DNA from: Prevotella sp.
Lineage (GTDB): Bacteria; Bacteroidota; Bacteroidia; Bacteroidales; Bacteroidaceae
Assembly (NCBI GenBank): GCA_017478025.1
Contig: JAFVGZ010000026.1
Coordinates: forward strand, 24,655 to 88,654
Reading direction: 5' to 3'
Length of the DNA: 64,000 bases
Within the stretch, counting starts at the first letter, position 1, and each line of letters opens with the position of its first letter. Of the stretch, positions 1 through 64,000 are shown in pieces. Below the pieces are notes generated by a model. It searched no databases. It saw only the letters and a program-made list of their open reading frames with translations, and was not told where the DNA came from. A program made the position numbers and the translations under genes.

Positions 1-61
1 CCCTCAACCCTCTTATGATTAACTGAAGTTTCGGATGTATTTAAGAACCACGAATTACCCG

Positions 62-105
62 CGCTCGGCCCAAAGGGACGCTTGCGTAACAACGTGGAGC
101 AAGAA
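62..105 (+). repeat. 44-bp dispersed element, copy A
   Basis: This 44-bp stretch matches 63277-63320 at the same length: CGCTCGGCCC, a 3-bp variable core, GGGACGCTTGCGTA, 7 variable bases, then GGAGCAAGAA. A third, shorter copy lies inverted at 23761-23788. It sits between inverted ACCACGAATT arms. No coding capacity is seen. Confidence 0.75.
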
Positions 106-436
106 TTTCTCGAATTTTTCTCCTAATGGTTAGACCTCAGAGTATGAAGAATTAGTGTAATTCGTGAAATTCGTGGTTTTCTATAACTTCCGAAAGTTGA
201 ATTATAATAATTTCTGTCCAAAAAAACATCCGCATTTCTTTCCAAAAACGCCCCAATTTCTGTTCCACCCGATTTTACAAATTGTCACTTTTTTAACTAA
301 AAAATGAACAAATTGTCATTTTGACTTTTACCACAAAAAAATGAAATCTAGAGCGGCGCATGTTGAAGAAAACCGAATTATCGGACAGGAAATTAACAAT
401 TCGGAGACAGAAAATCCAGTTTTTAGGTGTGGAAGT

Positions 437-524
437 AGGTCTTTTAGGGTGTCCAAGTTGGTGCGGAACACCCTTCTCGTAGGTCTATTAGGGGGTAATA
501 GCAGGTCTTTTACCCTGATTTTCA
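437..524. repeat. degenerate 22-bp-period array
   Basis: AGGTCT recurs at 437, 481 and 503, that is at 44 and 22 bp steps, and the unit between (459-480) also starts with a GGT word. Units share AGGTCTWTTAGGG-like bases. Similar AGGGTGTCC words occur in the 22-bp array near 33665. Neither coding nor a classical terminator. Confidence 0.5.
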
Positions 525-1037
525 TGGCCGCTTTTTCGGTTCTTTTGTTCTGTTTTGACAGAAAAATCGTCAAACACTCTGTTATTCAGCACGTTGGCTA
601 TTCGTGCGATATTTGGCGATATACGCGAGCGCAGTCAAACTTGCTCCGAAATTTGCCCAAATTTTGAAGGTTCAAAAAACGCATTTGTCACAAAAAAGGC
701 TAAAAAAATAACAAATTGACATTTTGCCCATTTCTCGCCTTTACGTGTGCAAAGGTAATAAAAAAAAATCAATTAATCCGCAGTTCGGCGATTTTTTTTG
801 TACAAACTGTTGGTGGTTTGTATTCTCGATAAAAAACCCACACAGAAGGGCATCTACATACACAATGGCAAGAAGGTATGCCATAATCTGCGCAGATATG
901 GCAACAGGGCATCCGCGTGCCTCGCTACAGACTGAAAGGGAACGATGGGTGGTGGTGTCACGGATATATCAAAAAACAAACAAAGCCAAGAAACGTAACC
1001 GCCTTATAGACATTTGTACTAAAAAAAACTTAAAAAG

Positions 1038-1069
1038 TTTGTTCATGTAAAGTTTTTTCCGTAACTTTG
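1038..1069 (+). promoter_or_regulatory. clpP promoter
   Basis: TTTG at 1038-1041, 20 bp, then TAACTTTG at 1062-1069: a full match to the Bacteroidetes primary sigma consensus. It lies about 80 bp before the clpP start, leaving an A/T-rich leader. Confidence 0.8.
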
Positions 1070-1150
1070 TCTGTGATATTTTTGTGTCATGGACACATGG
1101 TTTTCCTATACATTATTATATATAATATATAAAACATACAAAAAGAGATA

Positions 1151-1834
1151 ATGATGAACATTACGAGCGATTTTCGCAAATATGCTACAAGCAAGCTTCA
1201 CATGAGCGGCATGGCCCTCGACGATGTAGTGGCTGCACAGAACCAATACCTCAACCCATATATCCTTGAGGAGCGCAGGCTGAACGTTACACAGATGGAT
1301 GTGTTCTCACGCCTTATGATGGACCGCATCATCTTCCTGGGTACAGAGATCAATGACTATACCGCCAACACTATTCAGGCACAGCTGCTCTTCCTGGACT
1401 CTACAGACCCGGGCAAGGACATCTCCATTTATATCAACTCTCCTGGCGGCAGCGTGACAGCAGGACTGGGTATATATGACACTATGCAGTTTATCTCGTC
1501 TGACGTTGCTACCATCTGCACAGGCATGGCAGCATCGATGGGCGCAGTGCTGCTGGTGGCCGGACAGGAGGGAAAGCGTCAGGCTCTGCCCCACTCTCGC
1601 GTGATGATACACCAGCCTCTGGGCGGCGTGCAGGGACAGGCCAGCGACATTGAGATTGAGGCTCGCGAAATACAGAAATTCAAGAAGGAACTTTATAACA
1701 TTATCTCAAAGCACTCACATCAGCCATACGACAAGGTGTGGGCAGACTCTGACCGCAACTACTGGATGACGGCTGAGGAGGCAAAGGACTATGGCATGAT
1801 AGACCAGATACTCGAGAGAAAGGCAGAACAGTAA
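1151..1834 (+). CDS. clpP: ATP-dependent Clp protease proteolytic subunit
   Basis: Cytosolic serine peptidase that forms the barrel degraded substrates enter when delivered by ClpX. The 227-residue protein has the family core: oxyanion region SPGGSV, nucleophile in GMAASMGAV (Ser129) and [10 protein letters not shown] (His154). By spacing from the S. aureus triad (98/123/172) the third residue falls on Asn203 in DRNYWM, where most ClpPs have Asp. The N-terminal extension before the conserved core is about 30 residues longer than in E. coli. clpX follows after 3 bp, so the two are cotranscribed from the promoter at 1038-1069. Identity is certain; the Asn is read directly from codon AAC at 1757-1759. 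Confidence 0.98.
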
Positions 1835-1837
1835 GAA

Positions 1838-3070
1838 ATGGCAAGAAAGACAACACATTGCTGTAGTTTCTGCGGCAAGACAGAGAAAGAGGTGCGCCTG
1901 CTCATCACGGGCATCAACGGCTTTATCTGTGATGAATGCGTGGCACAGGCCAACGAGATAATACGCACCGTCACCAATAGCAATGCCGGCAGCATGGATG
2001 GCAGCATCGCCTATGCGGCAGGCAAGAACAAGCCCATCCCCAAGCCACAGGAGATAAAGGCCTATCTTGACCAGTATGTGATAGGCCAGGATGAGGCAAA
2101 GAGATTCCTCTCCGTGGCGGTGTATAACCACTATAAGCGTCTGTCACAGGTGGATGACAATGACGGAGTGGAGATAGAGAAGTCAAACATCATCATGGTA
2201 GGCTCTACGGGTACGGGCAAGACACTGCTGGCACGCACCATAGCCCGCCAGCTCAATGTGCCGTTCACTATCGTGGATGCCACGGTGTTCACCGAGGCGG
2301 GCTACGTGGGCGAGGACGTGGAGAGCATCCTGTCACGACTGCTGCAGGTGGCCGACTATGACCTGGAGGCTACGCAGCGCGGCATCGTATTCATTGACGA
2401 AATAGACAAGATAGCCCGCAAGAGCGACAATCCGAGCATCACGCGCGACGTGAGCGGCGAGGGCGTGCAGCAGGGACTGCTGAAACTCCTTGAAGGCACC
2501 ATGGTCAACGTGCCGCCAAAGGGAGGACGTAAGCACCCGGACCAGGACTACATACACGTTGACACAAGGAATATCCTCTTCATCTGCGGCGGAGCATTCG
2601 ACGGCATAGAGCAGAAGATTGCACAGAGAATGAACTCACACACCGTAGGATATAACAGCGTGCAGAACGTGAGACAGATAGACAAGCGCGACCTGATGAA
2701 GTATATTGTGCCGCAGGACCTGAAGTCCTTCGGACTCATACCCGAGATAATAGGACGTCTGCCTGTGCTGACTCACCTGGAGCCGCTGGACCACGACGCT
2801 TTGCGACGCATACTGACAGAGCCTAAGAACAGTATCGTGAGACAGTATATCAAGCTGTTCCGCATGGACAAGATAGAACTGACCTTCACCACCGAGGCGC
2901 TGAACTTTATCGTTGACAAAGCCGTAGAATACAAACTCGGAGCCCGCGGACTGAGATCCATCGTTGAAAACATCATGACAGATGCCATGTTTGAGGCTCC
3001 ATCCAAGAATATCTCACGCTTTGAAGTAACAAAAGAATATGCCGAGCAACAACTTGCTAAAACCGCTTAA
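1838..3070 (+). CDS. clpX: ATP-dependent Clp protease ATP-binding subunit ClpX
   Basis: AAA+ unfoldase that feeds substrates to ClpP. The N-terminal C4 zinc domain is seen in [10 protein letters not shown] and FICDECV. Walker A is GSTGTGKT, Walker B is VFIDEIDK, the pore loop is GYVGED, and a C-terminal small AAA domain ends the 410 residues. The ClpP-docking loop, usually IGF, reads V270-G271-Y272 here. That change may match the atypical ClpP partner next door, but could simply be phylum-typical. The last 32 bp overlap the start of recQ, suggesting translational coupling. Confidence 0.98.
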
Positions 3071-5204
3071 ACACTACTTCGGCTTCGACTCTTTCAAGGG
3101 GAGGCAGGAGGAGGTCATCAGGCACTTGCTTGATGGCAACGACTGCTTTGTACTGATGCCGACAGGTGGCGGCAAGTCGTTGTGCTATCAGCTGCCTTCG
3201 CTCATCATGCCGGGCACGGCGATAGTGATTTCGCCGCTGATTGCACTGATGAAGAACCAGGTGGATGTAATCAACGGCATCAGCGAGCACAACGGCGTGG
3301 CACACTGTCTGAACTCGTCCATGAACCGCGGGGCGATAGACCAGGTGAAAAACGACATCAAGGCAGGCATCACAAAGCTGCTTTACATGGCTCCCGAATC
3401 GCTGCAGAAGGAAGAGTACATCAACTTCCTGAAGACCGTCAAGGTGTCATTCTTTGCCGTTGACGAAGCACATTGCATCTCTGAGTGGGGACACGACTTC
3501 AGACCCGAGTACCGCCGCATACGTCCCATAGTGAACACCATAGGACGGGCACCCATCATAGCACTCACCGCCACGGCGACGGAGAAGGTGCGTACCGACA
3601 TAAAGAAGAACCTCGACATCAGCGACTGTAAGGACTTCATGAGCTCCTTCAACCGCCCGAGTCTGTACTACGAGGTACGCTCAAAATCAGCAGACATCGA
3701 CAAACAGATAATCCGCTTCATCAAGCAACATCCGGGCAAGAGCGGCATCGTCTATTGCCTGTCACGCAAGAAGGTAGAGGAACTGGCAGAGGTATTGGTG
3801 GCCAACGACATAAAGGCGGCTGCCTATCATGCAGGCCTTGACAACGCCGTAAGAAACCAGACGCAGGACGATTTCCTCATGGAGCGCATAGATGTCATCT
3901 GCGCCACGATAGCCTTCGGAATGGGCATCGACAAGCCTGATGTGCGCTTTGTCATACACTATGACATACCGAAATCCCTGGAGGGATACTATCAAGAGAC
4001 GGGTCGCGCAGGACGTGACGGCGGAGAGGGTATCTGCATAGCGTTCTATTCGCAGAAAGACCTGCAGAAACTCGAAAAGTTCATGGACAACAAGAGCGTC
4101 GTAGAGCAGGACATCGGCAAGTTGCTGCTGCAAGAGACAGCAGCATACGCAGAGTCATCCATCTGTCGCCGCAAGATGCTGCTGAAGTATTTCGGCGAGG
4201 ATTACCCCTACGACAACTGTAACAACTGCGACAACTGTAAGCACCCGAAGAAGCGGATAGAAGCCACAGAAGGATTGGAGCACGTCATGCGCGCGGTGAT
4301 GACACTCAAGGAGGCTTTCAAGGTGAACTACGTCATAGACTTCGTAAAGGGACGCAAGACAGACGATATAGAGTCGCACAAGCATCACCAGCTGGATAAC
4401 TTCGGTTGCGGCAAGGGGCTGAACGACAAGCTGTGGAACCCGATAGTGCGCGAAGCCATCATAGAAGGATACCTGCGCAAGGACATCGAGAGCTTTGGAA
4501 ACCTGAAGGTGACAGAGGCCGGAAGGAAGTGGCTGGATGACCCGACGCAGTTCTACGTCACAGAAGACAACACCTTTACCGAAGACATAGAGAGCACTCC
4601 CGCCAGCGGAGCACTGGACCCCACACTCTTTGCCATGCTCAAGGGGCTGCGGCGTACAGAGGCCGAGAAGCACGGCGTGCAGCCATACATCGTGTTCCAG
4701 GAACCGTCGTTGGAACAGATGGCGACCATGTATCCCACCACACTACAGGAACTGACAAACATACAGGGCGTGGGACAGGGAAAGGCAAAGCGATACGGAC
4801 AGCCGTTCTGCGACCTTATCAAGAAGTATTGCGAGGAGAATGAAATCATAAGGCCTCAGGACCTGCGCGTCAAGAGCGTAGCGAAGAACTCCATGCAGAA
4901 GCTCAAGATAGTGCAGTGCATAGACCGCAAGATGCCGCTCAATGAGATCTGCTCATCACTGGGAATAAAGTATGCGGAACTGCTCAGCGAGCTGGAGGCC
5001 ATCGTATATAGCGGCACACGCCTCGACATAAGCTATTATGTGGAGGACATCATGGACGAGGATCAGATAGATGACATCTACGGCTATTTCTCAGAAGCCG
5101 ACAGCGACAGCCTCGATGAGGCCATAGCCGAATTTGGCGGCGACTATAGCGATGATGACATACGACTCATAAGAATATTATATATCTCAGAAAACGCTAA
5201 CTAA
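3039..5204 (+). CDS. recQ: ATP-dependent DNA helicase RecQ
   Basis: 3'-5' superfamily 2 helicase of recombination repair. Residues begin [16 protein letters not shown], the usual Bacteroidetes N terminus, which supports the start inside the end of clpX. Motifs: Walker [18 protein letters not shown] box [15 protein letters not shown], motif [12 protein letters not shown], zinc-binding cysteines in CRRKML and CNNCDNCK, and an HRDC domain around residues 530-600. The 721-residue length is normal. It shares the clpP-clpX transcript. Confidence 0.97.
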
Positions 5205-5219
5205 CAACACTTTATCTCT

Positions 5220-8144
5220 GTGATAAACGACACCGTAATATCTGCCCTTTCCAACCTTTTTGCGCTCTTTTGCTCAAAAAGCGAGATAGACGAGAAACAT
5301 TCGGCGAAAATGCTTGACCTCTATCTCGGGCGACACTTTGGCATCAGGAACAAAGAAGAGTACATCAACATCTTCCACGACCTGATGGAGCTCTATCGCG
5401 AAATGCCGGAGCTGAACACCGATGAGATTGTTGACGACATCTGCAAGCGCCTCAAGACCGAGTTGCTGCACGAGGAAGGAGCAATGGTTCTCCTGCGTCT
5501 CATGGAGTTCTGCTGCTCACAGTCGCCCGAGGAGTTCAGTCCTGAATCGCCCATTTTCATACGCTCAGCCAAGAATCTTGGCATAAGCAAGGGCACATAC
5601 CATATCTTTGCCGACTTCGTACAGGAGAGGGAGACGAGCAAGGTTAAGCTGACACACTTTGAGGGATATGAGGCACCAATCAAAACATTGTGGCTTGACG
5701 AGTTCAACCTAATGATCTTCTCCTATAATGGAAAAGACTGTGGCAGGATAGTCTTCAACGATGTCCCCATTGTCAAAGGCATGTACCAGACATGGGACAC
5801 CTCCGGCGTGCTGCGCAATCACAAGGGCAACCCTATTTACTACTCCATGATTATGGAGCAGTATCACACACGCCAGTCAAAGGGGGATATACTCTTTTCA
5901 GGCCGGGACATCAACTTCCGCTTCCCTAACTCTGACAACGGCATGCACAATTTCTCCTTCGACATCCACGGAGGAGAGCTGATAGCCATCATGGGAGGCT
6001 CTGGTGCAGGCAAGACGACACTCGTCTCCATACTCAATGGCTCCATTAAGCCACAGAGCGGCAGCATTACCATCAACGGTCACGACATCAGCGAGCCGCA
6101 GGCAAAAGCGCTCATCGGCTTCGTGCCGCAGGACGATCTGCTCGTTGAAGAACTTACCGTATATCAAAACCTTTACTACACTGCCCGTCTCTGCTTCGAC
6201 GGCATGAGCGAGGAAGAGATAGACAGCCGCGTCATAAAGACCCTGAAAGACCTGGGACTGGAACAGGCGAAAGACCTGAAAGTCGGCTCTCCTATAAACA
6301 AATTCATCTCCGGCGGTCAGCGTAAGCGCCTCAACATCGCCCTTGAGCTTATACGTGAGCCGGCAGTACTTTTCCTTGATGAGCCCACATCGGGACTGTC
6401 ATCATCCGACACAGAGAAAGTAATCCTTCTGCTGAAGGAGCAGACCTATCACGGACGTCTCGTCGTTACCAACATACACCAGCCCTCGAGCGATGTTTAC
6501 AAGCTCTTTGACCGACTGTGGCTGCTTGACAGAGGAGGCTACCCCGTCTATGACGGCAACCCCATTGAAGCCATAACATACTTCAAGAGCGCCGCAAACT
6601 ATGCCGACGCAGACACCAGCACCTGCCCCACATGCGGCAACGTCAACCCCGAGGTCGTGCTAAATATCATCGAGGAGAAAGCCCTCGACTCACGAGGCAG
6701 GCTCTCCGACGAGCGCAAGGTGTCGCCACAACAGTGGCATGAGATGTACCTGAGCCAGCGCACCGTCAAAGACGACGTACCCAAGCCCAAAGACATACCG
6801 CAGACACAGCAGCGCAAGCCATCGTCGCTGAAGCAATGGTGGATATTCATGCGACGCACCGTGATGACCAAAATCACCAATACCCAGTATCTGGCCATCA
6901 CCCTGTTGGAAGCGCCGCTGCTCGCGGGAGTATGCGCACTCCTCACACACTACGCACCGGCAGGAGAGGAGTACTGCCTGATGAACAACAAGAACCTCGT
7001 ATCATACCTCTTCATGGCCATCATAGTGGCTACATTCATCGGTATGTCGGGGTCTGCAGAAGAAATAATACGAGACAGGGCCCTGCTCAAACGAGAGAAG
7101 TTCCTGCAACTGTCATACAACAGTTACCTGTGGTCAAAGATAGCCCTCACCGCACTGGTCAGCATACTGCAGACATTCCTCTTTATCCTGGTAGGCAATT
7201 TCGTGATGGACATCAGCGACGGGTTCTTCACCTGGTGGCTAATCATGACCATCACGGCAATACTGGCGGGACTCACGGGACTGTTTCTGTCACAGCGGCT
7301 CAACTCCGTAGTGGCAATCTATATCACCATCCCTATACTGCTCATACCGCAGATACTGCTGTGCGGACTCGTGGTAAGCTTCAGCGACCTCACCCCCAAC
7401 AGTACCACAGGCAACGTACCTGTCATAGGCAACGTCATACCGTCACGATGGGCATACGAAGCACTTGCCGTATCGACATATACCGACAACGAATATGAGC
7501 GGGACTATTTTGACTTGGATAGGGAGAAATTTGAGACGCAATACTATCGCCTCGGCTTCATCGACCAACTGCAAAGCGCTGCCGAGACAATAGAGGACCG
7601 CCGCAAGCGCGGAGAGGAGGCAGACCCGAAATACATGCAGCTGCTACAAACAGAGCTGCCGTTTATCGCCAAAATCTGCGACCTCAAGCCCTATAGCGGG
7701 AAATATGACTATGCCTCACTCCACGAATACCTCAACAACTGCGAGAAGGTCATGATGCAACGGGGCAACATTGCCACGCTCAATGCAGACCGCCAGCGCA
7801 GCAAATGGGTGGAACAGGTGGGACGTGACAGCATGCAGCACATCAAGCGCCACCACAGCAACCTGCAACTGGAGACACAGCTGGCAGGACATGACGCAAA
7901 GGAACTGTGCAGAGTCGTTGACGGACACATCGTTCCGTCGGCAGGATTTGTCTATATCACACCGCGCAGCACCAACGGCGGGGCACCATTCTATAGCAGC
8001 ATAAAGCGCATAGGATCACTCAACATCCCAACGCTGTGGTTCAACATTTCCGTGCTCCTTATAATGTGTATCCTCACCATTATATGCCTCAGCCCCAAGC
8101 CTTCACTGCCCAAAATCCTGTCTTTCAATAGAAAAAAAGGCTGA
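5220..8144 (+). CDS. ABCG-type transporter with N-terminal TerB-like region
   Basis: A 974-residue membrane ABC protein resembling eukaryotic ABCG/White half-transporters, with ATPase first and ABC-2 membrane domain second. Residues 1-140 are helical and TerB-like (my reading). Walker A is GGSGAGKTT near 258, signature SGGQRKRLNIAL, Walker B VLFLDEPTSGL, then a CPTCGNVNPE motif. Transmembrane helices begin near residue 560, and a large hydrophilic insert (about 755-930) precedes the last helix. The start is GTG, 15 bp after the recQ stop, because the first TerB-like residues follow directly. The substrate is unknown. Nearby clp/recQ genes give no clue. Confidence 0.85.
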   Translation: MINDTVISALSNLFALFCSKSEIDEKHSAKMLDLYLGRHFGIRNKEEYINIFHDLMELYREMPELNTDEIVDDICKRLKTELLHEEGAMVLLRLMEFCCSQSPEEFSPESPIFIRSAKNLGISKGTYHIFADFVQERETSKVKLTHFEGYEAPIKTLWLDEFNLMIFSYNGKDCGRIVFNDVPIVKGMYQTWDTSGVLRNHKGNPIYYSMIMEQYHTRQSKGDILFSGRDINFRFPNSDNGMHNFSFDIHGGELIAIMGGSGAGKTTLVSILNGSIKPQSGSITINGHDISEPQAKALIGFVPQDDLLVEELTVYQNLYYTARLCFDGMSEEEIDSRVIKTLKDLGLEQAKDLKVGSPINKFISGGQRKRLNIALELIREPAVLFLDEPTSGLSSSDTEKVILLLKEQTYHGRLVVTNIHQPSSDVYKLFDRLWLLDRGGYPVYDGNPIEAITYFKSAANYADADTSTCPTCGNVNPEVVLNIIEEKALDSRGRLSDERKVSPQQWHEMYLSQRTVKDDVPKPKDIPQTQQRKPSSLKQWWIFMRRTVMTKITNTQYLAITLLEAPLLAGVCALLTHYAPAGEEYCLMNNKNLVSYLFMAIIVATFIGMSGSAEEIIRDRALLKREKFLQLSYNSYLWSKIALTALVSILQTFLFILVGNFVMDISDGFFTWWLIMTITAILAGLTGLFLSQRLNSVVAIYITIPILLIPQILLCGLVVSFSDLTPNSTTGNVPVIGNVIPSRWAYEALAVSTYTDNEYERDYFDLDREKFETQYYRLGFIDQLQSAAETIEDRRKRGEEADPKYMQLLQTELPFIAKICDLKPYSGKYDYASLHEYLNNCEKVMMQRGNIATLNADRQRSKWVEQVGRDSMQHIKRHHSNLQLETQLAGHDAKELCRVVDGHIVPSAGFVYITPRSTNGGAPFYSSIKRIGSLNIPTLWFNISVLLIMCILTIICLSPKPSLPKILSFNRKKG

Positions 8145-8192
8145 ACACACACAATTTTGGTGTAAAAGTTTCGCCGTTAACAAGTTTTTTCG

Positions 8193-8200
8193 TAACTTTG
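8193..8200 (+). promoter_or_regulatory. mdh promoter -7 box
   Basis: TAACTTTG with a weak upstream TTTC at 8169-8172 (N20). It lies 49 bp before the mdh start, in a 105-bp gap. Confidence 0.7.
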
Positions 8201-8249
8201 CACGCGATATATAAAAAGTAAAAATAATAAAACAAACAAATATTAACCT

Positions 8250-9242
8250 ATGAAATTTGTCACAAACGAGAAACTTCTCATTGTAGGAGCCGGTGGTATG
8301 ATCGGTTCTAACATGGTACAGTCAGCCCTCATGCTTGGTCTGACACCTAACATCTGCCTTTACGACATCATAGAGAATAGCGTACACGGTGTAGCAGAAG
8401 AAATGGCTCACTGTGCCTTCCCTGGTGCCAATATCAGTTGGACCACAAACCCTGCAGAGGCCTTCACCGGAGCGAAATACATCGTATCCTCTGGCGGTGC
8501 ACCCCGCAAAGAGGGTATGACACGTGAAGACCTGCTGAAAGGCAACTGCGAAATCGCGGCACAGTTCGGTGACTACATTAAGCAGTATTGCCCAGACGTG
8601 AAGCACGTCGTAGTAATCTTCAACCCAGCAGACGTCACAGCACTCACTGCCCTCATACACTCAGGCCTGAAGCCTAACCAGATGACCTCACTCGCAGCCC
8701 TCGACTCTACACGTCTTCAGGAGCAGCTTGCAAACGAGTTCGGCGTTCAGCAGGACAAGGTGACCGGAGCGCACACTTATGGTGGCCACGGCGAGCAGAT
8801 GGCAGTCTTTGCTTCACAGGTGAAGATTGACGGCAAGCCACTCTCTGACTTCACTATCGCTCCAGAGCGTTGGGAGGAAATCAAGCACATGACCATCCAG
8901 GGAGGCTCTAACATCATCAAGCTCCGTGGACGCTCCTCATTCCAGAGCCCTGCATACCAGGCCATTAAGATGATTGAGGGCGCAATGGGCGGCGAGCCAT
9001 TCACACTCCCAGCAGGATGCTACGTAAACTGCGACAAGTGTGGATTCAAGAATGTCATGATGGCTATGCCTACAACAATCGACACTACCGGCGTACACTA
9101 CACTGCACCTGTAGGAACAGAGGAAGAGATGGCAGCCCTGCAGTCATCATACGAGCACTTGCAGAAGATGCGCGATGAGCTCGTCACTCTCGGCATCATC
9201 CCAGAAATAAGCAAGTGGGGCGAAATGAACGCAAACCTATAA
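8250..9242 (+). CDS. mdh: malate dehydrogenase
   Basis: Cytosolic NAD-dependent oxidoreductase converting malate and oxaloacetate. The 330 residues carry the nucleotide-binding loop VGAGGMIGSN, the substrate region SSGGAPRKEGMTR, NPADV and DSTRLQ motifs, and the active-site histidine in HTYGGHGEQM. Codon use is that of a highly expressed gene (few rare codons). It has its own promoter (8193-8200) and is followed after 39 bp by a lipoprotein gene that may share its transcript. This is the Bacteroidetes branch of the LDH/MDH family. Confidence 0.95.
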   Translation: MKFVTNEKLLIVGAGGMIGSNMVQSALMLGLTPNICLYDIIENSVHGVAEEMAHCAFPGANISWTTNPAEAFTGAKYIVSSGGAPRKEGMTREDLLKGNCEIAAQFGDYIKQYCPDVKHVVVIFNPADVTALTALIHSGLKPNQMTSLAALDSTRLQEQLANEFGVQQDKVTGAHTYGGHGEQMAVFASQVKIDGKPLSDFTIAPERWEEIKHMTIQGGSNIIKLRGRSSFQSPAYQAIKMIEGAMGGEPFTLPAGCYVNCDKCGFKNVMMAMPTTIDTTGVHYTAPVGTEEEMAALQSSYEHLQKMRDELVTLGIIPEISKWGEMNANL

Positions 9243-9281
9243 AAAAAGTCACTAATAACTCTCAAAACAAACAAAACCACT

Positions 9282-10070
9282 ATGAAAAGAATTTCATTCC
9301 TATTCGCTGCCGCCATCGCCCTCGTATTGGCATCATGCGGTGGCAAGACAGCCGGAGAACAGAACGACAGCGACTCCGTATCTTTTGAGCAGTCTCAGAT
9401 TGAAGAGAAAATCATGATGGAGCTCGACTCTGTTGCCGACGAATGGAACAAGCTTGCACCCGTTGAGGGAGTGCTCTCCAACGGCAAGATACAGCTCTCT
9501 GAAGAAGAGATTAAGGTAAAGCCTGACTATCTCCTTGACCTCGCGCAGATAGAGAATCTCTCACTTCTCTCACAGAAGTACCGCGCAATCGGTATGCTCT
9601 CCGTTGACAAGAAGGTTGCTGAGCTCTACAAGATGGATGTTGACGCATACAAGGCAACAATCGCAAAGCTCGCTACCGATGTTAATGACCCAGCCATCAA
9701 CATCAAGGACAACGGCACCGCAGACGACATAAAGGCATTCTATTCTGCAGAGCGTGAGAACGGTCGCATCAACCTCTTCTGGGAAGCCAGCGCTGCTGCT
9801 ATCGTAGAGAACCTCTATGTTATCTCTCAGAACATTGACAAGTTCCTGCCAGCATTCGATGATCAGGCTGCATCTGACTTCACATACCACATCGCTCTGC
9901 TCAAGCTCTCTCTTGATGACCTCGCAACATACGACAACAACATCAAGGCACTTGACGAGCTCCTGGCTCCTCTGAACGAGCTCAACGCTATCTCTGTTGA
10001 CCAGTTCCGTGAGCAGCTCAACAAGATGAAGCCTCAGATTGAGGCAGCACGTGCAGAGCTCCTGAAGTAA
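9282..10070 (+). CDS. lipoprotein of unknown function
   Basis: 262 residues with a lipoprotein signal peptide: basic start MKR, hydrophobic stretch, lipobox LASC with Cys near residue 19. The mature part is acidic, predicted mostly helical, with no recognised domain. Codon use resembles mdh, suggesting good expression. The gap to mdh is 39 bp with no clear terminator, so a mdh-lipoprotein transcript is plausible. Probably periplasmic or outer-membrane anchored. I do not recognise a function. Confidence 0.85.
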   Translation: MKRISFLFAAAIALVLASCGGKTAGEQNDSDSVSFEQSQIEEKIMMELDSVADEWNKLAPVEGVLSNGKIQLSEEEIKVKPDYLLDLAQIENLSLLSQKYRAIGMLSVDKKVAELYKMDVDAYKATIAKLATDVNDPAINIKDNGTADDIKAFYSAERENGRINLFWEASAAAIVENLYVISQNIDKFLPAFDDQAASDFTYHIALLKLSLDDLATYDNNIKALDELLAPLNELNAISVDQFREQLNKMKPQIEAARAELLK

Positions 10071-10156
10071 TCTGCCACTCCTCGCAATGGGTGGGGGCTA
10101 TTGACTCCCATCTCTCAATCTTATTTTAAGGACACATATACTAACACCCAATAAAT

Positions 10157-11335
10157 ATGAGGCGACGCAACACACGCGCCGCCTCATTTTTCGCACTCGT
10201 GGACATCATCATTCTATCCACCATAATATTGTCTTTCATTCTCGGGCTTGTAACCATTCCACGTATCGTGCACCTCTCACATCAGTTGCACCTCTACGAC
10301 CAGCCTGACAAGCGAAAGATACACTGCCTCCCCATCCCAAGACTGGGAGGAGTAGCCTTTCTGCCTATTGTCATCGTCACTATGTCGCTCATTCTCGTCA
10401 TACTGCTGAGACTTCAGGCTGACAGCTACCTACTGTGGAACTCTGCCGTCATACAACACTTCCTCGCATTCCTCGCAGGAAGCGTCATGCTGTACAGCAT
10501 CGGTCTTTATGATGACGTCCATGGCGTCAGCTACAAAAAGAAGTTCCTCCTACAGATCCTCGCAGCAACACTCCTATGCGTCAGCGGACTCTGGGTTGCA
10601 GACTTCTCATACGTCTTCTTCATACGCGAAGTGCCCTGGTGGGTAGGAATGCCCGCTACAGTCCTTGCAGTCGTGTATGTCACCAACGCCATCAACCTCA
10701 TCGATGGCATCGATGGGCTTGCTGCAGGACTGGCCATCATTGCGCTTATAGTCATAGCAGCCCTCAACATCTACCTCGGACACCTCGCCTGGGCCATGAT
10801 TGCCACTGCAACACTCGGGGTATTGTGCGCTTTCTTCTACTTCAATGTCTTCGGCAAGCGCGACAAGACATTCATGGGCGATGCAGGCAGCCTCACACTG
10901 GGCTACACACTCGCATTCCTCATACTGCACTTCTGGCAGAGAGACCCTGTATGGAACCGACACATACACAACGTGGGCATCATAGCACTCAGCACACTCA
11001 TCATACCTATGTTCGATGTTGTAAGAGTTATGATGAGCCGCTTGCGCGACAAGCGTGACCCTTTCCTGCCCGACAAAAACCACATACACCATAAGTTGCT
11101 GCGCACAGGCATGAGCCCAACATGGGTGATGATAACCCTGCTATGCCTCTCGTCAGCATTTATCTTTATCAACTACCTCACAGCATCATATCTCTCACAG
11201 ACACTTATGATTATATTCGACATTCTCGGCTTCTGCCTCATGCACATGATTATAAACGCCTTTATCTGGAGAAGAGAGAGAGCCACAGGCATTGAATGGG
11301 ATCGCATCATGCAATCCCCATCCCAACAGTCATGA
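10157..11335 (+). CDS. MraY/WecA-family undecaprenyl-phosphate sugar-phosphate transferase
   Basis: Polytopic inner-membrane enzyme (glycosyltransferase family 4) that moves a sugar-1-phosphate to a C55 lipid to start polysaccharide synthesis. 392 residues, about eleven hydrophobic segments. Family motifs: PDKRKIH and PRLGG near the start, YDDVHG, NAINLIDGIDGLAAG, MGDAGSLTLG, and DKNHIHHKLL on the last cytosolic loop. It overlaps mnmA by ATGA. WecA/TagO type is more likely than MraY because of the HIHH loop. The sugar cannot be told from sequence. Confidence 0.9.
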   Translation: MRRRNTRAASFFALVDIIILSTIILSFILGLVTIPRIVHLSHQLHLYDQPDKRKIHCLPIPRLGGVAFLPIVIVTMSLILVILLRLQADSYLLWNSAVIQHFLAFLAGSVMLYSIGLYDDVHGVSYKKKFLLQILAATLLCVSGLWVADFSYVFFIREVPWWVGMPATVLAVVYVTNAINLIDGIDGLAAGLAIIALIVIAALNIYLGHLAWAMIATATLGVLCAFFYFNVFGKRDKTFMGDAGSLTLGYTLAFLILHFWQRDPVWNRHIHNVGIIALSTLIIPMFDVVRVMMSRLRDKRDPFLPDKNHIHHKLLRTGMSPTWVMITLLCLSSAFIFINYLTASYLSQTLMIIFDILGFCLMHMIINAFIWRRERATGIEWDRIMQSPSQQS

Positions 11336-12435
11336 CACCGAAAATTGCACTTCTGCTCTCGGGAGGCGTAGATTCAGCCGTTGCCCTTCATCAGCTTATC
11401 AGCGACGGTCAGCACCCCGACTGCTTCTACATACGCATCGCTCCTACAGAGGATGCTGACGATACCCTTGACTGCAGCGCAGAGGAGGACATCGAGATAG
11501 CACAGGCACTGTGCCGTCGCTACGGTGTCAGTCTTGAGGTCATCGACTGTCATAAGGAATATTGGGAACGCGTCACACGCTATACCATAGAGAAAGTGCG
11601 ACAAGGCTTTACGCCCAATCCCGATGTCATGTGCAACCGCCTCGTGAAGTTCGGTGCCTTCCACGAAAAGCGCGGACATGCCTACGACCTCATAGCCACA
11701 GGACACTACGCACGCACTGAGACTGAGGGCTCCCTCAAATGGCTCTGCACATCACCTGACCCAGTGAAAGACCAGACGGACTTTTTGGCGCAGCTCTACG
11801 ATTGGCAGCTCAGCAAAGCCATCTTCCCTATCGGACACATGAGAAAAGAGGAAGTGCGGCGCATCGCTGAGCAGGAACACCTTGTCAACGCCCGCAGAAA
11901 GGACTCTCAGGGCATCTGCTTCCTTGGCAAGATAAACTACAACGACTACATACGCCGTTACCTGGGCGAGAAGCCCGGTCTCGTAATAGATATTGAGACT
12001 GGAAAGAAAATCGGCATGCATAAGGGACTTTGGTTTCACACCATTGGCCAGCGCCACGGTTTAGGATTCGGAGGCGGTCCTTGGTTTGCGGTAAAGAAGA
12101 ATATAAAAAAGAACATACTCTTCGTATCACGTGGCTACAATCCTGAGTCGGCCTATACCCAAACCTTCCGTATAGGCGACCTCCACATGCTCACCGTGCC
12201 CGTCACAGAGTTGCTCTCCCCTACCTCACCCTACTCTCTGCCGCAGCAGCGTATCACCTTTAAGATACGCCACACGTCAGACTTTCTCCCTGCCACCATA
12301 TCTGCCAACGGCGACGACACATACACCATCCAAGCCGATGCACCTATCCACGGAGTGGCACCGGGACAGTTCTGCGTCATCTACGACCACAACCACCACC
12401 GCTGCTACGGCTCAGGAGAAATCATTTTGAAATAA
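11332..12435 (+). CDS. mnmA: tRNA-specific 2-thiouridylase MnmA
   Basis: Cytosolic enzyme that thiolates U34 of Lys, Glu and Gln tRNAs. The PP-loop SGGVDSAV begins at residue 10; the catalytic cysteines are Cys101 (NPDVMCN) and Cys196 (GICFLG). 367 residues is the family length. An in-frame start exists at 11296, but MTPKIALLLSGG at 11332 is where the family begins, and it gives an ATGA overlap with the upstream transferase. An 8-bp repeat array and a hairpin terminator follow. Confidence 0.96.
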   Translation: MTPKIALLLSGGVDSAVALHQLISDGQHPDCFYIRIAPTEDADDTLDCSAEEDIEIAQALCRRYGVSLEVIDCHKEYWERVTRYTIEKVRQGFTPNPDVMCNRLVKFGAFHEKRGHAYDLIATGHYARTETEGSLKWLCTSPDPVKDQTDFLAQLYDWQLSKAIFPIGHMRKEEVRRIAEQEHLVNARRKDSQGICFLGKINYNDYIRRYLGEKPGLVIDIETGKKIGMHKGLWFHTIGQRHGLGFGGGPWFAVKKNIKKNILFVSRGYNPESAYTQTFRIGDLHMLTVPVTELLSPTSPYSLPQQRITFKIRHTSDFLPATISANGDDTYTIQADAPIHGVAPGQFCVIYDHNHHRCYGSGEIILK

Positions 12436-12467
12436 GCCCCCCCCAACTATTCCCCCAAGGGGGAGAG
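12436..12467. repeat. C-run/G-run intergenic motif
   Basis: Directly after the mnmA stop comes a C8 run, then TTCCCCC-AA-GGGGGA, a short hairpin. A near-twin lies at 53299-53332 (C6, then CTCCCCC and a G7 run) beside another gene end. Such C-run/G-run pairs look like a dispersed element family of this genome. Confidence 0.5.
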
Positions 12468-12498
12468 AAGAGGCACAGCGGATTGAGAAAAGGGAATC

Positions 12499-12578
12499 GA
12501 CATATCGACATAACGTCATAACATCATAACATCATATCGACATAACATCATAACATCATAACGACATAACGACACAAC
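12499..12578. repeat. 8-bp tandem array (10 units)
   Basis: Ten contiguous octamers of consensus RWCATAAC (for example GACATAAC, ATCATAAC, GTCATAAC). It lies between the mnmA stop and the terminator hairpin. No coding role is apparent. Confidence 0.85.
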
Positions 12579-12580
12579 GA

Positions 12581-12618
12581 TGCCGGTGATGATGCCACTC
12601 TTGGCCTCATCACCGGCA
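12581..12618. terminator. bidirectional terminator between mnmA and typA
   Basis: Stem TGCCGGTGATGA (12581-12592) pairs perfectly with TCATCACCGGCA (12607-12618), with a further GCC/GGC pair inside, followed by TTTTC. It sits between convergent genes. Confidence 0.75.
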
Positions 12619-12656
12619 TTTTCATTATCACCGCTATCATCACAGCTATCGCTGTG

Positions 12657-14459
12657 TTACTCTCTTCCGGCTCTCTTACGCTCCAGGTGGTCCAGAATGG
12701 CCTTTCTCATTCGGATGCTCTTAGGCGTTACCTCCACCAGCTCATCCTCCTTGATATACTCCAGGCACTCCTCTAGCGACATCTGCACCTTTGGCACGAT
12801 GCGCGCCTTCTCGTCTGAGCCTGAAGCTCTCACGTTCGTCAGCTGCTTTGCCTTGGTTACGTTTATCACCAGGTCATTCTCGTGCACGTGCTCACCAACC
12901 ACTTGGCCGCCATACACATCCTCTCCCGGGTCAATGAAGAACTTACCTCTGTCCTGCAGCTTATCAATAGAATAAGCATAGGCATTGCCGGTCTCCAGCG
13001 CTATCATCGAGCCGTTTGTCCTGCGGTCCATGTCACCCTTATACGGCTGATACTCCTTAAAGCGATGCGACATGATAGCCTCACCCTGCGATGCTGTCAG
13101 CACATTCGTCCTCAGACCTATGGTACCGCGCGAAGGGATATCAAAATCTATATTCACCCTATCACCCTGTGTCTCCATACCTGTCATCTCTCCCTTGCGG
13201 CGTGTCACCATGTCTATCATCTTGCTGGAGAACTCCTCCGGCACGTTGATGTTCAGTTCCTCCACGGGTTCACACTTCACTCCGTCTATCTCCTTGAATA
13301 TCACCTGCGGCTGTCCCACCTGCAGTTCATATCCCTCGCGTCTCATGGTCTCTATGAGCACCGACAGATGCAGCACACCTCTGCCGCTGACCACCCATTT
13401 GTCCGTGCTGTCACCGAACGGCTCCACTCTCAGCGCCAAGTTCTTCTCCGTCTCGCGTGCCAGGCGGTCATTGATATGCCTTGACGTCACATACTTACCC
13501 TCCTTGCCAAAGAACGGTGAGTCATTAATAGTAAACAGCATCGACATCGTCGGCTCATCTACTGAGATAGTGGGCAGCGCCTCCGGTTCCTCTGCATCAC
13601 AGATTGTGTCGCCTATCTCAAAGTTCGACAGACCTATCACAGCGCAGATATCTCCAGACGTCACCTCGTCCGTAGCGTGGTGACCCATACCGTCAAACGT
13701 ATGCAGCTCCTTGATTTTCGTACGCTCCTTTGTGCCGTCCCTGTGTGCTATAGTGATATTCATACCGGCCTTCAGCGTGCCACGATGCACACGTCCCACG
13801 GCGATACGTCCTGTATAGGTAGAGTAATCCAGCGAGGTGATGAGCATCTGCGGCGTACCCTCCAGTTGCTCCGGTGCGGGTATCACCTCCACTATCTTGT
13901 CCAGCAGATACTCTATGTTATCCGTCGGTGTCTTATAATCCTCTGCCATCCAGCCCTGTTTTGCTGAGCCATAGACCACAGGGAAGTCCAGCTGATCCTC
14001 CGTAGCGTTCAGAGCAAACATCAGGTCAAAGACCATCTCATATACTTCCTCAGGACGACAGTTCGGCTTATCCACCTTGTTCACCACCACGACGGGCTTC
14101 AGTCCTATCTCCAGTGCCTTCTGCAGCACGAAGCGTGTCTGCGGCATGGGGCCTTCAAAGGCATCGACGAGCAGTATGCAGCCGTCTGCCATATTCAGCA
14201 CACGCTCCACCTCACCGCCGAAGTCACTATGCCCCGGAGTGTCGATGATGTTTATCTTCGTCCCTTTCCAGTTGATGGACACATTCTTCGACAAAATCGT
14301 GATGCCCCTTTCCCTCTCCAGGTCGTTGGCATCCAGCACCTGACTTGAATTATTCTGTCCCTCACGGAACAACTTACCCGCCAGCATCATCTTATCCACC
14401 AGCGTCGTCTTCCCATGATCCACATGGGCAATAATAGCTATATTCCTAATATCTTGCAT
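12657..14459 (-). CDS. typA: ribosome-associated GTPase TypA/BipA
   Basis: Translational GTPase of the EF-G group, which binds ribosomes and helps 50S assembly and stress growth. 600 residues. G1 is HVDHGKTTLVDKM, G3 DTPGHSDFGGEVERV, G4 NKVDKPN; domains II, III and V and the TypA-specific C-terminal domain follow (TPKSIRMRK near the end). It is convergent with mnmA and lies 51 bp downstream of a lipoprotein gene in the same direction. Confidence 0.97.
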   Translation of the reverse strand: MQDIRNIAIIAHVDHGKTTLVDKMMLAGKLFREGQNNSSQVLDANDLERERGITILSKNVSINWKGTKINIIDTPGHSDFGGEVERVLNMADGCILLVDAFEGPMPQTRFVLQKALEIGLKPVVVVNKVDKPNCRPEEVYEMVFDLMFALNATEDQLDFPVVYGSAKQGWMAEDYKTPTDNIEYLLDKIVEVIPAPEQLEGTPQMLITSLDYSTYTGRIAVGRVHRGTLKAGMNITIAHRDGTKERTKIKELHTFDGMGHHATDEVTSGDICAVIGLSNFEIGDTICDAEEPEALPTISVDEPTMSMLFTINDSPFFGKEGKYVTSRHINDRLARETEKNLALRVEPFGDSTDKWVVSGRGVLHLSVLIETMRREGYELQVGQPQVIFKEIDGVKCEPVEELNINVPEEFSSKMIDMVTRRKGEMTGMETQGDRVNIDFDIPSRGTIGLRTNVLTASQGEAIMSHRFKEYQPYKGDMDRRTNGSMIALETGNAYAYSIDKLQDRGKFFIDPGEDVYGGQVVGEHVHENDLVINVTKAKQLTNVRASGSDEKARIVPKVQMSLEECLEYIKEDELVEVTPKSIRMRKAILDHLERKRAGRE

Positions 14460-14510
14460 TTTATATTCTGATTTATCTTCTTACGTGCACAATTCTTTAT
14501 GGACGATGGG

Positions 14511-15155
14511 TCACTTTGCCATTCCTGCCATCATCCTTCTCTTCACCTCCTCAAAGTCGGCCTCCCTCATCTTTAGCAGCACCTTCTTAGCAGCCTTATC
14601 TGTCAGGAACACCACTTTTTCCTCTCTTCCCGCCTCATCGTTGACGGTTGCCGTGACCTTATATCCACAGAATCCTCTCTCCTTATTTATTATATCGGCC
14701 ACTTCATTTGTAAGTTCGCTTATCTTCGCTCTCAGGCTGTCCACCTTTCCCTTCTGCGCCGCATACGCCTGCTGCCTCTTCATAAAGCTTTCCACCTCGG
14801 CTGCAGCCATGTGCGCAGTACTCTTCGAAAGCTTCTCCATCGCCAGGCTGTCCACAATGAAAGCAGGCTCTATCCTCTTCAGTTTCCCTGTCAGTTTTCC
14901 TACCTTTGCCACAAGTTCAAACAGCCGTACATCCTCGTATGGTGCGTAGGCACTGTCCGTCCTCGCTTCGAGGAACTTCACACTACCCTCTCCCTCCCGG
15001 GTACCCATGCTGCTATAGAAATCCTCACGTGCCACATCCACGGCATTCTTCTGCGCACCGTCACAGCTTGTCAGCGCTATAGCCACAAAAAGGGTGAGAG
15101 ATATGAGATGAGGGATGAGGGGTCTGCGTACCCTCAATAGTTTATCCTTAAGCAT
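14511..15155 (-). CDS. lipoprotein of unknown function
   Basis: 214 residues. The N terminus is basic (KDKLLRVRR) and hydrophobic, ending in lipobox LTSC (Cys near 31). The mature part is Lys/Glu-rich, helical, with a likely coiled coil around residues 110-160. No known domain is recognised. A strong promoter sits at 15212-15243. The 56-bp leader can fold GGTGGGC/GCCCACC (15172-15194). typA follows after 51 bp and may be cotranscribed. Confidence 0.8.
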   Translation of the reverse strand: MLKDKLLRVRRPLIPHLISLTLFVAIALTSCDGAQKNAVDVAREDFYSSMGTREGEGSVKFLEARTDSAYAPYEDVRLFELVAKVGKLTGKLKRIEPAFIVDSLAMEKLSKSTAHMAAAEVESFMKRQQAYAAQKGKVDSLRAKISELTNEVADIINKERGFCGYKVTATVNDEAGREEKVVFLTDKAAKKVLLKMREADFEEVKRRMMAGMAK

Positions 15156-15171
15156 AATATATAAATCTTAT

Positions 15172-15194
15172 GGTGGGCTTTATTAATGCCCACC
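15172..15194. promoter_or_regulatory. hairpin in lipoprotein leader
   Basis: GGTGGGC (15172-15178) pairs with GCCCACC (15188-15194). On the plus strand a TTATTTTTTT tract follows, but no plus-strand gene ends here. On the minus strand it lies between promoter and start codon. It may be a leader structure or a terminator against opposing transcription. Confidence 0.4.
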
Positions 15195-15211
15195 TTATTT
15201 TTTTCCGTGTG

Positions 15212-15243
15212 CAAAGGTACACAATAAATCCTATCCCTGCAAA
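15212..15243 (-). promoter_or_regulatory. promoter of lipoprotein/typA
   Basis: On the minus strand TTTG (15243-15240), 20 bp, TACCTTTG (15219-15212): full Bacteroidetes consensus, about 57 bp before the start at 15155. Confidence 0.75.
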
Positions 15244-15357
15244 CATTTAGGGGCTTTTTATTCAGGAAGGGCTAAGCGGGGGCCGGCTGGGCGGGGTATT
15301 CAACGGGGAAACCGTTGAACACTCGGGGGGCCTTCCAGCCATTTCGGGTAATTTCTG

Positions 15358-16734
15358 TTACTGGCCTGTGGATTGTCTGTATTCCAGGAGTTTGTTCTGC
15401 AGGTTGGCGTAGGCATCGGTGTATTTGTCGCGTGACTGCTGGTAGAGGAGCTGGGCCTCGAGAAGGTCGGACATTCTGCATGTGCCGGCACGATAGTAGT
15501 CGCGGTGCAAGCGTAAGTTTTCCTCTGACTGCTCGATGCTGCGCTGGGCTATGTCGAGCTGCTGACGGGCTTCTACGACGCCGTTCCAGGCGTTCTGCAT
15601 ACGTATGGTGAGAAGTTGGGCATTGTCTGCAAGCTGGTCCTGTGCCTGCTGGTAGGCTATCTTCTTGCGGCGTATGGCGTATGAGCCGCCCCACCAGTCG
15701 GAGATAGGCACCCTGACGGTGGCAAAGACCATGCCGAAGGAGTGGTCATTGTCAAGCAGGTTGTGGTAGTTGTAGCCTGCTCCCACGCCTACAGTGGGCA
15801 GGTTCTGGCCTACGGCGATGTTCTTCTGTAGCTTTGCAGCCTCCACCTGCTTGTCCAGCAACTGATACTCTGCGGTGCCGAGCAATGCCTGTTCATGGTC
15901 CTGCCTGACAGGAAGGATGGAGGCAGCATCCGTGCCTGCAGTCAGAACGAACGAGGTGTCGCGGAGTCCGCAGTACTGTGCCAGGAACAGCTTCACGATG
16001 CTGATGCTGTTCTGCAGCTTCAGTTTCTGACTCTCCACCTCGTTCTGCCTCAGCTGCACCTGCAGCAGGTCGTTGCGCAGGGCTACACCGGCACGCACCG
16101 CCACATCCACATCCTTGCGGATATCGGAGAGCATCGTCTCAACGGCATCCATTGTTTTCGCCTTCTCCTGTAGTGAGATGATTTGCCAGAAATACTGCTC
16201 GGCGGTCTTCTCCACCTCATTTTCCGAAAGCCGCAGCTGTAGCTGACTGACATCCTCGCCCACCTTTGCCAGGCGGTTGCCATTGATGATCTGTCCTCCT
16301 GCGAAGACAGGCTGCACGGCTGTGATGCCCGCAACGGTGCCGTTCTTCATCAACGATACGTTGACGGGGGCAGTAAGCGATGCAAGCATCTCTGGGGGCA
16401 GCATCTGCCCCAGCATTCCTGCCATATCGGGGGACATCATCTCTGCGGGGTTGATGGTTTTCTCGGCCATACCTTTGTTGGCATTGAACCACAGCCCTAC
16501 GGCGCTGACGTTGGGGAAGTATTTGGTGAAAGCCTCCTTGCGCTGCTGCTGTGCAGACTGGATGCTGTACCGGGCATTACGGATGGCGATGTTGTTATGG
16601 AGGGCAGAGTCGAGGACCTGCTCCAGAGTGTAGGCACGAGTGCCCTGTCCCTCTCCTGCGGCAGGATGACCGAGGACTGGAGAGACAGCCGAAGTGGCGA
16701 TGAGACAGAGGGATAAGAATATGTATTTTTTCAT
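15358..16734 (-). CDS. TolC-family outer-membrane efflux channel
   Basis: Outer-membrane/periplasmic tunnel of the tripartite pump encoded just upstream. 458 residues from MKKYIFLSLCLIATSAVS, a clear signal peptide; upstream in-frame codons to 16791 would overlap the pump gene and lack signal features. Two repeated TolC-type coiled-coil segments are visible (TLEQVLDSALHNN near residue 35 and the QQAQDQLADNAQ region). The gap to the RND gene is 53 bp. Last gene of the efflux operon. Confidence 0.9.
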   Translation of the reverse strand: MKKYIFLSLCLIATSAVSPVLGHPAAGEGQGTRAYTLEQVLDSALHNNIAIRNARYSIQSAQQQRKEAFTKYFPNVSAVGLWFNANKGMAEKTINPAEMMSPDMAGMLGQMLPPEMLASLTAPVNVSLMKNGTVAGITAVQPVFAGGQIINGNRLAKVGEDVSQLQLRLSENEVEKTAEQYFWQIISLQEKAKTMDAVETMLSDIRKDVDVAVRAGVALRNDLLQVQLRQNEVESQKLKLQNSISIVKLFLAQYCGLRDTSFVLTAGTDAASILPVRQDHEQALLGTAEYQLLDKQVEAAKLQKNIAVGQNLPTVGVGAGYNYHNLLDNDHSFGMVFATVRVPISDWWGGSYAIRRKKIAYQQAQDQLADNAQLLTIRMQNAWNGVVEARQQLDIAQRSIEQSEENLRLHRDYYRAGTCRMSDLLEAQLLYQQSRDKYTDAYANLQNKLLEYRQSTGQ

Positions 16735-16787
16735 AAGCTGTATTGTTTTTGTGTCTGCGATAGTATCGCAGACTCTTAGACGGGCTC

Positions 16788-19700
16788 TCACTTAGTCGAA
16801 ACCTTCCAATAGACGACGGGGAGCATGGTGACTACCATGATGAGGGAGCCTATGCCTCCGGCAAAAATGGTGACGCCTACCGGCATCCAGAAGCTGGACT
16901 GGGCTATTATCATCGGTACGACACCGACGGCAGTGGTGGCCGTGGTGAGGAAGATTGGTACCATGCGACGCTTGCCGGCATCGTAGGCAGCCTTGCGGAC
17001 CGCCTCGTTGTAGGCCTTGCGGTCAACAGTCCAGTCACCGTGTTCGGCCACGTATTGCTTGATGAGGTCTATGGCGTGTTCGAAGATAAGAATCTCGTTG
17101 CGCATAATCATACCCATCAGCGTGATGAGTCCGAAGATGCTGGTCAGTCCGAGAGCGCGGTTCATCAGCCCAAGACCAATGAGCGCGCCTGGGGTCATCA
17201 GCGCAAGAGCCATCATGCAGACGGTTGTGATGCCGTACTTCTTGAAGTTGAAGAGCAGGAAGAAGAAGACAATAATCATGGCGATGGTGATGCCTGCAAA
17301 TATCTGGGGCAGTGCCTCATTGCCGTACTCTATCTCGCCGCCCACCTCACAGCGCACTCCTTGCGGCAGCTGTATCTCGTCGGTCATCGTCTTAACGAGC
17401 TGCTGCTCCACAGGGCTGGTATAGACACCCTGCGCGAACTGTGCCGTGACGGTGATGCAACGCTCCCCGGCACGGTGCATGATACGGCTCTCAGACCACT
17501 TGGGGGTGACGCTCGCCACCTGACGCAGGGGGACGGTGCTGTTGGTGGTGTTGAGTCCACCGGACAGCATACTCGTCGGTGTTGCGAGCCCCAGGTTCTG
17601 AACGTCAGAGTAGGTCATGTCGGCATCATCCTTCACAATGATGGGCAGCTCATAGTCATCCTCCCATATCTGTCCTATGCGCAGATCACTAGAGGTGGCG
17701 CTGAGGGCCAGTGCCGCTGTGGTGCGGGTGATGCCCAGCTGTGCCGAGGCTACGGGGTCGAGCTCTACGTTAATGATAGGATAAGGCTGCATGAAGTCCG
17801 TGTGAACCCACTCCAGCTCCGGCATCTGTCGCATGCGGTCCATCAACCTCTCTGCCGCCACGTGGAGGGAGTCAAGATTCTCGCCGTAGAAGCGGTACTC
17901 CAGTTCGGGTACGGACATATAGTCGAGCCGCTTGAACTTGACATAGGCATTAGGGAAAGCCTCGCTCAGGAGGGGCTGATAGTGGGCAAGCAGCTCCAGC
18001 GTAGCCTTGTCGGACTTGGTATTGACGATGAACTGTGCGAAGTTTTTGCCTGCTATCTGCGGAGCATAGACATCCATAAAACGCGGAGAGGAGCAACCGA
18101 TGAAACTCGTGATGCCCGTGACACGCTCATCAGGCCTCAGCGCCTGATAGACAGAGTCTGCCACGACCTCAGTCTCAGCAAGTCCCTTGCCGTCGGGCAG
18201 GAATATCTCCACGGCAAACTGGTCGCGGTCGGCGAATGGGAACAGTCGCACCTTCAGCGTAGGCACAATGAGGAGCGAGAGGAGTATGACACCGATACCG
18301 CCACAGATGGTCAGCCACGGATGCTGGAAGGTCCAGTCGAGCACCTTGTCGTATGTGCGCTGCACCCATTGGGTAATCAGATTGGACTGCGTCCGAGCCT
18401 GCTCACTCTCGGCAGAGTTGATGCCAGCATCACTCTGCTCTCGCTTAATCGCAGCCTTGCCACCTGTGCTGACCTTGTCGGGCTTGATGATGCGCACCTC
18501 AAGGAAGGGTATGACGGTGACAGCCAGAATGAGCGACACCATGAGATTGATGGTGATGGTCCACGGGAAGTCCTGCAAAGCATCGAGGAACATGCCGGTA
18601 AAGGTGAATAGGAAGGGATAGAAAATGGCACAGATGCAGACGGTGGCGAGCATCATCGGCATGAAGTACTGGCGCGCCGACTCAATGGCCGCATCGTGAG
18701 GCTTGTAGCCCTTGCCGAGGTATTCCAGGTAGCCGTCGATGACCACGATACTGTTATCCACTATCATTCCCAGCACCACGATGAGTGCCGCAAGAGTAAC
18801 GATATTCAACTCAATGCCTGCCATATACATGATAGCTACAGAGACAAACGTGCTCAGCGGAATGGTGATGGCAGCCACAATTGCGGAACGGATGGGGAAG
18901 AGTATCATCATGACAAGGATGATGATTGCCATAGAGATGAGAAGGTCGCGCAGGAATGAGCTGACACTCATGGCCACCACCTTGGGTTTGTCAGCTATTC
19001 GGGTGATGGTGACATCATCTGGCAGCTCGCTCTCGCGGAACTGCTGCAGCACCTTATCCACCTCCTCGCCATAGATGACCACATTGTTGCCTGCCGTCAT
19101 CTCCATAGACAGCAGTATGCATGGGTGTCCGTCCTGCTCTATGCGACTGGCGTTGGTGTCATATTCACGTACCACGCGGGCCACATCGCGCACCCGGGTC
19201 ACCTTGCCCGTAGCAGGATCGCTGAAGATAATCTGGTTGGCAATCTCCTCGACATTGTTCTCCGTGGGCTCTATGTGTATGGGCACGTGCTGGTCTCGGT
19301 CGCTGATGCTGCCGCTCATAGTGGTGATACCCTGGGCATGCAGATGGCTGAAGAGGGTCTGCTGACCTATGCCGTAGGCCTGCAGGCGCTGCCGATCCAC
19401 GTAGAGCGATATCTGCTCCTTCTGCTCACCGAAGGTCTTCACATTCGCAACAGAGGGGATATGGCGCAGCCGGTCAGAGAGATCGTCGGCATATTTCTTC
19501 AACTCACGATAACTGCGCTGGCTGCTCTCAATGGCAATCAGCAGGGCTGAGGTGTTGCCGAAGTCATCGTTGACAACGATAGCCAGAACGCCCGACGGCA
19601 ACTGGGACTTGAAACTGTTGAGCCCATGCTTTATTTTAGACCACACCTCATCCTTGTTGTTCACATCGTCGTTGAGCTCCACCATAGCGATACACATGCC

Positions 19701-19976
19701 GTTGTGCGAGGCGGTGGTGGTCTTGGCACGCTTCACCTCCCCGTATGTAAAGAGGTAACGCTCCAACGGTCGTGCCACCTGCTGCTCCACCTCTTCGCTG
19801 GTAGCACCGGGATAGACAGCCACCACCACGTCCTGACGGATAGTAGCATGGGGAAACTCATCCTTAGGCATCACATACATGCCATAGATACCCAGCACAA
19901 AGAGTATCAGGATGATAAGCAACGTGATGCTATAGTGTTCTAACGGCCACCTGAGCCATGACATCTTTTCTTTCAT
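16788..19976 (-). CDS. RND-family efflux pump inner-membrane subunit
   Basis: Proton-driven trimeric exporter of the AcrB superfamily, 1062 residues with the usual twelve helices and two large periplasmic loops. In the proton-relay helices, the AcrB Asp-Asp pair reads Asp-Asn here (GMIVDNSIVVID), and the TM10 Lys is Arg (GMIMRNEILIFEH). It lies between the membrane-fusion protein and TolC genes. The substrate may be drugs or another compound; no heavy-metal signature is evident. Regulation probably comes from the divergent AraC regulator at 21209. Confidence 0.93.
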   Translation of the reverse strand: MKEKMSWLRWPLEHYSITLLIILILFVLGIYGMYVMPKDEFPHATIRQDVVVAVYPGATSEEVEQQVARPLERYLFTYGEVKRAKTTTASHNGMCIAMVELNDDVNNKDEVWSKIKHGLNSFKSQLPSGVLAIVVNDDFGNTSALLIAIESSQRSYRELKKYADDLSDRLRHIPSVANVKTFGEQKEQISLYVDRQRLQAYGIGQQTLFSHLHAQGITTMSGSISDRDQHVPIHIEPTENNVEEIANQIIFSDPATGKVTRVRDVARVVREYDTNASRIEQDGHPCILLSMEMTAGNNVVIYGEEVDKVLQQFRESELPDDVTITRIADKPKVVAMSVSSFLRDLLISMAIIILVMMILFPIRSAIVAAITIPLSTFVSVAIMYMAGIELNIVTLAALIVVLGMIVDNSIVVIDGYLEYLGKGYKPHDAAIESARQYFMPMMLATVCICAIFYPFLFTFTGMFLDALQDFPWTITINLMVSLILAVTVIPFLEVRIIKPDKVSTGGKAAIKREQSDAGINSAESEQARTQSNLITQWVQRTYDKVLDWTFQHPWLTICGGIGVILLSLLIVPTLKVRLFPFADRDQFAVEIFLPDGKGLAETEVVADSVYQALRPDERVTGITSFIGCSSPRFMDVYAPQIAGKNFAQFIVNTKSDKATLELLAHYQPLLSEAFPNAYVKFKRLDYMSVPELEYRFYGENLDSLHVAAERLMDRMRQMPELEWVHTDFMQPYPIINVELDPVASAQLGITRTTAALALSATSSDLRIGQIWEDDYELPIIVKDDADMTYSDVQNLGLATPTSMLSGGLNTTNSTVPLRQVASVTPKWSESRIMHRAGERCITVTAQFAQGVYTSPVEQQLVKTMTDEIQLPQGVRCEVGGEIEYGNEALPQIFAGITIAMIIVFFFLLFNFKKYGITTVCMMALALMTPGALIGLGLMNRALGLTSIFGLITLMGMIMRNEILIFEHAIDLIKQYVAEHGDWTVDRKAYNEAVRKAAYDAGKRRMVPIFLTTATTAVGVVPMIIAQSSFWMPVGVTIFAGGIGSLIMVVTMLPVVYWKVSTK

Positions 19977-19983
19977 AAAATTA

Positions 19984-20011
19984 CTAATTATGCATTATGA
20001 ATTATGCATTA
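19984..20011. repeat. 7-bp tandem array
   Basis: Four heptamers (CTAATTA, TGCATTA, TGAATTA, TGCATTA) fill the gap between the RND start and the adaptor stop. The array itself supplies the adaptor's stop codon (TTA at 20009-20011, TAA on the minus strand). Confidence 0.75.
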
Positions 20012-21028
20012 ATATGCCACTTTCGTTCCTTCGCTCAGCTTCTGATAGCCCTCAGTAATGATAAGGTCACCCTTATTCAAGCCGTCTGTGACGAGGATGT
20101 AATTGCCCTCGGTATGTCCAATGGTGACAGGAGTGCGATGAGCCGTCTTCTGCTTATCTACGGTCCAGACGAACAGACTGCCGTCAGCCTTCTTCTGTAC
20201 CGATGTGACGGGAACCATCTTGCCGCCGTCGCTTTGCGCCCCAGCAGAAACGAAGCGAACCGTAGCAACCATGCCCGGCAACAGTTTACGTCCGTTGTTG
20301 GCTACGTTAATCCTTATCTCATACGTATGGGTAAGGGCATCGGCTTCTACACCTTTCTCTATACAGCCTCCCTGATAGCTGCCACCGGTGGCCTCTACCT
20401 TGATGCTGGTGGGAGTATTGGCACTGATGCTGCCAATCTCCGCCTCGGGCACAGACACCTTGACCTTGACCGTTGAGATGTCAAGAATGCTTACCACAGC
20501 CTGAGATGGCAGCGCCGTCTCGCCCGCCTTGACTGCCTTTGTGCCGATGATGCCGCCTACAGGAGCTGTGAGACGACAGTCGGCAAGGTTTTTCTTTGCC
20601 ACTTCGAGCTGTGACTTGGCCTGTGCCACCTTGCTCTGCACCTCCACCCACTGCACCTCGGGCAGCGAGCCGTTGTCATGCAACATGCCGTAACGAGTCA
20701 GCGCATCGTTGGCCTGGGTCATCTGAGCCTCGGCACCGGCAAGCACGTTGCGGGCCTGCGTATCGTCCATCTCGGCTATCAACTGCCCACGACTGACTGC
20801 CTGACCCTCGTTGACCAGCACGCGCTTTACGACACCCATGCCCGTGAAGCTAACGGCAGTAGCCTCGCGTTCCTCTATTATACCCACGTAGGTCTGCGTA
20901 TTGTCCACCATACCGGACGATACGACCTGCGTCTTCACTCTTGTAGGAGACTTCTCTCCGCTCTCTTTCTTTTCGCCGCAACTGCATAGCGCCAAGAGAG
21001 CCGCCAATACAAAAACACTTCTTTTCAT
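20009..21028 (-). CDS. RND efflux membrane-fusion (adaptor) lipoprotein
   Basis: HlyD/AcrA-type periplasmic adaptor, 339 residues. The start is placed at MKRSVFVLAALLALCSCGE, a lipoprotein signal with lipobox ALCSC-like Cys near 18; the frame stays open to 21109 but that region contains the promoter. Barrel-sandwich halves (GQAVSRGQLIAEM; LTAPVGGIIGTK) flank a short helical hairpin, then a beta barrel. First gene of the efflux operon; promoter -7 box at 21053-21060. Confidence 0.92.
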   Translation of the reverse strand: MKRSVFVLAALLALCSCGEKKESGEKSPTRVKTQVVSSGMVDNTQTYVGIIEEREATAVSFTGMGVVKRVLVNEGQAVSRGQLIAEMDDTQARNVLAGAEAQMTQANDALTRYGMLHDNGSLPEVQWVEVQSKVAQAKSQLEVAKKNLADCRLTAPVGGIIGTKAVKAGETALPSQAVVSILDISTVKVKVSVPEAEIGSISANTPTSIKVEATGGSYQGGCIEKGVEADALTHTYEIRINVANNGRKLLPGMVATVRFVSAGAQSDGGKMVPVTSVQKKADGSLFVWTVDKQKTAHRTPVTIGHTEGNYILVTDGLNKGDLIITEGYQKLSEGTKVAY

Positions 21029-21052
21029 TGTCTGTTTTATCGGATTTTGGTG

Positions 21053-21188
21053 CAAAAATAACAAATATATTCCTAAATACAATGTTCCATTTGGCCTATA
21101 TTGCCACAAAAATTACCAAAAAACTACAAATACACCTATAATTATTCCAAATAGAACATACTTTCTTTAAATTTATTCACTAACTTTG
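21053..21188. promoter_or_regulatory. divergent promoters with inverted repeat (probable AraC operator)
   Basis: Minus promoter: TATTTTTG (21060-21053) with ATTG at 21083-21080, spacer 19. Plus promoter: TAACTTTG (21181-21188). ATGTTCCATTTGG at 21082-21094 and its inverted copy CCAAATAGAACAT at 21147-21159 (12 of 13 match) each overlap the -33 region of one promoter. This symmetric placement fits a regulator controlling both efflux operon and itself. Confidence 0.65.
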
Positions 21189-21208
21189 CACCCAAATCGA
21201 ATGTAACT

Positions 21209-22093
21209 ATGCAACAAGAAGAGATTTCGCTACAGTCACTCAAAACCAACGAAGCAGTACATGTGGGGTATTCAGACAATGATATTGTCATCGTTGACAG
21301 CATTCAGCAGTTTGCAATGGTCAGCGAAGCCCGTGTCCAGATGAGCGCCATCGCCGTCTGTACCAGCGGACGTGTGCAGGGGAAAATGAACGGGCAGAAT
21401 CTGGAATTGCAACAGAACCAGGTGGCTGTCATTCCTGCCAACGTGGTGGTCACAGACCTGATGGTCAGCCCGGACTTCAACATCAAGGCAATGTTTTTCA
21501 CCAACCACATCCTGCGGAGCTTCCTGCGCGATAAAATCAACCTGTGGAATGAGGTGATGTACATCCAGCGCCTGCACGTCATTAGCCTGACAGACGAAGA
21601 CCTGCGCTTCTACACTTGTTTCTATGACATGCTCAGTCTTTGCTTTGAGAAAGATGCCGACACGCCTTTCCGCACAGACGTCATACAGTCGCTTGTGCGC
21701 GGTGCCATGCTGGGACTCTGCGGAGCTATGAAGCAACAGCTGACAGGCGAGACGCACCTGCCGCCTGAAGCCAGGACAAGCAGCTGTCACTTTCAGCGAT
21801 TTCTTGACTTGCTACACACCAGCGAGGTGAAGCGTCGCACGGTGGAGTCATACGCCAGCGAGCTCTGCATATCGCCCAAGTACCTGTCCGTCATCTGCAA
21901 GAAACAATCAGGAAAGTCGGCTAATGAGTGGATTACAGAACAAGTGATGGAGGACATACGCTATTACCTCACGCATACAGACCTTACCCTCAAACAGGTT
22001 GCCGACAGGCTGGGCTTCCCCAATCCCTCCTTCTTTGGGAAATATGTGAAGGAGCATTTCGGAATGACACCCGCTCAAATCAGAGATGTATAG
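21209..22093 (+). CDS. AraC-family transcriptional regulator
   Basis: 294 residues. The N-terminal part looks like a cupin-type sensor domain; two C-terminal helix-turn-helices are seen at about 195-290 (ESYASELCISPKYLSVICKK and LKQVADRLGFPNPSFFGKYV). Divergent from the RND operon, with which it shares a regulatory region carrying a 13-bp inverted repeat. Its end overlaps the nhaC end by 14 bp. Likely controls the efflux operon; effector unknown. Confidence 0.92.
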   Translation: MQQEEISLQSLKTNEAVHVGYSDNDIVIVDSIQQFAMVSEARVQMSAIAVCTSGRVQGKMNGQNLELQQNQVAVIPANVVVTDLMVSPDFNIKAMFFTNHILRSFLRDKINLWNEVMYIQRLHVISLTDEDLRFYTCFYDMLSLCFEKDADTPFRTDVIQSLVRGAMLGLCGAMKQQLTGETHLPPEARTSSCHFQRFLDLLHTSEVKRRTVESYASELCISPKYLSVICKKQSGKSANEWITEQVMEDIRYYLTHTDLTLKQVADRLGFPNPSFFGKYVKEHFGMTPAQIRDV

Positions 22094-23723
22094 CTAGACG
22101 ATGCTTCTTTTTCATAAACAGTAACAGCAGGAACAGCGCTATCATACCGAATACGAGGGATATGGTAGCGCTTTTTGTGAAGCCGGCAACAAGGAATGTG
22201 ATGAATGACACACTTGCTACAGACAGTACATAGGGCAACTGTGTTGTGACATGGTTGAGGTGGTCACACTGTGCACCTGCTGACGACATGATTGTAGTGT
22301 CCGAGATAGGCGAACAGTGGTCACCGCATACTGCGCCTGCCATACATGCTGAGATGGAGATAATCATGAGTTCAGGGTCTATGGTCTGGAAGCATGATAC
22401 GACAATAGGAATGAGAATGCCGAAAGTGCCCCATGATGTGCCTGAAGCGAATGCCAGACCTACTGCGACAAGAAATATTACGGCAGGCAGGAATCCCATA
22501 AGCCCTGCTGCAGAGCTCTGTATCAAGCCGGCTACAAAAGTTGTAGCCCCCAGATTGTCGGTCATAGCCTTCAGCGTCCAGGCGAAGGTGAGTATGAGCA
22601 TTGCTGGCACCATCTGCTTGAAGCCTTCAGGCAAGCACCCCATGCAGTCGGCAAAGGAGAGTGACTGACGTATGATGTAGTAGGCAATGGTGAGGATGAG
22701 GGCTACTGATGACCCCAAAACCAGTCCTACGGAGGCATCGCTGGCAGCAAAGGCGTCGGCAAAGCTCTTGCCGCTGAAGTAGCCTCCCGTGTAAATCATG
22801 CCGATGACACAGCCTGTAATGAGGAGTATGACCGGTATCAAAAGGTCAGACGGCCTACCTATTTTCACTTCCTTGCGACTCTCGATATGCTTCTGATTCT
22901 TTTTTCCAATGGTGAAGATGTCACCCCGACGGGCGTTTTGCTCATGTAGCAGCATAGGTCCGTAATCGAGTTTCATTACAATGAGCAGAACCATCATGAG
23001 CAGAGTGAGAAGCGCATAGAAATTGTATGGGATAGACTGTACAAAGATGTTTATGCCGTTCTCTCCCTTTACAAATCCTGATACCGCAGCCGACCACGAT
23101 GATATGGGCGCTATGATGCAGATAGGAGCCGCAGTGGAGTCGATGAGGTATGCGAGCTTGGCACGGCTAATCTGATGCTTGTCGGTGATGGGACGCATGA
23201 CAGAGCCAACGGTGAGGCAGTTGAAGTAGTCATCAATGAAGATGAGGCAGCCGAGAAACATTGTGGACAGTTGAGCCCCCTCACGGTTCTTGATGCGGTT
23301 AGCAGCCCATATACCAAAGGCCGCCGAACCGCCGGCACGGTTCATCAATTGTACCATTGTGCCCAGAATAACAAGGAAGACGAGTATGCCGACATTCCAT
23401 TTGTCTGACAGCACGGTCATTATACCACCAGGGAAGACCTGATCAAGTCCTCCTACGACATTGAAACCGGCATTGAGGAAACCACCGGTCAGGATGCCGA
23501 GGAAAAGGGAACTATATACCTCTTTAGTTATCAAGGCCAGAGAAATGGCGATAATGGGAGGTGTCAGCGCCCACGCGGTATTCTTTACGGGCATGTCTTT
23601 GATACCGACGGCATAGCTCAGCCATACAAGGAACAACACTACAGCCAACAGCGAGATGACCGTGAGATGCCTGGGATTGCCAGGCTTTATAGCCTTTAGA
23701 AACTTTCTTATCTTCATTTTCAT
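22080..23723 (-). CDS. nhaC: Na+/H+ antiporter NhaC family protein
   Basis: Polytopic inner-membrane transporter, 547 residues with about eleven to twelve hydrophobic helices. Family hallmarks include FIDDYFNCLTVGSVMRP, DSTAAPICIIAPISSW and ASGTSWGTFGILIP and the late GDHCSPISDTTIMSSAG. I place the start at MKMKIRK (23723); codons back to 23747 are in frame but not family-like. Substrate may be sodium or an amino acid/organic ion, since the group is broad. A four-fold palindrome array lies 80 bp upstream. Confidence 0.9.
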   Translation of the reverse strand: MKMKIRKFLKAIKPGNPRHLTVISLLAVVLFLVWLSYAVGIKDMPVKNTAWALTPPIIAISLALITKEVYSSLFLGILTGGFLNAGFNVVGGLDQVFPGGIMTVLSDKWNVGILVFLVILGTMVQLMNRAGGSAAFGIWAANRIKNREGAQLSTMFLGCLIFIDDYFNCLTVGSVMRPITDKHQISRAKLAYLIDSTAAPICIIAPISSWSAAVSGFVKGENGINIFVQSIPYNFYALLTLLMMVLLIVMKLDYGPMLLHEQNARRGDIFTIGKKNQKHIESRKEVKIGRPSDLLIPVILLITGCVIGMIYTGGYFSGKSFADAFAASDASVGLVLGSSVALILTIAYYIIRQSLSFADCMGCLPEGFKQMVPAMLILTFAWTLKAMTDNLGATTFVAGLIQSSAAGLMGFLPAVIFLVAVGLAFASGTSWGTFGILIPIVVSCFQTIDPELMIISISACMAGAVCGDHCSPISDTTIMSSAGAQCDHLNHVTTQLPYVLSVASVSFITFLVAGFTKSATISLVFGMIALFLLLLFMKKKHRLAIHL

Positions 23724-23760
23724 GTATCGCAGGCTGTCAGGAGGCATTGTTACGCATTGT

Positions 23761-23788
23761 TACGCAAGCGTCCCGTAGGGCCGAAGCG
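23761..23788 (-). repeat. 44-bp dispersed element, partial copy C
   Basis: Read on the minus strand: CGCTTCGGCCCTAC then GGGACGCTTGCGTA, matching the first 27 bp of the copies at 62 and 63277 with one extra T. The distal GGAGCAAGAA part is missing. Confidence 0.65.
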
Positions 23789-23802
23789 AAGGGAATATGA
23801 CG

Positions 23803-23886
23803 TTACCAAGCTTTGGTAATCGAGTTACCAAGCCTTGGTAATCAGGTTACCAACCTTTGGTAATCGGTTTACCAAGCCTTGGTAAT
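23803..23886. repeat. four 18-bp palindromes at exact 22-bp spacing
   Basis: TTACCAAGSYTTGGTAAT-type palindromes start at 23803, 23825, 23847 and 23869 (third has TTACCAACCTTTGGTAAT). Period is exactly 22 bp, about two helical turns, so all centres face the same side. They lie upstream of nhaC. An operator array or a palindromic repeat are both possible. Confidence 0.9.
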
Positions 23887-23968
23887 TAGGTTTAACGAAA
23901 TATGTCAGGAAGTGGTAATTATTGTTTGACAGAGAAAATCACTTGTCCCCACTCAATACTTTATTCAC

Positions 23969-25723
23969 TTATCTGAAAGGATAAACGGTTGCACCTATGG
24001 TGAGGGCACGGTTCTGGTAGAGGTCGGTCAGTTGTGCCCAGCTGCCTGTGGCATAGCCGGCCATATCGTGGAATTCTGCAAAGACGTTGCACTTCTTGCC
24101 AAACTGCTTGTTGACCTTGACCGTAGCGAAGAGGTGTGGATGTGTGTCTGTGATGGCACGCTTGCTGCTGTATAGCAGCGTGGATGACAGCCTGAAGCCC
24201 TTGGGGAGATTGAGGGCAGGAGCAATCTTCAGGGTTACGTAGTTCTCGTTCTCCGAGTCGGTGTATATGCCGGCTTTCAGGTGACGGTGGTAGTAGTTGG
24301 CTCCGAGTGTGAGCTGCCAGCGTCCTATCATCCAATATACTGAGTTCCTGATTCCTATCTGGAATATGTTAGGGCTTGGAAGATCGGTGTACCAGTTGCC
24401 CTCCACACTTGAGTGGAGTACGAAGTTCTTGTTCTGGTAAGAGTAGCGCAGCACGCCCTGATGAACGAGGTTCGTGGCATAGCCGGCAGCATCGAATTTC
24501 AGAGATGTCTCTGGAGCTGACTCATCTACGAGGAAGTCACTCACCTCCGGGATGTAGCAGCGACGCGCTACGAGGCCCTGGAAGAAGTTGCGTCCAGCCT
24601 TATATCCCACACTGGCAAGGTATGAGTGGTTATTGCGTCCATGTGACCAGAGGCTCTGATCTTTAGAGTCGTGATGACGGTCCCAGAAGTTCATCATACG
24701 GAAACGGTCACCAAGGGTGATTACCCAAGGCCCGTGGGTATAGTCCAGCTGTCCGTAGAAGTCGGTCACCAGCTCCTGCTCGCGGTTTGTGCCGACGTTG
24801 CATATATTAGTATAATCCATCTCCGCACCGACCATCAGCCAGAGGTCGGGGGTGAAGAGAGGGGTATTGAACTCTACATAGGCGTAAGGATAGGTTTCGC
24901 CTGCCTTAAAGGCATTGAAGTGGATACGGTCGTAGTCGCTGCCAGCCTCAACAAAGAGGATGGCATCGTTCTTAAAGGTGTGGGAATAGGACAGGACGAG
25001 GTCAACATAACGGTTATTGGAGGAGATGGCAGAGACGAAGTCAGGGTTATACATCTTCTGCTTGCTGTCTCCATACTCCTGAAATGCTTTCACGATGAGC
25101 CTGTCGCTCTTGCTGATTTTCCAATCCAGGTTGAGATGCACGTTCTCAGCCATTGCACGGTCTGTCATACGATAGACATCCGTGGGGTAAGCCTTACCGT
25201 AAGAGGTGCGTGCCATAGCATAGGCCTGCACGGTAAGCTTCTCAGTCCTGTTGGTCACATCGGCATAGAGCATACCGTTGCCGTAGGTGCTGCCTGAGAG
25301 CGATACCTTACCATCGGTCTTCACGTCATCACGATAATAGATGTCTATGACTCCCCTGTCGCCTCCTACGGCCTTGGCTACTGAGCTGTTGCTGCATACC
25401 TGTATGCGGTCTATCTCGCAGGCCTTCACGTTGGACAGGAAGGAGATACGGTCCACGTAAACATCGATATTGTCAACACGCAGGGTGTAGTTGAGGTCTA
25501 TCTCCTTGCCGTTGATTGAGAGGAACTCGGGACAGGTGTTCAGGACATCAAGCAGGGTCATCTCGCTGTCGGGGTGCATCCTATCAACATGGATGACGTA
25601 ACGGTCACCCTGATATTCAATGATTTCATTTTCGTCTGAAGCGTATGCTGCCGCGCTGCCCATGCCGAGAGCGCACATCAGGACGCAACACTTCAGGAAT
25701 TTGCCATAGTTAATTGTTTTCAT
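23969..25723 (-). CDS. compact TonB-receptor-like plug/barrel outer-membrane protein
   Basis: 584 residues. Signal peptide to about residue 28 (AAAYAS). A plug-like domain follows (TLLDVLNTCPEFLSI, IDRIQVCSNSSVAKAVGG, VIDIYYR), then alternating beta strands and the C-terminal aromatic VYPFR typical of outer-membrane barrels. It lacks the carboxypeptidase-like N-terminal domain and an obvious TonB box, and no SusD partner is present. A paralogue of the same size lies upstream (25926-27665). Function unknown; could be a non-nutrient barrel protein. Confidence 0.8.
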   Translation of the reverse strand: MKTINYGKFLKCCVLMCALGMGSAAAYASDENEIIEYQGDRYVIHVDRMHPDSEMTLLDVLNTCPEFLSINGKEIDLNYTLRVDNIDVYVDRISFLSNVKACEIDRIQVCSNSSVAKAVGGDRGVIDIYYRDDVKTDGKVSLSGSTYGNGMLYADVTNRTEKLTVQAYAMARTSYGKAYPTDVYRMTDRAMAENVHLNLDWKISKSDRLIVKAFQEYGDSKQKMYNPDFVSAISSNNRYVDLVLSYSHTFKNDAILFVEAGSDYDRIHFNAFKAGETYPYAYVEFNTPLFTPDLWLMVGAEMDYTNICNVGTNREQELVTDFYGQLDYTHGPWVITLGDRFRMMNFWDRHHDSKDQSLWSHGRNNHSYLASVGYKAGRNFFQGLVARRCYIPEVSDFLVDESAPETSLKFDAAGYATNLVHQGVLRYSYQNKNFVLHSSVEGNWYTDLPSPNIFQIGIRNSVYWMIGRWQLTLGANYYHRHLKAGIYTDSENENYVTLKIAPALNLPKGFRLSSTLLYSSKRAITDTHPHLFATVKVNKQFGKKCNVFAEFHDMAGYATGSWAQLTDLYQNRALTIGATVYPFR

Positions 25724-25767
25724 ATTTATAGAGTACTTTACTGAAATTTCGGATGTTCTTCTTTATT

Positions 25768-25891
25768 GAAGTTATCGAAGTTAACGCTTCGCTCGAAGTT
25801 ATTGACATTTGTCTTGCTGATGCTTTTCTCGCTGCTGAGTATCGTCGTTAACTTCGATAACTTCAATAACTTCGAGCGAAGCGATAACTTC
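25768..25891. repeat. inverted pair of 9-bp tandem arrays
   Basis: Left arm 25768-25803 is four 9-mers (GAAGTTATC, GAAGTTAAC, GCTTCGCTC, GAAGTTATT). Right arm 25847-25891 is five 9-mers of the reverse complement, in rotated order. The arms share GCTTCGCTCGAAGTTATT and can pair across a 43-bp loop. Located between the two plug/barrel genes. Confidence 0.85.
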
Positions 25892-25925
25892 AGAAATTTG
25901 AATATATTGTATAAGGTGTTAATTG

Positions 25926-27665
25926 TCAGAAGAGGTATTTGGCAGTGATGAGCGCCGCGCTGCGGTTGCTGTTGAAGATGTCGTGCCACTGGGCCGTAAG
26001 CGCTATGTGGCGAGCGAAGGTCTTGCTGACCGACAGCAGGGTATATACGGCAGCATCATCGAGGATAGCACGTTCAGGTGCTTTTGCAGAACGCCAGATG
26101 CCCTGTGCCGAGACGCGCCAATCATGAGAGAAGCGCACCGTTGGGGCAAGACGGATGTAGGCGTATGTATTCTTGTCACCATAGGAATCAGAATGACAGA
26201 GGGAGGCTCCCGCCGTGAGCGAGAAGCAGTCGCGACGCCAATCCACGGCGGCATTGACCTGCAGCGTGTTCTCATCGATATTAGTGAAGTGAGTATATTT
26301 CGCGCTCAGGTTGCCATTGATGCTGCTGTGGCTGTAGCTGTATGCCAGGCTATAGACGTCTGCGCGTTCCTCTGTGGCAGGGTGGGTATAGGATATCCAT
26401 GTCTGACCGTCTCTGGCGGGGTAGCTCGTAGGCAGAACGGATAAGAATGATGGGTTGATGAAACGTCTTGCATAGCCGCCTCGCAGCTGGTGTGACGGTG
26501 CGAGGTTTGCCACGATGGTACCCATCGGAGTGTGGCGCACGGGATTGTAACTGGCTGTGCTGCCCGAAGCCTCCATGCCGTAGTGATATACGGAAACACG
26601 ATCACCGGCAGACAGCGTGACAGGACCAAGACGGTAGTCGAGCATCAGATAGAAGTCGTTGACACTGATGGTGTAATTATCATGAAAAGACAATTCTTTC
26701 GTAACACTCCCCGTAGCAGTAGCGGAATTATCCGTCATGGCTTGGCGAAGATTGTAAGGGAGGTGTATGAAGTCACCCTCCCATCCCAGCATGAGCTGAG
26801 TTCCGCCGAGAAAAGGCAGCGGGGTATTGAGCTCTGCCACGTAGGTCTGCAACCCTGTGGTGGAACGCTCCTTGGCATAGAGAGGTTTCGGGTCATAGTT
26901 CACGCGGTCATCCTGATAGCGGTATCCTGCAACGAGGAGCAGCATAGTGCCTATGTCGTTGAAGGTGTGGTAATGGTACAGATGTGCCATATAGTCACGG
27001 TTACTTGAGGACATCGGCTCATAGTCGCTGCGGCTGTAACCCTGACGCAGGAAGAGTATCATCCTGTCCTTGGCGCCAAAGTGATGGGTGATGTTTACCG
27101 TAGCGTGCTCGCCGAGATTTGTGTCGCCGTGACGCGAGTGGTCATTGAAGCTGGCAGAGCCATAGATGTCCGTTGAGGAACCCTGCGGATGCTTGATGCC
27201 GCTATTGATGGCAGTAAAGGGCGACACGCCGCCCTTCGTATCCATCTCCAATCCCACAAAGCCGTGTGTACCCTCCTCATTGGATTTCGGGTTGAGGTCT
27301 ATGACACCGCCGATACCGGTGACGCCCTTTGCCACGCTCGGGGTCTCTACGATCTGCATGGTTCGGATGTTACGGGCCGGAGTGTTGGCGAGGTACTGAC
27401 GCACATCGCAGAAGATGGCGGTGTTGTCCATACGCACTTGATAGTTAGCGATGATGTCTTCAAAGCCCTTGACGAGCAGCTCAGGATAAATCTGGAGCAC
27501 GTCCAGAAGTGTCTCATCGCCCTGCAGGGGAAGACGGTCAATATAAATAATGGTACGGTCGCCCATAAAGACGACAGCGGGCTTCTGCTCTTCCTGAGCA
27601 GAGGCAAATAGGGGCATAAGGGCTAAGAGTACGTACGCAGATATGCGTAAAAGGTAAAATCTCAT
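25926..27665 (-). CDS. compact TonB-receptor-like plug/barrel outer-membrane protein
   Basis: 579 residues, paralogue of the next gene. Signal peptide cleaved after ASAQ (about residue 23). Plug-like features: RTIIYIDRLPLQGDETLLDV, IRTMQIVETPSVAKGV, GGVIDLNP. A barrel follows, ending ITAKYLF with terminal Phe. No carboxypeptidase-like domain, no SusD neighbour. The promoter box is at 27701-27708. The pair is probably one unit interrupted by the 9-bp arrays. Ligand unknown. Confidence 0.8.
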   Translation of the reverse strand: MRFYLLRISAYVLLALMPLFASAQEEQKPAVVFMGDRTIIYIDRLPLQGDETLLDVLQIYPELLVKGFEDIIANYQVRMDNTAIFCDVRQYLANTPARNIRTMQIVETPSVAKGVTGIGGVIDLNPKSNEEGTHGFVGLEMDTKGGVSPFTAINSGIKHPQGSSTDIYGSASFNDHSRHGDTNLGEHATVNITHHFGAKDRMILFLRQGYSRSDYEPMSSSNRDYMAHLYHYHTFNDIGTMLLLVAGYRYQDDRVNYDPKPLYAKERSTTGLQTYVAELNTPLPFLGGTQLMLGWEGDFIHLPYNLRQAMTDNSATATGSVTKELSFHDNYTISVNDFYLMLDYRLGPVTLSAGDRVSVYHYGMEASGSTASYNPVRHTPMGTIVANLAPSHQLRGGYARRFINPSFLSVLPTSYPARDGQTWISYTHPATEERADVYSLAYSYSHSSINGNLSAKYTHFTNIDENTLQVNAAVDWRRDCFSLTAGASLCHSDSYGDKNTYAYIRLAPTVRFSHDWRVSAQGIWRSAKAPERAILDDAAVYTLLSVSKTFARHIALTAQWHDIFNSNRSAALITAKYLF

Positions 27666-27700
27666 AGTTTAGAATCATAAGTTACATTATTATTGGAATG

Positions 27701-27708
27701 CAAAGGTA
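27701..27708 (-). promoter_or_regulatory. promoter -7 box of plug/barrel pair
   Basis: TACCTTTG on the minus strand, 35 bp before the start at 27665. The upstream -33 element is not clear. Confidence 0.6.
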
Positions 27709-27730
27709 AACATTTTTTTTGAAACACAAG

Positions 27731-27763
27731 CAGGGTGTTGCGCTTTTTTTGCACAACACCCTG
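27731..27763. terminator. hairpin downstream of the MacB operon
   Basis: CAGGGTGTTG (27731-27740) pairs perfectly with CAACACCCTG (27754-27763) around a 13-base T-rich loop. It lies between the end of the MacAB operon and the next promoter. There is no clean T-run after the stem, so the terminator role is inferred from position. Confidence 0.5.
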
Positions 27764-27843
27764 TATGTTTGGACTCTATGCCGCTTTATTTCTTCTTTTT
27801 TACTGTTTCTCCTCTCTCTTGTCTTTCACATTTGCATAATGCA

Positions 27844-29067
27844 TTACTCGTATCTTATAGCCTCGATGGGGTCCATGCGTGCCGCTTTCTGTGCCGGGAA
27901 GTATCCGAATCCGACACCTATTAGGGTGCAGACGATGAAGCTGACAACGATGCTCCACAACGGTATGCTGGTAGGCAGGGAGAAGAGCATGGTTGCAGCA
28001 GTAGTGACTGCCATCCCGAGCAGTATGCCGAGCACGCCTCCCGTGACGCTGATGATGATGGACTCAATAAGGAACTGGTTGCTGATGTCTATGCCTCTGG
28101 CACCTACCGACATACGGAGACCTATCTCCTTGGTGCGCTCCGTGACGCTGACGAGCATGATGTTCATGATGCCAATGCCCGCCACGAGCAGCGAGAAGGC
28201 TGCAGCAACGACGAGTATGAGCGTCACCGTGTCCATAGTGCTGGACATGGTCTCCATCATCTCCTGCTGTGAACGGATGGTGAAATCATCTTCGGCACCT
28301 TCCTTCAGCTTATGCTGGCTACGGAGGATAGCCGTGAGTTCATTGATAGCATCGTCGGTCATCTCCTCTGTGATGGCAGAACAGTTGATTGAAGACAGGT
28401 AGGTCTGCGCCGTGAGACGCTTCATGACGGTGGTATAGGGCGTGATGCAGAGGTTGTCCTGGTCCATACCGAAGGAGTTGTAACCCTTGCTCTTGAGCAC
28501 TCCGATGATGCGGAAGGGGATGGACTTGAAACGCACAGTCTTGCCTACGGGGTCCTGCCCGTCGGGGAAGAGTTCGTCAACGACGGTCTTGCCGACAACG
28601 CACACCTTGGCAGACTTTCTGATGTCTTCGTCAGAGAAGCATGAGCCGGAGGTTATCTCCCATTGCTTGATGTCGAGGTATTCCGTTGACTCGCCATACA
28701 TGGTGGTGGAGGTGTTGTTGTTGCCGTTGATAATCTGCCCGGAGGCGGTAACCTCTGGCGAGACGTATGTGCAGTACTTTGACTCTTCCTTTATTTGCTT
28801 GTAGTCCTCTACCTTCAGCGTCTGCATGGCTGATGGGTCCTGGCGCACACCGCCGGGGCCTTTGTCTGCTCCCGGGCGTATCATGATGATATTGGAGCCC
28901 ATAGAGGAGATGTTCTTTCGTATGCTCTCCTTGGAACCCTGTCCTATGGCCATCATGATGATTACGGCAGCAACGCCAATGATGATGCCGAGCATGGAGA
29001 GGAAAGAGCGGAATTTATTGTTGGCGATGGCTTTGAGAGCCACCTTTATGAGGTTGGTAAAGTTCAC
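27844..29067 (-). CDS. MacB-type ABC transporter permease
   Basis: Inner-membrane component of a MacAB-TolC-like exporter, 407 residues. One N-terminal helix (MLGIIIGVAAVIIMMAIG), a MacB periplasmic core (about 45-240), then three C-terminal FtsX helices with the conserved GIGIMNIMLVSVTERTKEIG and FPAQKAARMDPIEAIRYE. In this operon ATPase and permease are separate genes instead of the fused E. coli MacB. A 105-bp heptamer array separates it from the ATPase gene. Confidence 0.92.
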   Translation of the reverse strand: MNFTNLIKVALKAIANNKFRSFLSMLGIIIGVAAVIIMMAIGQGSKESIRKNISSMGSNIIMIRPGADKGPGGVRQDPSAMQTLKVEDYKQIKEESKYCTYVSPEVTASGQIINGNNNTSTTMYGESTEYLDIKQWEITSGSCFSDEDIRKSAKVCVVGKTVVDELFPDGQDPVGKTVRFKSIPFRIIGVLKSKGYNSFGMDQDNLCITPYTTVMKRLTAQTYLSSINCSAITEEMTDDAINELTAILRSQHKLKEGAEDDFTIRSQQEMMETMSSTMDTVTLILVVAAAFSLLVAGIGIMNIMLVSVTERTKEIGLRMSVGARGIDISNQFLIESIIISVTGGVLGILLGMAVTTAATMLFSLPTSIPLWSIVVSFIVCTLIGVGFGYFPAQKAARMDPIEAIRYE

Positions 29068-29146
29068 GGAGAAACGTATTAACAGGTTAATAATTTAGCG
29101 TGGTGGTGCCGCGATTAAATCGCGGCGCAATGAACGAAGGGGGGAA

Positions 29147-29251
29147 GCGTTAAGCTTTGTGCTTTAAGCGTTAAGTTTTAAGCGTTGAGCTTTGTGCTTT
29201 GTGCTTTAGGCTTTAAGCATTGTGCATTCTGAATTCTTAATTATTAATTTT
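29147..29251. repeat. 7-bp tandem array (15 units) inside the MacAB operon
   Basis: Fifteen contiguous heptamers related to GCTTTAA (GCGTTAA, GCTTTGT, GCATTCT, GAATTCT, TAATTAT and others), ending next to the ATPase stop at 29253. It fills most of the 185-bp gap before the permease gene. Confidence 0.85.
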
Positions 29252-29252
29252 C

Positions 29253-30059
29253 TCAGTCGTCCTGGGGGGCGGGGAGTTTGGCGAGTGCCTCTGCTGCTGA
29301 GAGGATGTTGGTGTTTACCACGTCTTCGCGTATCTTTCCGTCGCGCAGCATGATGTTGCGTGAGGAGTATTGGGCTATCTCGGGGTTGTGGGTGACGAAG
29401 ATGATGGTGCGGCCCTGTGAGTGCAGTTTCTGGAAGAGGACAAGCATCTCGAACGATGTGCGCGTGTCGAGGTTTCCCGTTGCCTCATCTGCCAAGATGA
29501 CAGCGGGGTTGTTGACAAGGGCGCGGGCAATGGCGACACGCTGCATCTGACCACCAGACATCTGGTTGGACTTATGATAGAGGCGGTCAGCGAGTCCCAC
29601 CTCCGTGAGTGCCTGTATGGCAGCCTCGCGACGCTGGGTAGCGCTATAGGCGTTGTTATACATCAGCGGCAGCTCCACATTCTCTACGCTGGTGGTCTTT
29701 GCCAGAAGGTTGTAGTTCTGGAATACAAAGCCAATCTTGCGGTTGCGCAGCCGTGCACGCTGGCTCTTGGACATAGTACGCACGGAAACACCGTCAAGGT
29801 AGTATTCGCCTGAGGTAGGTGTGTCGAGGCATCCAAGCTGATTGAGCAATGTGGATTTGCCTGAGCCGGAGGTGCCCATGATGGTGACGAACTCACCCTC
29901 GTAAATCTTGAAGGACACTCCACGCAAGGCTTTGACGACCTCGTCGCCTACCTTGAACTCGCGGCGCACATCGCGAAGCTCTATGACAACCTTACGTTGC
30001 TCCTGTCCTTGCTTGTGCAGACTTTCAGCCCCACCTTTTATATTATTCTCTTGCTCCAT
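29253..30059 (-). CDS. MacB-type ABC transporter ATP-binding protein
   Basis: 268 residues, ATPase of the LolD/MacB group. Walker A GTSGSGKSTLLNQLG, signature MSGGQMQRVAIARAL, Walker B VILADEATGNLD, switch His in FVTHNPEIA. The N-terminal 25 residues are a charged extension. Follows the adaptor gene after 12 bp. Energises a mechanotransmission-type pump with the separate permease at 27844. Confidence 0.95.
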   Translation of the reverse strand: MEQENNIKGGAESLHKQGQEQRKVVIELRDVRREFKVGDEVVKALRGVSFKIYEGEFVTIMGTSGSGKSTLLNQLGCLDTPTSGEYYLDGVSVRTMSKSQRARLRNRKIGFVFQNYNLLAKTTSVENVELPLMYNNAYSATQRREAAIQALTEVGLADRLYHKSNQMSGGQMQRVAIARALVNNPAVILADEATGNLDTRTSFEMLVLFQKLHSQGRTIIFVTHNPEIAQYSSRNIMLRDGKIREDVVNTNILSAAEALAKLPAPQDD

Positions 30060-30071
30060 AGCTCTGAGGTG

Positions 30072-31256
30072 TTATTTCTGGCTGTTCTTATTGTTTTTGT
30101 TCGGGCGTTTAGGCATGAATGGGTTGTTTTCACCGCCGTTAGGGTTCTCTTCCTCATCCTGATTGCCCATTTTAAATTCGGTAATCACCTTCTGTCCTGC
30201 CTTGAGGCCACGTATGATTTCGGTGTTCTGTCCGCCAACGATGCCCGTCTCCACAGCGATAGCCTTGAAGGTATTGCCCTCAAGCGTCCACACCTTGTTC
30301 TTTCCCTGGCAATCCTGGATGGTCTGATCAGGTGTGAGGAGCTTCTCGTTAGGGGTGAACTTGAGAGCCTTTGTGGGCACTACGAGCACATCATTCATCT
30401 CACGTGTAAAGATGGTGACGTTTGCAGTTAGGCCTGGCTTGAGTTTCAGGTCAGCATTGGGTGCGGAAATAACGACCTCGTATGTCACCACGTTAGACTC
30501 TGTGGTGGCTACCTGTCGCACCTGCGTCACGCTTCCCTGGAAAGTGTCATCAGGGAAGGCATCAACGGTAAACTCCACACGCTCCCCCACTCTCACGTCG
30601 CCTATGTCTGCTTCGTCAATGTCTGCGATAACGCGCATGTCGGTCAAATCCTGTGCTATTGTGAAGAGCTCAGGGGTATTGAAGGATGCTGCCACCGTCT
30701 GTCCCTCCTCTACAGACTTGGAGAGCACGATGCCGTCGATGGGCGAAGTGATGGTGGCGTAGCTGAGATTTGTCTGTGCCTTGTTGACATTCTCGGTGCT
30801 GGTCTGCACCTGCTGGCGTGCCTGCTCATAGGAGAGACGTGCCTGCTCAAACTCGTTGGCAGAGATAAGGCCCTTGTCAAAGAGCGTCTGGTGGCGCTGG
30901 AAGTTGTTGGCCTGATATGCGAGATTTGCCTTGGCCGATGCGAGATTCGCCTTGGTGGAGGCAAGTTCAGAAAGGAGGTTGGTCTTGTCAAGCTCGGCTA
31001 TCACCTGTCCTTTTTTCACAATGCTGTTGTAATCCACGTACAAATGTGCCACGATACCGCTGACCTGTGTACCCACGGAGACGGAGGTGACAGGCTCTAT
31101 GGTACCTGTTGCCGTTATGGAGGTGGAGATATTGGATGTGGCAACGGTTGCCGTAGCATAGGTCACGCCGTCTTCCTTCTCGCCTGAAGCGAGGTAGCCT
31201 ATGATAGCAGCGATGATAACGATAACGGCTGCAAGGATATATGCTTTCTTTTTCAT
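30072..31256 (-). CDS. MacA-like periplasmic adaptor
   Basis: 394 residues. N-terminal membrane anchor (AAVIVIIAAIIGYLAS), not a lipoprotein. Barrel-sandwich halves (KKGQVIAELDKTNL; ATITSPIDGIVLSKSVEEG) flank a long helical hairpin (about 75-160), then beta-barrel and membrane-proximal domains. It ends in a Asn/Lys-rich tail (NPFMPKRPNKNNKNSQK). Starts 3 bp after the TolC stop. Adaptor linking MacB to TolC. Confidence 0.93.
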   Translation of the reverse strand: MKKKAYILAAVIVIIAAIIGYLASGEKEDGVTYATATVATSNISTSITATGTIEPVTSVSVGTQVSGIVAHLYVDYNSIVKKGQVIAELDKTNLLSELASTKANLASAKANLAYQANNFQRHQTLFDKGLISANEFEQARLSYEQARQQVQTSTENVNKAQTNLSYATITSPIDGIVLSKSVEEGQTVAASFNTPELFTIAQDLTDMRVIADIDEADIGDVRVGERVEFTVDAFPDDTFQGSVTQVRQVATTESNVVTYEVVISAPNADLKLKPGLTANVTIFTREMNDVLVVPTKALKFTPNEKLLTPDQTIQDCQGKNKVWTLEGNTFKAIAVETGIVGGQNTEIIRGLKAGQKVITEFKMGNQDEEENPNGGENNPFMPKRPNKNNKNSQK

Positions 31257-31259
31257 GAC

Positions 31260-32615
31260 TTATTTTTTATATAGTTCGAGCATTTTGATGTTATATATGG
31301 TGAGATATTTAGCCTGCAACTCGCTCTGCCTGGCATTGAGGAGGCGTGTCATTCCGGCCTGCAGTTCCACGATATTCTTCATTCCCACGGCGAACTGCTC
31401 CGAGAGGAGGTCGTAAGACACCTGCGAACTCTCCGTAGCGGCCTTTGCAGCCTTGAATTTGCTTTGGTTTCCCGTAGCCTCTATCCAGTAGTTCTCTATG
31501 GTGGAATACAGTGAAGACTGCTTCTCCTTCAGGTCCAGCAGGGCCGTCTGTCGCTGTATGTTTGCCTTGTTGATGGCGGTCCGGGCTGTGCGCTGGTCAA
31601 AGATGGGCACGCTTACGGTCACTCCCCCACCCGCTCTGAAGTTAGTCTTGATCTGGTCAGACCAGCTGTTGGTGCTCTGCGAAGAGTTATTGGTGGTCAC
31701 AGAGGCGTTCATTGTGATGGTGGGCATTCGCTGTCCCTTGGCAAGCTTCATCTGTATGTCGGCATTGTCAATGGACTTTTGCGCATTCTTAATCTCGGGA
31801 CGGTTCTCGAGTGCGGCGAGATAGACATCCTGCATCAAAGGTATGGGGGCGAGAGCCAACTCATCGCTGGGGGTGGTATCGGTGATGTCAAAGTCATCAT
31901 CATCGGTTATCTGAAGGAGCGCTTTGAGCTGGCGCTTGTAGTTGCGCACATTGTTGATGCTTTGCTCCAGTTCATACTCCCTCTGTGCCCTTTCTGACGT
32001 GAGCTGCGAACAGTCAGCCTTGCTCATGGACCCCACGCGCACCATCTCTATTCCACGGTTCTCATTGACCTTTGCAGCCTCAAGTATGGAACGGCTGACC
32101 TCCACGGCCTCTTTGCTATAGAGTATCTGTGCGAAATACTGCGCTATGAGCTCCTCGAGGGTCAGCGCTGCGGTGATGCTGTCCAGCTCGGCTTTCTCTT
32201 CGGCTATACGGTTGGCCTTCACCTGATTGTAGTTTCTTCCGCCGTTCCACACCGTCCAGTTGGCGCCGAGGTTATATGAACCGTTGTAGCTGGTCTTTGA
32301 GGTCACCGTCTGTATCTCGTTGTTGAGAATGGTAGAGGAACCGTTGGCCTTCCAGGGCTGGTTGCTGACGTTCTGCGAAGTGCTGAAACTGAGCGAGGGA
32401 AACAGGGCTGCATCAGAGGCGAGACGTGTCTCTGTAGCCGTCTGGCGCGTGAGTCCTGCCTTGCGGAGCGTGGTGCCTTCTTTCACGGCATAGGAGAGAC
32501 ACTCGTCGTAGGTCCAGGTGCGACCCGTTGCGGTGAGAGCCGTGACTGCCAGCAATGCAAGCAAGACGGCCTTCCGCGGTGTTACGAATAAGTGACTAAT
32601 CATTTCTTTTTCCAT
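31260..32615 (-). CDS. TolC-family outer-membrane protein
   Basis: 451 residues, first gene of the MacAB operon. A hydrophobic signal-like segment follows a 15-residue N-terminal stretch (VLLALLAVTALTATG), so the true start may be MISHLF at 32603. Two long coiled-coil repeats (around 35-240 and 250-440) are typical. Promoter box TAAATTTG at 32645-32638 on the minus strand lies 22 bp upstream, back-to-back with the promoter of the folate gene. Confidence 0.9.
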   Translation of the reverse strand: MEKEMISHLFVTPRKAVLLALLAVTALTATGRTWTYDECLSYAVKEGTTLRKAGLTRQTATETRLASDAALFPSLSFSTSQNVSNQPWKANGSSTILNNEIQTVTSKTSYNGSYNLGANWTVWNGGRNYNQVKANRIAEEKAELDSITAALTLEELIAQYFAQILYSKEAVEVSRSILEAAKVNENRGIEMVRVGSMSKADCSQLTSERAQREYELEQSINNVRNYKRQLKALLQITDDDDFDITDTTPSDELALAPIPLMQDVYLAALENRPEIKNAQKSIDNADIQMKLAKGQRMPTITMNASVTTNNSSQSTNSWSDQIKTNFRAGGGVTVSVPIFDQRTARTAINKANIQRQTALLDLKEKQSSLYSTIENYWIEATGNQSKFKAAKAATESSQVSYDLLSEQFAVGMKNIVELQAGMTRLLNARQSELQAKYLTIYNIKMLELYKK

Positions 32616-32637
32616 CGTTATTGGATTCTACTGTGTG

Positions 32638-32645
32638 CAAATTTA
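32638..32645 (-). promoter_or_regulatory. promoter -7 box of the TolC-MacAB operon
   Basis: TAAATTTG read on the minus strand, about 22 bp before the start at 32615. The -33 element is unclear. Confidence 0.55.
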
Positions 32646-32709
32646 CGATTTTTTTTGTTATCTGTGACGCAAAGTATTTTGGAAAGTTGCATGATTTTAG
32701 TTTTTTTAG

Positions 32710-32717
32710 TAATTTTG
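32710..32717 (+). promoter_or_regulatory. -7 box directly before the cyclo-ligase start
   Basis: TAATTTTG ends only 5 bp before the ATG at 32723. Transcription would start at or next to the start codon, so the mRNA may be leaderless. Confidence 0.55.
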
Positions 32718-32722
32718 CACTC

Positions 32723-33328
32723 ATGGACAAAAAGGAACTGCGCAAGCTGGTTCGAAGCATGCAGAACAGTCACAGAAAGGCCACTATACAGGGCATTCAC
32801 AACACGGCAGGCGAGGATAGCGCACAGGACAGAAAAGATGCTGAGGGCCAGGAACGTATGCCGGCAGAGCTGGAGGAACTGGCCGAATACCTGAAAGGCT
32901 GTCAGACGGTGTTGCTCTACTGGTCTATGGACGATGAGGTGTGCACCCACGCGCTTGTGGAGCGCCTCTATCGGGAGGGTCGCAGGGTGTTGTTGCCGCA
33001 TGTGGTGAGCGATACGGAGATGACGTTGCACCCTTATGCCGGCCAAGAACAGATGCGCCCAGGGGCATGGGGCATCCTGGAACCGGTGACGCCGAGCATC
33101 GATATAGCAACGCTTGACGAGGGCCGCGAGGCCATAGCGGTAGTGCCCGGAATGGCTTTTGATGCTGACGGGGGGCGCTTGGGACGCGGCAAAGGGTATT
33201 ATGACCGGCTGCTGAAACTGCTCCCATGTATATATAAGGTGGGACTGTGCTACGACTGGCAGGTGGTGGACGGGGTGCCGATGGACGAGTATGACGTAAG
33301 GATGAATAGGATCATTACTGTCCGCTAA
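32723..33328 (+). CDS. 5-formyltetrahydrofolate cyclo-ligase
   Basis: 201-residue cytosolic enzyme that uses ATP to turn 5-formyl-THF into 5,10-methenyl-THF (YgfA/Fau family). The start MDKKELRKLVR fits the family; the frame is open further upstream through the promoter. The ATP/phosphate-binding signature GMAFDADGGRLGRGKGYYD lies near residue 150. Residues about 20-45 (NTAGEDSAQDRKD) form a polar insertion not usual in the family. Divergent from the MacAB operon. Confidence 0.92.
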   Translation: MDKKELRKLVRSMQNSHRKATIQGIHNTAGEDSAQDRKDAEGQERMPAELEELAEYLKGCQTVLLYWSMDDEVCTHALVERLYREGRRVLLPHVVSDTEMTLHPYAGQEQMRPGAWGILEPVTPSIDIATLDEGREAIAVVPGMAFDADGGRLGRGKGYYDRLLKLLPCIYKVGLCYDWQVVDGVPMDEYDVRMNRIITVR

Positions 33329-33379
33329 ACGCTTATATAAATAAAACAATTATGTTCGCGCGTGAGGGGAATGGATATA

Positions 33380-33407
33380 ATTCTTCATTCTTCATTATGC
33401 ATTCTGC
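33380..33407. repeat. 7-bp tandem array
   Basis: Heptamers ATTCTTC, ATTCTTC, ATTATGC, ATTCTGC: the same family as the arrays at 19984, 44196 and 53377. Confidence 0.75.
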
Positions 33408-33651
33408 ATACTTCCCTCCCCACTCAAGGGATAGGACAAAACGCGCATTTATGCAGATTGTGCATAATTATTCGTGCTCTACAGGCGCATATTTTCCACG
33501 AAAAATCTGCCGCTCGCGTATAAACGTTAAAACGAATAATTCTTGTAACACACTGACAATATGATAGTTGGTGTTCTGAGTGTTAAAATACAGCATTTTT
33601 GAGAGGAAGAATGGAACAATGGAGCCGCAGGATGGGTGAATTTTGACCCTA

Positions 33652-33717
33652 TCCGCGAGTAACTTTGAGGGTGTCCGCGAGTAACTTTGAGGGTGTTCCG
33701 GAGTAACTTTAAGGGTC
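33652..33717. repeat. 22-bp tandem array (3 units)
   Basis: Units begin at 33652, 33674 and 33696; the first two are identical over 22 bp (TCCGCGAGTAACTTTGAGGG plus TG), the third has four changes. Each contains a TAACTTT word like a -7 box. CTAAAAGTTACTCGG at 33717-33731 is an inverted copy of the unit core, so a hairpin can form with the last unit. A weak fourth unit precedes at 33630. Confidence 0.85.
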
Positions 33718-34030
33718 TAAAAGTTACTCGGCGACCTGGCGAAGGGTCTTTACCGCCTCTCAGAACGGATTTTCGCGATTTATTAGAGCTTTTTTGGTGG
33801 TATTTTTTCGGAGTGCGTATGCATCGAAATACATAATTATGCATGGCTTTTTAGTATGCGAAAAAGCTCGAAAAGACAAAAGGGTGCGAAGATGCTAAAG
33901 TGTGCGAAGATTATATTTAGTTAAAGGTTCGCGCATGAGGAAGGCAGGTAAGAGATACGAGATGAAGGTGATACAGGTTAAATTGTGTTAATTATTTTAC
34001 TGTCGTTATGGTGATTTAACTAACTTTTGC

Positions 34031-34038
34031 TATTTTTG
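34031..34038 (+). promoter_or_regulatory. rsh promoter -7 box
   Basis: TATTTTTG, 43 bp before the start at 34082. No convincing -33 element. Confidence 0.5.
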
Positions 34039-34081
34039 CAACTTAATTCCACAAAAAAGACAGAGAGGAGGCTGAAACGCT

Positions 34082-35977
34082 ATGAACAACAACGAGATTA
34101 CAGAAAAGGAGATACTCAACAGAGCCAACGAAGTATTCTCTGCCCTTGAGGGGCGCACAACACCAGAGGAGATGCAGCTGGTGAAGAGTGCCTTTGCTTA
34201 CGCATGCGAAGCTCATAAGGATCAGCGTCGCAAGACAGGTGAGCCATATATCATTCATCCCATTGCAGTAGCATTGATAGTGGCAAAGGAGCTACAGTTA
34301 GGTGCAACACCCGTGTGCGCGGCTTTCCTGCACGATGTGGTGGAGGATACACCCACGCCGATAGAGAAGATTAAAGAGCTGTTCGGCGAAGACGTAGCGT
34401 TTCTCGTCAGCGTGGTGACAAAAAAGAGCAAGGAGCAGTATAGCATGTCAAAGCAGCTGGACAACTTTAAGCAGATGCTTGACTCCCTGCATTATGACAT
34501 TCGCGCCATCCTTGTGAAGTTGGCTGACCGCCTGCACAATATGCGCACGCTGGATTCTATGCGCCCAGACAAGCAGATGAAGATAGCCGGTGAGACTGAC
34601 TATTTCTATGCTCCGCTGGCAAACCGTCTGGGACTCTATACCATTAAGATAGAATTGGAGAACCTGTCGTTCCACTATCGCTGTCCACGGATATACAATA
34701 AGATACTGGAACTGATAGAGAATGACAAGAAGCAGGACGAGAAGCGCATGGAGTCGTTTAACAAGAAGATAGACGAGGTGCTGACAGCCAACGGCATCAA
34801 GTTCAAGCGCGAGACGCTCTATAAGCAGCCTTACAACATCTGGCGCAAGATGAACACGCTGAACCAGGACTATGAGCACCTGGAGTGCAGACACTTCACA
34901 CGCCTGGTGTTTCCTACTGATGACAGCATGCCGCAGAAGGATGTGTGCCTGCGCATATACTCGCTGCTTACGAATACGTTCAGGGAGCGCCCCAACTCCA
35001 TCGTGAACTATATCGACCTGCCCAAGCAGAACGGCTATCAGGCCTTCCACACACAGGTGATGGGCGACTACGGCACGTGGGAGGAGATACACATTCAGTC
35101 TGAGAGGATGGCGACAAAGACACGCCTGGGCTATCTCTTTGACAGCGGACAGCGCGAGATAGACATCAATATGTGGCTGGAGAACTTCCGCGCAGTACTG
35201 AGGGACGTAACAGCAAGCTTGGACAGGCACGATGACAAGACATTCTTCTTTGAGAGCGTGAAGGCATCGTTCTACAATGACGACATACAGGTATATACCA
35301 CCGAGGGAAAGGCTATGCTGCTGCCAAAGGGCTCAACGGCCATCGATGTGGCGTTCAATATGCACACACACATCGGCATGCATGCCAAGTATGCCAAGAT
35401 TAACGGACACCTGGCATCTGTCAAGACACGCCTGAAGCGCGGCGACTGTGTGGAGATAGGCACATCACCCGACATCTGGCCAGAGGAAGACTGGCTGCGT
35501 AATGCAAAGTCTTATAAGGCATTACACAACATCAGAGTGTATCTGGATCAGCTCCCCAAGCCCGAATACTGCCGATGCCAGCATTGTAAACCCATTCCCG
35601 GTGAGGAGGTGATAGGCTTTAGAGAGACCAACGGCGTGGTCACAGTACACAGGAGAGACTGTAGCGTTGCTATCGGAGACGCATCACAGTGGGGCGATAG
35701 CATCGTGGCCGTGGATTTCAAGGGAGATCCTGATGTGCTCTATCCTGCAACGCTTACAGCCAAAGCCGTAGATAGACAACACCTGTTGAGCGACATCATC
35801 GAAACCATCTCTAACAGACTGCACCTGTCTATCAACAGCCTGAACACCGTGACGAAGGATGAGATCGTGACCTGTACCATAAATTTCTACGTACATGACA
35901 ATACGGAATTGCTCACCATCGTGAACGATATCCTGAGCATCCCCGATGTAGATGAGGTGAAATTTGATAATACATAA
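34082..35977 (+). CDS. RelA/SpoT-family (p)ppGpp enzyme, hydrolase intact, synthetase divergent
   Basis: 631 residues: HD hydrolase (about 40-180), synthetase-like domain (about 230-340), TGS (about 385-445) and C-terminal ACT. Hydrolase residues are present (EPYIIHP, AAFLHDVVEDT, KLADRLHNMRTL). In the synthetase the usual Asp five residues before the conserved Arg falls on Cys269 in LECRHFTR (Arg274), although the later Tyr/His (NGYQAFHT) and Glu (WEEIHIQ) are kept. It may be mainly a hydrolase, or the domain uses Glu268. Bacteroidetes usually have a second long Rsh. Confidence 0.88.
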   Translation: MNNNEITEKEILNRANEVFSALEGRTTPEEMQLVKSAFAYACEAHKDQRRKTGEPYIIHPIAVALIVAKELQLGATPVCAAFLHDVVEDTPTPIEKIKELFGEDVAFLVSVVTKKSKEQYSMSKQLDNFKQMLDSLHYDIRAILVKLADRLHNMRTLDSMRPDKQMKIAGETDYFYAPLANRLGLYTIKIELENLSFHYRCPRIYNKILELIENDKKQDEKRMESFNKKIDEVLTANGIKFKRETLYKQPYNIWRKMNTLNQDYEHLECRHFTRLVFPTDDSMPQKDVCLRIYSLLTNTFRERPNSIVNYIDLPKQNGYQAFHTQVMGDYGTWEEIHIQSERMATKTRLGYLFDSGQREIDINMWLENFRAVLRDVTASLDRHDDKTFFFESVKASFYNDDIQVYTTEGKAMLLPKGSTAIDVAFNMHTHIGMHAKYAKINGHLASVKTRLKRGDCVEIGTSPDIWPEEDWLRNAKSYKALHNIRVYLDQLPKPEYCRCQHCKPIPGEEVIGFRETNGVVTVHRRDCSVAIGDASQWGDSIVAVDFKGDPDVLYPATLTAKAVDRQHLLSDIIETISNRLHLSINSLNTVTKDEIVTCTINFYVHDNTELLTIVNDILSIPDVDEVKFDNT

Positions 35978-36063
35978 GCCCCCAACGACGCAGGGCAACC
36001 TGCGCAAGGTGTTAAAATGCGTTAATAATAAACCGCAAATTATGGTTTCTAAATAAAATTGTC

Positions 36064-36071
36064 TATCTTTG
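36064..36071 (+). promoter_or_regulatory. -7 box upstream of sigma factor
   Basis: TATCTTTG about 115 bp before the sigma-factor start, in the gap after rsh. Confidence 0.55.
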
Positions 36072-36186
36072 CACCGATAAAGACAAAAAAATCTTAACCC
36101 ACCTGGCACAAACATTAACTCTAAAAAATTATTGCCTATAGGACAGACATTTACTTAAAACGAAACTGACAAAAACTTTTAAGAAA

Positions 36187-36786
36187 ATGAATAGACTCTC
36201 ACAGCTGACCGATGAAGAGTTGGCTTTGAAGTATGTGGAGGGCAATAACAGAGCGTTTGACGAACTGCTGGGCAGGATTCAGACGGGTCTCTTCTCGTAC
36301 ATTATCTTTATTGTTCACAATCAGGAAACGGCGAACGACATCTTTCAGGAGACATTTCTGAAGGCTATCACTAAGCTGAAGGCAGGCAAGTACCGCCCTA
36401 CGGGCAAGTTTAACGCCTGGATAATCCGCATAGCGCACAACGCTATCATGGATTGGTATCGCCGCAAGCGTACCGCAAATATCGTTGATGCACCAGACGA
36501 TGACCTGTTCATAGCAGCGATGAGCGATGACCAACTGATGGAAAGCTCAAGAGAGGATATGCTCGCTAATGCACAGGTGCTGTGCGACGTAAGGAACCTG
36601 ATAGACTATCTCCCTGCACCACAGAGGGATATCATCTATATGAGGTATTATCAGAACATGGCGTTTAAGGATATAGCCGAGCAGACCAAGACAAGTATCA
36701 ACACATGTCTGGGACGCGCACGCTATGGGCTGATAAATATGAGACGGCTGGCTAAAGAAAAGCAGATGCAACTGCAGCTGGCATAA
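36187..36786 (+). CDS. ECF-type sigma-70 family RNA polymerase sigma factor
   Basis: 199 residues. Region 2 (LLGRIQTGLFSYIIFIVHN through AWIIRIAHNAIMDWYRRKR) and region 4 (LPAPQRDIIYMRYYQNMAFK then INTCLGRARYGLINMRR) are clear. No anti-sigma gene is adjacent; pgi follows after 60 bp. Region 1.1 is absent, which makes it ECF-like. The regulon is unknown. Confidence 0.93.
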   Translation: MNRLSQLTDEELALKYVEGNNRAFDELLGRIQTGLFSYIIFIVHNQETANDIFQETFLKAITKLKAGKYRPTGKFNAWIIRIAHNAIMDWYRRKRTANIVDAPDDDLFIAAMSDDQLMESSREDMLANAQVLCDVRNLIDYLPAPQRDIIYMRYYQNMAFKDIAEQTKTSINTCLGRARYGLINMRRLAKEKQMQLQLA

Positions 36787-36846
36787 TGCCCAACTAACTT
36801 GACAACATAAAAACCAAAACAACTAAATAACCCAAACAATTCGTTT

Positions 36847-38196
36847 ATGAAAAGCATTTCATTGGACATCACAAAAGCGCAGCAGTTTCTTCCTGCAGGC
36901 GCTGTGACAGGTTACAAGAACGACGTGATGAAGGCACAGCAGGCACTGGAAGACGGTACTGTGCCAGGTAGCGATTTCCTCGGATGGCTGCACCTGCCAT
37001 CAAGCATCACACCTGAATTTATAAAAGAGGTGAAGGCCGCTGCTGAGGTTCTGCGCTCTAAGGCTGAGGTCATTGTCGTTGCCGGCATCGGCGGTTCTTA
37101 TCTCGGACCACGCGCCGTGATAGAAGGTATCTGCAACACGTTCACATGGCTGATACAGGATAAGCAGAACCCAATCGTAGTATTCGCAGGCAACAATATC
37201 GGCGAAGACTATCTGGCAGAGCTGACCGAATATCTCAAGACAAAGACATTCGCTATCATAAACATCTCTAAGTCTGGCACCACCACCGAGACAGCCCTCA
37301 CATTCCGTCTGCTGAAGACACAGCTAGAGGCACAGGTGGGCAAAGCTGCGGCAAAGGATCTCATCGTGGCCGTAACAGACGCCAAGAGAGGTGCAGCACG
37401 CACTTGTGCCGACAAGGAGGGATACAAGACATTCGTTATACCCGATGACGTGGGCGGACGTTTCTCTGTGCTCACTCCGGTAGGACTGCTGCCAATAGCA
37501 TGTGCAGGCATAGACATCGAGCAACTCGTTGCCGGAGCACAGGCTATGGAGAAGCAATGCGCTGTCAGCGTGCCATTTGAGGAGAATCCAGCAGCCGTAT
37601 ATGCAGCAGTACGTAATGCGCTCTACAGCAACGGCAAGAAGATTGAGATACTCATCAACTTTCAGCCCAAGCTGCATTACTATGCAGAGTGGTGGAAGCA
37701 GCTCTTCGGCGAGAGTGAGGGTAAGGACGGTAAGGGTATCTATCCCGCATCATGCGACTTCACCACAGACCTGCACTCTATGGGTCAGTGGATACAGGAT
37801 GGTGAGCGTACCATCTTTGAGACCTGCATCAGCGTGGAGAACCCTGAGAAGAAACTGCTCTTCCCATCAGACGAAGAGAACCTGGACGGTCTGAACTTCC
37901 TCGCAGGCAAGCGCATCGATGAGGTAAACAAGAATGCAGAGCTCGGCACACGTCTGGCTCATGTAGATGGTGGAGTGCCAAACATCCTCATCTCTATTGA
38001 GAGACTGGACGCATACAACTATGGTCAGATGATATACTTCTTTGAGAAAGCCTGCGCTATCTCCGGTCAGTTACTGGGCGTGAATGCCTTCAACCAGCCT
38101 GGCGTAGAGGCATATAAGAAGAATATGTTCGCTCTGCTGGAGAAGCCCGGATACGAAGAGGAGACAAAGGCTATCAAGGCAAGACTGAATGCGTAG
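36847..38196 (+). CDS. pgi: glucose-6-phosphate isomerase
   Basis: 449 residues, the short bacterial form. Interconverts glucose-6-P and fructose-6-P. Motifs: [24 protein letters not shown] phosphate site, [16 protein letters not shown], and late QPGVEAYKK with the catalytic Lys. Codon use is of a highly expressed gene. The aldo/keto reductase gene follows after 49 bp. Confidence 0.97.
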
Positions 38197-38245
38197 TCGT
38201 CTGTCCACGATGCAATTCTGACAGACACGAACACTTATATTTTAT

Positions 38246-39205
38246 ATGAATACAAAGCAAAAGTATATAGCAAACATAGAGCGCTACTCGCAAGAGGAAG
38301 CGCTCTATTCGCGTTGTGGCTGGTCGGGCGTGAAGCTGCCAAAGGTCAGCCTGGGCTTCTGGCACAATTTCGGATATGATAATCCCTATGAGCGTCAGCG
38401 TGAATTGGCTCACTATGCCTTTGATCACGGCATCACGCACTTTGACTTAGCAAACAATTACGGCCCACCCTACGGTGCTGCTGAAGAGAACTTTGGCAAG
38501 ATGATGGACGAGGATTTCCGTCCTTATCGCGACGAACTGTTTATCGCTACAAAGGCGGGCTATGATATGTGGGAGGGTCCCTACGGCAACTGGGGCTCAA
38601 GGAAATACCTCATGTCGAGCCTGGATCAGAGCCTGAAACGCATGAGACTGGACTATGTAGATCTGTTCTACAGTCACCGCTATGACCCTGAGACGCCTCT
38701 AGAGGAAACGCTTCAGGCATTGGTGGACGTAGTAAAGCAGGGAAAGGCACTCTATGTAGGCGTTTCGCGCTGGCCGCTACAGGCGCTGAAGAGAGCGAAA
38801 GAGTATCTTGCAGCGCGTGATGTGCCTCTGCTGATATATCAGGGACGACTGAATCTCATCGACCGTGAGCCACAAGAAGAAGGCATCCTTGACTATTGCG
38901 CCGACAACGGCATAGGCTTCATATCCTTCTCGCCTTTGGCACAGGGACTGCTGACAGACAAGTATCTGAACGGCATTCCTGCTGACTCGCGCATGACACA
39001 CAGCGCGTACCTCAAGCCCGATGCGCTGACACCGGAGCTCCTCGCACAGCTCAGGGAGATGTCGGACAAGGCAAAAGCAGAAGGCTCTACGCTCGCCGAC
39101 AAAGCATTGCGCTGGGTATCAGAGCAGAGAGGCGTAACATCTGTGCTCGTTGGCATCAGCAAGACAGAGCAGATGGAGCGTAACATCAGGGCAGTCCTGG
39201 ATTAA
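38246..39205 (+). CDS. aldo/keto reductase, YghZ-like
   Basis: 319 residues, NADPH-dependent TIM-barrel reductase. Tyr in NNYGPPYGAAEENFG, Lys in FIATKAGYDMW and His in YSHRYDPET form the catalytic set with Asp in HFDLANNYG. Closest remembered group is YghZ (L-glyceraldehyde-3-phosphate reductase), with the LG-RLGMR-like NWGSRKYLMSSLDQSLKRM. Located after pgi, consistent with a triose/methylglyoxal role, which is inference. Confidence 0.9.
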   Translation: MNTKQKYIANIERYSQEEALYSRCGWSGVKLPKVSLGFWHNFGYDNPYERQRELAHYAFDHGITHFDLANNYGPPYGAAEENFGKMMDEDFRPYRDELFIATKAGYDMWEGPYGNWGSRKYLMSSLDQSLKRMRLDYVDLFYSHRYDPETPLEETLQALVDVVKQGKALYVGVSRWPLQALKRAKEYLAARDVPLLIYQGRLNLIDREPQEEGILDYCADNGIGFISFSPLAQGLLTDKYLNGIPADSRMTHSAYLKPDALTPELLAQLREMSDKAKAEGSTLADKALRWVSEQRGVTSVLVGISKTEQMERNIRAVLD

Positions 39206-39247
39206 AACATGAGTGTTTTTACGATGATTTAGCGGAAGTACGCACGT

Positions 39248-39303
39248 GAAGAAATGCGAGTACACCATTGACGAAATGCGAGTACACAATTGACGAAATG
39301 TCG
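39248..39303. repeat. 22-bp tandem array (2.5 units)
   Basis: Units GACGAAATGCGAGTACACAA plus TT start at 39248 (one variant base early), 39270 and 39292 (partial). It fills the gap between the convergent reductase and nuclease-like genes and runs to the latter's stop. Confidence 0.85.
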
Positions 39304-39304
39304 T

Positions 39305-39754
39305 TTATCTTACTTCGTCATAGTGCGGGATGTCTGCTAACACCTGCCAAAGGTTCTGAGCAGCGTCATATCTAAGGCAGACATGTTGTGAGCCATTACT
39401 GATAATGAGGTAATGAACCCGCAAGAGCATATTATAAGTGGTGACCTGTGTCACCACTTTTTTTGTCAGTGCCACACTCTCCGCCTTATACTCTATCACC
39501 ATCAACGGACGGCGCTCACGGTCATAGAGTATTGTGTCAACACGCAGATGCTTTCCTCCCACGCGCAGCTCCACCTCGTTAGCCATCAGCGCAGCAGGAT
39601 AACCCTTGTGGCTTATAAGAAAATTCACGAAATGCTGGCGCACCCACTCCTCTGGGGTCAGCGATACAAAACGATGACGCAGGATGTCAAGCACTTCAAG
39701 TTTGCCATCCTGCGTCTCGCGTATCTTAATGTCATCATACGGGGGTAAGTTCAT
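39305..39754 (-). CDS. HsdR_N-like (type I restriction R N-terminal) domain protein
   Basis: 149 residues, a stand-alone PD-(D/E)XK nuclease-like domain as found at the N terminus of type I restriction subunits. The catalytic set is visible as Glu in ANEVELRVGG, Asp in LRVDTILYD and Glu-x-Lys in MVIEYKAE. There are no helicase, methylase or specificity genes nearby, so it is not a restriction system. Such orphans are common in Bacteroidetes. Role unknown. Upstream neighbour is a glycosyltransferase, 37 bp away. Confidence 0.82.
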   Translation of the reverse strand: MNLPPYDDIKIRETQDGKLEVLDILRHRFVSLTPEEWVRQHFVNFLISHKGYPAALMANEVELRVGGKHLRVDTILYDRERRPLMVIEYKAESVALTKKVVTQVTTYNMLLRVHYLIISNGSQHVCLRYDAAQNLWQVLADIPHYDEVR

Positions 39755-39791
39755 ATCTTGGTCATATAATGGTCAGACCTTTGTCATATCC

Positions 39792-40565
39792 TTATTGTAT
39801 CTTAGGATACTTACGCAGCCAGCCATCCAGCCTCAACCGCATTACACCAAAGAAAGCCTCACCGAATATACCGCCAGACATCTTGCTGGTACCCTCGCGG
39901 CGATTGATGAAGATAACAGGTACCTCCTTTATCTTGAAGCCAATCTTGTAGGCTGTGTATTTCATCTCAATCTGGAAGGCATAGCCCTTGAAGCGCACCT
40001 TATCGAGCTCTATGGTCTCCAGAACCTTGCGGCGATAACACTTGAATCCGGCAGTGGTATCATGTATCTCAAAACCTGTGACGATACGGACATACTTTGA
40101 TGCAAAATAAGACATCAGTACACGTCCTATAGGCCAGTTTACCACGTTGACACCAGAAACATACCTTGAACCGATGGCGAGGTCATAACCACCTTCGGGA
40201 TTAGCTTCCGTCTTTGGAGCACAGGCAGCATAGAGGCGCGGCAAATCCTGCGGGTTGTGACTGAAGTCCGCATCCATCTCAAAGATATACTGATAGTTGT
40301 TGGGATGAGCCAACGCCCACTTGAAACCCTTGATATAGGCTGTGCCCAAACCAAGCTTCCCTGAACGCTGCTCCAGGAACAACTGCCCCTGAAACTCACT
40401 GCTCATCAGGCGCTTAACGATATCGGCAGTGCCGTCAGGAGAGCCGTCATCTATTACAAGTATGTGGAAAGACTGCTCTAAAGAGAAAATCGCACGTATT
40501 ATTTTCTCGATGTTCTCTTTCTCGTTGTAGGTGGGAATAATTACTATGCTGTCGCTGCTTCTCAT
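39792..40565 (-). CDS. family 2 glycosyltransferase, dolichol-phosphate mannosyltransferase-like
   Basis: 257 residues, single GT-A domain without transmembrane helices. IVIIPTYNEKENIEKII, VIDDGSPDGTADIV, the metal-binding EMDADFSHNP, and TTAGFKCYRRKVLE are typical of polyprenyl-phosphate mannosyl/glucosyl synthases (Dpm1-like). Probably makes a lipid-linked sugar at the inner membrane. It has a full promoter at 40592-40622, divergent from mfd. Confidence 0.93.
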   Translation of the reverse strand: MRSSDSIVIIPTYNEKENIEKIIRAIFSLEQSFHILVIDDGSPDGTADIVKRLMSSEFQGQLFLEQRSGKLGLGTAYIKGFKWALAHPNNYQYIFEMDADFSHNPQDLPRLYAACAPKTEANPEGGYDLAIGSRYVSGVNVVNWPIGRVLMSYFASKYVRIVTGFEIHDTTAGFKCYRRKVLETIELDKVRFKGYAFQIEMKYTAYKIGFKIKEVPVIFINRREGTSKMSGGIFGEAFFGVMRLRLDGWLRKYPKIQ

Positions 40566-40591
40566 CAGAATGATACCATATTTTACCGGTG

Positions 40592-40622
40592 CAAAAGTAC
40601 GAAAATATATTAAATTGGCAAA
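40592..40622 (-). promoter_or_regulatory. promoter of the glycosyltransferase
   Basis: On the minus strand TTTG (40622-40619), 19 bp, TACTTTTG (40599-40592), about 27 bp before the start at 40565. Confidence 0.75.
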
Positions 40623-40675
40623 GGGATTTCAGGCTTTTTTTGTAGTTATATCAAGTGTAATTGATTTTTTTTTCG

Positions 40676-40683
40676 TAATTTTG
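40676..40683 (+). promoter_or_regulatory. mfd promoter -7 box
   Basis: TAATTTTG ends 10 bp before the mfd ATG, implying a leader of only a few bases. Confidence 0.55.
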
Positions 40684-40693
40684 CAGCCTGTAA

Positions 40694-43600
40694 ATGTTAT
40701 TAACCGATTTATTGACCATCTGTGGCAAGGGTGCTCCAACGAAGGCCTTGCTGCGACTGATGGACAAGAGGACAGCCCGCAGGTCATGTATTGAAGGACT
40801 TACGGCAAGTTCTCTTGCCCTCTATTATGCTGCTGCCACAATGCTGCGAGCCGCCAAGGGCAGCAAAGACAATCCTAACAACGCCGACACCGCAACGGCC
40901 AAGGGCAGCAAAGACAATATCAATAGCACAAACGCTGGAGCAGATAAGGGCAACACTTCCACCGTTTTTATCATGCGTGATGCCGACGAAGCAGGTTATC
41001 TCTATCAGGACCTGTGCCGCATGTTGGGTGAAGAGGGAATTCTTTACTTCCCCTCCTCCTACAAGCGCGCCGTGAAATTCGGACAGCGGGACACATCGGG
41101 AGAGATGCTGCGCACAGAGACGCTGACAACAATCAGTAACCTCCGGGGAGCATCATGCACTATTGTCACCTATCCGGCTGCGCTGGCAGAGATGGTAATC
41201 TCACAGACCGAGCTGGATGACAGGCAGATAAGTCTGGCCAAAGGACAGACAATCCCCATCACCGACGTGGAGCATCAGCTGCGCGAGTTAGGCTTCGCAG
41301 AGCGGGATTACGTCTATGAGCCTGGGCAGTTTGCCGTTCGTGGCTCCATCATCGACGTCTATTCCTTCAGCAGCGAGGACCCTTACCGCATAGACTTCTT
41401 TGACGATGACATTGACACCATACGCACCTTTGATGTTGAGTCACAGCTTTCCAAAGAGATGCTGGAAGCTGTCACCATAGTACCCCACCTCGACACTACT
41501 GCTACCGAGAAGGTTCCTCTGCTCGAGCTGCTCCCTTCTGACTCGCTCATCATCACTCCCGATATGGGCTTCGCAACGGATGCCATTAATTATATATATA
41601 AGGAGGGCTACTCACAGCAGGCTATGTCAGACCGCCTCTCAAACGCCACCGAAATGGAGAAGGCCGACATCATGCGCGAGCTGAACGCGGAGCGCAACCT
41701 CTGTCCTGCCTCACGCTTCTCACAGCAGGCCTCACAGATGAGGTGGATTGAGCTGAGAGCATCGGCATCGGCTGACTGTTCCATCACCTTTCATACGCTC
41801 CCACAACCTTTGTTCCACAAAAACTTCGACCTCCTGGCACAGACACTCTTCGACTATCATGCACGGGGATATCGATGCTATATCGTCTCTGACAGCACTA
41901 AGCAGCATGAGCGTCTGGCAGAGATATTCAACGGAATACATATTGGTGACGGATGCGTCAGCGATTTCCTTAACGACTGGCGCATCAGCGGTTCGCTGCA
42001 TGAGGGGTTTATCGATGATGACATGAAGATGCTCCTCTTCACCGACCATCAGATTTTTGAGCGTTTCCATAAGTATCAGCTCAAGGCACAGTCAGCCAAG
42101 CGAGGCAAGATGGCGCTGACGCTGAAGGAGTTACAGGAGATGGAGCCCGGCGACTTCATCGTACACGTTGATTTCGGCATCGGCAAGTTCGGCGGCCTGG
42201 TCAGGATACCGGGCACTAACGGCAGCAATGATTTTCAGGAGGTCATACGCATCATCTACGCCAAAGGCGACAAGGTGGATGTGAGCATCCATTCCCTATA
42301 TAAAATCAGCAAGTACCGCCGCTCCGATACGGGTGAGCCCCCACGCCTGAGCACTCTCGGCACCGGCGCATGGGACCGCATCAAGGAGCGGGCAAAGAAG
42401 CGCATCAAGGATATTGCCCGCGACCTTATCAAGCTATATGCCAAGCGCCGACACGAAAAGGGCTTCGCCTTCTCGCCCGACACATACCTGCAGCATGAGC
42501 TTGAGGGATCGTTCCTCTATGAGGACACTCCCGACCAGATGAAGGCCACCCAGGAGGTGAAGCACGATATGGAGCAGGCACGCCCGATGGATCGTCTCGT
42601 CTGTGGCGACGTGGGATTCGGCAAGACAGAGGTGGCAGTCCGTGCAGCATTCAAAGCTGCCTGCGACAACAAGCAGGTGGCGGTGCTCGTGCCTACCACG
42701 GTTCTCGCCTTCCAGCACTACAAGACATTCTCAAAACGACTGGACGGTCTGCCCGTCACGGTGGATTACCTCACGAGAGCGAGAACAGCGAAACAGACAA
42801 AGGAACTGCTTGAGAAACTCGAGAATGGACGTATAGACATCCTTGTGGGCACACACCGCATGCTGACAAAGGCCGTGAAGTGGAAAGACCTCGGACTGCT
42901 TATCATCGATGAGGAACAGAAGTTCGGTGTCTCTACCAAAGAGAAGCTGCGCCAGTTGAAGACCAACGTCGATACGCTCACCATGTCTGCTACACCCATA
43001 CCGCGCACCCTGCAGTTCTCGCTAATGGGCGCAAGGGACATGAGCATCATGCGCACTCCCCCACCCAACCGCCAACCTATCGACACAATGGTGGCTACAT
43101 TCTCGCCCGAACTCATCAGCGACGCCATCAACTTTGAGATGAGCCGCGACGGACAGGTCTATTTTGTCTGCCACCGCATAGCCACTTTGGAGAAGATGCG
43201 CACCATCATAGAGCGCCACGTGCCAGACTGCCGCATAGCCATAGGTCACGGACAGATGAAGCCCGAAGAGCTGGAGAAAATCATCATCGGGTTCATCAAC
43301 CACGATTACGACGTGCTGCTCTCCACCACCATCGTGGAGAACGGCATCGATATTCCCAATGCCAATACCATCATCATCAGCGACGCCAACCACTTCGGCC
43401 TCAGCGATTTGCACCAGATGCGAGGCCGCGTTGGACGCAGCAACCGCAAGGCGTTCTGCTATCTTCTTGCGCCGCCACTGGCTTATCTGCCCACAGAGAG
43501 CCGACGAAGACTGGAAGCGTTGGAAACATTCGCCGACCTCGGTTCGGGCTTCAATCTCGCTATGCAAGACCTGGATATACGCGGTGCAGGCAATCTGCTC

Positions 43601-44218
43601 GGTGCCGAGCAGTCGGGATTCATGGAAGACCTGGGCTATGAGACCTATCAAAAGATACTCTCCCAGGCCGTCAATGAGCTGAAGAACGATGAGTTCCAGG
43701 ACCTCTACAAGGAACAGATAGAAGAAGGCGAAAACCTGACCGGTGAGGACTTTGTGGACGATTGCAATATCGACAGCGACCTGCAGATGTATTTCCCCGA
43801 CTACTACGTGCCTGGCAGCAGCGAGAGGATGCTGCTCTATCGCGAACTGGACAGCATCCACACCGATGCCGACCTGCAGGCTTATCGCAAGCGTATGGAA
43901 GACCGCTTCGGCCCTGTGCCGCCTGAGGGTGAGGAGCTGATGATGGTAGTGCTCCTGCGACGACTGGGACGACGACTGGGCTGTGAGCGACTCATTTTGA
44001 AGCAACACCAGCTGCAGATGCAGTTCGTAACCAATGAGAACAGCATGTTCTACAAAAGCAAATTCTTTGAGTCCATACTCGCCTACGTGCAGTCACACCC
44101 GAAGCTGTGCGACTTCAAAGTCATCGGCGGCCACAACCGCCTCATAATAAAAAACATCCCTACCGCCGCAGCCGCCACAAAAGTACTGAAAGAATGCATT
44201 ATGCAGAATGCAAATTAA
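40694..44218 (+). CDS. mfd: transcription-repair coupling factor
   Basis: 1174 residues. Removes RNA polymerase stalled at lesions and recruits UvrA. UvrB-like N-terminal domains, RNA-polymerase-interacting domain (MEPGDFIVHVDFGIGKFGG), translocase with Walker A GDVGFGKTEVAVRA, DEEQKFG box and QMRGRVGRS, then the TRCF C-terminal domain. A low-complexity Ala/Asn insertion with two AKGSKDN copies occupies residues 53-88. The C terminus and stop (ECIMQNAN) are encoded within a heptamer array. The promoter lies just 10 bp ahead of the ATG. Confidence 0.97.
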   Translation: MLLTDLLTICGKGAPTKALLRLMDKRTARRSCIEGLTASSLALYYAAATMLRAAKGSKDNPNNADTATAKGSKDNINSTNAGADKGNTSTVFIMRDADEAGYLYQDLCRMLGEEGILYFPSSYKRAVKFGQRDTSGEMLRTETLTTISNLRGASCTIVTYPAALAEMVISQTELDDRQISLAKGQTIPITDVEHQLRELGFAERDYVYEPGQFAVRGSIIDVYSFSSEDPYRIDFFDDDIDTIRTFDVESQLSKEMLEAVTIVPHLDTTATEKVPLLELLPSDSLIITPDMGFATDAINYIYKEGYSQQAMSDRLSNATEMEKADIMRELNAERNLCPASRFSQQASQMRWIELRASASADCSITFHTLPQPLFHKNFDLLAQTLFDYHARGYRCYIVSDSTKQHERLAEIFNGIHIGDGCVSDFLNDWRISGSLHEGFIDDDMKMLLFTDHQIFERFHKYQLKAQSAKRGKMALTLKELQEMEPGDFIVHVDFGIGKFGGLVRIPGTNGSNDFQEVIRIIYAKGDKVDVSIHSLYKISKYRRSDTGEPPRLSTLGTGAWDRIKERAKKRIKDIARDLIKLYAKRRHEKGFAFSPDTYLQHELEGSFLYEDTPDQMKATQEVKHDMEQARPMDRLVCGDVGFGKTEVAVRAAFKAACDNKQVAVLVPTTVLAFQHYKTFSKRLDGLPVTVDYLTRARTAKQTKELLEKLENGRIDILVGTHRMLTKAVKWKDLGLLIIDEEQKFGVSTKEKLRQLKTNVDTLTMSATPIPRTLQFSLMGARDMSIMRTPPPNRQPIDTMVATFSPELISDAINFEMSRDGQVYFVCHRIATLEKMRTIIERHVPDCRIAIGHGQMKPEELEKIIIGFINHDYDVLLSTTIVENGIDIPNANTIIISDANHFGLSDLHQMRGRVGRSNRKAFCYLLAPPLAYLPTESRRRLEALETFADLGSGFNLAMQDLDIRGAGNLLGAEQSGFMEDLGYETYQKILSQAVNELKNDEFQDLYKEQIEEGENLTGEDFVDDCNIDSDLQMYFPDYYVPGSSERMLLYRELDSIHTDADLQAYRKRMEDRFGPVPPEGEELMMVVLLRRLGRRLGCERLILKQHQLQMQFVTNENSMFYKSKFFESILAYVQSHPKLCDFKVIGGHNRLIIKNIPTAAAATKVLKECIMQNAN

Positions 44219-44243
44219 AAATTAATAATGCAGAATGCAAAAT
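44196..44243. repeat. 7-bp tandem array spanning the mfd stop
   Basis: GCATTAT, GCAGAAT, GCAAATT, AAAAATT, a 6-bp unit, GCAGAAT, GCAAAAT. The mfd stop codon (44216-44218) is inside the array, so the last seven codons derive from the repeat. Confidence 0.75.
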
Positions 44244-44244
44244 T

Positions 44245-44279
44245 TCTCTTGCATATCTCAAAACTTAATCGTACCTTTG
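44245..44279 (+). repeat. partial hairpin repeat carrying the frr promoter box
   Basis: TCTCTTGCATATCTCAAAAC followed by TTAATCGTA matches, in inverse orientation, the right half of the repeats at 54278-54439. It runs into TACCTTTG (44272-44279), the likely frr -7 box. Confidence 0.7.
44272..44279 (+). promoter_or_regulatory. frr promoter -7 box
   Basis: TACCTTTG at the edge of the hairpin-repeat fragment; the frr start is 73 bp downstream, beyond an 8-bp array. Confidence 0.6.
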
Positions 44280-44293
44280 CCAGCAGTAATCAT

Positions 44294-44349
44294 AATTCGA
44301 TAATTCGTTAATTTGTTAATTCGATAACTCGTTAATTTGTTAATTCGTA
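44294..44349. repeat. 8-bp tandem array in the frr leader
   Basis: Seven contiguous octamers (AATTCGAT, AATTCGTT, AATTTGTT, AATTCGAT, AACTCGTT, AATTTGTT, AATTCGTA) end 3 bp before the frr ATG. They make up most of the predicted 5' untranslated region. Confidence 0.88.
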
Positions 44350-44352
44350 AAT

Positions 44353-44913
44353 ATGTTAGACGTAAAAGCAACACTCAGCGATGCAGAAGAGCGCATGGAG
44401 ATGGCAGCTATGTTCCTTGAGGACCAGCTCTCCCATGTTCGTGCAGGACGCGCCAATGTCGCCATCCTTGATGGTATAAAGGTAAATTCCTATGGCATGA
44501 AGGTGCCCCTGAACCAAGTAGCCACAGTCACCACGCCGGATGCACGCACCATCGCCATCAAGCCTTGGGACAAGAAGGCTATCCGCGACATCGAAAAAGC
44601 TATCATGGACAGCGATGTAGGCATCACGCCCGACAATAACGGTGAGGTCATTCGCCTCGCTATACCACAGCCTACCGAAGAGCGCAGACGCGAGCTCACC
44701 AAGCAATGCAACAAAATTGCTGAAAAGGCTAAGGTGGAAGTGAGAAACGTGCGCGGCGACATCAAGGACAAACTCAAGAAGGCCATCAAGGACGGACTCT
44801 CTGAAGACATAGAGAAGGATGCCGAGAATGACCTGCAGAAGCTCCACGATAAGTTTATCGCAAAGCTCGACAAACTCATCGAAGAGAAGACCAAGGAAAT
44901 AATGACGGTGTAA
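44353..44913 (+). CDS. frr: ribosome recycling factor
   Basis: 186 residues, the family length. Splits post-termination ribosomes with EF-G. Conserved parts are HVRAGRANVAILDGIKVNSYG, PWDKKAIRDIEKAI and IRLAIPQPTEERRRELTK. rsgA starts 3 bp later (GTG), so the two are cotranscribed. The leader is an octamer array with no Shine-Dalgarno sequence. Confidence 0.98.
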   Translation: MLDVKATLSDAEERMEMAAMFLEDQLSHVRAGRANVAILDGIKVNSYGMKVPLNQVATVTTPDARTIAIKPWDKKAIRDIEKAIMDSDVGITPDNNGEVIRLAIPQPTEERRRELTKQCNKIAEKAKVEVRNVRGDIKDKLKKAIKDGLSEDIEKDAENDLQKLHDKFIAKLDKLIEEKTKEIMTV

Positions 44914-44916
44914 CGG

Positions 44917-45846
44917 GTGCGAGGCCTTGTAGTAAAAAATACCGGGTTCTGGTACACGGTTCTTCTTGATGATGGTGCTACGATTGCCTGTAAGGTGAAG
45001 GGAAACTTTCGCCTCAAGGGTATTCGTAGCACTAATCCCGTTGCTGTTGGCGACATCGTGAACGTGGAGGAAGGCTGGATCACAGCTATCCACGATCGCC
45101 GCAACTACATCATACGCCGCGCCTCCAACCTCTCCAAGCAGAGCTCCATCATCGCCGCAAACGTAGATCAGGCGGTACTCATCGTCACAATCAGCCACCC
45201 TGAGACCAGCACCACCTTCATTGACCGCTTCATAGCCTCTGCCGAGGCATATCGCGTGCCTGTCGTGCTGTTATTCAATAAGATAGACCTGCTGGATGAG
45301 GACGAGCTGCACTACCTTGACCTCATGCAAAACCTCTATGAGACCATCGGATATACCACACTCCGCGTCTCTGCCACAGAGGGGACAGGCCTGAGCCGCC
45401 TGCGGGAAATCCTGCAAGACAATATCTCGCTCTTCAGCGGCAATAGCGGTGTAGGGAAAAGCACCCTCATCAACGCCCTCGTGCCCGATGCGCAGCTCAG
45501 AACAGCAGCCATCAGCGAGGCACACGACCAGGGTACGCACACCACAACCTTCTCAGAGATGATACCACTCCCCTCATCCCCCGAAGGAAGAGGCTACATC
45601 ATCGATACCCCGGGCATCAGGGGATTCGGAACATTCGACATTGAGAAGGAAGAGCTGACAAGCTACTTCAAAGAAATCTTCCACTTCTCAAAGGACTGCC
45701 GTTTCTCAAACTGCACCCACACCCACGAACCGGGATGTGCCGTGCTGCAAGCCATCGAAGACCATCTGATAGCCCCTTCGCGCTATCAGAGCTATCTCTC
45801 CATCCTCTCCGACAAAGACGACTCCAAGTATCGTGCGCCATATTGA
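44917..45846 (+). CDS. rsgA: ribosome small subunit-dependent GTPase RsgA
   Basis: 309 residues, circularly permuted GTPase of 30S maturation. N-terminal OB fold (residues 1-75), then G4 (FNKIDL) before G1 (GNSGVGKST) and G3 (DTPGIRGFG), and a C-terminal zinc motif [14 protein letters not shown]. The GTG start is chosen because it sits 3 bp after frr and the OB fold begins there. A hairpin terminator lies 270 bp downstream. Confidence 0.96.
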
Positions 45847-46115
45847 GCGCACCAACTCCCCCCCCACAAAACAAGGAATAAATGCATCTGCGCCTATTGC
45901 CACCAGAAAAAGAAAGAATAAAGAACAGAATCTCATCATATCTTATAAAATGTTCAAGTTGCTGAAGGAGTTAAGGAGTTCTTATTGCCGGTGTGGGGGA
46001 ATTCACTGCATTCTCTGTCCGGCTATTGTATAGTTGCCTATGTAGAGCCATTCTAGGGGCAATCAACAAATACCTCAAGTAAAAACCTTCAGAGAGAAAA
46101 CATCAGAAAATAGCG
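45847..46115. other. spacer between rsgA and its terminator
   Basis: No credible gene. It contains a C8 run (45859-45866) and a 27-codon cysteine-rich frame at 45950-46033 without a ribosome-binding site. Part is probably the rsgA 3' untranslated region; a small RNA ending at the 46116 hairpin is possible. Confidence 0.4.
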
Positions 46116-46155
46116 AAAGCAGCTACAGTCCAATGAGATTGTAGCTGCTTTTTTA
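46116..46155 (+). terminator. intrinsic terminator after rsgA
   Basis: AAAGCAGCTACA (46116-46127) pairs perfectly with TGTAGCTGCTTT (46140-46151), 12 bp with a 12-base loop, followed by a T-rich tract. Confidence 0.85.
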
Positions 46156-46230
46156 TTCTGTAATGTGATAAAATCTCCTAAAAATGCGAGTCTAGGACGA
46201 AGTTTTTAATGCGGAATGAGATTTTTTTAC

Positions 46231-46238
46231 TAAATTTG
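46231..46238 (+). promoter_or_regulatory. promoter -7 box of the DjlA-like gene
   Basis: TAAATTTG, about 90 bp before the start at 46329. The -33 element is not clear. Confidence 0.5.
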
Positions 46239-46328
46239 CAGGGGAGAAGTGTGTTTCCCCTTATTGTGGGATTGAACAGCACACTCCATGAATATAACAA
46301 TTACAAATGATTATACTGAATACTACAT

Positions 46329-47156
46329 ATGGCAATTATAAAATGGATAGCAGGCTTTCTGGGCTTCATAACGACGGGCTCACCCCTTGGTGCGCTTGCC
46401 GGATACGCTCTCGGAGCCCTCTTTGATAATACTATAAACACTCTCTCAGGCGGCGAAAAGGCATTTGCCTATGACAATACCACCCGTCAGCAGAACTACC
46501 ACCAGCAGACCTACCGCCAGCAGAACCGCCGGCAACAGGGAGAGAGGAACAGTTTCCTGTTCTCGCTTTTGGCTCTGGCATCGTATATCATTCGCGCCGA
46601 TGGCAAGGTGATGCACAGCGAGATGGAGTTTGTGAGACGGATGTTGAGAAGCAATTTTGGCAACGATGCAGCCATTCAGGGCAATGACATCCTGCTAAGG
46701 CTGTTTGAGAAACAGAAAGATATGGGCTATGAGGGGTATCGGCAATTGGTATGGGAGTGTTGTGCCCAGATAGCAAACAATATGACATACGAGCAACGCC
46801 TGCAGCTGTTGGCGTTTCTTGCAGAGATAGCAAAGGCTGACGGCAATACCCACGCGGATGAGATTACGGCCCTTAAATGGGTGGCATCCGGGCTGAGACT
46901 GTCGGAGGCAGAGGTGGAATCGCTGCTTAACTTAGGACGCGCCACATCATCTGTAGATGCGGCATACAAGGTACTGGAGGTCTCACCAAATGCTACGGAC
47001 GACGAGGTGCGCAAGGCGTACCGACGATTGGCGCTGAAACACCACCCAGACCGAGTGGCAACGCTGGGAGAGGATGTGCGTAAGGCGGCAGAGAAGAAGC
47101 TGCAAGAGATAAATGCTGCCAAAGACCTCGTATATAAGGCCAGGGGAATGTTGTGA
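46329..47156 (+). CDS. DjlA-like TerB/J-domain co-chaperone
   Basis: 275 residues. N-terminal hydrophobic Gly/Ala-rich segment (GFLGFITTGSPLGALAGYALG) likely touches the membrane. A Gln/Arg-rich linker follows (50-75), then a TerB-like helical domain (about 80-200) and a C-terminal J domain with HPD in LALKHHPDRV. The order matches E. coli DjlA. Would stimulate DnaK at the membrane. A 9-bp stem (GCTGATATT/AATATCAGC, 47157-47192) follows the stop. Confidence 0.9.
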   Translation: MAIIKWIAGFLGFITTGSPLGALAGYALGALFDNTINTLSGGEKAFAYDNTTRQQNYHQQTYRQQNRRQQGERNSFLFSLLALASYIIRADGKVMHSEMEFVRRMLRSNFGNDAAIQGNDILLRLFEKQKDMGYEGYRQLVWECCAQIANNMTYEQRLQLLAFLAEIAKADGNTHADEITALKWVASGLRLSEAEVESLLNLGRATSSVDAAYKVLEVSPNATDDEVRKAYRRLALKHHPDRVATLGEDVRKAAEKKLQEINAAKDLVYKARGML

Positions 47157-47192
47157 GCTGATATTGCAGCGTTTTATTCTGAAAATATCAGC
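47157..47192 (+). terminator. hairpin after the DjlA-like gene
   Basis: GCTGATATT (47157-47165) pairs with AATATCAGC (47184-47192). An alternative GCGTTT/AAACGC pairing overlaps it. No T-run follows at once, so terminator is a guess from position. Confidence 0.4.
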
Positions 47193-47593
47193 AAACGCAG
47201 AAAATTACTCTTTTTCATTCCTTCATTTTTGGGCGAAATTTGCAAGCAAACCCTATCCTGGTGCAAAATTTCGCGATTTTCTGTGCGTTTTGACTATTCA
47301 GCTGATGCACAGAGGGTTGACGTGACTTGCACCCTCGTGGGCGCCCTTTCATCCGGCAGAAGGAGCAAAAAGGAGGTAAAAGACCTGCTTTTACCTCGTA
47401 ATAAACTTTTACAATGCAATAGAGCAATTTTACCCAGACACGGAGCAATTTTCACCCCGAAAAGGGCAATCCGGCAGCCTGGAGAAGTATCATTGTTACA
47501 TTCAGGAAGTCTGTTTTTAGCTTTTTAGCTCATCTACAGACAGACAATTCCTGGAGTGATATTTTCTGCGAAAAAGGCAAAAGGCAACATATT
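47193..47593. other. spacer with repeat-like words
   Basis: No gene seen. GGTAAAAGACCTGCTTTTACC-like inverted words near 47376-47398 and GAGCAATTTT recurring at 47423 and 47444 resemble the 22-bp-type arrays, but the phase is irregular. Confidence 0.4.
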
Positions 47594-48064
47594 TTACTTC
47601 TTCGGAGTGAAGGATTCCCACGTCTGATCATCGTAAAACACGCGTATTTCCGTTATCTTGCGCTGTACGGAGGTAGGCGCGACTGATACCGCGAACTCTC
47701 TCGGAGCATGGTTTTGAGGGGCAAATCTGTGGTTTTCGGCCATTTTGGGCGACGTAGAACCGTCGTTTGGAATGGTTGAGAAGAGATTCTGTTCTCCATT
47801 GAAAAGGGGCGCAGACGGCTCCGTTACGGCGCTGGCGGATGAAGCGGAATCGTTCATTTCGAACATTGGACCGGTTCCCCACATAAGCCAATCTGTCCTC
47901 ACATTTGGAAACGTATTGTGGATTGCTTCAACAATCTTGTTTGTTGGATTTGTCCTACCATTGAAGATTGAGCTGAGGGTGGCATTTGAGATGCCTATAC
48001 TCCCAGCAAATGCCTGTTGGTTCATGTGCTGAGCATCCATGAGCTGTCTGATGCGATCTTTCAT
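47594..48064 (-). CDS. XRE-family helix-turn-helix regulator
   Basis: 156 residues. N-terminal HTH (KDRIRQLMDAQHMNQQAFAG then SNATLSSIFNGRTNPTNK), followed by the LMWGTGPMF motif seen in many Bacteroidetes XRE proteins, a low-complexity middle, and a short conserved-looking tail (KITEIRVFYDD). It stands alone; an AT-rich region of over 1 kb with a cluster of TTTACAAA words lies upstream. May be of phage origin. Confidence 0.88.
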   Translation of the reverse strand: MKDRIRQLMDAQHMNQQAFAGSIGISNATLSSIFNGRTNPTNKIVEAIHNTFPNVRTDWLMWGTGPMFEMNDSASSASAVTEPSAPLFNGEQNLFSTIPNDGSTSPKMAENHRFAPQNHAPREFAVSVAPTSVQRKITEIRVFYDDQTWESFTPKK

Positions 48065-49162
48065 TTTCCTTTTATCTTAATGTGTTACTTTTTTTCGACT
48101 CTTAGTTCGAGAGATTTTTTCTGTGTATGTTTTCTACTATCTCTGGAATGGTGACTGACGGCACTCGTTTCTCCAGAAAAGTGACACACTTTTTACAACT
48201 CTCACTTAGGAAGCGCGTAAAATGGTGCCTTCTTTAAACATTTTACAAAATTAATCATAATTTTTGAAACACACAACATTTGTAAACATTTTTAGATTTC
48301 TTTAATTTAAATCTCTAATTGTAGATTTACAAAAGCATAATGGATTTACAAAGGAAAAGGTGTTTAGTTTTGTAAACCTGAATTTAGATGGTAAAAAGCC
48401 ACTATAAGTAAATTTTTCGGCTTTTTTCATAATCAACTGGGTTTGAGTAGCCTTACTACGCCTATAGTACGGCGAAAATACTATGGTTTTGGGAGATTTA
48501 TGCATATACAGGAATAAAGAGACTCATACCACTCACAATTCTTGAGCATAATCTGTTCATTTTGAGACAATTATATAGACTAGGAGATGGTTGCATAAGA
48601 ATGCATATACATTTCTGATGTTTTATGCTTTAGGTTTACAAAACCGAATTTAGAGTATAAAATGCTCCTATCTGATGATTTATGCTGCTTTATTTTGTGT
48701 TTTAATTTGTGATATTAAATCCCAAATTTACAAATTAAAATTCAAATATATAAATGTCTAAAAATCTTAACCAGGTAAATTTCAGCCCTTTTCTTCATTT
48801 TTTTGCGAAATTTTTCAAAATTCTGGACGAGGGTTAAAGGTTCCCAAAAATACGCCGCCAGAGAGCACGAATATTTCTCCAAACTCCTTATGTATCAACG
48901 CCTGAGGCGTATTTTTTATACTTACGGAAATTTTCATTCTAGATAAAAAACGGCAAAAACAGCTCTCTTTAAGCCCAGATGGGAGATGGTTTTTGAGTCG
49001 TTTTTACCCCCGTCCCCCACCCTCTTGGAGGTTATTTTACATTTTCTACTGCCGGGAATTGAAAATAGACGCAGGGAATAAATGTCAAAAATGTACTATT
49101 TGCCCCGATACCGAAAAAGTGCAATTTTCCCTAATATCAAAAATGTGCTATTCGTACTGATG
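48065..49162. other. 1.1-kb AT-rich gene-free region
   Basis: No supported gene. The part 48200-48800 is strongly AT-rich compared with flanking genes. It has seven TTTACAAA/TTTGTAAA words (48242-48734), an imperfect duplicated phrase (TTTTGTAAACCTGAATTTAG at 48369 and the related GTTTACAAAACCGAATTTAG at 48634), and a 26-bp array near the end. Confidence 0.55.
48242..48734. repeat. cluster of TTTACAAA octamers
   Basis: TTTACAAA at 48242, 48326, 48345, 48635 and 48727, and TTTGTAAA at 48279 and 48369. Seven copies in 493 bp exceed expectation even for AT-rich DNA (roughly 0.1 by base composition). Confidence 0.65.
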
Positions 49163-49164
49163 CA
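49087..49164. repeat. 26-bp-period array (3 units)
   Basis: Units at 49087, 49113 and 49139 share AAAAATGTGCTATTT-like heads and CCCTGATRC-like tails; a shorter fourth follows. It overlaps the terminator of the holA operon. Confidence 0.6.
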
Positions 49165-49206
49165 AAAAAAATGACTGCTTCTCCTAATTGGACAAAACAG
49201 TCATTT
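49163..49206 (-). terminator. intrinsic terminator of the aguA-aguB-holA operon
   Basis: On the minus strand AAATGACTG (49206-49198) pairs with CAGTCATTT (49177-49169), followed by a T-run (TTTTTTT). It lies 47 bp after the holA stop. Confidence 0.82.
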
Positions 49207-49252
49207 ATTCTGAGCCGAAAAAAAACGCTCTTGGTCTTGCTGGAAGAAATCG

Positions 49253-50299
49253 CTATTCCAGGATGAAGGCGATAAGCTCCTTCATCAACTCCCCTGCCGG
49301 AGTGTTGACATTGTCGATGCCCTTGATGCGGGTGTCGGTTTCTTTTATCTTTGAAATGATAGCCAAAGTTCTGCGTCCGTTGAAATTTCTCATTCCTGTC
49401 ATAAAATCTTTCACGAACCAAGCTTTTGGCAAATTCAGCTGCTGCATTATCGCGGCCTCGTTGACAGGACGCGGTGCATAGTAGCACAACATCAGGTCGC
49501 GGAAATAGTTGAAAAGCATCGAAAGAACCTGCGGAGCTGCTGCCGCCTTGGGATTATTGTCAAAATACTTGATGATCCTGAATGCCTTCAGCGCATCTTT
49601 GCTTATGAGCGCATCGCGCAGTTCAAATATGTTATACTGCTTGCTGATGCCGATGTGCTGCTCTATCATCTCGTTTGTGATGACGCGTGGCTGTCCTTCG
49701 GGAAATGCCACAAGGAGTTTGTCCAGCTCGGAAGCAAGGCGTTTCAGGTCGCCGCCGATGCATGAAGCTACTACATACGCCGTGCGCGAGTCTATTTTAG
49801 CGTTATATTCAGGCCGCTTCACGTAATCATTGATGAATGCCACGATGTCGCGATCATACTTTGGTGGGTCGCTGACGAGCACGCGGCCCACAGCAGCAGC
49901 TCCTGTAACGGTTTTCTTGCGTCCGTCAATGGGTTTCCCGTTACAGCACAACACAAGGACTGTGGTCGCTACAGGCTTCTGCAGATACTTCTCAAAGAGG
50001 TCGAAATCCTTCAGTTTCAGCGCTTCGCGAACGACGATAACCTGTCGTGCCGCCATAATGGGATAGCGAGAGGCGTTGTTTATGACCTCTCTGGCTGAAG
50101 AATCTGAGCCATAGACAACGGTGAGGTTGAAGTCTTTCTCCTCCTCAGCGAGGACATTTGCCGTGATATAGTCGCTCACGCGGTCAATGTAATACGCCTC
50201 CTCGCCCATCAGCAGATAGACAGGAGCCACGTTGCCGGAGCGCAGTTCCGACATTATACTCTCGTATGTCTCGCGTGTTGATGCTTTCTTTTCAGCCAT
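49253..50299 (-). CDS. holA: DNA polymerase III subunit delta
   Basis: 348 residues, clamp-loader subunit that opens the sliding clamp. AAA-like domains 1-2 without Walker A, as is usual (YLLMGEEAYYIDRVSDYI at about 25; PPKYDRDIVAFI), and a helical collar domain at the end. Start and upstream stop overlap by one base (TGATG). It shares a transcript with aguB and aguA and ends at a strong terminator. Confidence 0.93.
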   Translation of the reverse strand: MAEKKASTRETYESIMSELRSGNVAPVYLLMGEEAYYIDRVSDYITANVLAEEEKDFNLTVVYGSDSSAREVINNASRYPIMAARQVIVVREALKLKDFDLFEKYLQKPVATTVLVLCCNGKPIDGRKKTVTGAAAVGRVLVSDPPKYDRDIVAFINDYVKRPEYNAKIDSRTAYVVASCIGGDLKRLASELDKLLVAFPEGQPRVITNEMIEQHIGISKQYNIFELRDALISKDALKAFRIIKYFDNNPKAAAAPQVLSMLFNYFRDLMLCYYAPRPVNEAAIMQQLNLPKAWFVKDFMTGMRNFNGRRTLAIISKIKETDTRIKGIDNVNTPAGELMKELIAFILE

Positions 50300-51186
50300 C
50301 AGTCATCAATAAATCGTTTCGTTATGTCTGCGTACTCTTCTATGCGACGGTCGCGCAGGAACGGCCACCATCGTCTGACATTCTCTCCGTGAGTCATGTC
50401 TATGTTTACGATAACACTCTCCTCCTCGTCTTCTGAGGCTCTGTACAGCAGCTCTCCCTGCGGTCCTGCAATGAAACTGGAGCCCCAGAACTGTATTCCC
50501 TCCGTCTGTCCGCTGGGGTCAGGCTCATGCCCTACCCTGTTTACGGCCAGCACGGGAATGCCGTTGGCAACTGCATGTCCTCGCTGTACCGTCGTCCAGG
50601 CCTCGCGCTGCCGCTGCTGCTCGTCCGGAGTATCGCTGGCAGCATAGCCTATGGCTGTGGGATATATGAGTATCTCAGCGCCGCTAAGGGCCATCAGGCG
50701 CGCTGCTTCGGGGTACCACTGGTCCCAGCACACCATTACGCCAAGCCGCCCTACAGAGGTGTCTATCGGCTTAAAACCGAGGTCTCCGGGGGTGAAATAG
50801 AATTTCTCGTAGTATGCAGGATCATCTGGAATGTGCATCTTGCGATAGCGTCCTGCTATGCTTCCGTCACTCTCTATAACCACCGCGGTGTTATGATACA
50901 GCCCTGCTGCGCGGCGCTCAAAGAGGGATGTGACAATAACAACGCCATTCTCACGCGCCAGTTCGCCAAAGAATGAGGTGGAAGGACCGGGTATCGGCTC
51001 TGCCAAATCAAACTTCTCTACGTCCTCTGTCTGGCAGAAATACAGGCTATTGTGCAACTCCTGCAACACAATGAGCTGTGCGCCACGCTGTGCTAAATCA
51101 GCTATTCCGCGAGCCAGTCGCAGCATATTGTCCTTGCGGTCAGCGGTATTGTGCTGCTGCAGAAATCCTATTTTCAGTTCTCTCAT
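50299..51186 (-). CDS. aguB: N-carbamoylputrescine amidase
   Basis: 295 residues, nitrilase-family hydrolase turning N-carbamoylputrescine into putrescine, CO2 and ammonia. The Glu-Lys-Cys triad is visible in LQELHNSLYF, RKMHIPDDP and MVCWDQWYPEAA. The NNAD-type length and the agmatine deiminase gene 33 bp upstream identify the pathway from agmatine to putrescine. Confidence 0.95.
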   Translation of the reverse strand: MRELKIGFLQQHNTADRKDNMLRLARGIADLAQRGAQLIVLQELHNSLYFCQTEDVEKFDLAEPIPGPSTSFFGELARENGVVIVTSLFERRAAGLYHNTAVVIESDGSIAGRYRKMHIPDDPAYYEKFYFTPGDLGFKPIDTSVGRLGVMVCWDQWYPEAARLMALSGAEILIYPTAIGYAASDTPDEQQRQREAWTTVQRGHAVANGIPVLAVNRVGHEPDPSGQTEGIQFWGSSFIAGPQGELLYRASEDEEESVIVNIDMTHGENVRRWWPFLRDRRIEEYADITKRFIDD

Positions 51187-51219
51187 AGTGAATTCGTGTG
51201 GGTGTGAAGGTGGTTACTG

Positions 51220-52470
51220 TCAATTACCACCTGTATATGTGGTTAGCGGTATCTGCATGGTGCAGCAATGTATGGAGCCGTGCTGACGTATGATACTCCT
51301 GCTGTCGATGGGTATAATCTCCCTATCGGGGAAGGCATCACGTATCGCGTTGCATGCAGCATCGTCAAGTTCGGGCTGTCCGTAGGTCGGTACTATCACA
51401 GCTCCATTGATTATCAGGAAGTTGGCATACGTGGCGGGCAGGCGTTCCTCTGTCTCCTGGCCGTCATCGTCGGTTACTGTCTGGTATATAGCCGCCGGTT
51501 GTGGCAGCGGTATGAGGCGGTATGGCTTGCCGTCGATGGTGCGCAGGCTCATCAGCTCTTGCTCCAGCGCCTGAAAGTCCTCGTACTGCTCGTCCTCGCT
51601 GTCGTAGCATTTATGGTAGAGCAGGGTGTCATCGGGGGCTATGCGCACAATGGTGTCAATGTGTCCGTCGGTATCGTCGCCCTTCAAGGCTCCGTGATGC
51701 AGCCACACGATGCGCCTCGCCTTGAGCCGAAATCGCAGTTCCTGCTCTATCTCGTCGCGCGTCAACGGCTGGTTGCGATGCGGCGCCATGAGACACCCTT
51801 CAGTAGTGAAGACTGTTCCCCTTCCGTCGCTCTCTATCGAACCGCCTTCGAGAACGAAATCATCATGGTCGGACAAGCGGACAGAGACAGCCCCGCTGCC
51901 CTCTCCTGTAGGAACGGGTGTTTGCAAATCTGTAGATTTCGTGGGCTCTTGGGCATAAGTGGTATTGGGCGACTGAGATGTAACAGCAGAGTCCTCTGCA
52001 TGTGTAGCATCCGCCATATCTGACTCTCCCTGAGGGAGATAGCATGAGGTTACAGGTTCAAATGCTCCGTCCTCAAAGAGTGTTCGGGTGATGCGATTGT
52101 CAAGGTTCCATCGGAATTTCTCGCCCCATCCATTGAAGCGGAAATCAAGCATCGTGAGTGCTCCTGTGGCATCATCCTTTAGCGTTATGGGTCCATGATC
52201 CCTCGCCCAGGTATCGTTGGTCTTACAATGGCAGATATACACACGCGCCATCTGCTCGCGGGTCAGTCGGCTGCTCAGTAGCGCGCCCACCTGAATAGGG
52301 TGCGGGGTAGCGATTATCAAGCGCTCAAAGCGAGTGATGCTTGCCGCCATCTCCACGTATGTCTTGGTGATGTCGGCAAGCATCGGAGCCCAGTCAGTAT
52401 TCTCGTGCGGCCAGGTCAGCAGCACGTGGCTCTGCGGTTCCCATTCGGCGGGAAGTCGTAAGCGTATCAC
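51220..52470 (-). CDS. aguA: agmatine deiminase
   Basis: 416 residues, guanidino-group-modifying enzyme that converts agmatine to N-carbamoylputrescine and ammonia. NDTWARDHGPI, DFRFNGWG, LEGGSIESDGRGT, HTDGHIDT-like DDTDGHIDTI and the catalytic Cys in GSIHCCTMQIP are present. Residues 148-199 are an extra Ser/Thr-rich, low-complexity insertion between conserved blocks. The start is GTG overlapping the zinc-ribbon gene stop (GTGA). Works with aguB downstream. Confidence 0.95.
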   Translation of the reverse strand: MIRLRLPAEWEPQSHVLLTWPHENTDWAPMLADITKTYVEMAASITRFERLIIATPHPIQVGALLSSRLTREQMARVYICHCKTNDTWARDHGPITLKDDATGALTMLDFRFNGWGEKFRWNLDNRITRTLFEDGAFEPVTSCYLPQGESDMADATHAEDSAVTSQSPNTTYAQEPTKSTDLQTPVPTGEGSGAVSVRLSDHDDFVLEGGSIESDGRGTVFTTEGCLMAPHRNQPLTRDEIEQELRFRLKARRIVWLHHGALKGDDTDGHIDTIVRIAPDDTLLYHKCYDSEDEQYEDFQALEQELMSLRTIDGKPYRLIPLPQPAAIYQTVTDDDGQETEERLPATYANFLIINGAVIVPTYGQPELDDAACNAIRDAFPDREIIPIDSRSIIRQHGSIHCCTMQIPLTTYTGGN

Positions 52471-53282
52471 TCTTCGGTCTTTTTGCGGCGTACGGTCTTA
52501 CGTTTCGGCTTCTCCGTAACTGTAGTCTCAATCTTAACGCCTGCCAGTTCTGGGTCTATGAGGATACGTCCGCAGTGCTCGCATACGATAATCTTCTTGT
52601 GGGTCTTCACGTCGAGCTGTCTCTGTGGCGGAATCTTGTTGAAGCAACCGCCGCAGGCATCGCGCTGCACGTAAACGATACCCAGTCCGTTGCGCGCATT
52701 TTTACGGATGCGCTTGAAGCTCTGGAGCAGTCTTGACTCAATCTTGCTCTCATAGTCACGAGCCTTAGCCTTGAGGATGTCCTCCTCTTCGCGTGTCTCC
52801 TGCATGATTTCCTCGAGCTCTCCACGCTTGTCATCAAGGTCACGCTCGCGGTCGTTGATAAGGTCTTCCACCTTATCGCGATCCAATTCACGCTCACGAA
52901 TGCGCTGCTGCGCCTCGCGGATCTTGCGGCTACAGAGCTCTATCTCAAGTGTCTGGAACTCAATCTCCTTAGTCAGCGTGTCGTACTCGCGATTGTTTCT
53001 CACATCGTCGAGCTGCTTCTTGTATCGCTCCACGCTTGCCTTTGCCTCCTCAATGTCGGCTGTTCGCTGAGATACAGCACTGGTGAGGTCATTGATTTCC
53101 TGAACGATACGGTCCAGACGCACGTTGAGTCCTTCGACCTCATTCTCCAGATCCTCCACCTCAAGAGGCAGCTCGCCGCGAAGTGCACGCTTTTCGTCAA
53201 TCTGAGAGAGTGTTGTCTGCAACTGATAGAGGGTCTTCAGACGCTCCTCTACGGTCATGTCTTTTGGGTCTTTTCTTGCCAT
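52467..53282 (-). CDS. coiled-coil C4 zinc-ribbon protein
   Basis: 271 residues. About 190 residues of long coiled coil, then a zinc ribbon with two pairs of cysteines (DACGGCFNKI and IVCEHCGRIL), and a basic tail (KPKRKTVRRKK). Belongs to the zf-RING_7/CT398-like group, often next to Nif3-like genes, as here (137 bp upstream). May bind nucleic acid or a secretion/flagellar-type partner; the role is unproven. Confidence 0.9.
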   Translation of the reverse strand: MARKDPKDMTVEERLKTLYQLQTTLSQIDEKRALRGELPLEVEDLENEVEGLNVRLDRIVQEINDLTSAVSQRTADIEEAKASVERYKKQLDDVRNNREYDTLTKEIEFQTLEIELCSRKIREAQQRIRERELDRDKVEDLINDRERDLDDKRGELEEIMQETREEEDILKAKARDYESKIESRLLQSFKRIRKNARNGLGIVYVQRDACGGCFNKIPPQRQLDVKTHKKIIVCEHCGRILIDPELAGVKIETTVTEKPKRKTVRRKKTEE

Positions 53283-53298
53283 ATATTTTCTAATTAAA

Positions 53299-53332
53299 GC
53301 CCCCCTCCGACTCCCCCACAGGGGGGGAGGGA
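53299..53332. repeat. C-run/G-run intergenic motif
   Basis: C6, then CTCCCCC-ACA-GGGGGGGAG, a 7-bp stem. It is a near relative of the motif after mnmA (12436-12467). Confidence 0.5.
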
Positions 53333-53344
53333 CGTGAGCAATGG

Positions 53345-53420
53345 ATTATGAATTATGCAAATGGTATGAATTAAACATTATGAATTGTGCATTCTGCATT
53401 ATGCATTATGAATTCTGCAT
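53345..53420. repeat. 7-bp tandem array up to the nif3 stop
   Basis: ATTATGA, ATTATGC at 53345-53358, then from 53377: ATTATGA, ATTGTGC, ATTCTGC, ATTATGC, ATTATGA, ATTCTGC. The array touches the stop codon of the Nif3-like gene (TTA at 53420-53422). Confidence 0.82.
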
Positions 53421-54214
53421 TAAAAATAGTGTCTTACCGGGTTGGTGTTCACGCTTGTTATGACGGTTCTTACGCCCGGGCAGCCTTTGTCTATTATGTC
53501 CTTGAGCAGATGCTGGGTGTATTGCTCGCTCTCATAGTGGCCTATGATAGTGATCTGTATCTCCTGCTCATGGGCGAAGTATTCATGATAGTGCATCTCA
53601 CCCGTCAGGAATGCATCAGCCTGTGCCTCAATAGCTTGCGGCAGCATGAATGCTCCGGCTCCTCCACAGATGGCGATACGCTTTATGGGGCGCTGCAGGA
53701 GTTCGTTGCCCAATACGCAGGGCACGCGAAACACTTCCTTTACCTTATTTATATATGCCTCTGCTGTGAGCGGCTGTGGCAGCTCTCCCACGATGCATGC
53801 GCCTCCCGTCACTCCCTCCACCTCACGCGGCTGGAGTATGGTGACGGTCTGCATGTCCATGCCCAGTCTGCGGGCTATTTCAAAGTTCACGCCTCCCTCG
53901 GCGCTGTCGAGGTTGGTGTGCATCGAAACGATGGTGATACCGCTCCTGATGGCCTGCATGACGCACCGCTCCACATATGTGTCGCCGCTGATGTGTCGCA
54001 GCTTACGGAATATGAGGGGATGATGGGACACAATCATGTTGCATCCCAGTTGCTGCGCCTCGCTGACTACCTGCTCCGTAACATCAAGGCATAATAAAAC
54101 CCCTGAAACCTCCGCCTCTGTCAATCCTACCTGCAGGCCGGCATTATCATAGTCTTCCTGCAGGGGCAAAGGCGCGAATTGCTCAAGGGTACTGATGACG
54201 TCCTTAATCTTCAC
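53420..54214 (-). CDS. Nif3-like dinuclear metal-centre protein
   Basis: 264 residues (YbgI/Nif3 family). Metal-binding motifs MIVSHHPLIFRKL and MHTNLDSAEGGVN near residues 60-105 and GEMHYHEYFAHEQ near the end. Family members are annotated as GTP cyclohydrolase 1 type 2 homologues, but the activity is uncertain. Promoter boxes TAACTTTG on the minus strand occur at 54285-54278 and again at 54373-54366, both inside copies of a hairpin repeat. Confidence 0.93.
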   Translation of the reverse strand: MKIKDVISTLEQFAPLPLQEDYDNAGLQVGLTEAEVSGVLLCLDVTEQVVSEAQQLGCNMIVSHHPLIFRKLRHISGDTYVERCVMQAIRSGITIVSMHTNLDSAEGGVNFEIARRLGMDMQTVTILQPREVEGVTGGACIVGELPQPLTAEAYINKVKEVFRVPCVLGNELLQRPIKRIAICGGAGAFMLPQAIEAQADAFLTGEMHYHEYFAHEQEIQITIIGHYESEQYTQHLLKDIIDKGCPGVRTVITSVNTNPVRHYF

Positions 54215-54277
54215 GCTATGTGTGATATGTATGTAGTTTTCAGCCTATCAGCACTATGCTAATGGCCTTTGTGGGTG

Positions 54278-54521
54278 CAAAGTTACGATTAAGTTTTGAG
54301 ATATGCAAGAGAAAAGCTTGTTTTTTCTATTGCATATCCAAGACGGAGTAATTTAGACCGTAGGTCAAAGTTACGATTAAGTTTTGAGATATGCAAGAGA
54401 AAAAGCTTGTTTTTTCTATTGCATATCCAAGACGGAGGACTCCGCGAAGCGCCTGAGCACCGATGGAGCGCAAGAAATTAGACCGTAGGTCAGAGTTGCA
54501 GATTAAGTTTTGAGATATGCA
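54278..54521 (-). repeat. tandem hairpin repeats carrying promoter boxes
   Basis: Copy 1 54278-54353 and copy 2 54366-54439 are almost identical; a third, truncated copy is at 54490-54521. On the minus strand each has stem GATATGCAA-T-AGAAAA / TTTTCT-C-TTGCATATC, then CTTAATCG and TAACTTTG. Between copies 2 and 3 an extra 37 bp is inserted. Copy 1 supplies the nif3 promoter box. Confidence 0.85.
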
Positions 54522-54534
54522 AACACGACATAAG

Positions 54535-55767
54535 TTATTCTGTTGGTTGCACTTTTTTCTTTAGCTTTCCGATGGAATTCTCGAGGCTCTCTGTCGGCTC
54601 GATGATGTTGTAGTCAGCCCAGAAGTGTGGGTCGTCGAAGTATGCTACCTTGTCGTAGAAGCGTTCTTTCACTCCAAACGACGAACGTCCCTGCGGCCGC
54701 CTTACCGCCTTACCGTGCTCCAGACGGTCGGTTACCACCATCTCGCTGACGGCGGTAAATGTGCGGGCAAAGAGGCGCCGCTTCCAATCGCAGTTGAAAC
54801 GCATCTCGTTCCTGATGTAATTAAGGCGTGTGACACCCTGCTGGTCGGTATGGTAAACTATCGTGGTGCTGAGCATCTTAGGACGAAACCGCAGACCGCG
54901 CGGCTTGCTTACCAGCATGTATTCGGAGGCTATCTGCCAGTCGCTCGTGTCTAACTGCAACTCGGCCCTTGATATGGTGTATGTCTCACGGTCTATATAG
55001 AGCCGCCCGCCCATCTGCGGGTACAGAATGTTTTTGTTGGGGTGAATGAGAATCACGTAGTGGGGCCGGTCGTTGATGTTGACAGGGGCTTCCATTGACA
55101 GGCGACACTGCCGGAACGTGTTTTCGTTGAGCAGATAGTCGGGGTTCTTTGCCACATCAGCCATGATTGCCACGAGTGGGCCGCCCTGTATCTTCACGCC
55201 CAGGGTGTCTTTAGCCTTCATGCTCATCAGTCGCCGTCCTTTCAGGATAGCTACGGCATCGTGGTCGGCGGCGTATTGGTATCCGCTCTTATACATCTCT
55301 GTCACGGCCTCAGCAACACAGATAAACTGCGAGCCACGTTGGGCGGTCTCTCTGTAGAAGCATCGCAACAGCTCCGTCTCCTTCGGATAGTTCTGGGTAA
55401 CACGGCTCATAGCCGCCTTGACGATGCTCAGCGGATCGTCGATAGAAACAATGACTTCCCTCAACTCTACAGTACTGTTGACCATAAGGATTCGAAGCGG
55501 TTCGGTAACATTGTCAGCCACAGGGACACGGCGTGTCTTGTAACCGATGTGGCTTACTTCGATGTAACGGGGCCTATGGTCCGTCTTCAGCGTAAAGCGC
55601 CCTTCGCTGTTGGTTACGGTATATATGTCCTTACCCTCGGTCACAATGCTGACATGACTCAACGGCCTGCCTTTATGCTCGTCAAGCACCACGCCGCTGA
55701 TAACTGTCTGTGCCTGAAGTACAGCCACCGCAAAGAGCATCATCACTATAGTCATCAATCTTCTCAT
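54535..55767 (-). CDS. carboxypeptidase-regulatory-like domain outer-surface protein
   Basis: 410 residues. Signal peptide (MTIVMMLFAVAVLQAQ), then a CarboxypepD_reg-like beta domain (VISGVVLDEHKGRPLSHVSI to about residue 95). The rest (100-400) resembles the DUF5686-type region of Bacteroidetes outer-membrane proteins but is short, with no clear barrel end. Promoter TAACTTTG at 55824-55817. Function unknown. Confidence 0.8.
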   Translation of the reverse strand: MRRLMTIVMMLFAVAVLQAQTVISGVVLDEHKGRPLSHVSIVTEGKDIYTVTNSEGRFTLKTDHRPRYIEVSHIGYKTRRVPVADNVTEPLRILMVNSTVELREVIVSIDDPLSIVKAAMSRVTQNYPKETELLRCFYRETAQRGSQFICVAEAVTEMYKSGYQYAADHDAVAILKGRRLMSMKAKDTLGVKIQGGPLVAIMADVAKNPDYLLNENTFRQCRLSMEAPVNINDRPHYVILIHPNKNILYPQMGGRLYIDRETYTISRAELQLDTSDWQIASEYMLVSKPRGLRFRPKMLSTTIVYHTDQQGVTRLNYIRNEMRFNCDWKRRLFARTFTAVSEMVVTDRLEHGKAVRRPQGRSSFGVKERFYDKVAYFDDPHFWADYNIIEPTESLENSIGKLKKKVQPTE

Positions 55768-55816
55768 AACTCAAACACTTTTATTGTTTCTCTATCGGCT
55801 TTCGCCCACCTGAGGG

Positions 55817-55824
55817 CAAAGTTA
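55817..55824 (-). promoter_or_regulatory. promoter -7 box
   Basis: TAACTTTG on the minus strand, 49 bp before the start at 55767. Confidence 0.6.
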
Positions 55825-55906
55825 CTAAATAATTCTGAAACAATAGCATAAGTACGGATTTTTTCATTCAATATTTCCGAAGTTTCACACCTTAAAAGGT
55901 CAAAAG

Positions 55907-56743
55907 CTATAGCTCTGGGTCGCTCGGCGATGTAGGAGAGGCCTTTGTCAAGTTAAAGAAGTGAAGAATGAACTGTGTAACCATACGGCCTTGGTGGCAC
56001 CGTTGCTTAATGGATTTTACAGCCGCACTCTTGACGTGTTCATCTTCATCTTTCGCATGGTTTTTGATTAAGTTAAGTTCGTATTCTGGTGTGAATTCTG
56101 GGTGTCCCTGAAACGTCAGGATATCATGACCTATCCTAAATCCCTCATATTGGCAAAAATCGCTGTGGGCAATGGCAATGGCACCAGGGGGGAGAACGGT
56201 CACTTGGTCATGGTGATTATACAAAAGACGCAGACGGCCATTGGGGAAATAAAAATGCATTATTTCGTCTGAGATGACTGACTCACGAATACCTATTCCC
56301 CATCCTCCAGTGTACCGTTGCACTTCTCCACCTAATGCTTGGGCGATAATCTGATGGCCAAAACAAATGCCAACCAGTTTGCTATGGAGTGAAGATGCGT
56401 CTCTTATCCACTGCTTGAGTCCCAGAATCCACGGATCATTATCATAAGCGGAACTGTTACTTCCTGTAACCAGATACAGCTCATTTTTCTCCAATTTCTT
56501 GGGTAAAACGCCCGCCATTACAGGAAATACCTCAAACTCTATGGAGTCATCAACAGAACGGAACATTTCCCTGAACATTGACGCATAGGAGGGAATCTCC
56601 GGCGGCAATAGTCCGGGGAATGTGTCACACAACAATATATTAATCTTCGGTCTTTTTGTCATTTCATTACCAGTCAGGGCAATTTTCAACTGTAGGGTGT
56701 TACCCTCACAATGAACATCAGGGTTTTCACTCATCATTATCAA
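55907..56743 (-). CDS. class I glutamine-amidotransferase-like hydrolase
   Basis: 278 residues, stand-alone GATase1 fold. Triad: Cys127 in VGICFGHQIIAQ, His214 and Glu216 in FQGHPEFTPE. The family includes gamma-glutamyl peptidases and GMP-synthase-like amidotransferases; with no synthase partner, hydrolysis of a gamma-glutamyl or amide bond is the best guess. The first 27 residues precede the conserved fold; the start may instead be MTKRPKINILL (56662). The 3-bp gap to the upstream gene favours the longer form. Last gene of the ATP-grasp operon. Confidence 0.88.
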   Translation of the reverse strand: MIMMSENPDVHCEGNTLQLKIALTGNEMTKRPKINILLCDTFPGLLPPEIPSYASMFREMFRSVDDSIEFEVFPVMAGVLPKKLEKNELYLVTGSNSSAYDNDPWILGLKQWIRDASSLHSKLVGICFGHQIIAQALGGEVQRYTGGWGIGIRESVISDEIMHFYFPNGRLRLLYNHHDQVTVLPPGAIAIAHSDFCQYEGFRIGHDILTFQGHPEFTPEYELNLIKNHAKDEDEHVKSAAVKSIKQRCHQGRMVTQFILHFFNLTKASPTSPSDPEL

Positions 56744-56746
56744 ATA

Positions 56747-57676
56747 TCAAAGTGTATGTATCATAAATAGCAAAGCATTCTGTAGGACGACGGGACGATT
56801 GTGGGCAAAGAACACAGTGCCTTCGACTGTCGCTTTTACATCGTTGAGTATCTGTCCGTTATAAGGGTCGATAATGTGAGCCAGTGACTCGCCAGGGAAT
56901 ACGCGGCTACCTGCATTCACTAACCGATAGAAGATGCCTGCGTGACGAGCCTTTACGTGGAGGAGTTCTGCCTCGTCGATGACGGCAGATTCGTAGGCGG
57001 CACCCAAAGAGCCGTGACTAACTATGCCCGTCCGTTGCATCATGCGCAGGATGGCATCGATGGTCTCGCCACTGGTATTCAGGTCGATCTGGTTGGTCCG
57101 TCCCGCATAGACGGAGAAAGCCTTGGTTGCCCAAAGTTGCCAGTTGTAGTTGAGCAGCGTGGTGTCAAACGGGCGTGGCTTGCAGAAGGTGACATACTTC
57201 ATGCCGAAGAGCCTGGCAGTCTCAACATCCTCATAGCCCGTCTTCAGCATCCGCACGTGGGGGATGAAGTCGCCAGGCACATAGTAACTGGCCAGTTGCA
57301 GGCCATACTCAAAACCATTGAGGGCTGTGAAGATGGCAGCGGCAATGCGCTGGGTGGTTTCCCCCTGGTCGTAGCCGGGAAACATGCGGTTGATGTCCGT
57401 CGAGTCCATTGCCCAGAAACGGTGGCTGACATTCATCGAGAACGGATTACATGAGGGAATGACCAGCAGGCTATGGCCTTCAACAATTTCACCACGCTGT
57501 TCCATCATCGTCAGGCGGCTCACCAGTTGCGAACAGATGTACTGTTGCTGCACCTCGTCGCCACGCATGGCGCCCACAATAGCCAATGTCTTGGCTCCTT
57601 CGCCAAACCGATAGCCCTGGATACGGAAATTATCGCGGTAGGGCGAGTTCATTTCAAATATAGTTTCTACTCTCAT
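56747..57676 (-). CDS. AstE/aspartoacylase-like protein, probable pseudoenzyme
   Basis: 309 residues, paralogue of the next gene with the same length and C-terminal beta domain. Compared with it, the zinc His is Arg38 (GAMRGDE), the second zinc His position is Ala129 (LQLASYY), and the catalytic Glu position is Tyr190 (SVYAGRT); only Glu41 and DINRMFPG remain. Not truncated and not frameshifted, so it is probably maintained. May bind the substrate or partner the active copy. Lies 55 bp after the active paralogue. Confidence 0.85.
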   Translation of the reverse strand: MRVETIFEMNSPYRDNFRIQGYRFGEGAKTLAIVGAMRGDEVQQQYICSQLVSRLTMMEQRGEIVEGHSLLVIPSCNPFSMNVSHRFWAMDSTDINRMFPGYDQGETTQRIAAAIFTALNGFEYGLQLASYYVPGDFIPHVRMLKTGYEDVETARLFGMKYVTFCKPRPFDTTLLNYNWQLWATKAFSVYAGRTNQIDLNTSGETIDAILRMMQRTGIVSHGSLGAAYESAVIDEAELLHVKARHAGIFYRLVNAGSRVFPGESLAHIIDPYNGQILNDVKATVEGTVFFAHNRPVVLQNALLFMIHTL

Positions 57677-57731
57677 AAGAATACTTCATTCTTTTAGTCA
57701 CTTCGTTTTGTGAAAGCGCTTCGCGATTACT

Positions 57732-58661
57732 TTACTCTTCACTCCTGAAGATTCGTGCCATCAGCGAGCCTTCATAGACTATCGGGTAGGCACGAATGGT
57801 GAACAGATAGCCATCAGTTGGAGAAATAACGTTACTGAGCGCCTGGCCACGAAGCGGATTGACAATCTGTCCGATGGTCTGACCGCGGCTGACGTTGATA
57901 CCGCATTTCAGTTCTGTCAGGAATACGCCTGACGTCTCGGCATTGAGGAATGTCACATGGTCGCCCTTGCAGACGATGGGTCTGGGCAAATCTGCACTGG
58001 CACTGCCTTTCCACATGCCCATGCGCATCATCAGATGAAGGATGCCTTCTACCAGCCGACGGCACATCTTATGATTGATGCGCTGACCGACACCCATCTC
58101 CACCACCAGGCAGGGCGTACCGGTGGAATTGAGCGAGTGGGCCAGCGTTGCCTCCAATACAGTGGCAGCATCATGAACCCAGATGAAGTCCATGCCCAGC
58201 CGTTCGGCAAATGGCATGAGCCATTCGGCATTCTGTACATTGATGCGCACCTGGGGTGTCTCCCGCAGAAAGAGATTGCTGGAATGGATGTCGATGACCA
58301 TATCAGCCCCCTTGATGTCCTCGATGATGGCATGAGCGGTCTGTTCTGCCATCGTGCCTTGTGGGTCGCCGGGGAAGATGCGGTTCATGTCGAGGTCGAA
58401 ATTGGGAATACCCCGCTGGATGGTGTCGATGCCCAGAGGATTCAAAGCCGGATAAATCTCCAGTGTTCCACGGAGCAATTCGGGATGCTCACCTACGATG
58501 TGTGCCAGTTCGTAGCACACCATCTGCCCCTCCAGTTCGTCGCCGTGAGTGCCTGTAACCACACAGAAGCGGAGTCCTTCCTTACCGTTCTGTATGACAT
58601 TCTTACGGATGCGGAACTGTTCATCGACAGGCAGTTCCGTGGATACTATTGTCTTAATCAT
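57732..58661 (-). CDS. succinylglutamate desuccinylase/aspartoacylase-family zinc hydrolase
   Basis: 309 residues, M14-like fold. Zinc ligands His39 and Glu42 (GTHGDELEG), His126 (VIDIHSSN), general acid/base Glu188 (LVVEMGVG), and DLDMNRIFPG. The C-terminal 80 residues form a barrel-sandwich-like domain. Would cleave an acyl-amide or peptide bond. Its ATG overlaps the transglutaminase stop (ATGA), so it is translationally coupled. True AstE arginine-catabolism neighbours are absent, so another substrate is likely. Confidence 0.9.
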   Translation of the reverse strand: MIKTIVSTELPVDEQFRIRKNVIQNGKEGLRFCVVTGTHGDELEGQMVCYELAHIVGEHPELLRGTLEIYPALNPLGIDTIQRGIPNFDLDMNRIFPGDPQGTMAEQTAHAIIEDIKGADMVIDIHSSNLFLRETPQVRINVQNAEWLMPFAERLGMDFIWVHDAATVLEATLAHSLNSTGTPCLVVEMGVGQRINHKMCRRLVEGILHLMMRMGMWKGSASADLPRPIVCKGDHVTFLNAETSGVFLTELKCGINVSRGQTIGQIVNPLRGQALSNVISPTDGYLFTIRAYPIVYEGSLMARIFRSEE

Positions 58662-59413
58662 ATCTCATGTAATGTAACGTGAACCGTGGTTTGCTGACGG
58701 GCCTGACCTGTGTACATGCCACGGCTGACGGAGCAGTCGCGGGCATCGCGCCCGTGAGCCAGTTTGACGTAGCCGTTGCTGATGCGGCAATTGTGGGTGG
58801 GGTCGAAGCCCAGCCAGTTGTAGCCGTCGAAAATCTCAACCCAGGCATGGGTCTCACCCTCGCCCACAAGGAATCCGTTGACGTAGCGGGCAGGAATACC
58901 TTGCCTTCGGCAGAGGGCTATCATGAGGTGGGCAAAGTCCTGGCATACGCCCTGACGCGACTGCATCACCTCTGCCGCCGTGGTCTCTATTGTGGTGGCC
59001 TGTGGCTGATACGCAATGTTCTCATTAATCCATTGGCAGATGTCGTAAGCGGCTTGGATGCTGTTTTCGCTAATATCCGTAATCCCGTCTCCAATTGTAG
59101 TAAATGGTGTGGGCTGACGGTAGAGGAGCAGGTTCTCGCCGCGATACTTGACCAGATAGGTGTCGGTAGCAACGATGCCCATGCTGACATAGGCGAATAC
59201 GGTGTGCGGCTCGGTGGTTCCGCCAAAGAGGATGCGGTTATAAAACGTATCGCTGCCAGCCTGCAGCCAGTAATTAGGCGACATGACCAGATGTTCCTGC
59301 TCCACCGTCTGGCAGGCATTACCGACTGGTTGGCAGCGGAGCATGACGGCATGGGCTGGAACAGGCTCGGAGAACTTGACCACCGTCTGATAGTTATACA
59401 GATAGCGTTTCAC
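58658..59413 (-). CDS. transglutaminase-like thiol hydrolase/ligase
   Basis: 251 residues, cytosolic (no signal peptide). N-terminal beta domain typical of bacterial transglutaminase-like proteins, then the papain-like core with Cys147 (QGVCQDFAHL), His179 (GETHAWVEIF) and Asp194 (GFDPTHN). This group regularly accompanies alpha-E and circularly permuted ATP-grasp genes. The start is GTG, overlapping the alpha-E stop (GTGA). Might cut or transfer the amide product of the ligase. Confidence 0.92.
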   Translation of the reverse strand: MKRYLYNYQTVVKFSEPVPAHAVMLRCQPVGNACQTVEQEHLVMSPNYWLQAGSDTFYNRILFGGTTEPHTVFAYVSMGIVATDTYLVKYRGENLLLYRQPTPFTTIGDGITDISENSIQAAYDICQWINENIAYQPQATTIETTAAEVMQSRQGVCQDFAHLMIALCRRQGIPARYVNGFLVGEGETHAWVEIFDGYNWLGFDPTHNCRISNGYVKLAHGRDARDCSVSRGMYTGQARQQTTVHVTLHEI

Positions 59414-60108
59414 ACTCTGACCAGTTGGTTGATAAATTTCAGCAATTTGTTCTTGTATTCCACATCATTGAGATTGAAACGCTCCTCGATAATGAGACTG
59501 TTGAGCTGTCCCTCGATGTGGTCGTCGACGATTGTAGAAATCTGACTGAGGTAGCGTTTCAGCGAGTCGTAGGCCAGTGCCACCCGCTCGTAGGGATAGT
59601 CGAAACGCAGTAGCATGTCGAGATTCTCCACATTGCGCCCAGTCATCATGATATAGAGTGCCTTATGGTTGCGCAGACGCTGCTCGGCAGAGCCCCAGAA
59701 CGCCAACGACCAGTCGATGACGGGTTGCAGGGCAGTGACGTTCATTTCGCGCCGCTCCTTGCACTCTTTCATCAGTGCCACACTCATCTCCAGATAACTG
59801 AGGGTTTCGCTCATGATGTTTTCGCGCAGGAGGATGGCATTGTCCTTGGCCTTGACCTGTGCCGCCATCACCGAAGCGATGTTGTCTTCGTCGTACATCA
59901 TGCCGAAGGTGAATTCTTCACTCGACTGATAGACACCGTTGACATCGAGACGTGTCCATAGTAAGGAATAGTCTTCCAGTTCGCCGTCGATCATCTTGTC
60001 GTAACACTTACGCAGCAAATGCAGCGTGATATACACTCTCTCTTCATAGCGCCCCAGCCAGTAGAGGCTGTTCGCCTTGGTTGCCGATATCAAATTTTTC
60101 TGTGTCAT
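59410..60108 (-). CDS. alpha-E domain protein
   Basis: 232 residues, all-helical. The family start ANSLYWLGRYEERV is seen about ten residues in, so I use MTQKNLIS at 60108, 23 bp after the ligase stop; a longer form to 60150 would overlap the ligase. The protein is shorter than the roughly 310-residue relatives I know. Alpha-E proteins accompany circularly permuted ATP-grasp ligases and probably form a complex with them or hold the substrate. Confidence 0.88.
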   Translation of the reverse strand: MTQKNLISATKANSLYWLGRYEERVYITLHLLRKCYDKMIDGELEDYSLLWTRLDVNGVYQSSEEFTFGMMYDEDNIASVMAAQVKAKDNAILLRENIMSETLSYLEMSVALMKECKERREMNVTALQPVIDWSLAFWGSAEQRLRNHKALYIMMTGRNVENLDMLLRFDYPYERVALAYDSLKRYLSQISTIVDDHIEGQLNSLIIEERFNLNDVEYKNKLLKFINQLVRV

Positions 60109-60131
60109 CCTTCCAACTTTTAACTTTTCAC

Positions 60132-61460
60132 TTATGTTTCCATCACCCATGTATCCTTAAAACCTCCGCCCTGTGAGGAATTGACCACAAACGAGTTGGG
60201 GTTTCTCGAGAAGCGTGTCAAGCCGCTCTTCCACACCTTCACTGCCTTGCCGCTGACGACGAAGGCTCTCAAGTCGGCCTTGCGCCACACGGTCTGGTCA
60301 CCCTCCAGAATCTCCAAGTCCTTGAAGTCGATGACTTCCTGTGCAATCCAGCGGCGAGGCTCGCTTCTGACCAGTTTCGTCAGGTCGGCAAGTTCCTTCT
60401 CGGCAAGGTCTTTGCCAAACACCACCCCATAGCCTCCTGCCTCGCTGACATCCTTGATGACCAGCCGTCGGATATTTTCCATCACATAGTTGCGGTCTTT
60501 TTCGAAATAAGGCAGATAAGTGGGAGCGTTCTGCAGGATGGGCTGCTCGTCGAGATAGTATTCCACCATCTTCGGTACGAAATAGTAGATACCCTTGTCA
60601 TCGGCCACGCCATTGCCGATGGCATTGATGAGTGCCACGTTGCCAGCCTTGTAGGCCTGCATCACATTGGGGATGCCCAGCAGTGAGGAAGCCTCAAACA
60701 GCAGCGGGTCCATATATTCATCGCTCACACGGCGATAGATGCAGCCCACGCGGGTCTTCTCCTTGTAGATACCCGCATAGTACACCTTGTTGTCCTCCAC
60801 AAACAGGTCACCGGGATAGGCCAGCGTAGCCCCCGTCTTCTCGGCAAAATAACTATGCTCAAAATAGGCCGAGTTATAGCGACCTGGGGTAAGGATGACC
60901 GAGATACCCCGACCGCCGTTCATCTCTTCCATCATCGTGGCAAGCAGACGGGCATAGTCGCGGTTTTCGGCCACGGCATTTTGGGTAAAGGTCTGTGGCG
61001 ACACCTTGCGTGTAATCTCGCGGGCTATCATCGGATAACTGGCACCAGAGGGGATACGCAGGTTGTCCTCCAGCACATACCACTGTCCGTCCTTGCCTTC
61101 GACGAGGTCGATGCCTGCGATGTGGGCATAGACCTCTCCTGCCGGACTGATGCCTTCACATTCAGGCATATAGCCCTTCGAGGAATACACGAACTCCTCG
61201 GGTACGATACCATCCTTGATGATGCGCTTGTCGTGATAGACATCCCATAGGAACTTGTTCAGTGCCGTCACACGTTGGCGGAGTCCTTTCTCCAGATAAG
61301 CCCAGTCATCACAGGAAATGATTCGGGGGATGGAGTCAAAAGGGAACAATTGTTCGTTGAAAATTCCATGCTTATAGACCCCGAACCGAACTCCAAAACG
61401 TTCCATCCATTTGTTGACCGTATTACGGCTGTCAACCAATTCGTTTATCCTGATATTCAT
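60132..61460 (-). CDS. circularly permuted ATP-grasp ligase
   Basis: 442 residues, DUF404/DUF407-type (CP_ATPgrasp). Hallmarks: VLEDNLRIPSGASYP (about 129-143), VIKDVSEAGGYGVVFG in the ATP loop, DLRAFVVSGK, and the C-terminal NSSQGGGFKDTWV. Predicted to join a carboxylate to an amine with ATP, making an amide or short peptide. Known from comparative genomics with alpha-E and transglutaminase genes; no defined product that I know of. Lies 58 bp after the ammonium transporter gene. Confidence 0.93.
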   Translation of the reverse strand: MNIRINELVDSRNTVNKWMERFGVRFGVYKHGIFNEQLFPFDSIPRIISCDDWAYLEKGLRQRVTALNKFLWDVYHDKRIIKDGIVPEEFVYSSKGYMPECEGISPAGEVYAHIAGIDLVEGKDGQWYVLEDNLRIPSGASYPMIAREITRKVSPQTFTQNAVAENRDYARLLATMMEEMNGGRGISVILTPGRYNSAYFEHSYFAEKTGATLAYPGDLFVEDNKVYYAGIYKEKTRVGCIYRRVSDEYMDPLLFEASSLLGIPNVMQAYKAGNVALINAIGNGVADDKGIYYFVPKMVEYYLDEQPILQNAPTYLPYFEKDRNYVMENIRRLVIKDVSEAGGYGVVFGKDLAEKELADLTKLVRSEPRRWIAQEVIDFKDLEILEGDQTVWRKADLRAFVVSGKAVKVWKSGLTRFSRNPNSFVVNSSQGGGFKDTWVMET

Positions 61461-61518
61461 ATTTGTATTTGTGTTGCTTAGTTTATGTACTTATTTACGT
61501 CCATTCCCGCTGACGCGC

Positions 61519-62916
61519 CTACCCGTTGCCTCTCGTCTCTTTCTCGCGGATATGCTCTTCATATTCCGCTATTTCCCGTTCGCCGACATGGGCCAGACCG
61601 TAGTGCTCATCGTGCTGACTGTAGTCGAGTCCAACCTTCTCACTATAGACGGATACACGCATGGGTAACAGTTTGTCTATCAGCTTATAGCCCATCCAAC
61701 TCATGCCGAATGTATATACAAAGACAATGACGATGGCCAGCAGATGGTAGAGGAAAATCACGAATCCGTCCCACGTGCCTGCAATCAGTCCTTCTTGGAT
61801 GAAGATACCTGTCAGCACAGTTCCGAAGATACCGCCTGTGCCGTGAGTGGGGAATACGTCGAGGGCATCGTCGATGCTGCTACGTGAACGCCAATAGACG
61901 GCAATATTGCAGATCAGCGTGATGACGAAGGCAATGAAGATGCTCTGCCCCACCGTGACATAGCCTGCTGACGGGGTAATGGCCACCAAACCTACCACAC
62001 ATCCGACAGCGGCTCCCATGGCCGAAGGCTTGCGGCCACGAAGGCAATCGAAGAATATCCAGGTCATCATGGCAGTAGCCGAGGCTGTATTGGTATTCAG
62101 AAATGCCTTCACTGCCTGTCCGTCAGCATGAAGCGACGAACCCGCATTAAAGCCGAACCAGCCCAGCCACAGCAGGGCCGCTCCCAACAGCACAAAGGGA
62201 ATGTTGGCTGGTTCGCTTCTGCGGGTATCTGCTTTACGCCTGCCTAAATAGATGGCTCCGGCAAGAGCGGCAACACCACTGGAGGCATGCACCACGATGC
62301 CTCCGGCAAAGTCGATGACTCCCCAACGGCAAAACAGCCCCTCTGGATGCCATGTCATGTGGGCCAGTGGACAGTAGATCATAAAGAAGAAAAACATCAT
62401 GAAGAACATATAGGCAGAGAAACGCACACGTTCGGCAAACGACCCTGTGATCAGCGACGGGGTGATGATGGCAAACTTCATCTGAAACAGGGCATAGAGA
62501 GCCAGTGGAATAGTGGCTCCACCTAATATATTACCCGCGGGTGTAGTATAGACAGCACCTCCTACGTTGTGGAACATGGGGAACGTCAGCGGATTGCCAA
62601 TAACACCTCCGATATCATCGCCAAAACAGAGTGAGAATCCAATCACCACCCACAGAACAGAAATCAGTCCCATAGCAATAAACGACTGGAGCATGGTGCT
62701 GATGACGTTCTTCGCTCCTACCATACCGCCATAGAAGAATGACAGTCCAGGTGTCATCATCAGCACAAAGATGGTGGCCGTGATAAGCCAGGCTACGTCA
62801 GCAGCAGAAATCACCGACCAGTCGCACTCAAATGCGGGCTCACCTACAAACACACCGGCAATGGCTATCAACGTCATTGCTGCCATCAAGATAATCCAAC
62901 GTCTCTTTACTTTCAT
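61519..62916 (-). CDS. amtB: ammonium transporter
   Basis: 465 residues, eleven-helix Amt/Rh channel. Twin His of the pore in GGIVVHASSGVAAL and DVFPTHGTGGIFG; Phe-gate region MTPGLSFFYGGMVGAKN. The C-terminal tail is longer than in E. coli AmtB (YSEKVGLDYSQHDEHYG, then a charged helix to the end). No glnK gene is adjacent, which is unusual. A full promoter precedes it. First gene of the operon with the ATP-grasp cluster. Confidence 0.95.
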   Translation of the reverse strand: MKVKRRWIILMAAMTLIAIAGVFVGEPAFECDWSVISAADVAWLITATIFVLMMTPGLSFFYGGMVGAKNVISTMLQSFIAMGLISVLWVVIGFSLCFGDDIGGVIGNPLTFPMFHNVGGAVYTTPAGNILGGATIPLALYALFQMKFAIITPSLITGSFAERVRFSAYMFFMMFFFFMIYCPLAHMTWHPEGLFCRWGVIDFAGGIVVHASSGVAALAGAIYLGRRKADTRRSEPANIPFVLLGAALLWLGWFGFNAGSSLHADGQAVKAFLNTNTASATAMMTWIFFDCLRGRKPSAMGAAVGCVVGLVAITPSAGYVTVGQSIFIAFVITLICNIAVYWRSRSSIDDALDVFPTHGTGGIFGTVLTGIFIQEGLIAGTWDGFVIFLYHLLAIVIVFVYTFGMSWMGYKLIDKLLPMRVSVYSEKVGLDYSQHDEHYGLAHVGEREIAEYEEHIREKETRGNG

Positions 62917-62945
62917 ACAATTGTCATTTTGTTATTTACTGAGTG

Positions 62946-62976
62946 CAAATATATTACAAAATGAAAGAAAAACAAA
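62946..62976 (-). promoter_or_regulatory. promoter of the amtB/ATP-grasp operon
   Basis: On the minus strand TTTG (62976-62973), 19 bp, TATATTTG (62953-62946), 30 bp before the amtB start. No other promoter box is seen between amtB and 55907. Confidence 0.75.
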
Positions 62977-63108
62977 AGAAATCAAAGCATTTTGCGTGTT
63001 AAAATATTGAATTGCTTACATTATCTAACATTATTATTTGAATTTTTGTTACAAATTGACACAAATATGCCTTAAATACTTTCGATTTCCTGTCAAATTG
63101 TAAGTTGG

Positions 63109-63162
63109 CTCCGTTTTGGATGTATAAGAGAAAAAACGAGTTCTTTCTCTTGTGTATCTCAA
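63109..63162 (+). repeat. hairpin repeat, diverged copy
   Basis: CTCCGTTTTGGATGTATAAG... to TCTCAA aligns with the reverse complement of the 54278 repeats. The stem is kept although bases differ: three pairs become G-U. The -7 box is not present in this copy. Confidence 0.75.
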
Positions 63163-63213
63163 GTGTGACACGGGGACTGTCACATTTCCTTGGGATTGCG
63201 GATATATGGATAA

Positions 63214-63259
63214 TAGAACAAACCTTCACCACCCATAAGGGCAGTGAAGGTTTGTTCTA
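63214..63259. terminator. 16-bp perfect hairpin
   Basis: TAGAACAAACCTTCAC (63214-63229) pairs perfectly with GTGAAGGTTTGTTCTA (63244-63259), with an inner CCC/GGG in the loop. It lies downstream of the DUF5675 gene on the minus strand. No T-run follows, so terminator is inferred. Confidence 0.55.
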
Positions 63260-63263
63260 ATCA

Positions 63264-63347
63264 ATGGTCAATGGTCCGCTCGGCCCTATGGGACGCTTGC
63301 GTAGTATAACGGAGCAAGAATGGTCAATGGTCAATGGTCAATGGTCA
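63264..63347. repeat. ATGGTCA heptamer array split by the 44-bp element
   Basis: Two ATGGTCA units (63264-63276), then the 44-bp element (63277-63320), then four more units (63320-63347). The last unit supplies the stop codon of the next gene (TCA at 63345-63347). Confidence 0.85.
63277..63320 (+). repeat. 44-bp dispersed element, copy B
   Basis: Same length and ends as copy A (62-105). Differences are confined to a 3-bp core (TAT versus AAA) and a 7-bp block (GTATAAC versus ACAACGT). Confidence 0.75.
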
Positions 63348-63779
63348 ATCCTCAACGCTCACCCACACCATTTCCTGTCTGTCCTCGCAGTCTTGTATCT
63401 CCTCGGTCAGGCTTATGACGTGCTGCTTTGATCGGCTTACGAAACCCTTGCTGGTGTTCTCGCCAAGCAAGATGCAGCCACGTGTTTCCTTCACCGTGTT
63501 GCCCTCATGGATGAAGATACCCCAAAAGCCCGGTACGGAGATCAGTTGTGGGCGCATCTTCATCATCTTCGGCATCCAGTGCACGTGGCAGACATACGCC
63601 CCTGTGGGGATGGCGGTCTTGCCCGGCACCTTTGTTTCTTGAATCGACATGCTGCTCATGCTGCTCTTAAAGCCACGATCCTGGGGCTCCAGCGTGTTGC
63701 AGCGAAAAACTCCGTTCACATACAGCTCACCAACGGTGTAGCCTTCCTTCTTCCAACGTCTTCTGATTTCTATTTTCAT
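63345..63779 (-). CDS. DUF5675-like protein, phage-associated
   Basis: 144 residues. The family pattern GELYVNGVFRCNTLEPQDRG, IPTGAYVCHV, FWGIFIHEGNT and RGCILLGENT is present, with the last two resembling catalytic His/Cys of L,D-transpeptidase-like folds. Such genes occur in Bacteroidetes prophages. No other phage gene is in view, so it may be a remnant or the edge of an element beyond the window. A GGAGG ribosome-binding site precedes the start, unusual for this genome. The stop comes from a heptamer array. Confidence 0.85.
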   Translation of the reverse strand: MKIEIRRRWKKEGYTVGELYVNGVFRCNTLEPQDRGFKSSMSSMSIQETKVPGKTAIPTGAYVCHVHWMPKMMKMRPQLISVPGFWGIFIHEGNTVKETRGCILLGENTSKGFVSRSKQHVISLTEEIQDCEDRQEMVWVSVED

Positions 63780-63870
63780 TACTTTTCCTCCCTTTCTTTA
63801 TTGGTTAGTTTTCTATAAGTGTTCTTTGATATTTCTTCAATTAAGCCTGCTTTTCTTAAATTTCTCATCC

Positions 63871-63878
63871 TACCTTTG
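63871..63878 (+). promoter_or_regulatory. -7 box near the window end
   Basis: TACCTTTG, 55 bp before a second identical box at 63926. It has no clear -33 element. Confidence 0.4.
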
Positions 63879-63901
63879 CAGTCGGAATCGAATAACAAAG
63901 A

Positions 63902-63933
63902 TTTGTATAAACAAAAGTTAATTTGTACCTTTG
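63902..63933 (+). promoter_or_regulatory. promoter reading out of the window
   Basis: TTTG (63902-63905), 20 bp, TACCTTTG (63926-63933): full consensus on the plus strand. No gene starts before 64000, so it serves a gene or RNA beyond the window. Confidence 0.65.
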
Positions 63934-64000
63934 TTGTAGAAAGGATGGATTAACCTCCAGAGGGTACTCTATAATTTCCGTAAGACCAGAGTCTACAATT

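Follow-up and report, generated by a model that had tools for sequence, protein, structure and literature searches.

What do the genes that stand behind an ammonium channel gene, amt2, in a Prevotella genome make or break, and do they form one unit tied to nitrogen? In the stretch of DNA analysed here (the window, 64,000 nucleotides), seven ORFs, arranged head to tail, occupy 55907–62916 of the minus strand, and a Pfam search confirmed the family of each (Table 1). The host of the operon is a rumen gut bacterium. The initial annotation had placed all seven genes in the same orientation under one promoter at 62976–62946, with GTGA and ATGA overlaps, and the ORF reading and a pattern scan bear this out: GTGA (59413–59410) joins alpha-E and transglutaminase, and ATGA (58661–58658) joins transglutaminase and AstE1. 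The promoter pattern, TTTG-N-TAnnTTTG, matches seven times in the window against 0.61 expected from shuffles, and the other six matches all fall outside 55907–62916. Of the short gaps also claimed, that between the GATase and AstE2 probably does not hold. The GATase probably starts at 56662, since its full-length relatives measure 239–254 aa, and the gap would therefore be 84 bp and not 3. For alpha-E, a start at 60108 is more likely than one at 60150 because its relatives are mostly 229–235 aa long. A terminator scan of 54500–64000 returned six sites, against 7.8 expected from shuffles, and no minus-strand site between the operon genes.

Table 1. Genes and candidate control sites of the locus, in window coordinates.
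Feature	Position	Strand	Match or remark
amt2, ammonium channel, 465 aa; optional head gene	61519..62916	-	PF00909 (Ammonium_transp), E 8e-104
Circularly permuted ATP-grasp ligase (CP_ATPgrasp_2/1), 442 aa; core gene 1	60132..61460	-	PF14403, E 8e-137; 3N6X, E 1e-112
Short alpha-E protein, 232 aa; core gene 2	59410..60108 (longest ORF starts 60150)	-	PF04168, E 7e-18, positions 6-164 of 294
Transglutaminase-like cysteine enzyme, 251 aa; core gene 3	58658..59413	-	PF01841 (Transglut_core), PF08379 (Bact_transglu_N); 3isr, E 2e-22
AstE1, AstE/AspA-fold zinc hydrolase; core gene 4	57732..58661	-	PF24827 (AstE_AspA_cat)
AstE2, conserved AstE pseudoenzyme; core gene 5	56747..57676	-	AstE_AspA_cat match (Pfam)
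Stand-alone class I GATase; optional	55907..56743 (likely start 56662)	-	PF00117; gamma-glutamyl peptidase 1, E 4e-23
Bacteroidales-type promoter TTTG-N-TAnnTTTG	62946..62976	-	pattern match
Operator-like palindrome TTAGATAATGTAA	63016..63028	-	1 mismatch to TTACA-N3-TGTAA; perfect in L030, L032, L033, L034, L035
Operator-like site TTTCATTTTGTAA	62954..62966	-	1 mismatch; 62 bp from 63028 site; within promoter spacer
Degenerate operator-like site TGTCAATTTGTAA	63049..63061	-	2 mismatches; 33 bp from 63028 site
Degenerate operator-like site TTACAATTTGACA	63091..63103	-	2 mismatches; out of phase with the others
Degenerate operator-like site TTGCACTCAGTAA	62936..62948	-	2 mismatches; overlaps promoter end

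A contig scan with the ATP-grasp protein gave 207 stretches encoding a relative, and the best 80 of these (72–99% identity) were kept. They come from Prevotella, Bacteroides, Parabacteroides and other Bacteroidales, with one from Marinilabiliaceae and some from Candidatus groups. Among the 80, 62 loci have at least 4.2 kb after the ATP-grasp gene and were testable for the genes that follow; alpha-E, transglutaminase, AstE1 and AstE2 are all present there in 61, L088 being the exception. The same five genes recur in L174–L177, which represent four other family codes of the order, with the ATP-grasp gene of L177 split by a stop. The flanking genes are kept far less often. Of 66 testable loci (14 of the best 80 unjudged), 15 have amt2 close to the core, where it stands upstream on the core's strand in 10, divergent in 3 and downstream in 2; the GATase is close to it in 10 of 63 (17 unjudged). 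A quick tree built from the 80 ATP-grasp sequences requires seven changes of the amt2-near-core state, at least five of them on well supported branches. Besides these two genes, any given neighbour cluster turns up in at most 6 of the best 80 of 207 loci, whose neighbours are partly annotated. What is conserved is a core of five genes (CP-ATP-grasp, short alpha-E, transglutaminase-like, AstE1, AstE2), to which amt2 and the GATase are optional additions. The proposal of a single conserved seven-gene operon and pathway, for which loss of gene order in relatives had been named as a possible refutation, does not survive as such; order is conserved for the core and not for the full set.

The core is patchily distributed but tightly kept as a block. 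Of 100 relatives, 14 have an AstE2 match, which in two is a short fragment, and four have the GATase, all with AstE2; one AstE2-negative relative, G032, has the ATP-grasp gene beside amt2 at a contig end. Across 295 genomes of the order, 14 have ATP-grasp matches, nine of them at 65% identity or more and the others weak or accompanied by a longer alpha-E. In a phylum sample (n = 395), the window genome is the sole match to the AstE2 profile.

The ATP-grasp, alpha-E and transglutaminase-like genes, adjacent in the window by Pfam, identify the module to which the core belongs. The ligase has 227 positions conserved at 97% or more across 75 distinct sequences, with residues that align to those of 3N6X. 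Alpha-E is predicted to be helical (model pLDDT 89.7), and the transglutaminase-like enzyme has an intact triad, C157, H189 and D204, conserved in 67 sequences. The initial reading of the three genes as a probable amide-forming module is supported. The literature considered gives no established product for the module; the phosphate release described in the available text for a related operon did not increase with glutamine or glutamate and could be simple ATP hydrolysis (PMC6376114).

In other Bacteroidota, L162, L164 and L166 carry ATP-grasp, full-length alpha-E, a proteasome-fold gene (Anbu) and transglutaminase; L165 has the last three without a recognised ATP-grasp gene, and L163, L167 and L168 have ATP-grasp, alpha-E and transglutaminase without Anbu between. 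No AstE gene was seen in the L162–L168 loci. A search for the proteasome fold (PF00227), whose control matched in 10 of 14 genomes, found nothing in the window genome, an assembly 84.7% complete, and hence no Anbu. By sequence comparison, the core is a Bacteroidales variant of the ATP-grasp/alpha-E/transglutaminase module of the Anbu operon, in which an AstE zinc hydrolase and an AstE pseudoenzyme stand where other Bacteroidota have Anbu. The two share three enzyme families, and control by nitrogen limitation is published, in the text available, for proteobacterial forms of the Anbu operon (PMC5491218, PMC7801951). The core differs in that Anbu is missing, AstE1 and AstE2 follow, and alpha-E is short (232 aa, matching positions 6–164 of 294).

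The two AstE-type proteins had been described as one active and one inactive, an assignment that the residues support. AstE1, aligned to 3cdx and 2qj8, conserves the zinc ligands H39, E42 and H126 and the catalytic E188, and is thus predicted to be active. In AstE2, R38, A129 and Y190 replace His, His and Glu, leaving E41 as the sole retained ligand; the set of ligands and catalytic Glu that marks a zinc hydrolase is missing, and the AstE/AspA fold spans the whole length of the protein. AstE2 also retains D94-x-N96-R97, and its N176-Y-N-W-Q180 stretch is invariant. The structural neighbours are DoeB and CphZ. AstE/AspA enzymes are known to act on small N-acyl amino acids and dipeptides. AstE1 is like the DoeB/AstE/AspA zinc deacylases in fold, zinc ligands and catalytic Glu but reaches 61.6 bits against a DoeB model cut-off of 402.7, whereas AstE2 departs from them with one ligand left. 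A conserved AstE pseudoenzyme beside an active AstE suggests a sensor or an allosteric partner. As for the GATase, C127, H214 and E216 are conserved in seven distinct relatives, and its likeness to gamma-glutamyl peptidases, already proposed, holds for the closest PDB sequence, gamma-glutamyl peptidase 1 (GGP1, 9k7i; E 4e-23, versus 8e-11 for GMP synthase subunits).

The window Amt subfamily occurs in relatives at 29 loci (L178–L206), three of them core-bearing, among nitrogen genes. Next behind amt2 comes pyrG in 11, an ATP-grasp gene in 3 and asnB in 1; asnB directly precedes amt2 in 2, adjoining it in 3 overall, and amt2 is divergent from gltB in 6. At least 13 relatives of the genus Prevotella have amt2 without an AstE2 match. 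In the window genome, gltB and glnK-amt-u234 lie on contig C14, apart from amt2, and because the genome keeps these genes there, amt2 has probably moved to the core. The channel had been singled out as lacking GlnK. No glnK indeed adjoins amt2, and the one P-II gene found in the genome is on C14 beside another Amt; the arrangement has a plain history, as L217 has an Amt of the same subfamily within a glnK operon (glnK-amt-u234-amt2-pyrG) and the window genome keeps glnK-amt on C14. In P. ruminicola, glnK-amtB-PRU_1977-asnB ranks among the genes most responsive to ammonium (38- to 69-fold), with the direction of control stated inconsistently in the available text of the paper (PMC5552732). The amt2 of relatives sits in such a cluster, and an operator-like palindrome is common to both; the window differs in that amt2 is apart from glnK and heads the core.

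That palindrome, TTACA-N3-TGTAA, emerged from the aligned amt2 promoters of window relatives, and in L037 the same promoter stands directly before the ATP-grasp gene. The test set was core operons without a same-strand upstream amt2. Of these, 66 had 300 bp upstream; 54 remained once near-copies were taken out, and 53 once L037, which had been noticed by eye, was omitted as well. Sites were counted up to two mismatches, against a background of 149 upstream regions from the same loci (165 before near-copy removal). Core heads carry 1.36 sites per 300 bp versus 0.33 in the background (MWU p 6.8e-12); 24 of 53 have at least two sites versus 12 of 149, and 17 of 53 have a site with at most one mismatch versus 9 of 149. 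The TTACA arm ranks first among 30 arm permutations (second, TATCA, p 9e-7). Of the gaps from 0 to 8, that of 3 does best, with a gap of 7 enriched more weakly. The lower AT content of the background (0.60 versus 0.68) was addressed by 100 shuffles of the same core regions, which gave a mean of 0.46 sites and a maximum of 0.74. Among 48 pairs of sites no more than 160 bp apart, 31 have a spacing that falls within 1.6 bp of a multiple of 31.5 bp, a fraction that none of 2000 random placements reached. In 15 of 54 core heads there is no site within 300 bp upstream at up to two mismatches.

The heads of nitrogen genes (glnK, gltB, amt2; n = 19, from genomes with and without the core, near-copies retained and some viewed before the test) carry 1.68 sites (p 6e-9), with no site in four, one gltB and three amt2. 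The window genome has the perfect palindrome at only two places, 200 bp before glnK and inside an ORF, and sites precede gltB at -114 and -178. Palindromes with at most one mismatch number 69 in 2.93 Mb, so that about 0.014 would be expected by chance in the 600 bp before glnK and gltB, where two were observed. Before the window operon there is no perfect copy but five with one or two mismatches each (Table 1). Since the palindrome precedes the core as well as glnK, gltB and amt2, the core probably belongs to a Bacteroidales nitrogen regulon. A limited literature search found no Bacteroidales nitrogen-regulator motif of this type; the module is known, and what is new is the phased palindrome before the core and nitrogen genes. 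The nitrogen connection of the initial annotation thus finds support in the amt2 context of relatives and in the common operator-like palindrome. Its parts list was correct; it took optional neighbours for members and overlooked both the relation to Anbu operons and the common operator.

Such a regulon would agree with the NtrC control published for counterparts in proteobacteria (PMC5491218, PMC7801951, as far as their available text goes). The NtrC-regulon tables for Burkholderia cenocepacia list DUF404/407 at -8.2, DUF403 at -9.4 and two transglutaminase genes at -9.4 and -6.0 (PMC5491218). The available text for Pseudomonas putida assigns PP_2686 to PP_2688 to NtrB/NtrC, with an 11- to 37-fold rise when nitrogen is limiting, and gives a change of only 1.1- to 4.8-fold for PP_2685 (Anbu) (PMC7801951); we infer alpha-E and ATP-grasp as the identities of PP_2687 and PP_2688. 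Counting against nitrogen control, besides the small change in PP_2685, the portion of another paper available describes the Anbu operon as unchanged in expression under various conditions, nitrogen limitation excepted (PMC5666114), and the sole transglutaminase gene named in the available part of a Caulobacter NtrC paper, hvyA, is up in the ntrC mutant (PMC10274813). If the operator reading is true, two distant bacterial groups have put the module under nitrogen control.

We consider it reasonably likely that the core is a Bacteroidales variant of an amide-ligase module, co-controlled with nitrogen-assimilation genes, which serves ammonium-linked synthesis and turnover of an amide or isopeptide and includes a ligand-binding pseudoenzyme. 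When ammonium is scarce, a common regulator would alter expression of amt2 and the core. The ATP-grasp enzyme, held or loaded by alpha-E, would activate a carboxylate with ATP and join it to an amine or ammonia, and the transglutaminase-like enzyme and AstE1 would trim or hydrolyse the amide. AstE2 may bind the compound without cutting it and thereby regulate or channel it; the GATase, where present, could strip gamma-glutamyl or glutamine amide nitrogen. Overall, nitrogen would be stored for a time, or recycled, in the form of an amide or isopeptide.

Protein tagging and untagging, published as a proposal for the related Anbu operon (PMC5666114, PMC6376114, in the text available), would instead mean that proteins receive a small amine or amino acid from the ATP-grasp and transglutaminase enzymes and lose it again through AstE1. 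The intact transglutaminase triad suits this idea, which we regard as unlikely: no proteasome-fold partner was found in the window genome, and both the small substrates of AstE/AspA enzymes and the structural neighbours DoeB and CphZ point elsewhere. Pull-downs, as given in the available text, yielded no specific interaction between proteins of the operon (PMC6376114). It is rather improbable that the core degrades or scavenges an external amide, such as a rumen peptide or N-acyl amino acid, with ATP-grasp serving activation only and no storage. Hydrolase-like genes outnumber the others (AstE1, transglutaminase-like, the optional GATase) and nitrogen control suits scavenging as well as storage, but a ligase-family gene is retained in the block, and no transporter is fixed to it, since nothing besides Amt and GATase passes the six-locus count given above. 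Least credible is an ammonia-using amidotransferase set, in which Amt2 and the GATase would feed ammonia to the ligase in the manner of other GATase-synthase pairs. Ammonia- or glutamine-using enzymes do often adjoin amt2 in relatives, as the pyrG, ATP-grasp and asnB counts attest; against this, few cores have either partner nearby (GATase 10/63, Amt2 15/66), the GATase is closer to gamma-glutamyl peptidase than to GMP synthase subunits, and the core's two hydrolases would be left unneeded.

Cyanophycin itself is unlikely as the product, because none of 18 core-bearing genomes has a cyanophycin synthetase CphA1 above the TIGR02068 cut-off. Cyanophycin metabolism (CphA1, CphB and the AstE-type dipeptidase CphZ) resembles the core in pairing an ATP-grasp ligase with an AstE-fold amide hydrolase and in its link to nitrogen; the core differs in having no CphA1 above cut-off, an ATP-grasp enzyme of another family, and alpha-E and transglutaminase-like genes. 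As an extension of amide synthesis and turnover under nitrogen control, we speculate, with considerable doubt, that the core could be a new nitrogen-reserve amide or isopeptide system of gut Bacteroidales and a counterpart of cyanophycin, in which the ligase stores, AstE1 and the transglutaminase-like enzyme release, AstE2 senses, and an undescribed regulator binds the phased TTACA-N3-TGTAA repeats. The tie to nitrogen supplies a growth condition and a promoter signal for seeking the product of the Bacteroidales module, and the operator array offers a lead to a nitrogen regulator in Bacteroidales.

Close relatives carry, directly after AstE2, the pseudoenzyme of the core, the alpha and beta genes of a 2-oxoacid:acceptor oxidoreductase, followed by the GATase gene. 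Elsewhere the core itself is broken: AstE1 is spread over two ORFs at locus L085 and ATP-grasp over two at L177, while at L088 transglutaminase and AstE1 were not found as separate genes.

In nitrogen clusters, a gene of 234-251 aa lies directly 3′ of the GlnK-paired Amt. The L217-type copy had no Pfam match, and in its position the gene resembles PRU_1977 of P. ruminicola.

Upstream of the operon, past the DUF5675 gene, GACCATT units form a short tandem run, and the window also holds two genes that presumably resemble N-carbamoylputrescine amidase and agmatine deiminase. Elsewhere in the window genome, single sites resembling the palindrome TTACA-N3-TGTAA, each with one mismatch, occur 243 bp 5′ of a glycogen debranching gene (L256) and 16 bp 5′ of a branching-enzyme-like gene (L245); these could be chance occurrences.

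Locations of the features described, in the window or at numbered loci
Feature	Location	Strand
Oxidoreductase alpha + beta genes	L033:6914-9776; L034:13690-16549; L040:13739-16598	
234-251 aa gene	L215:11250-12005; L217:7289-7993	
GACCATT run	63318-63350	
Amidase-like and deiminase-like genes	50299-52470	-
Palindrome-like sites	L256:2032; L245:2068
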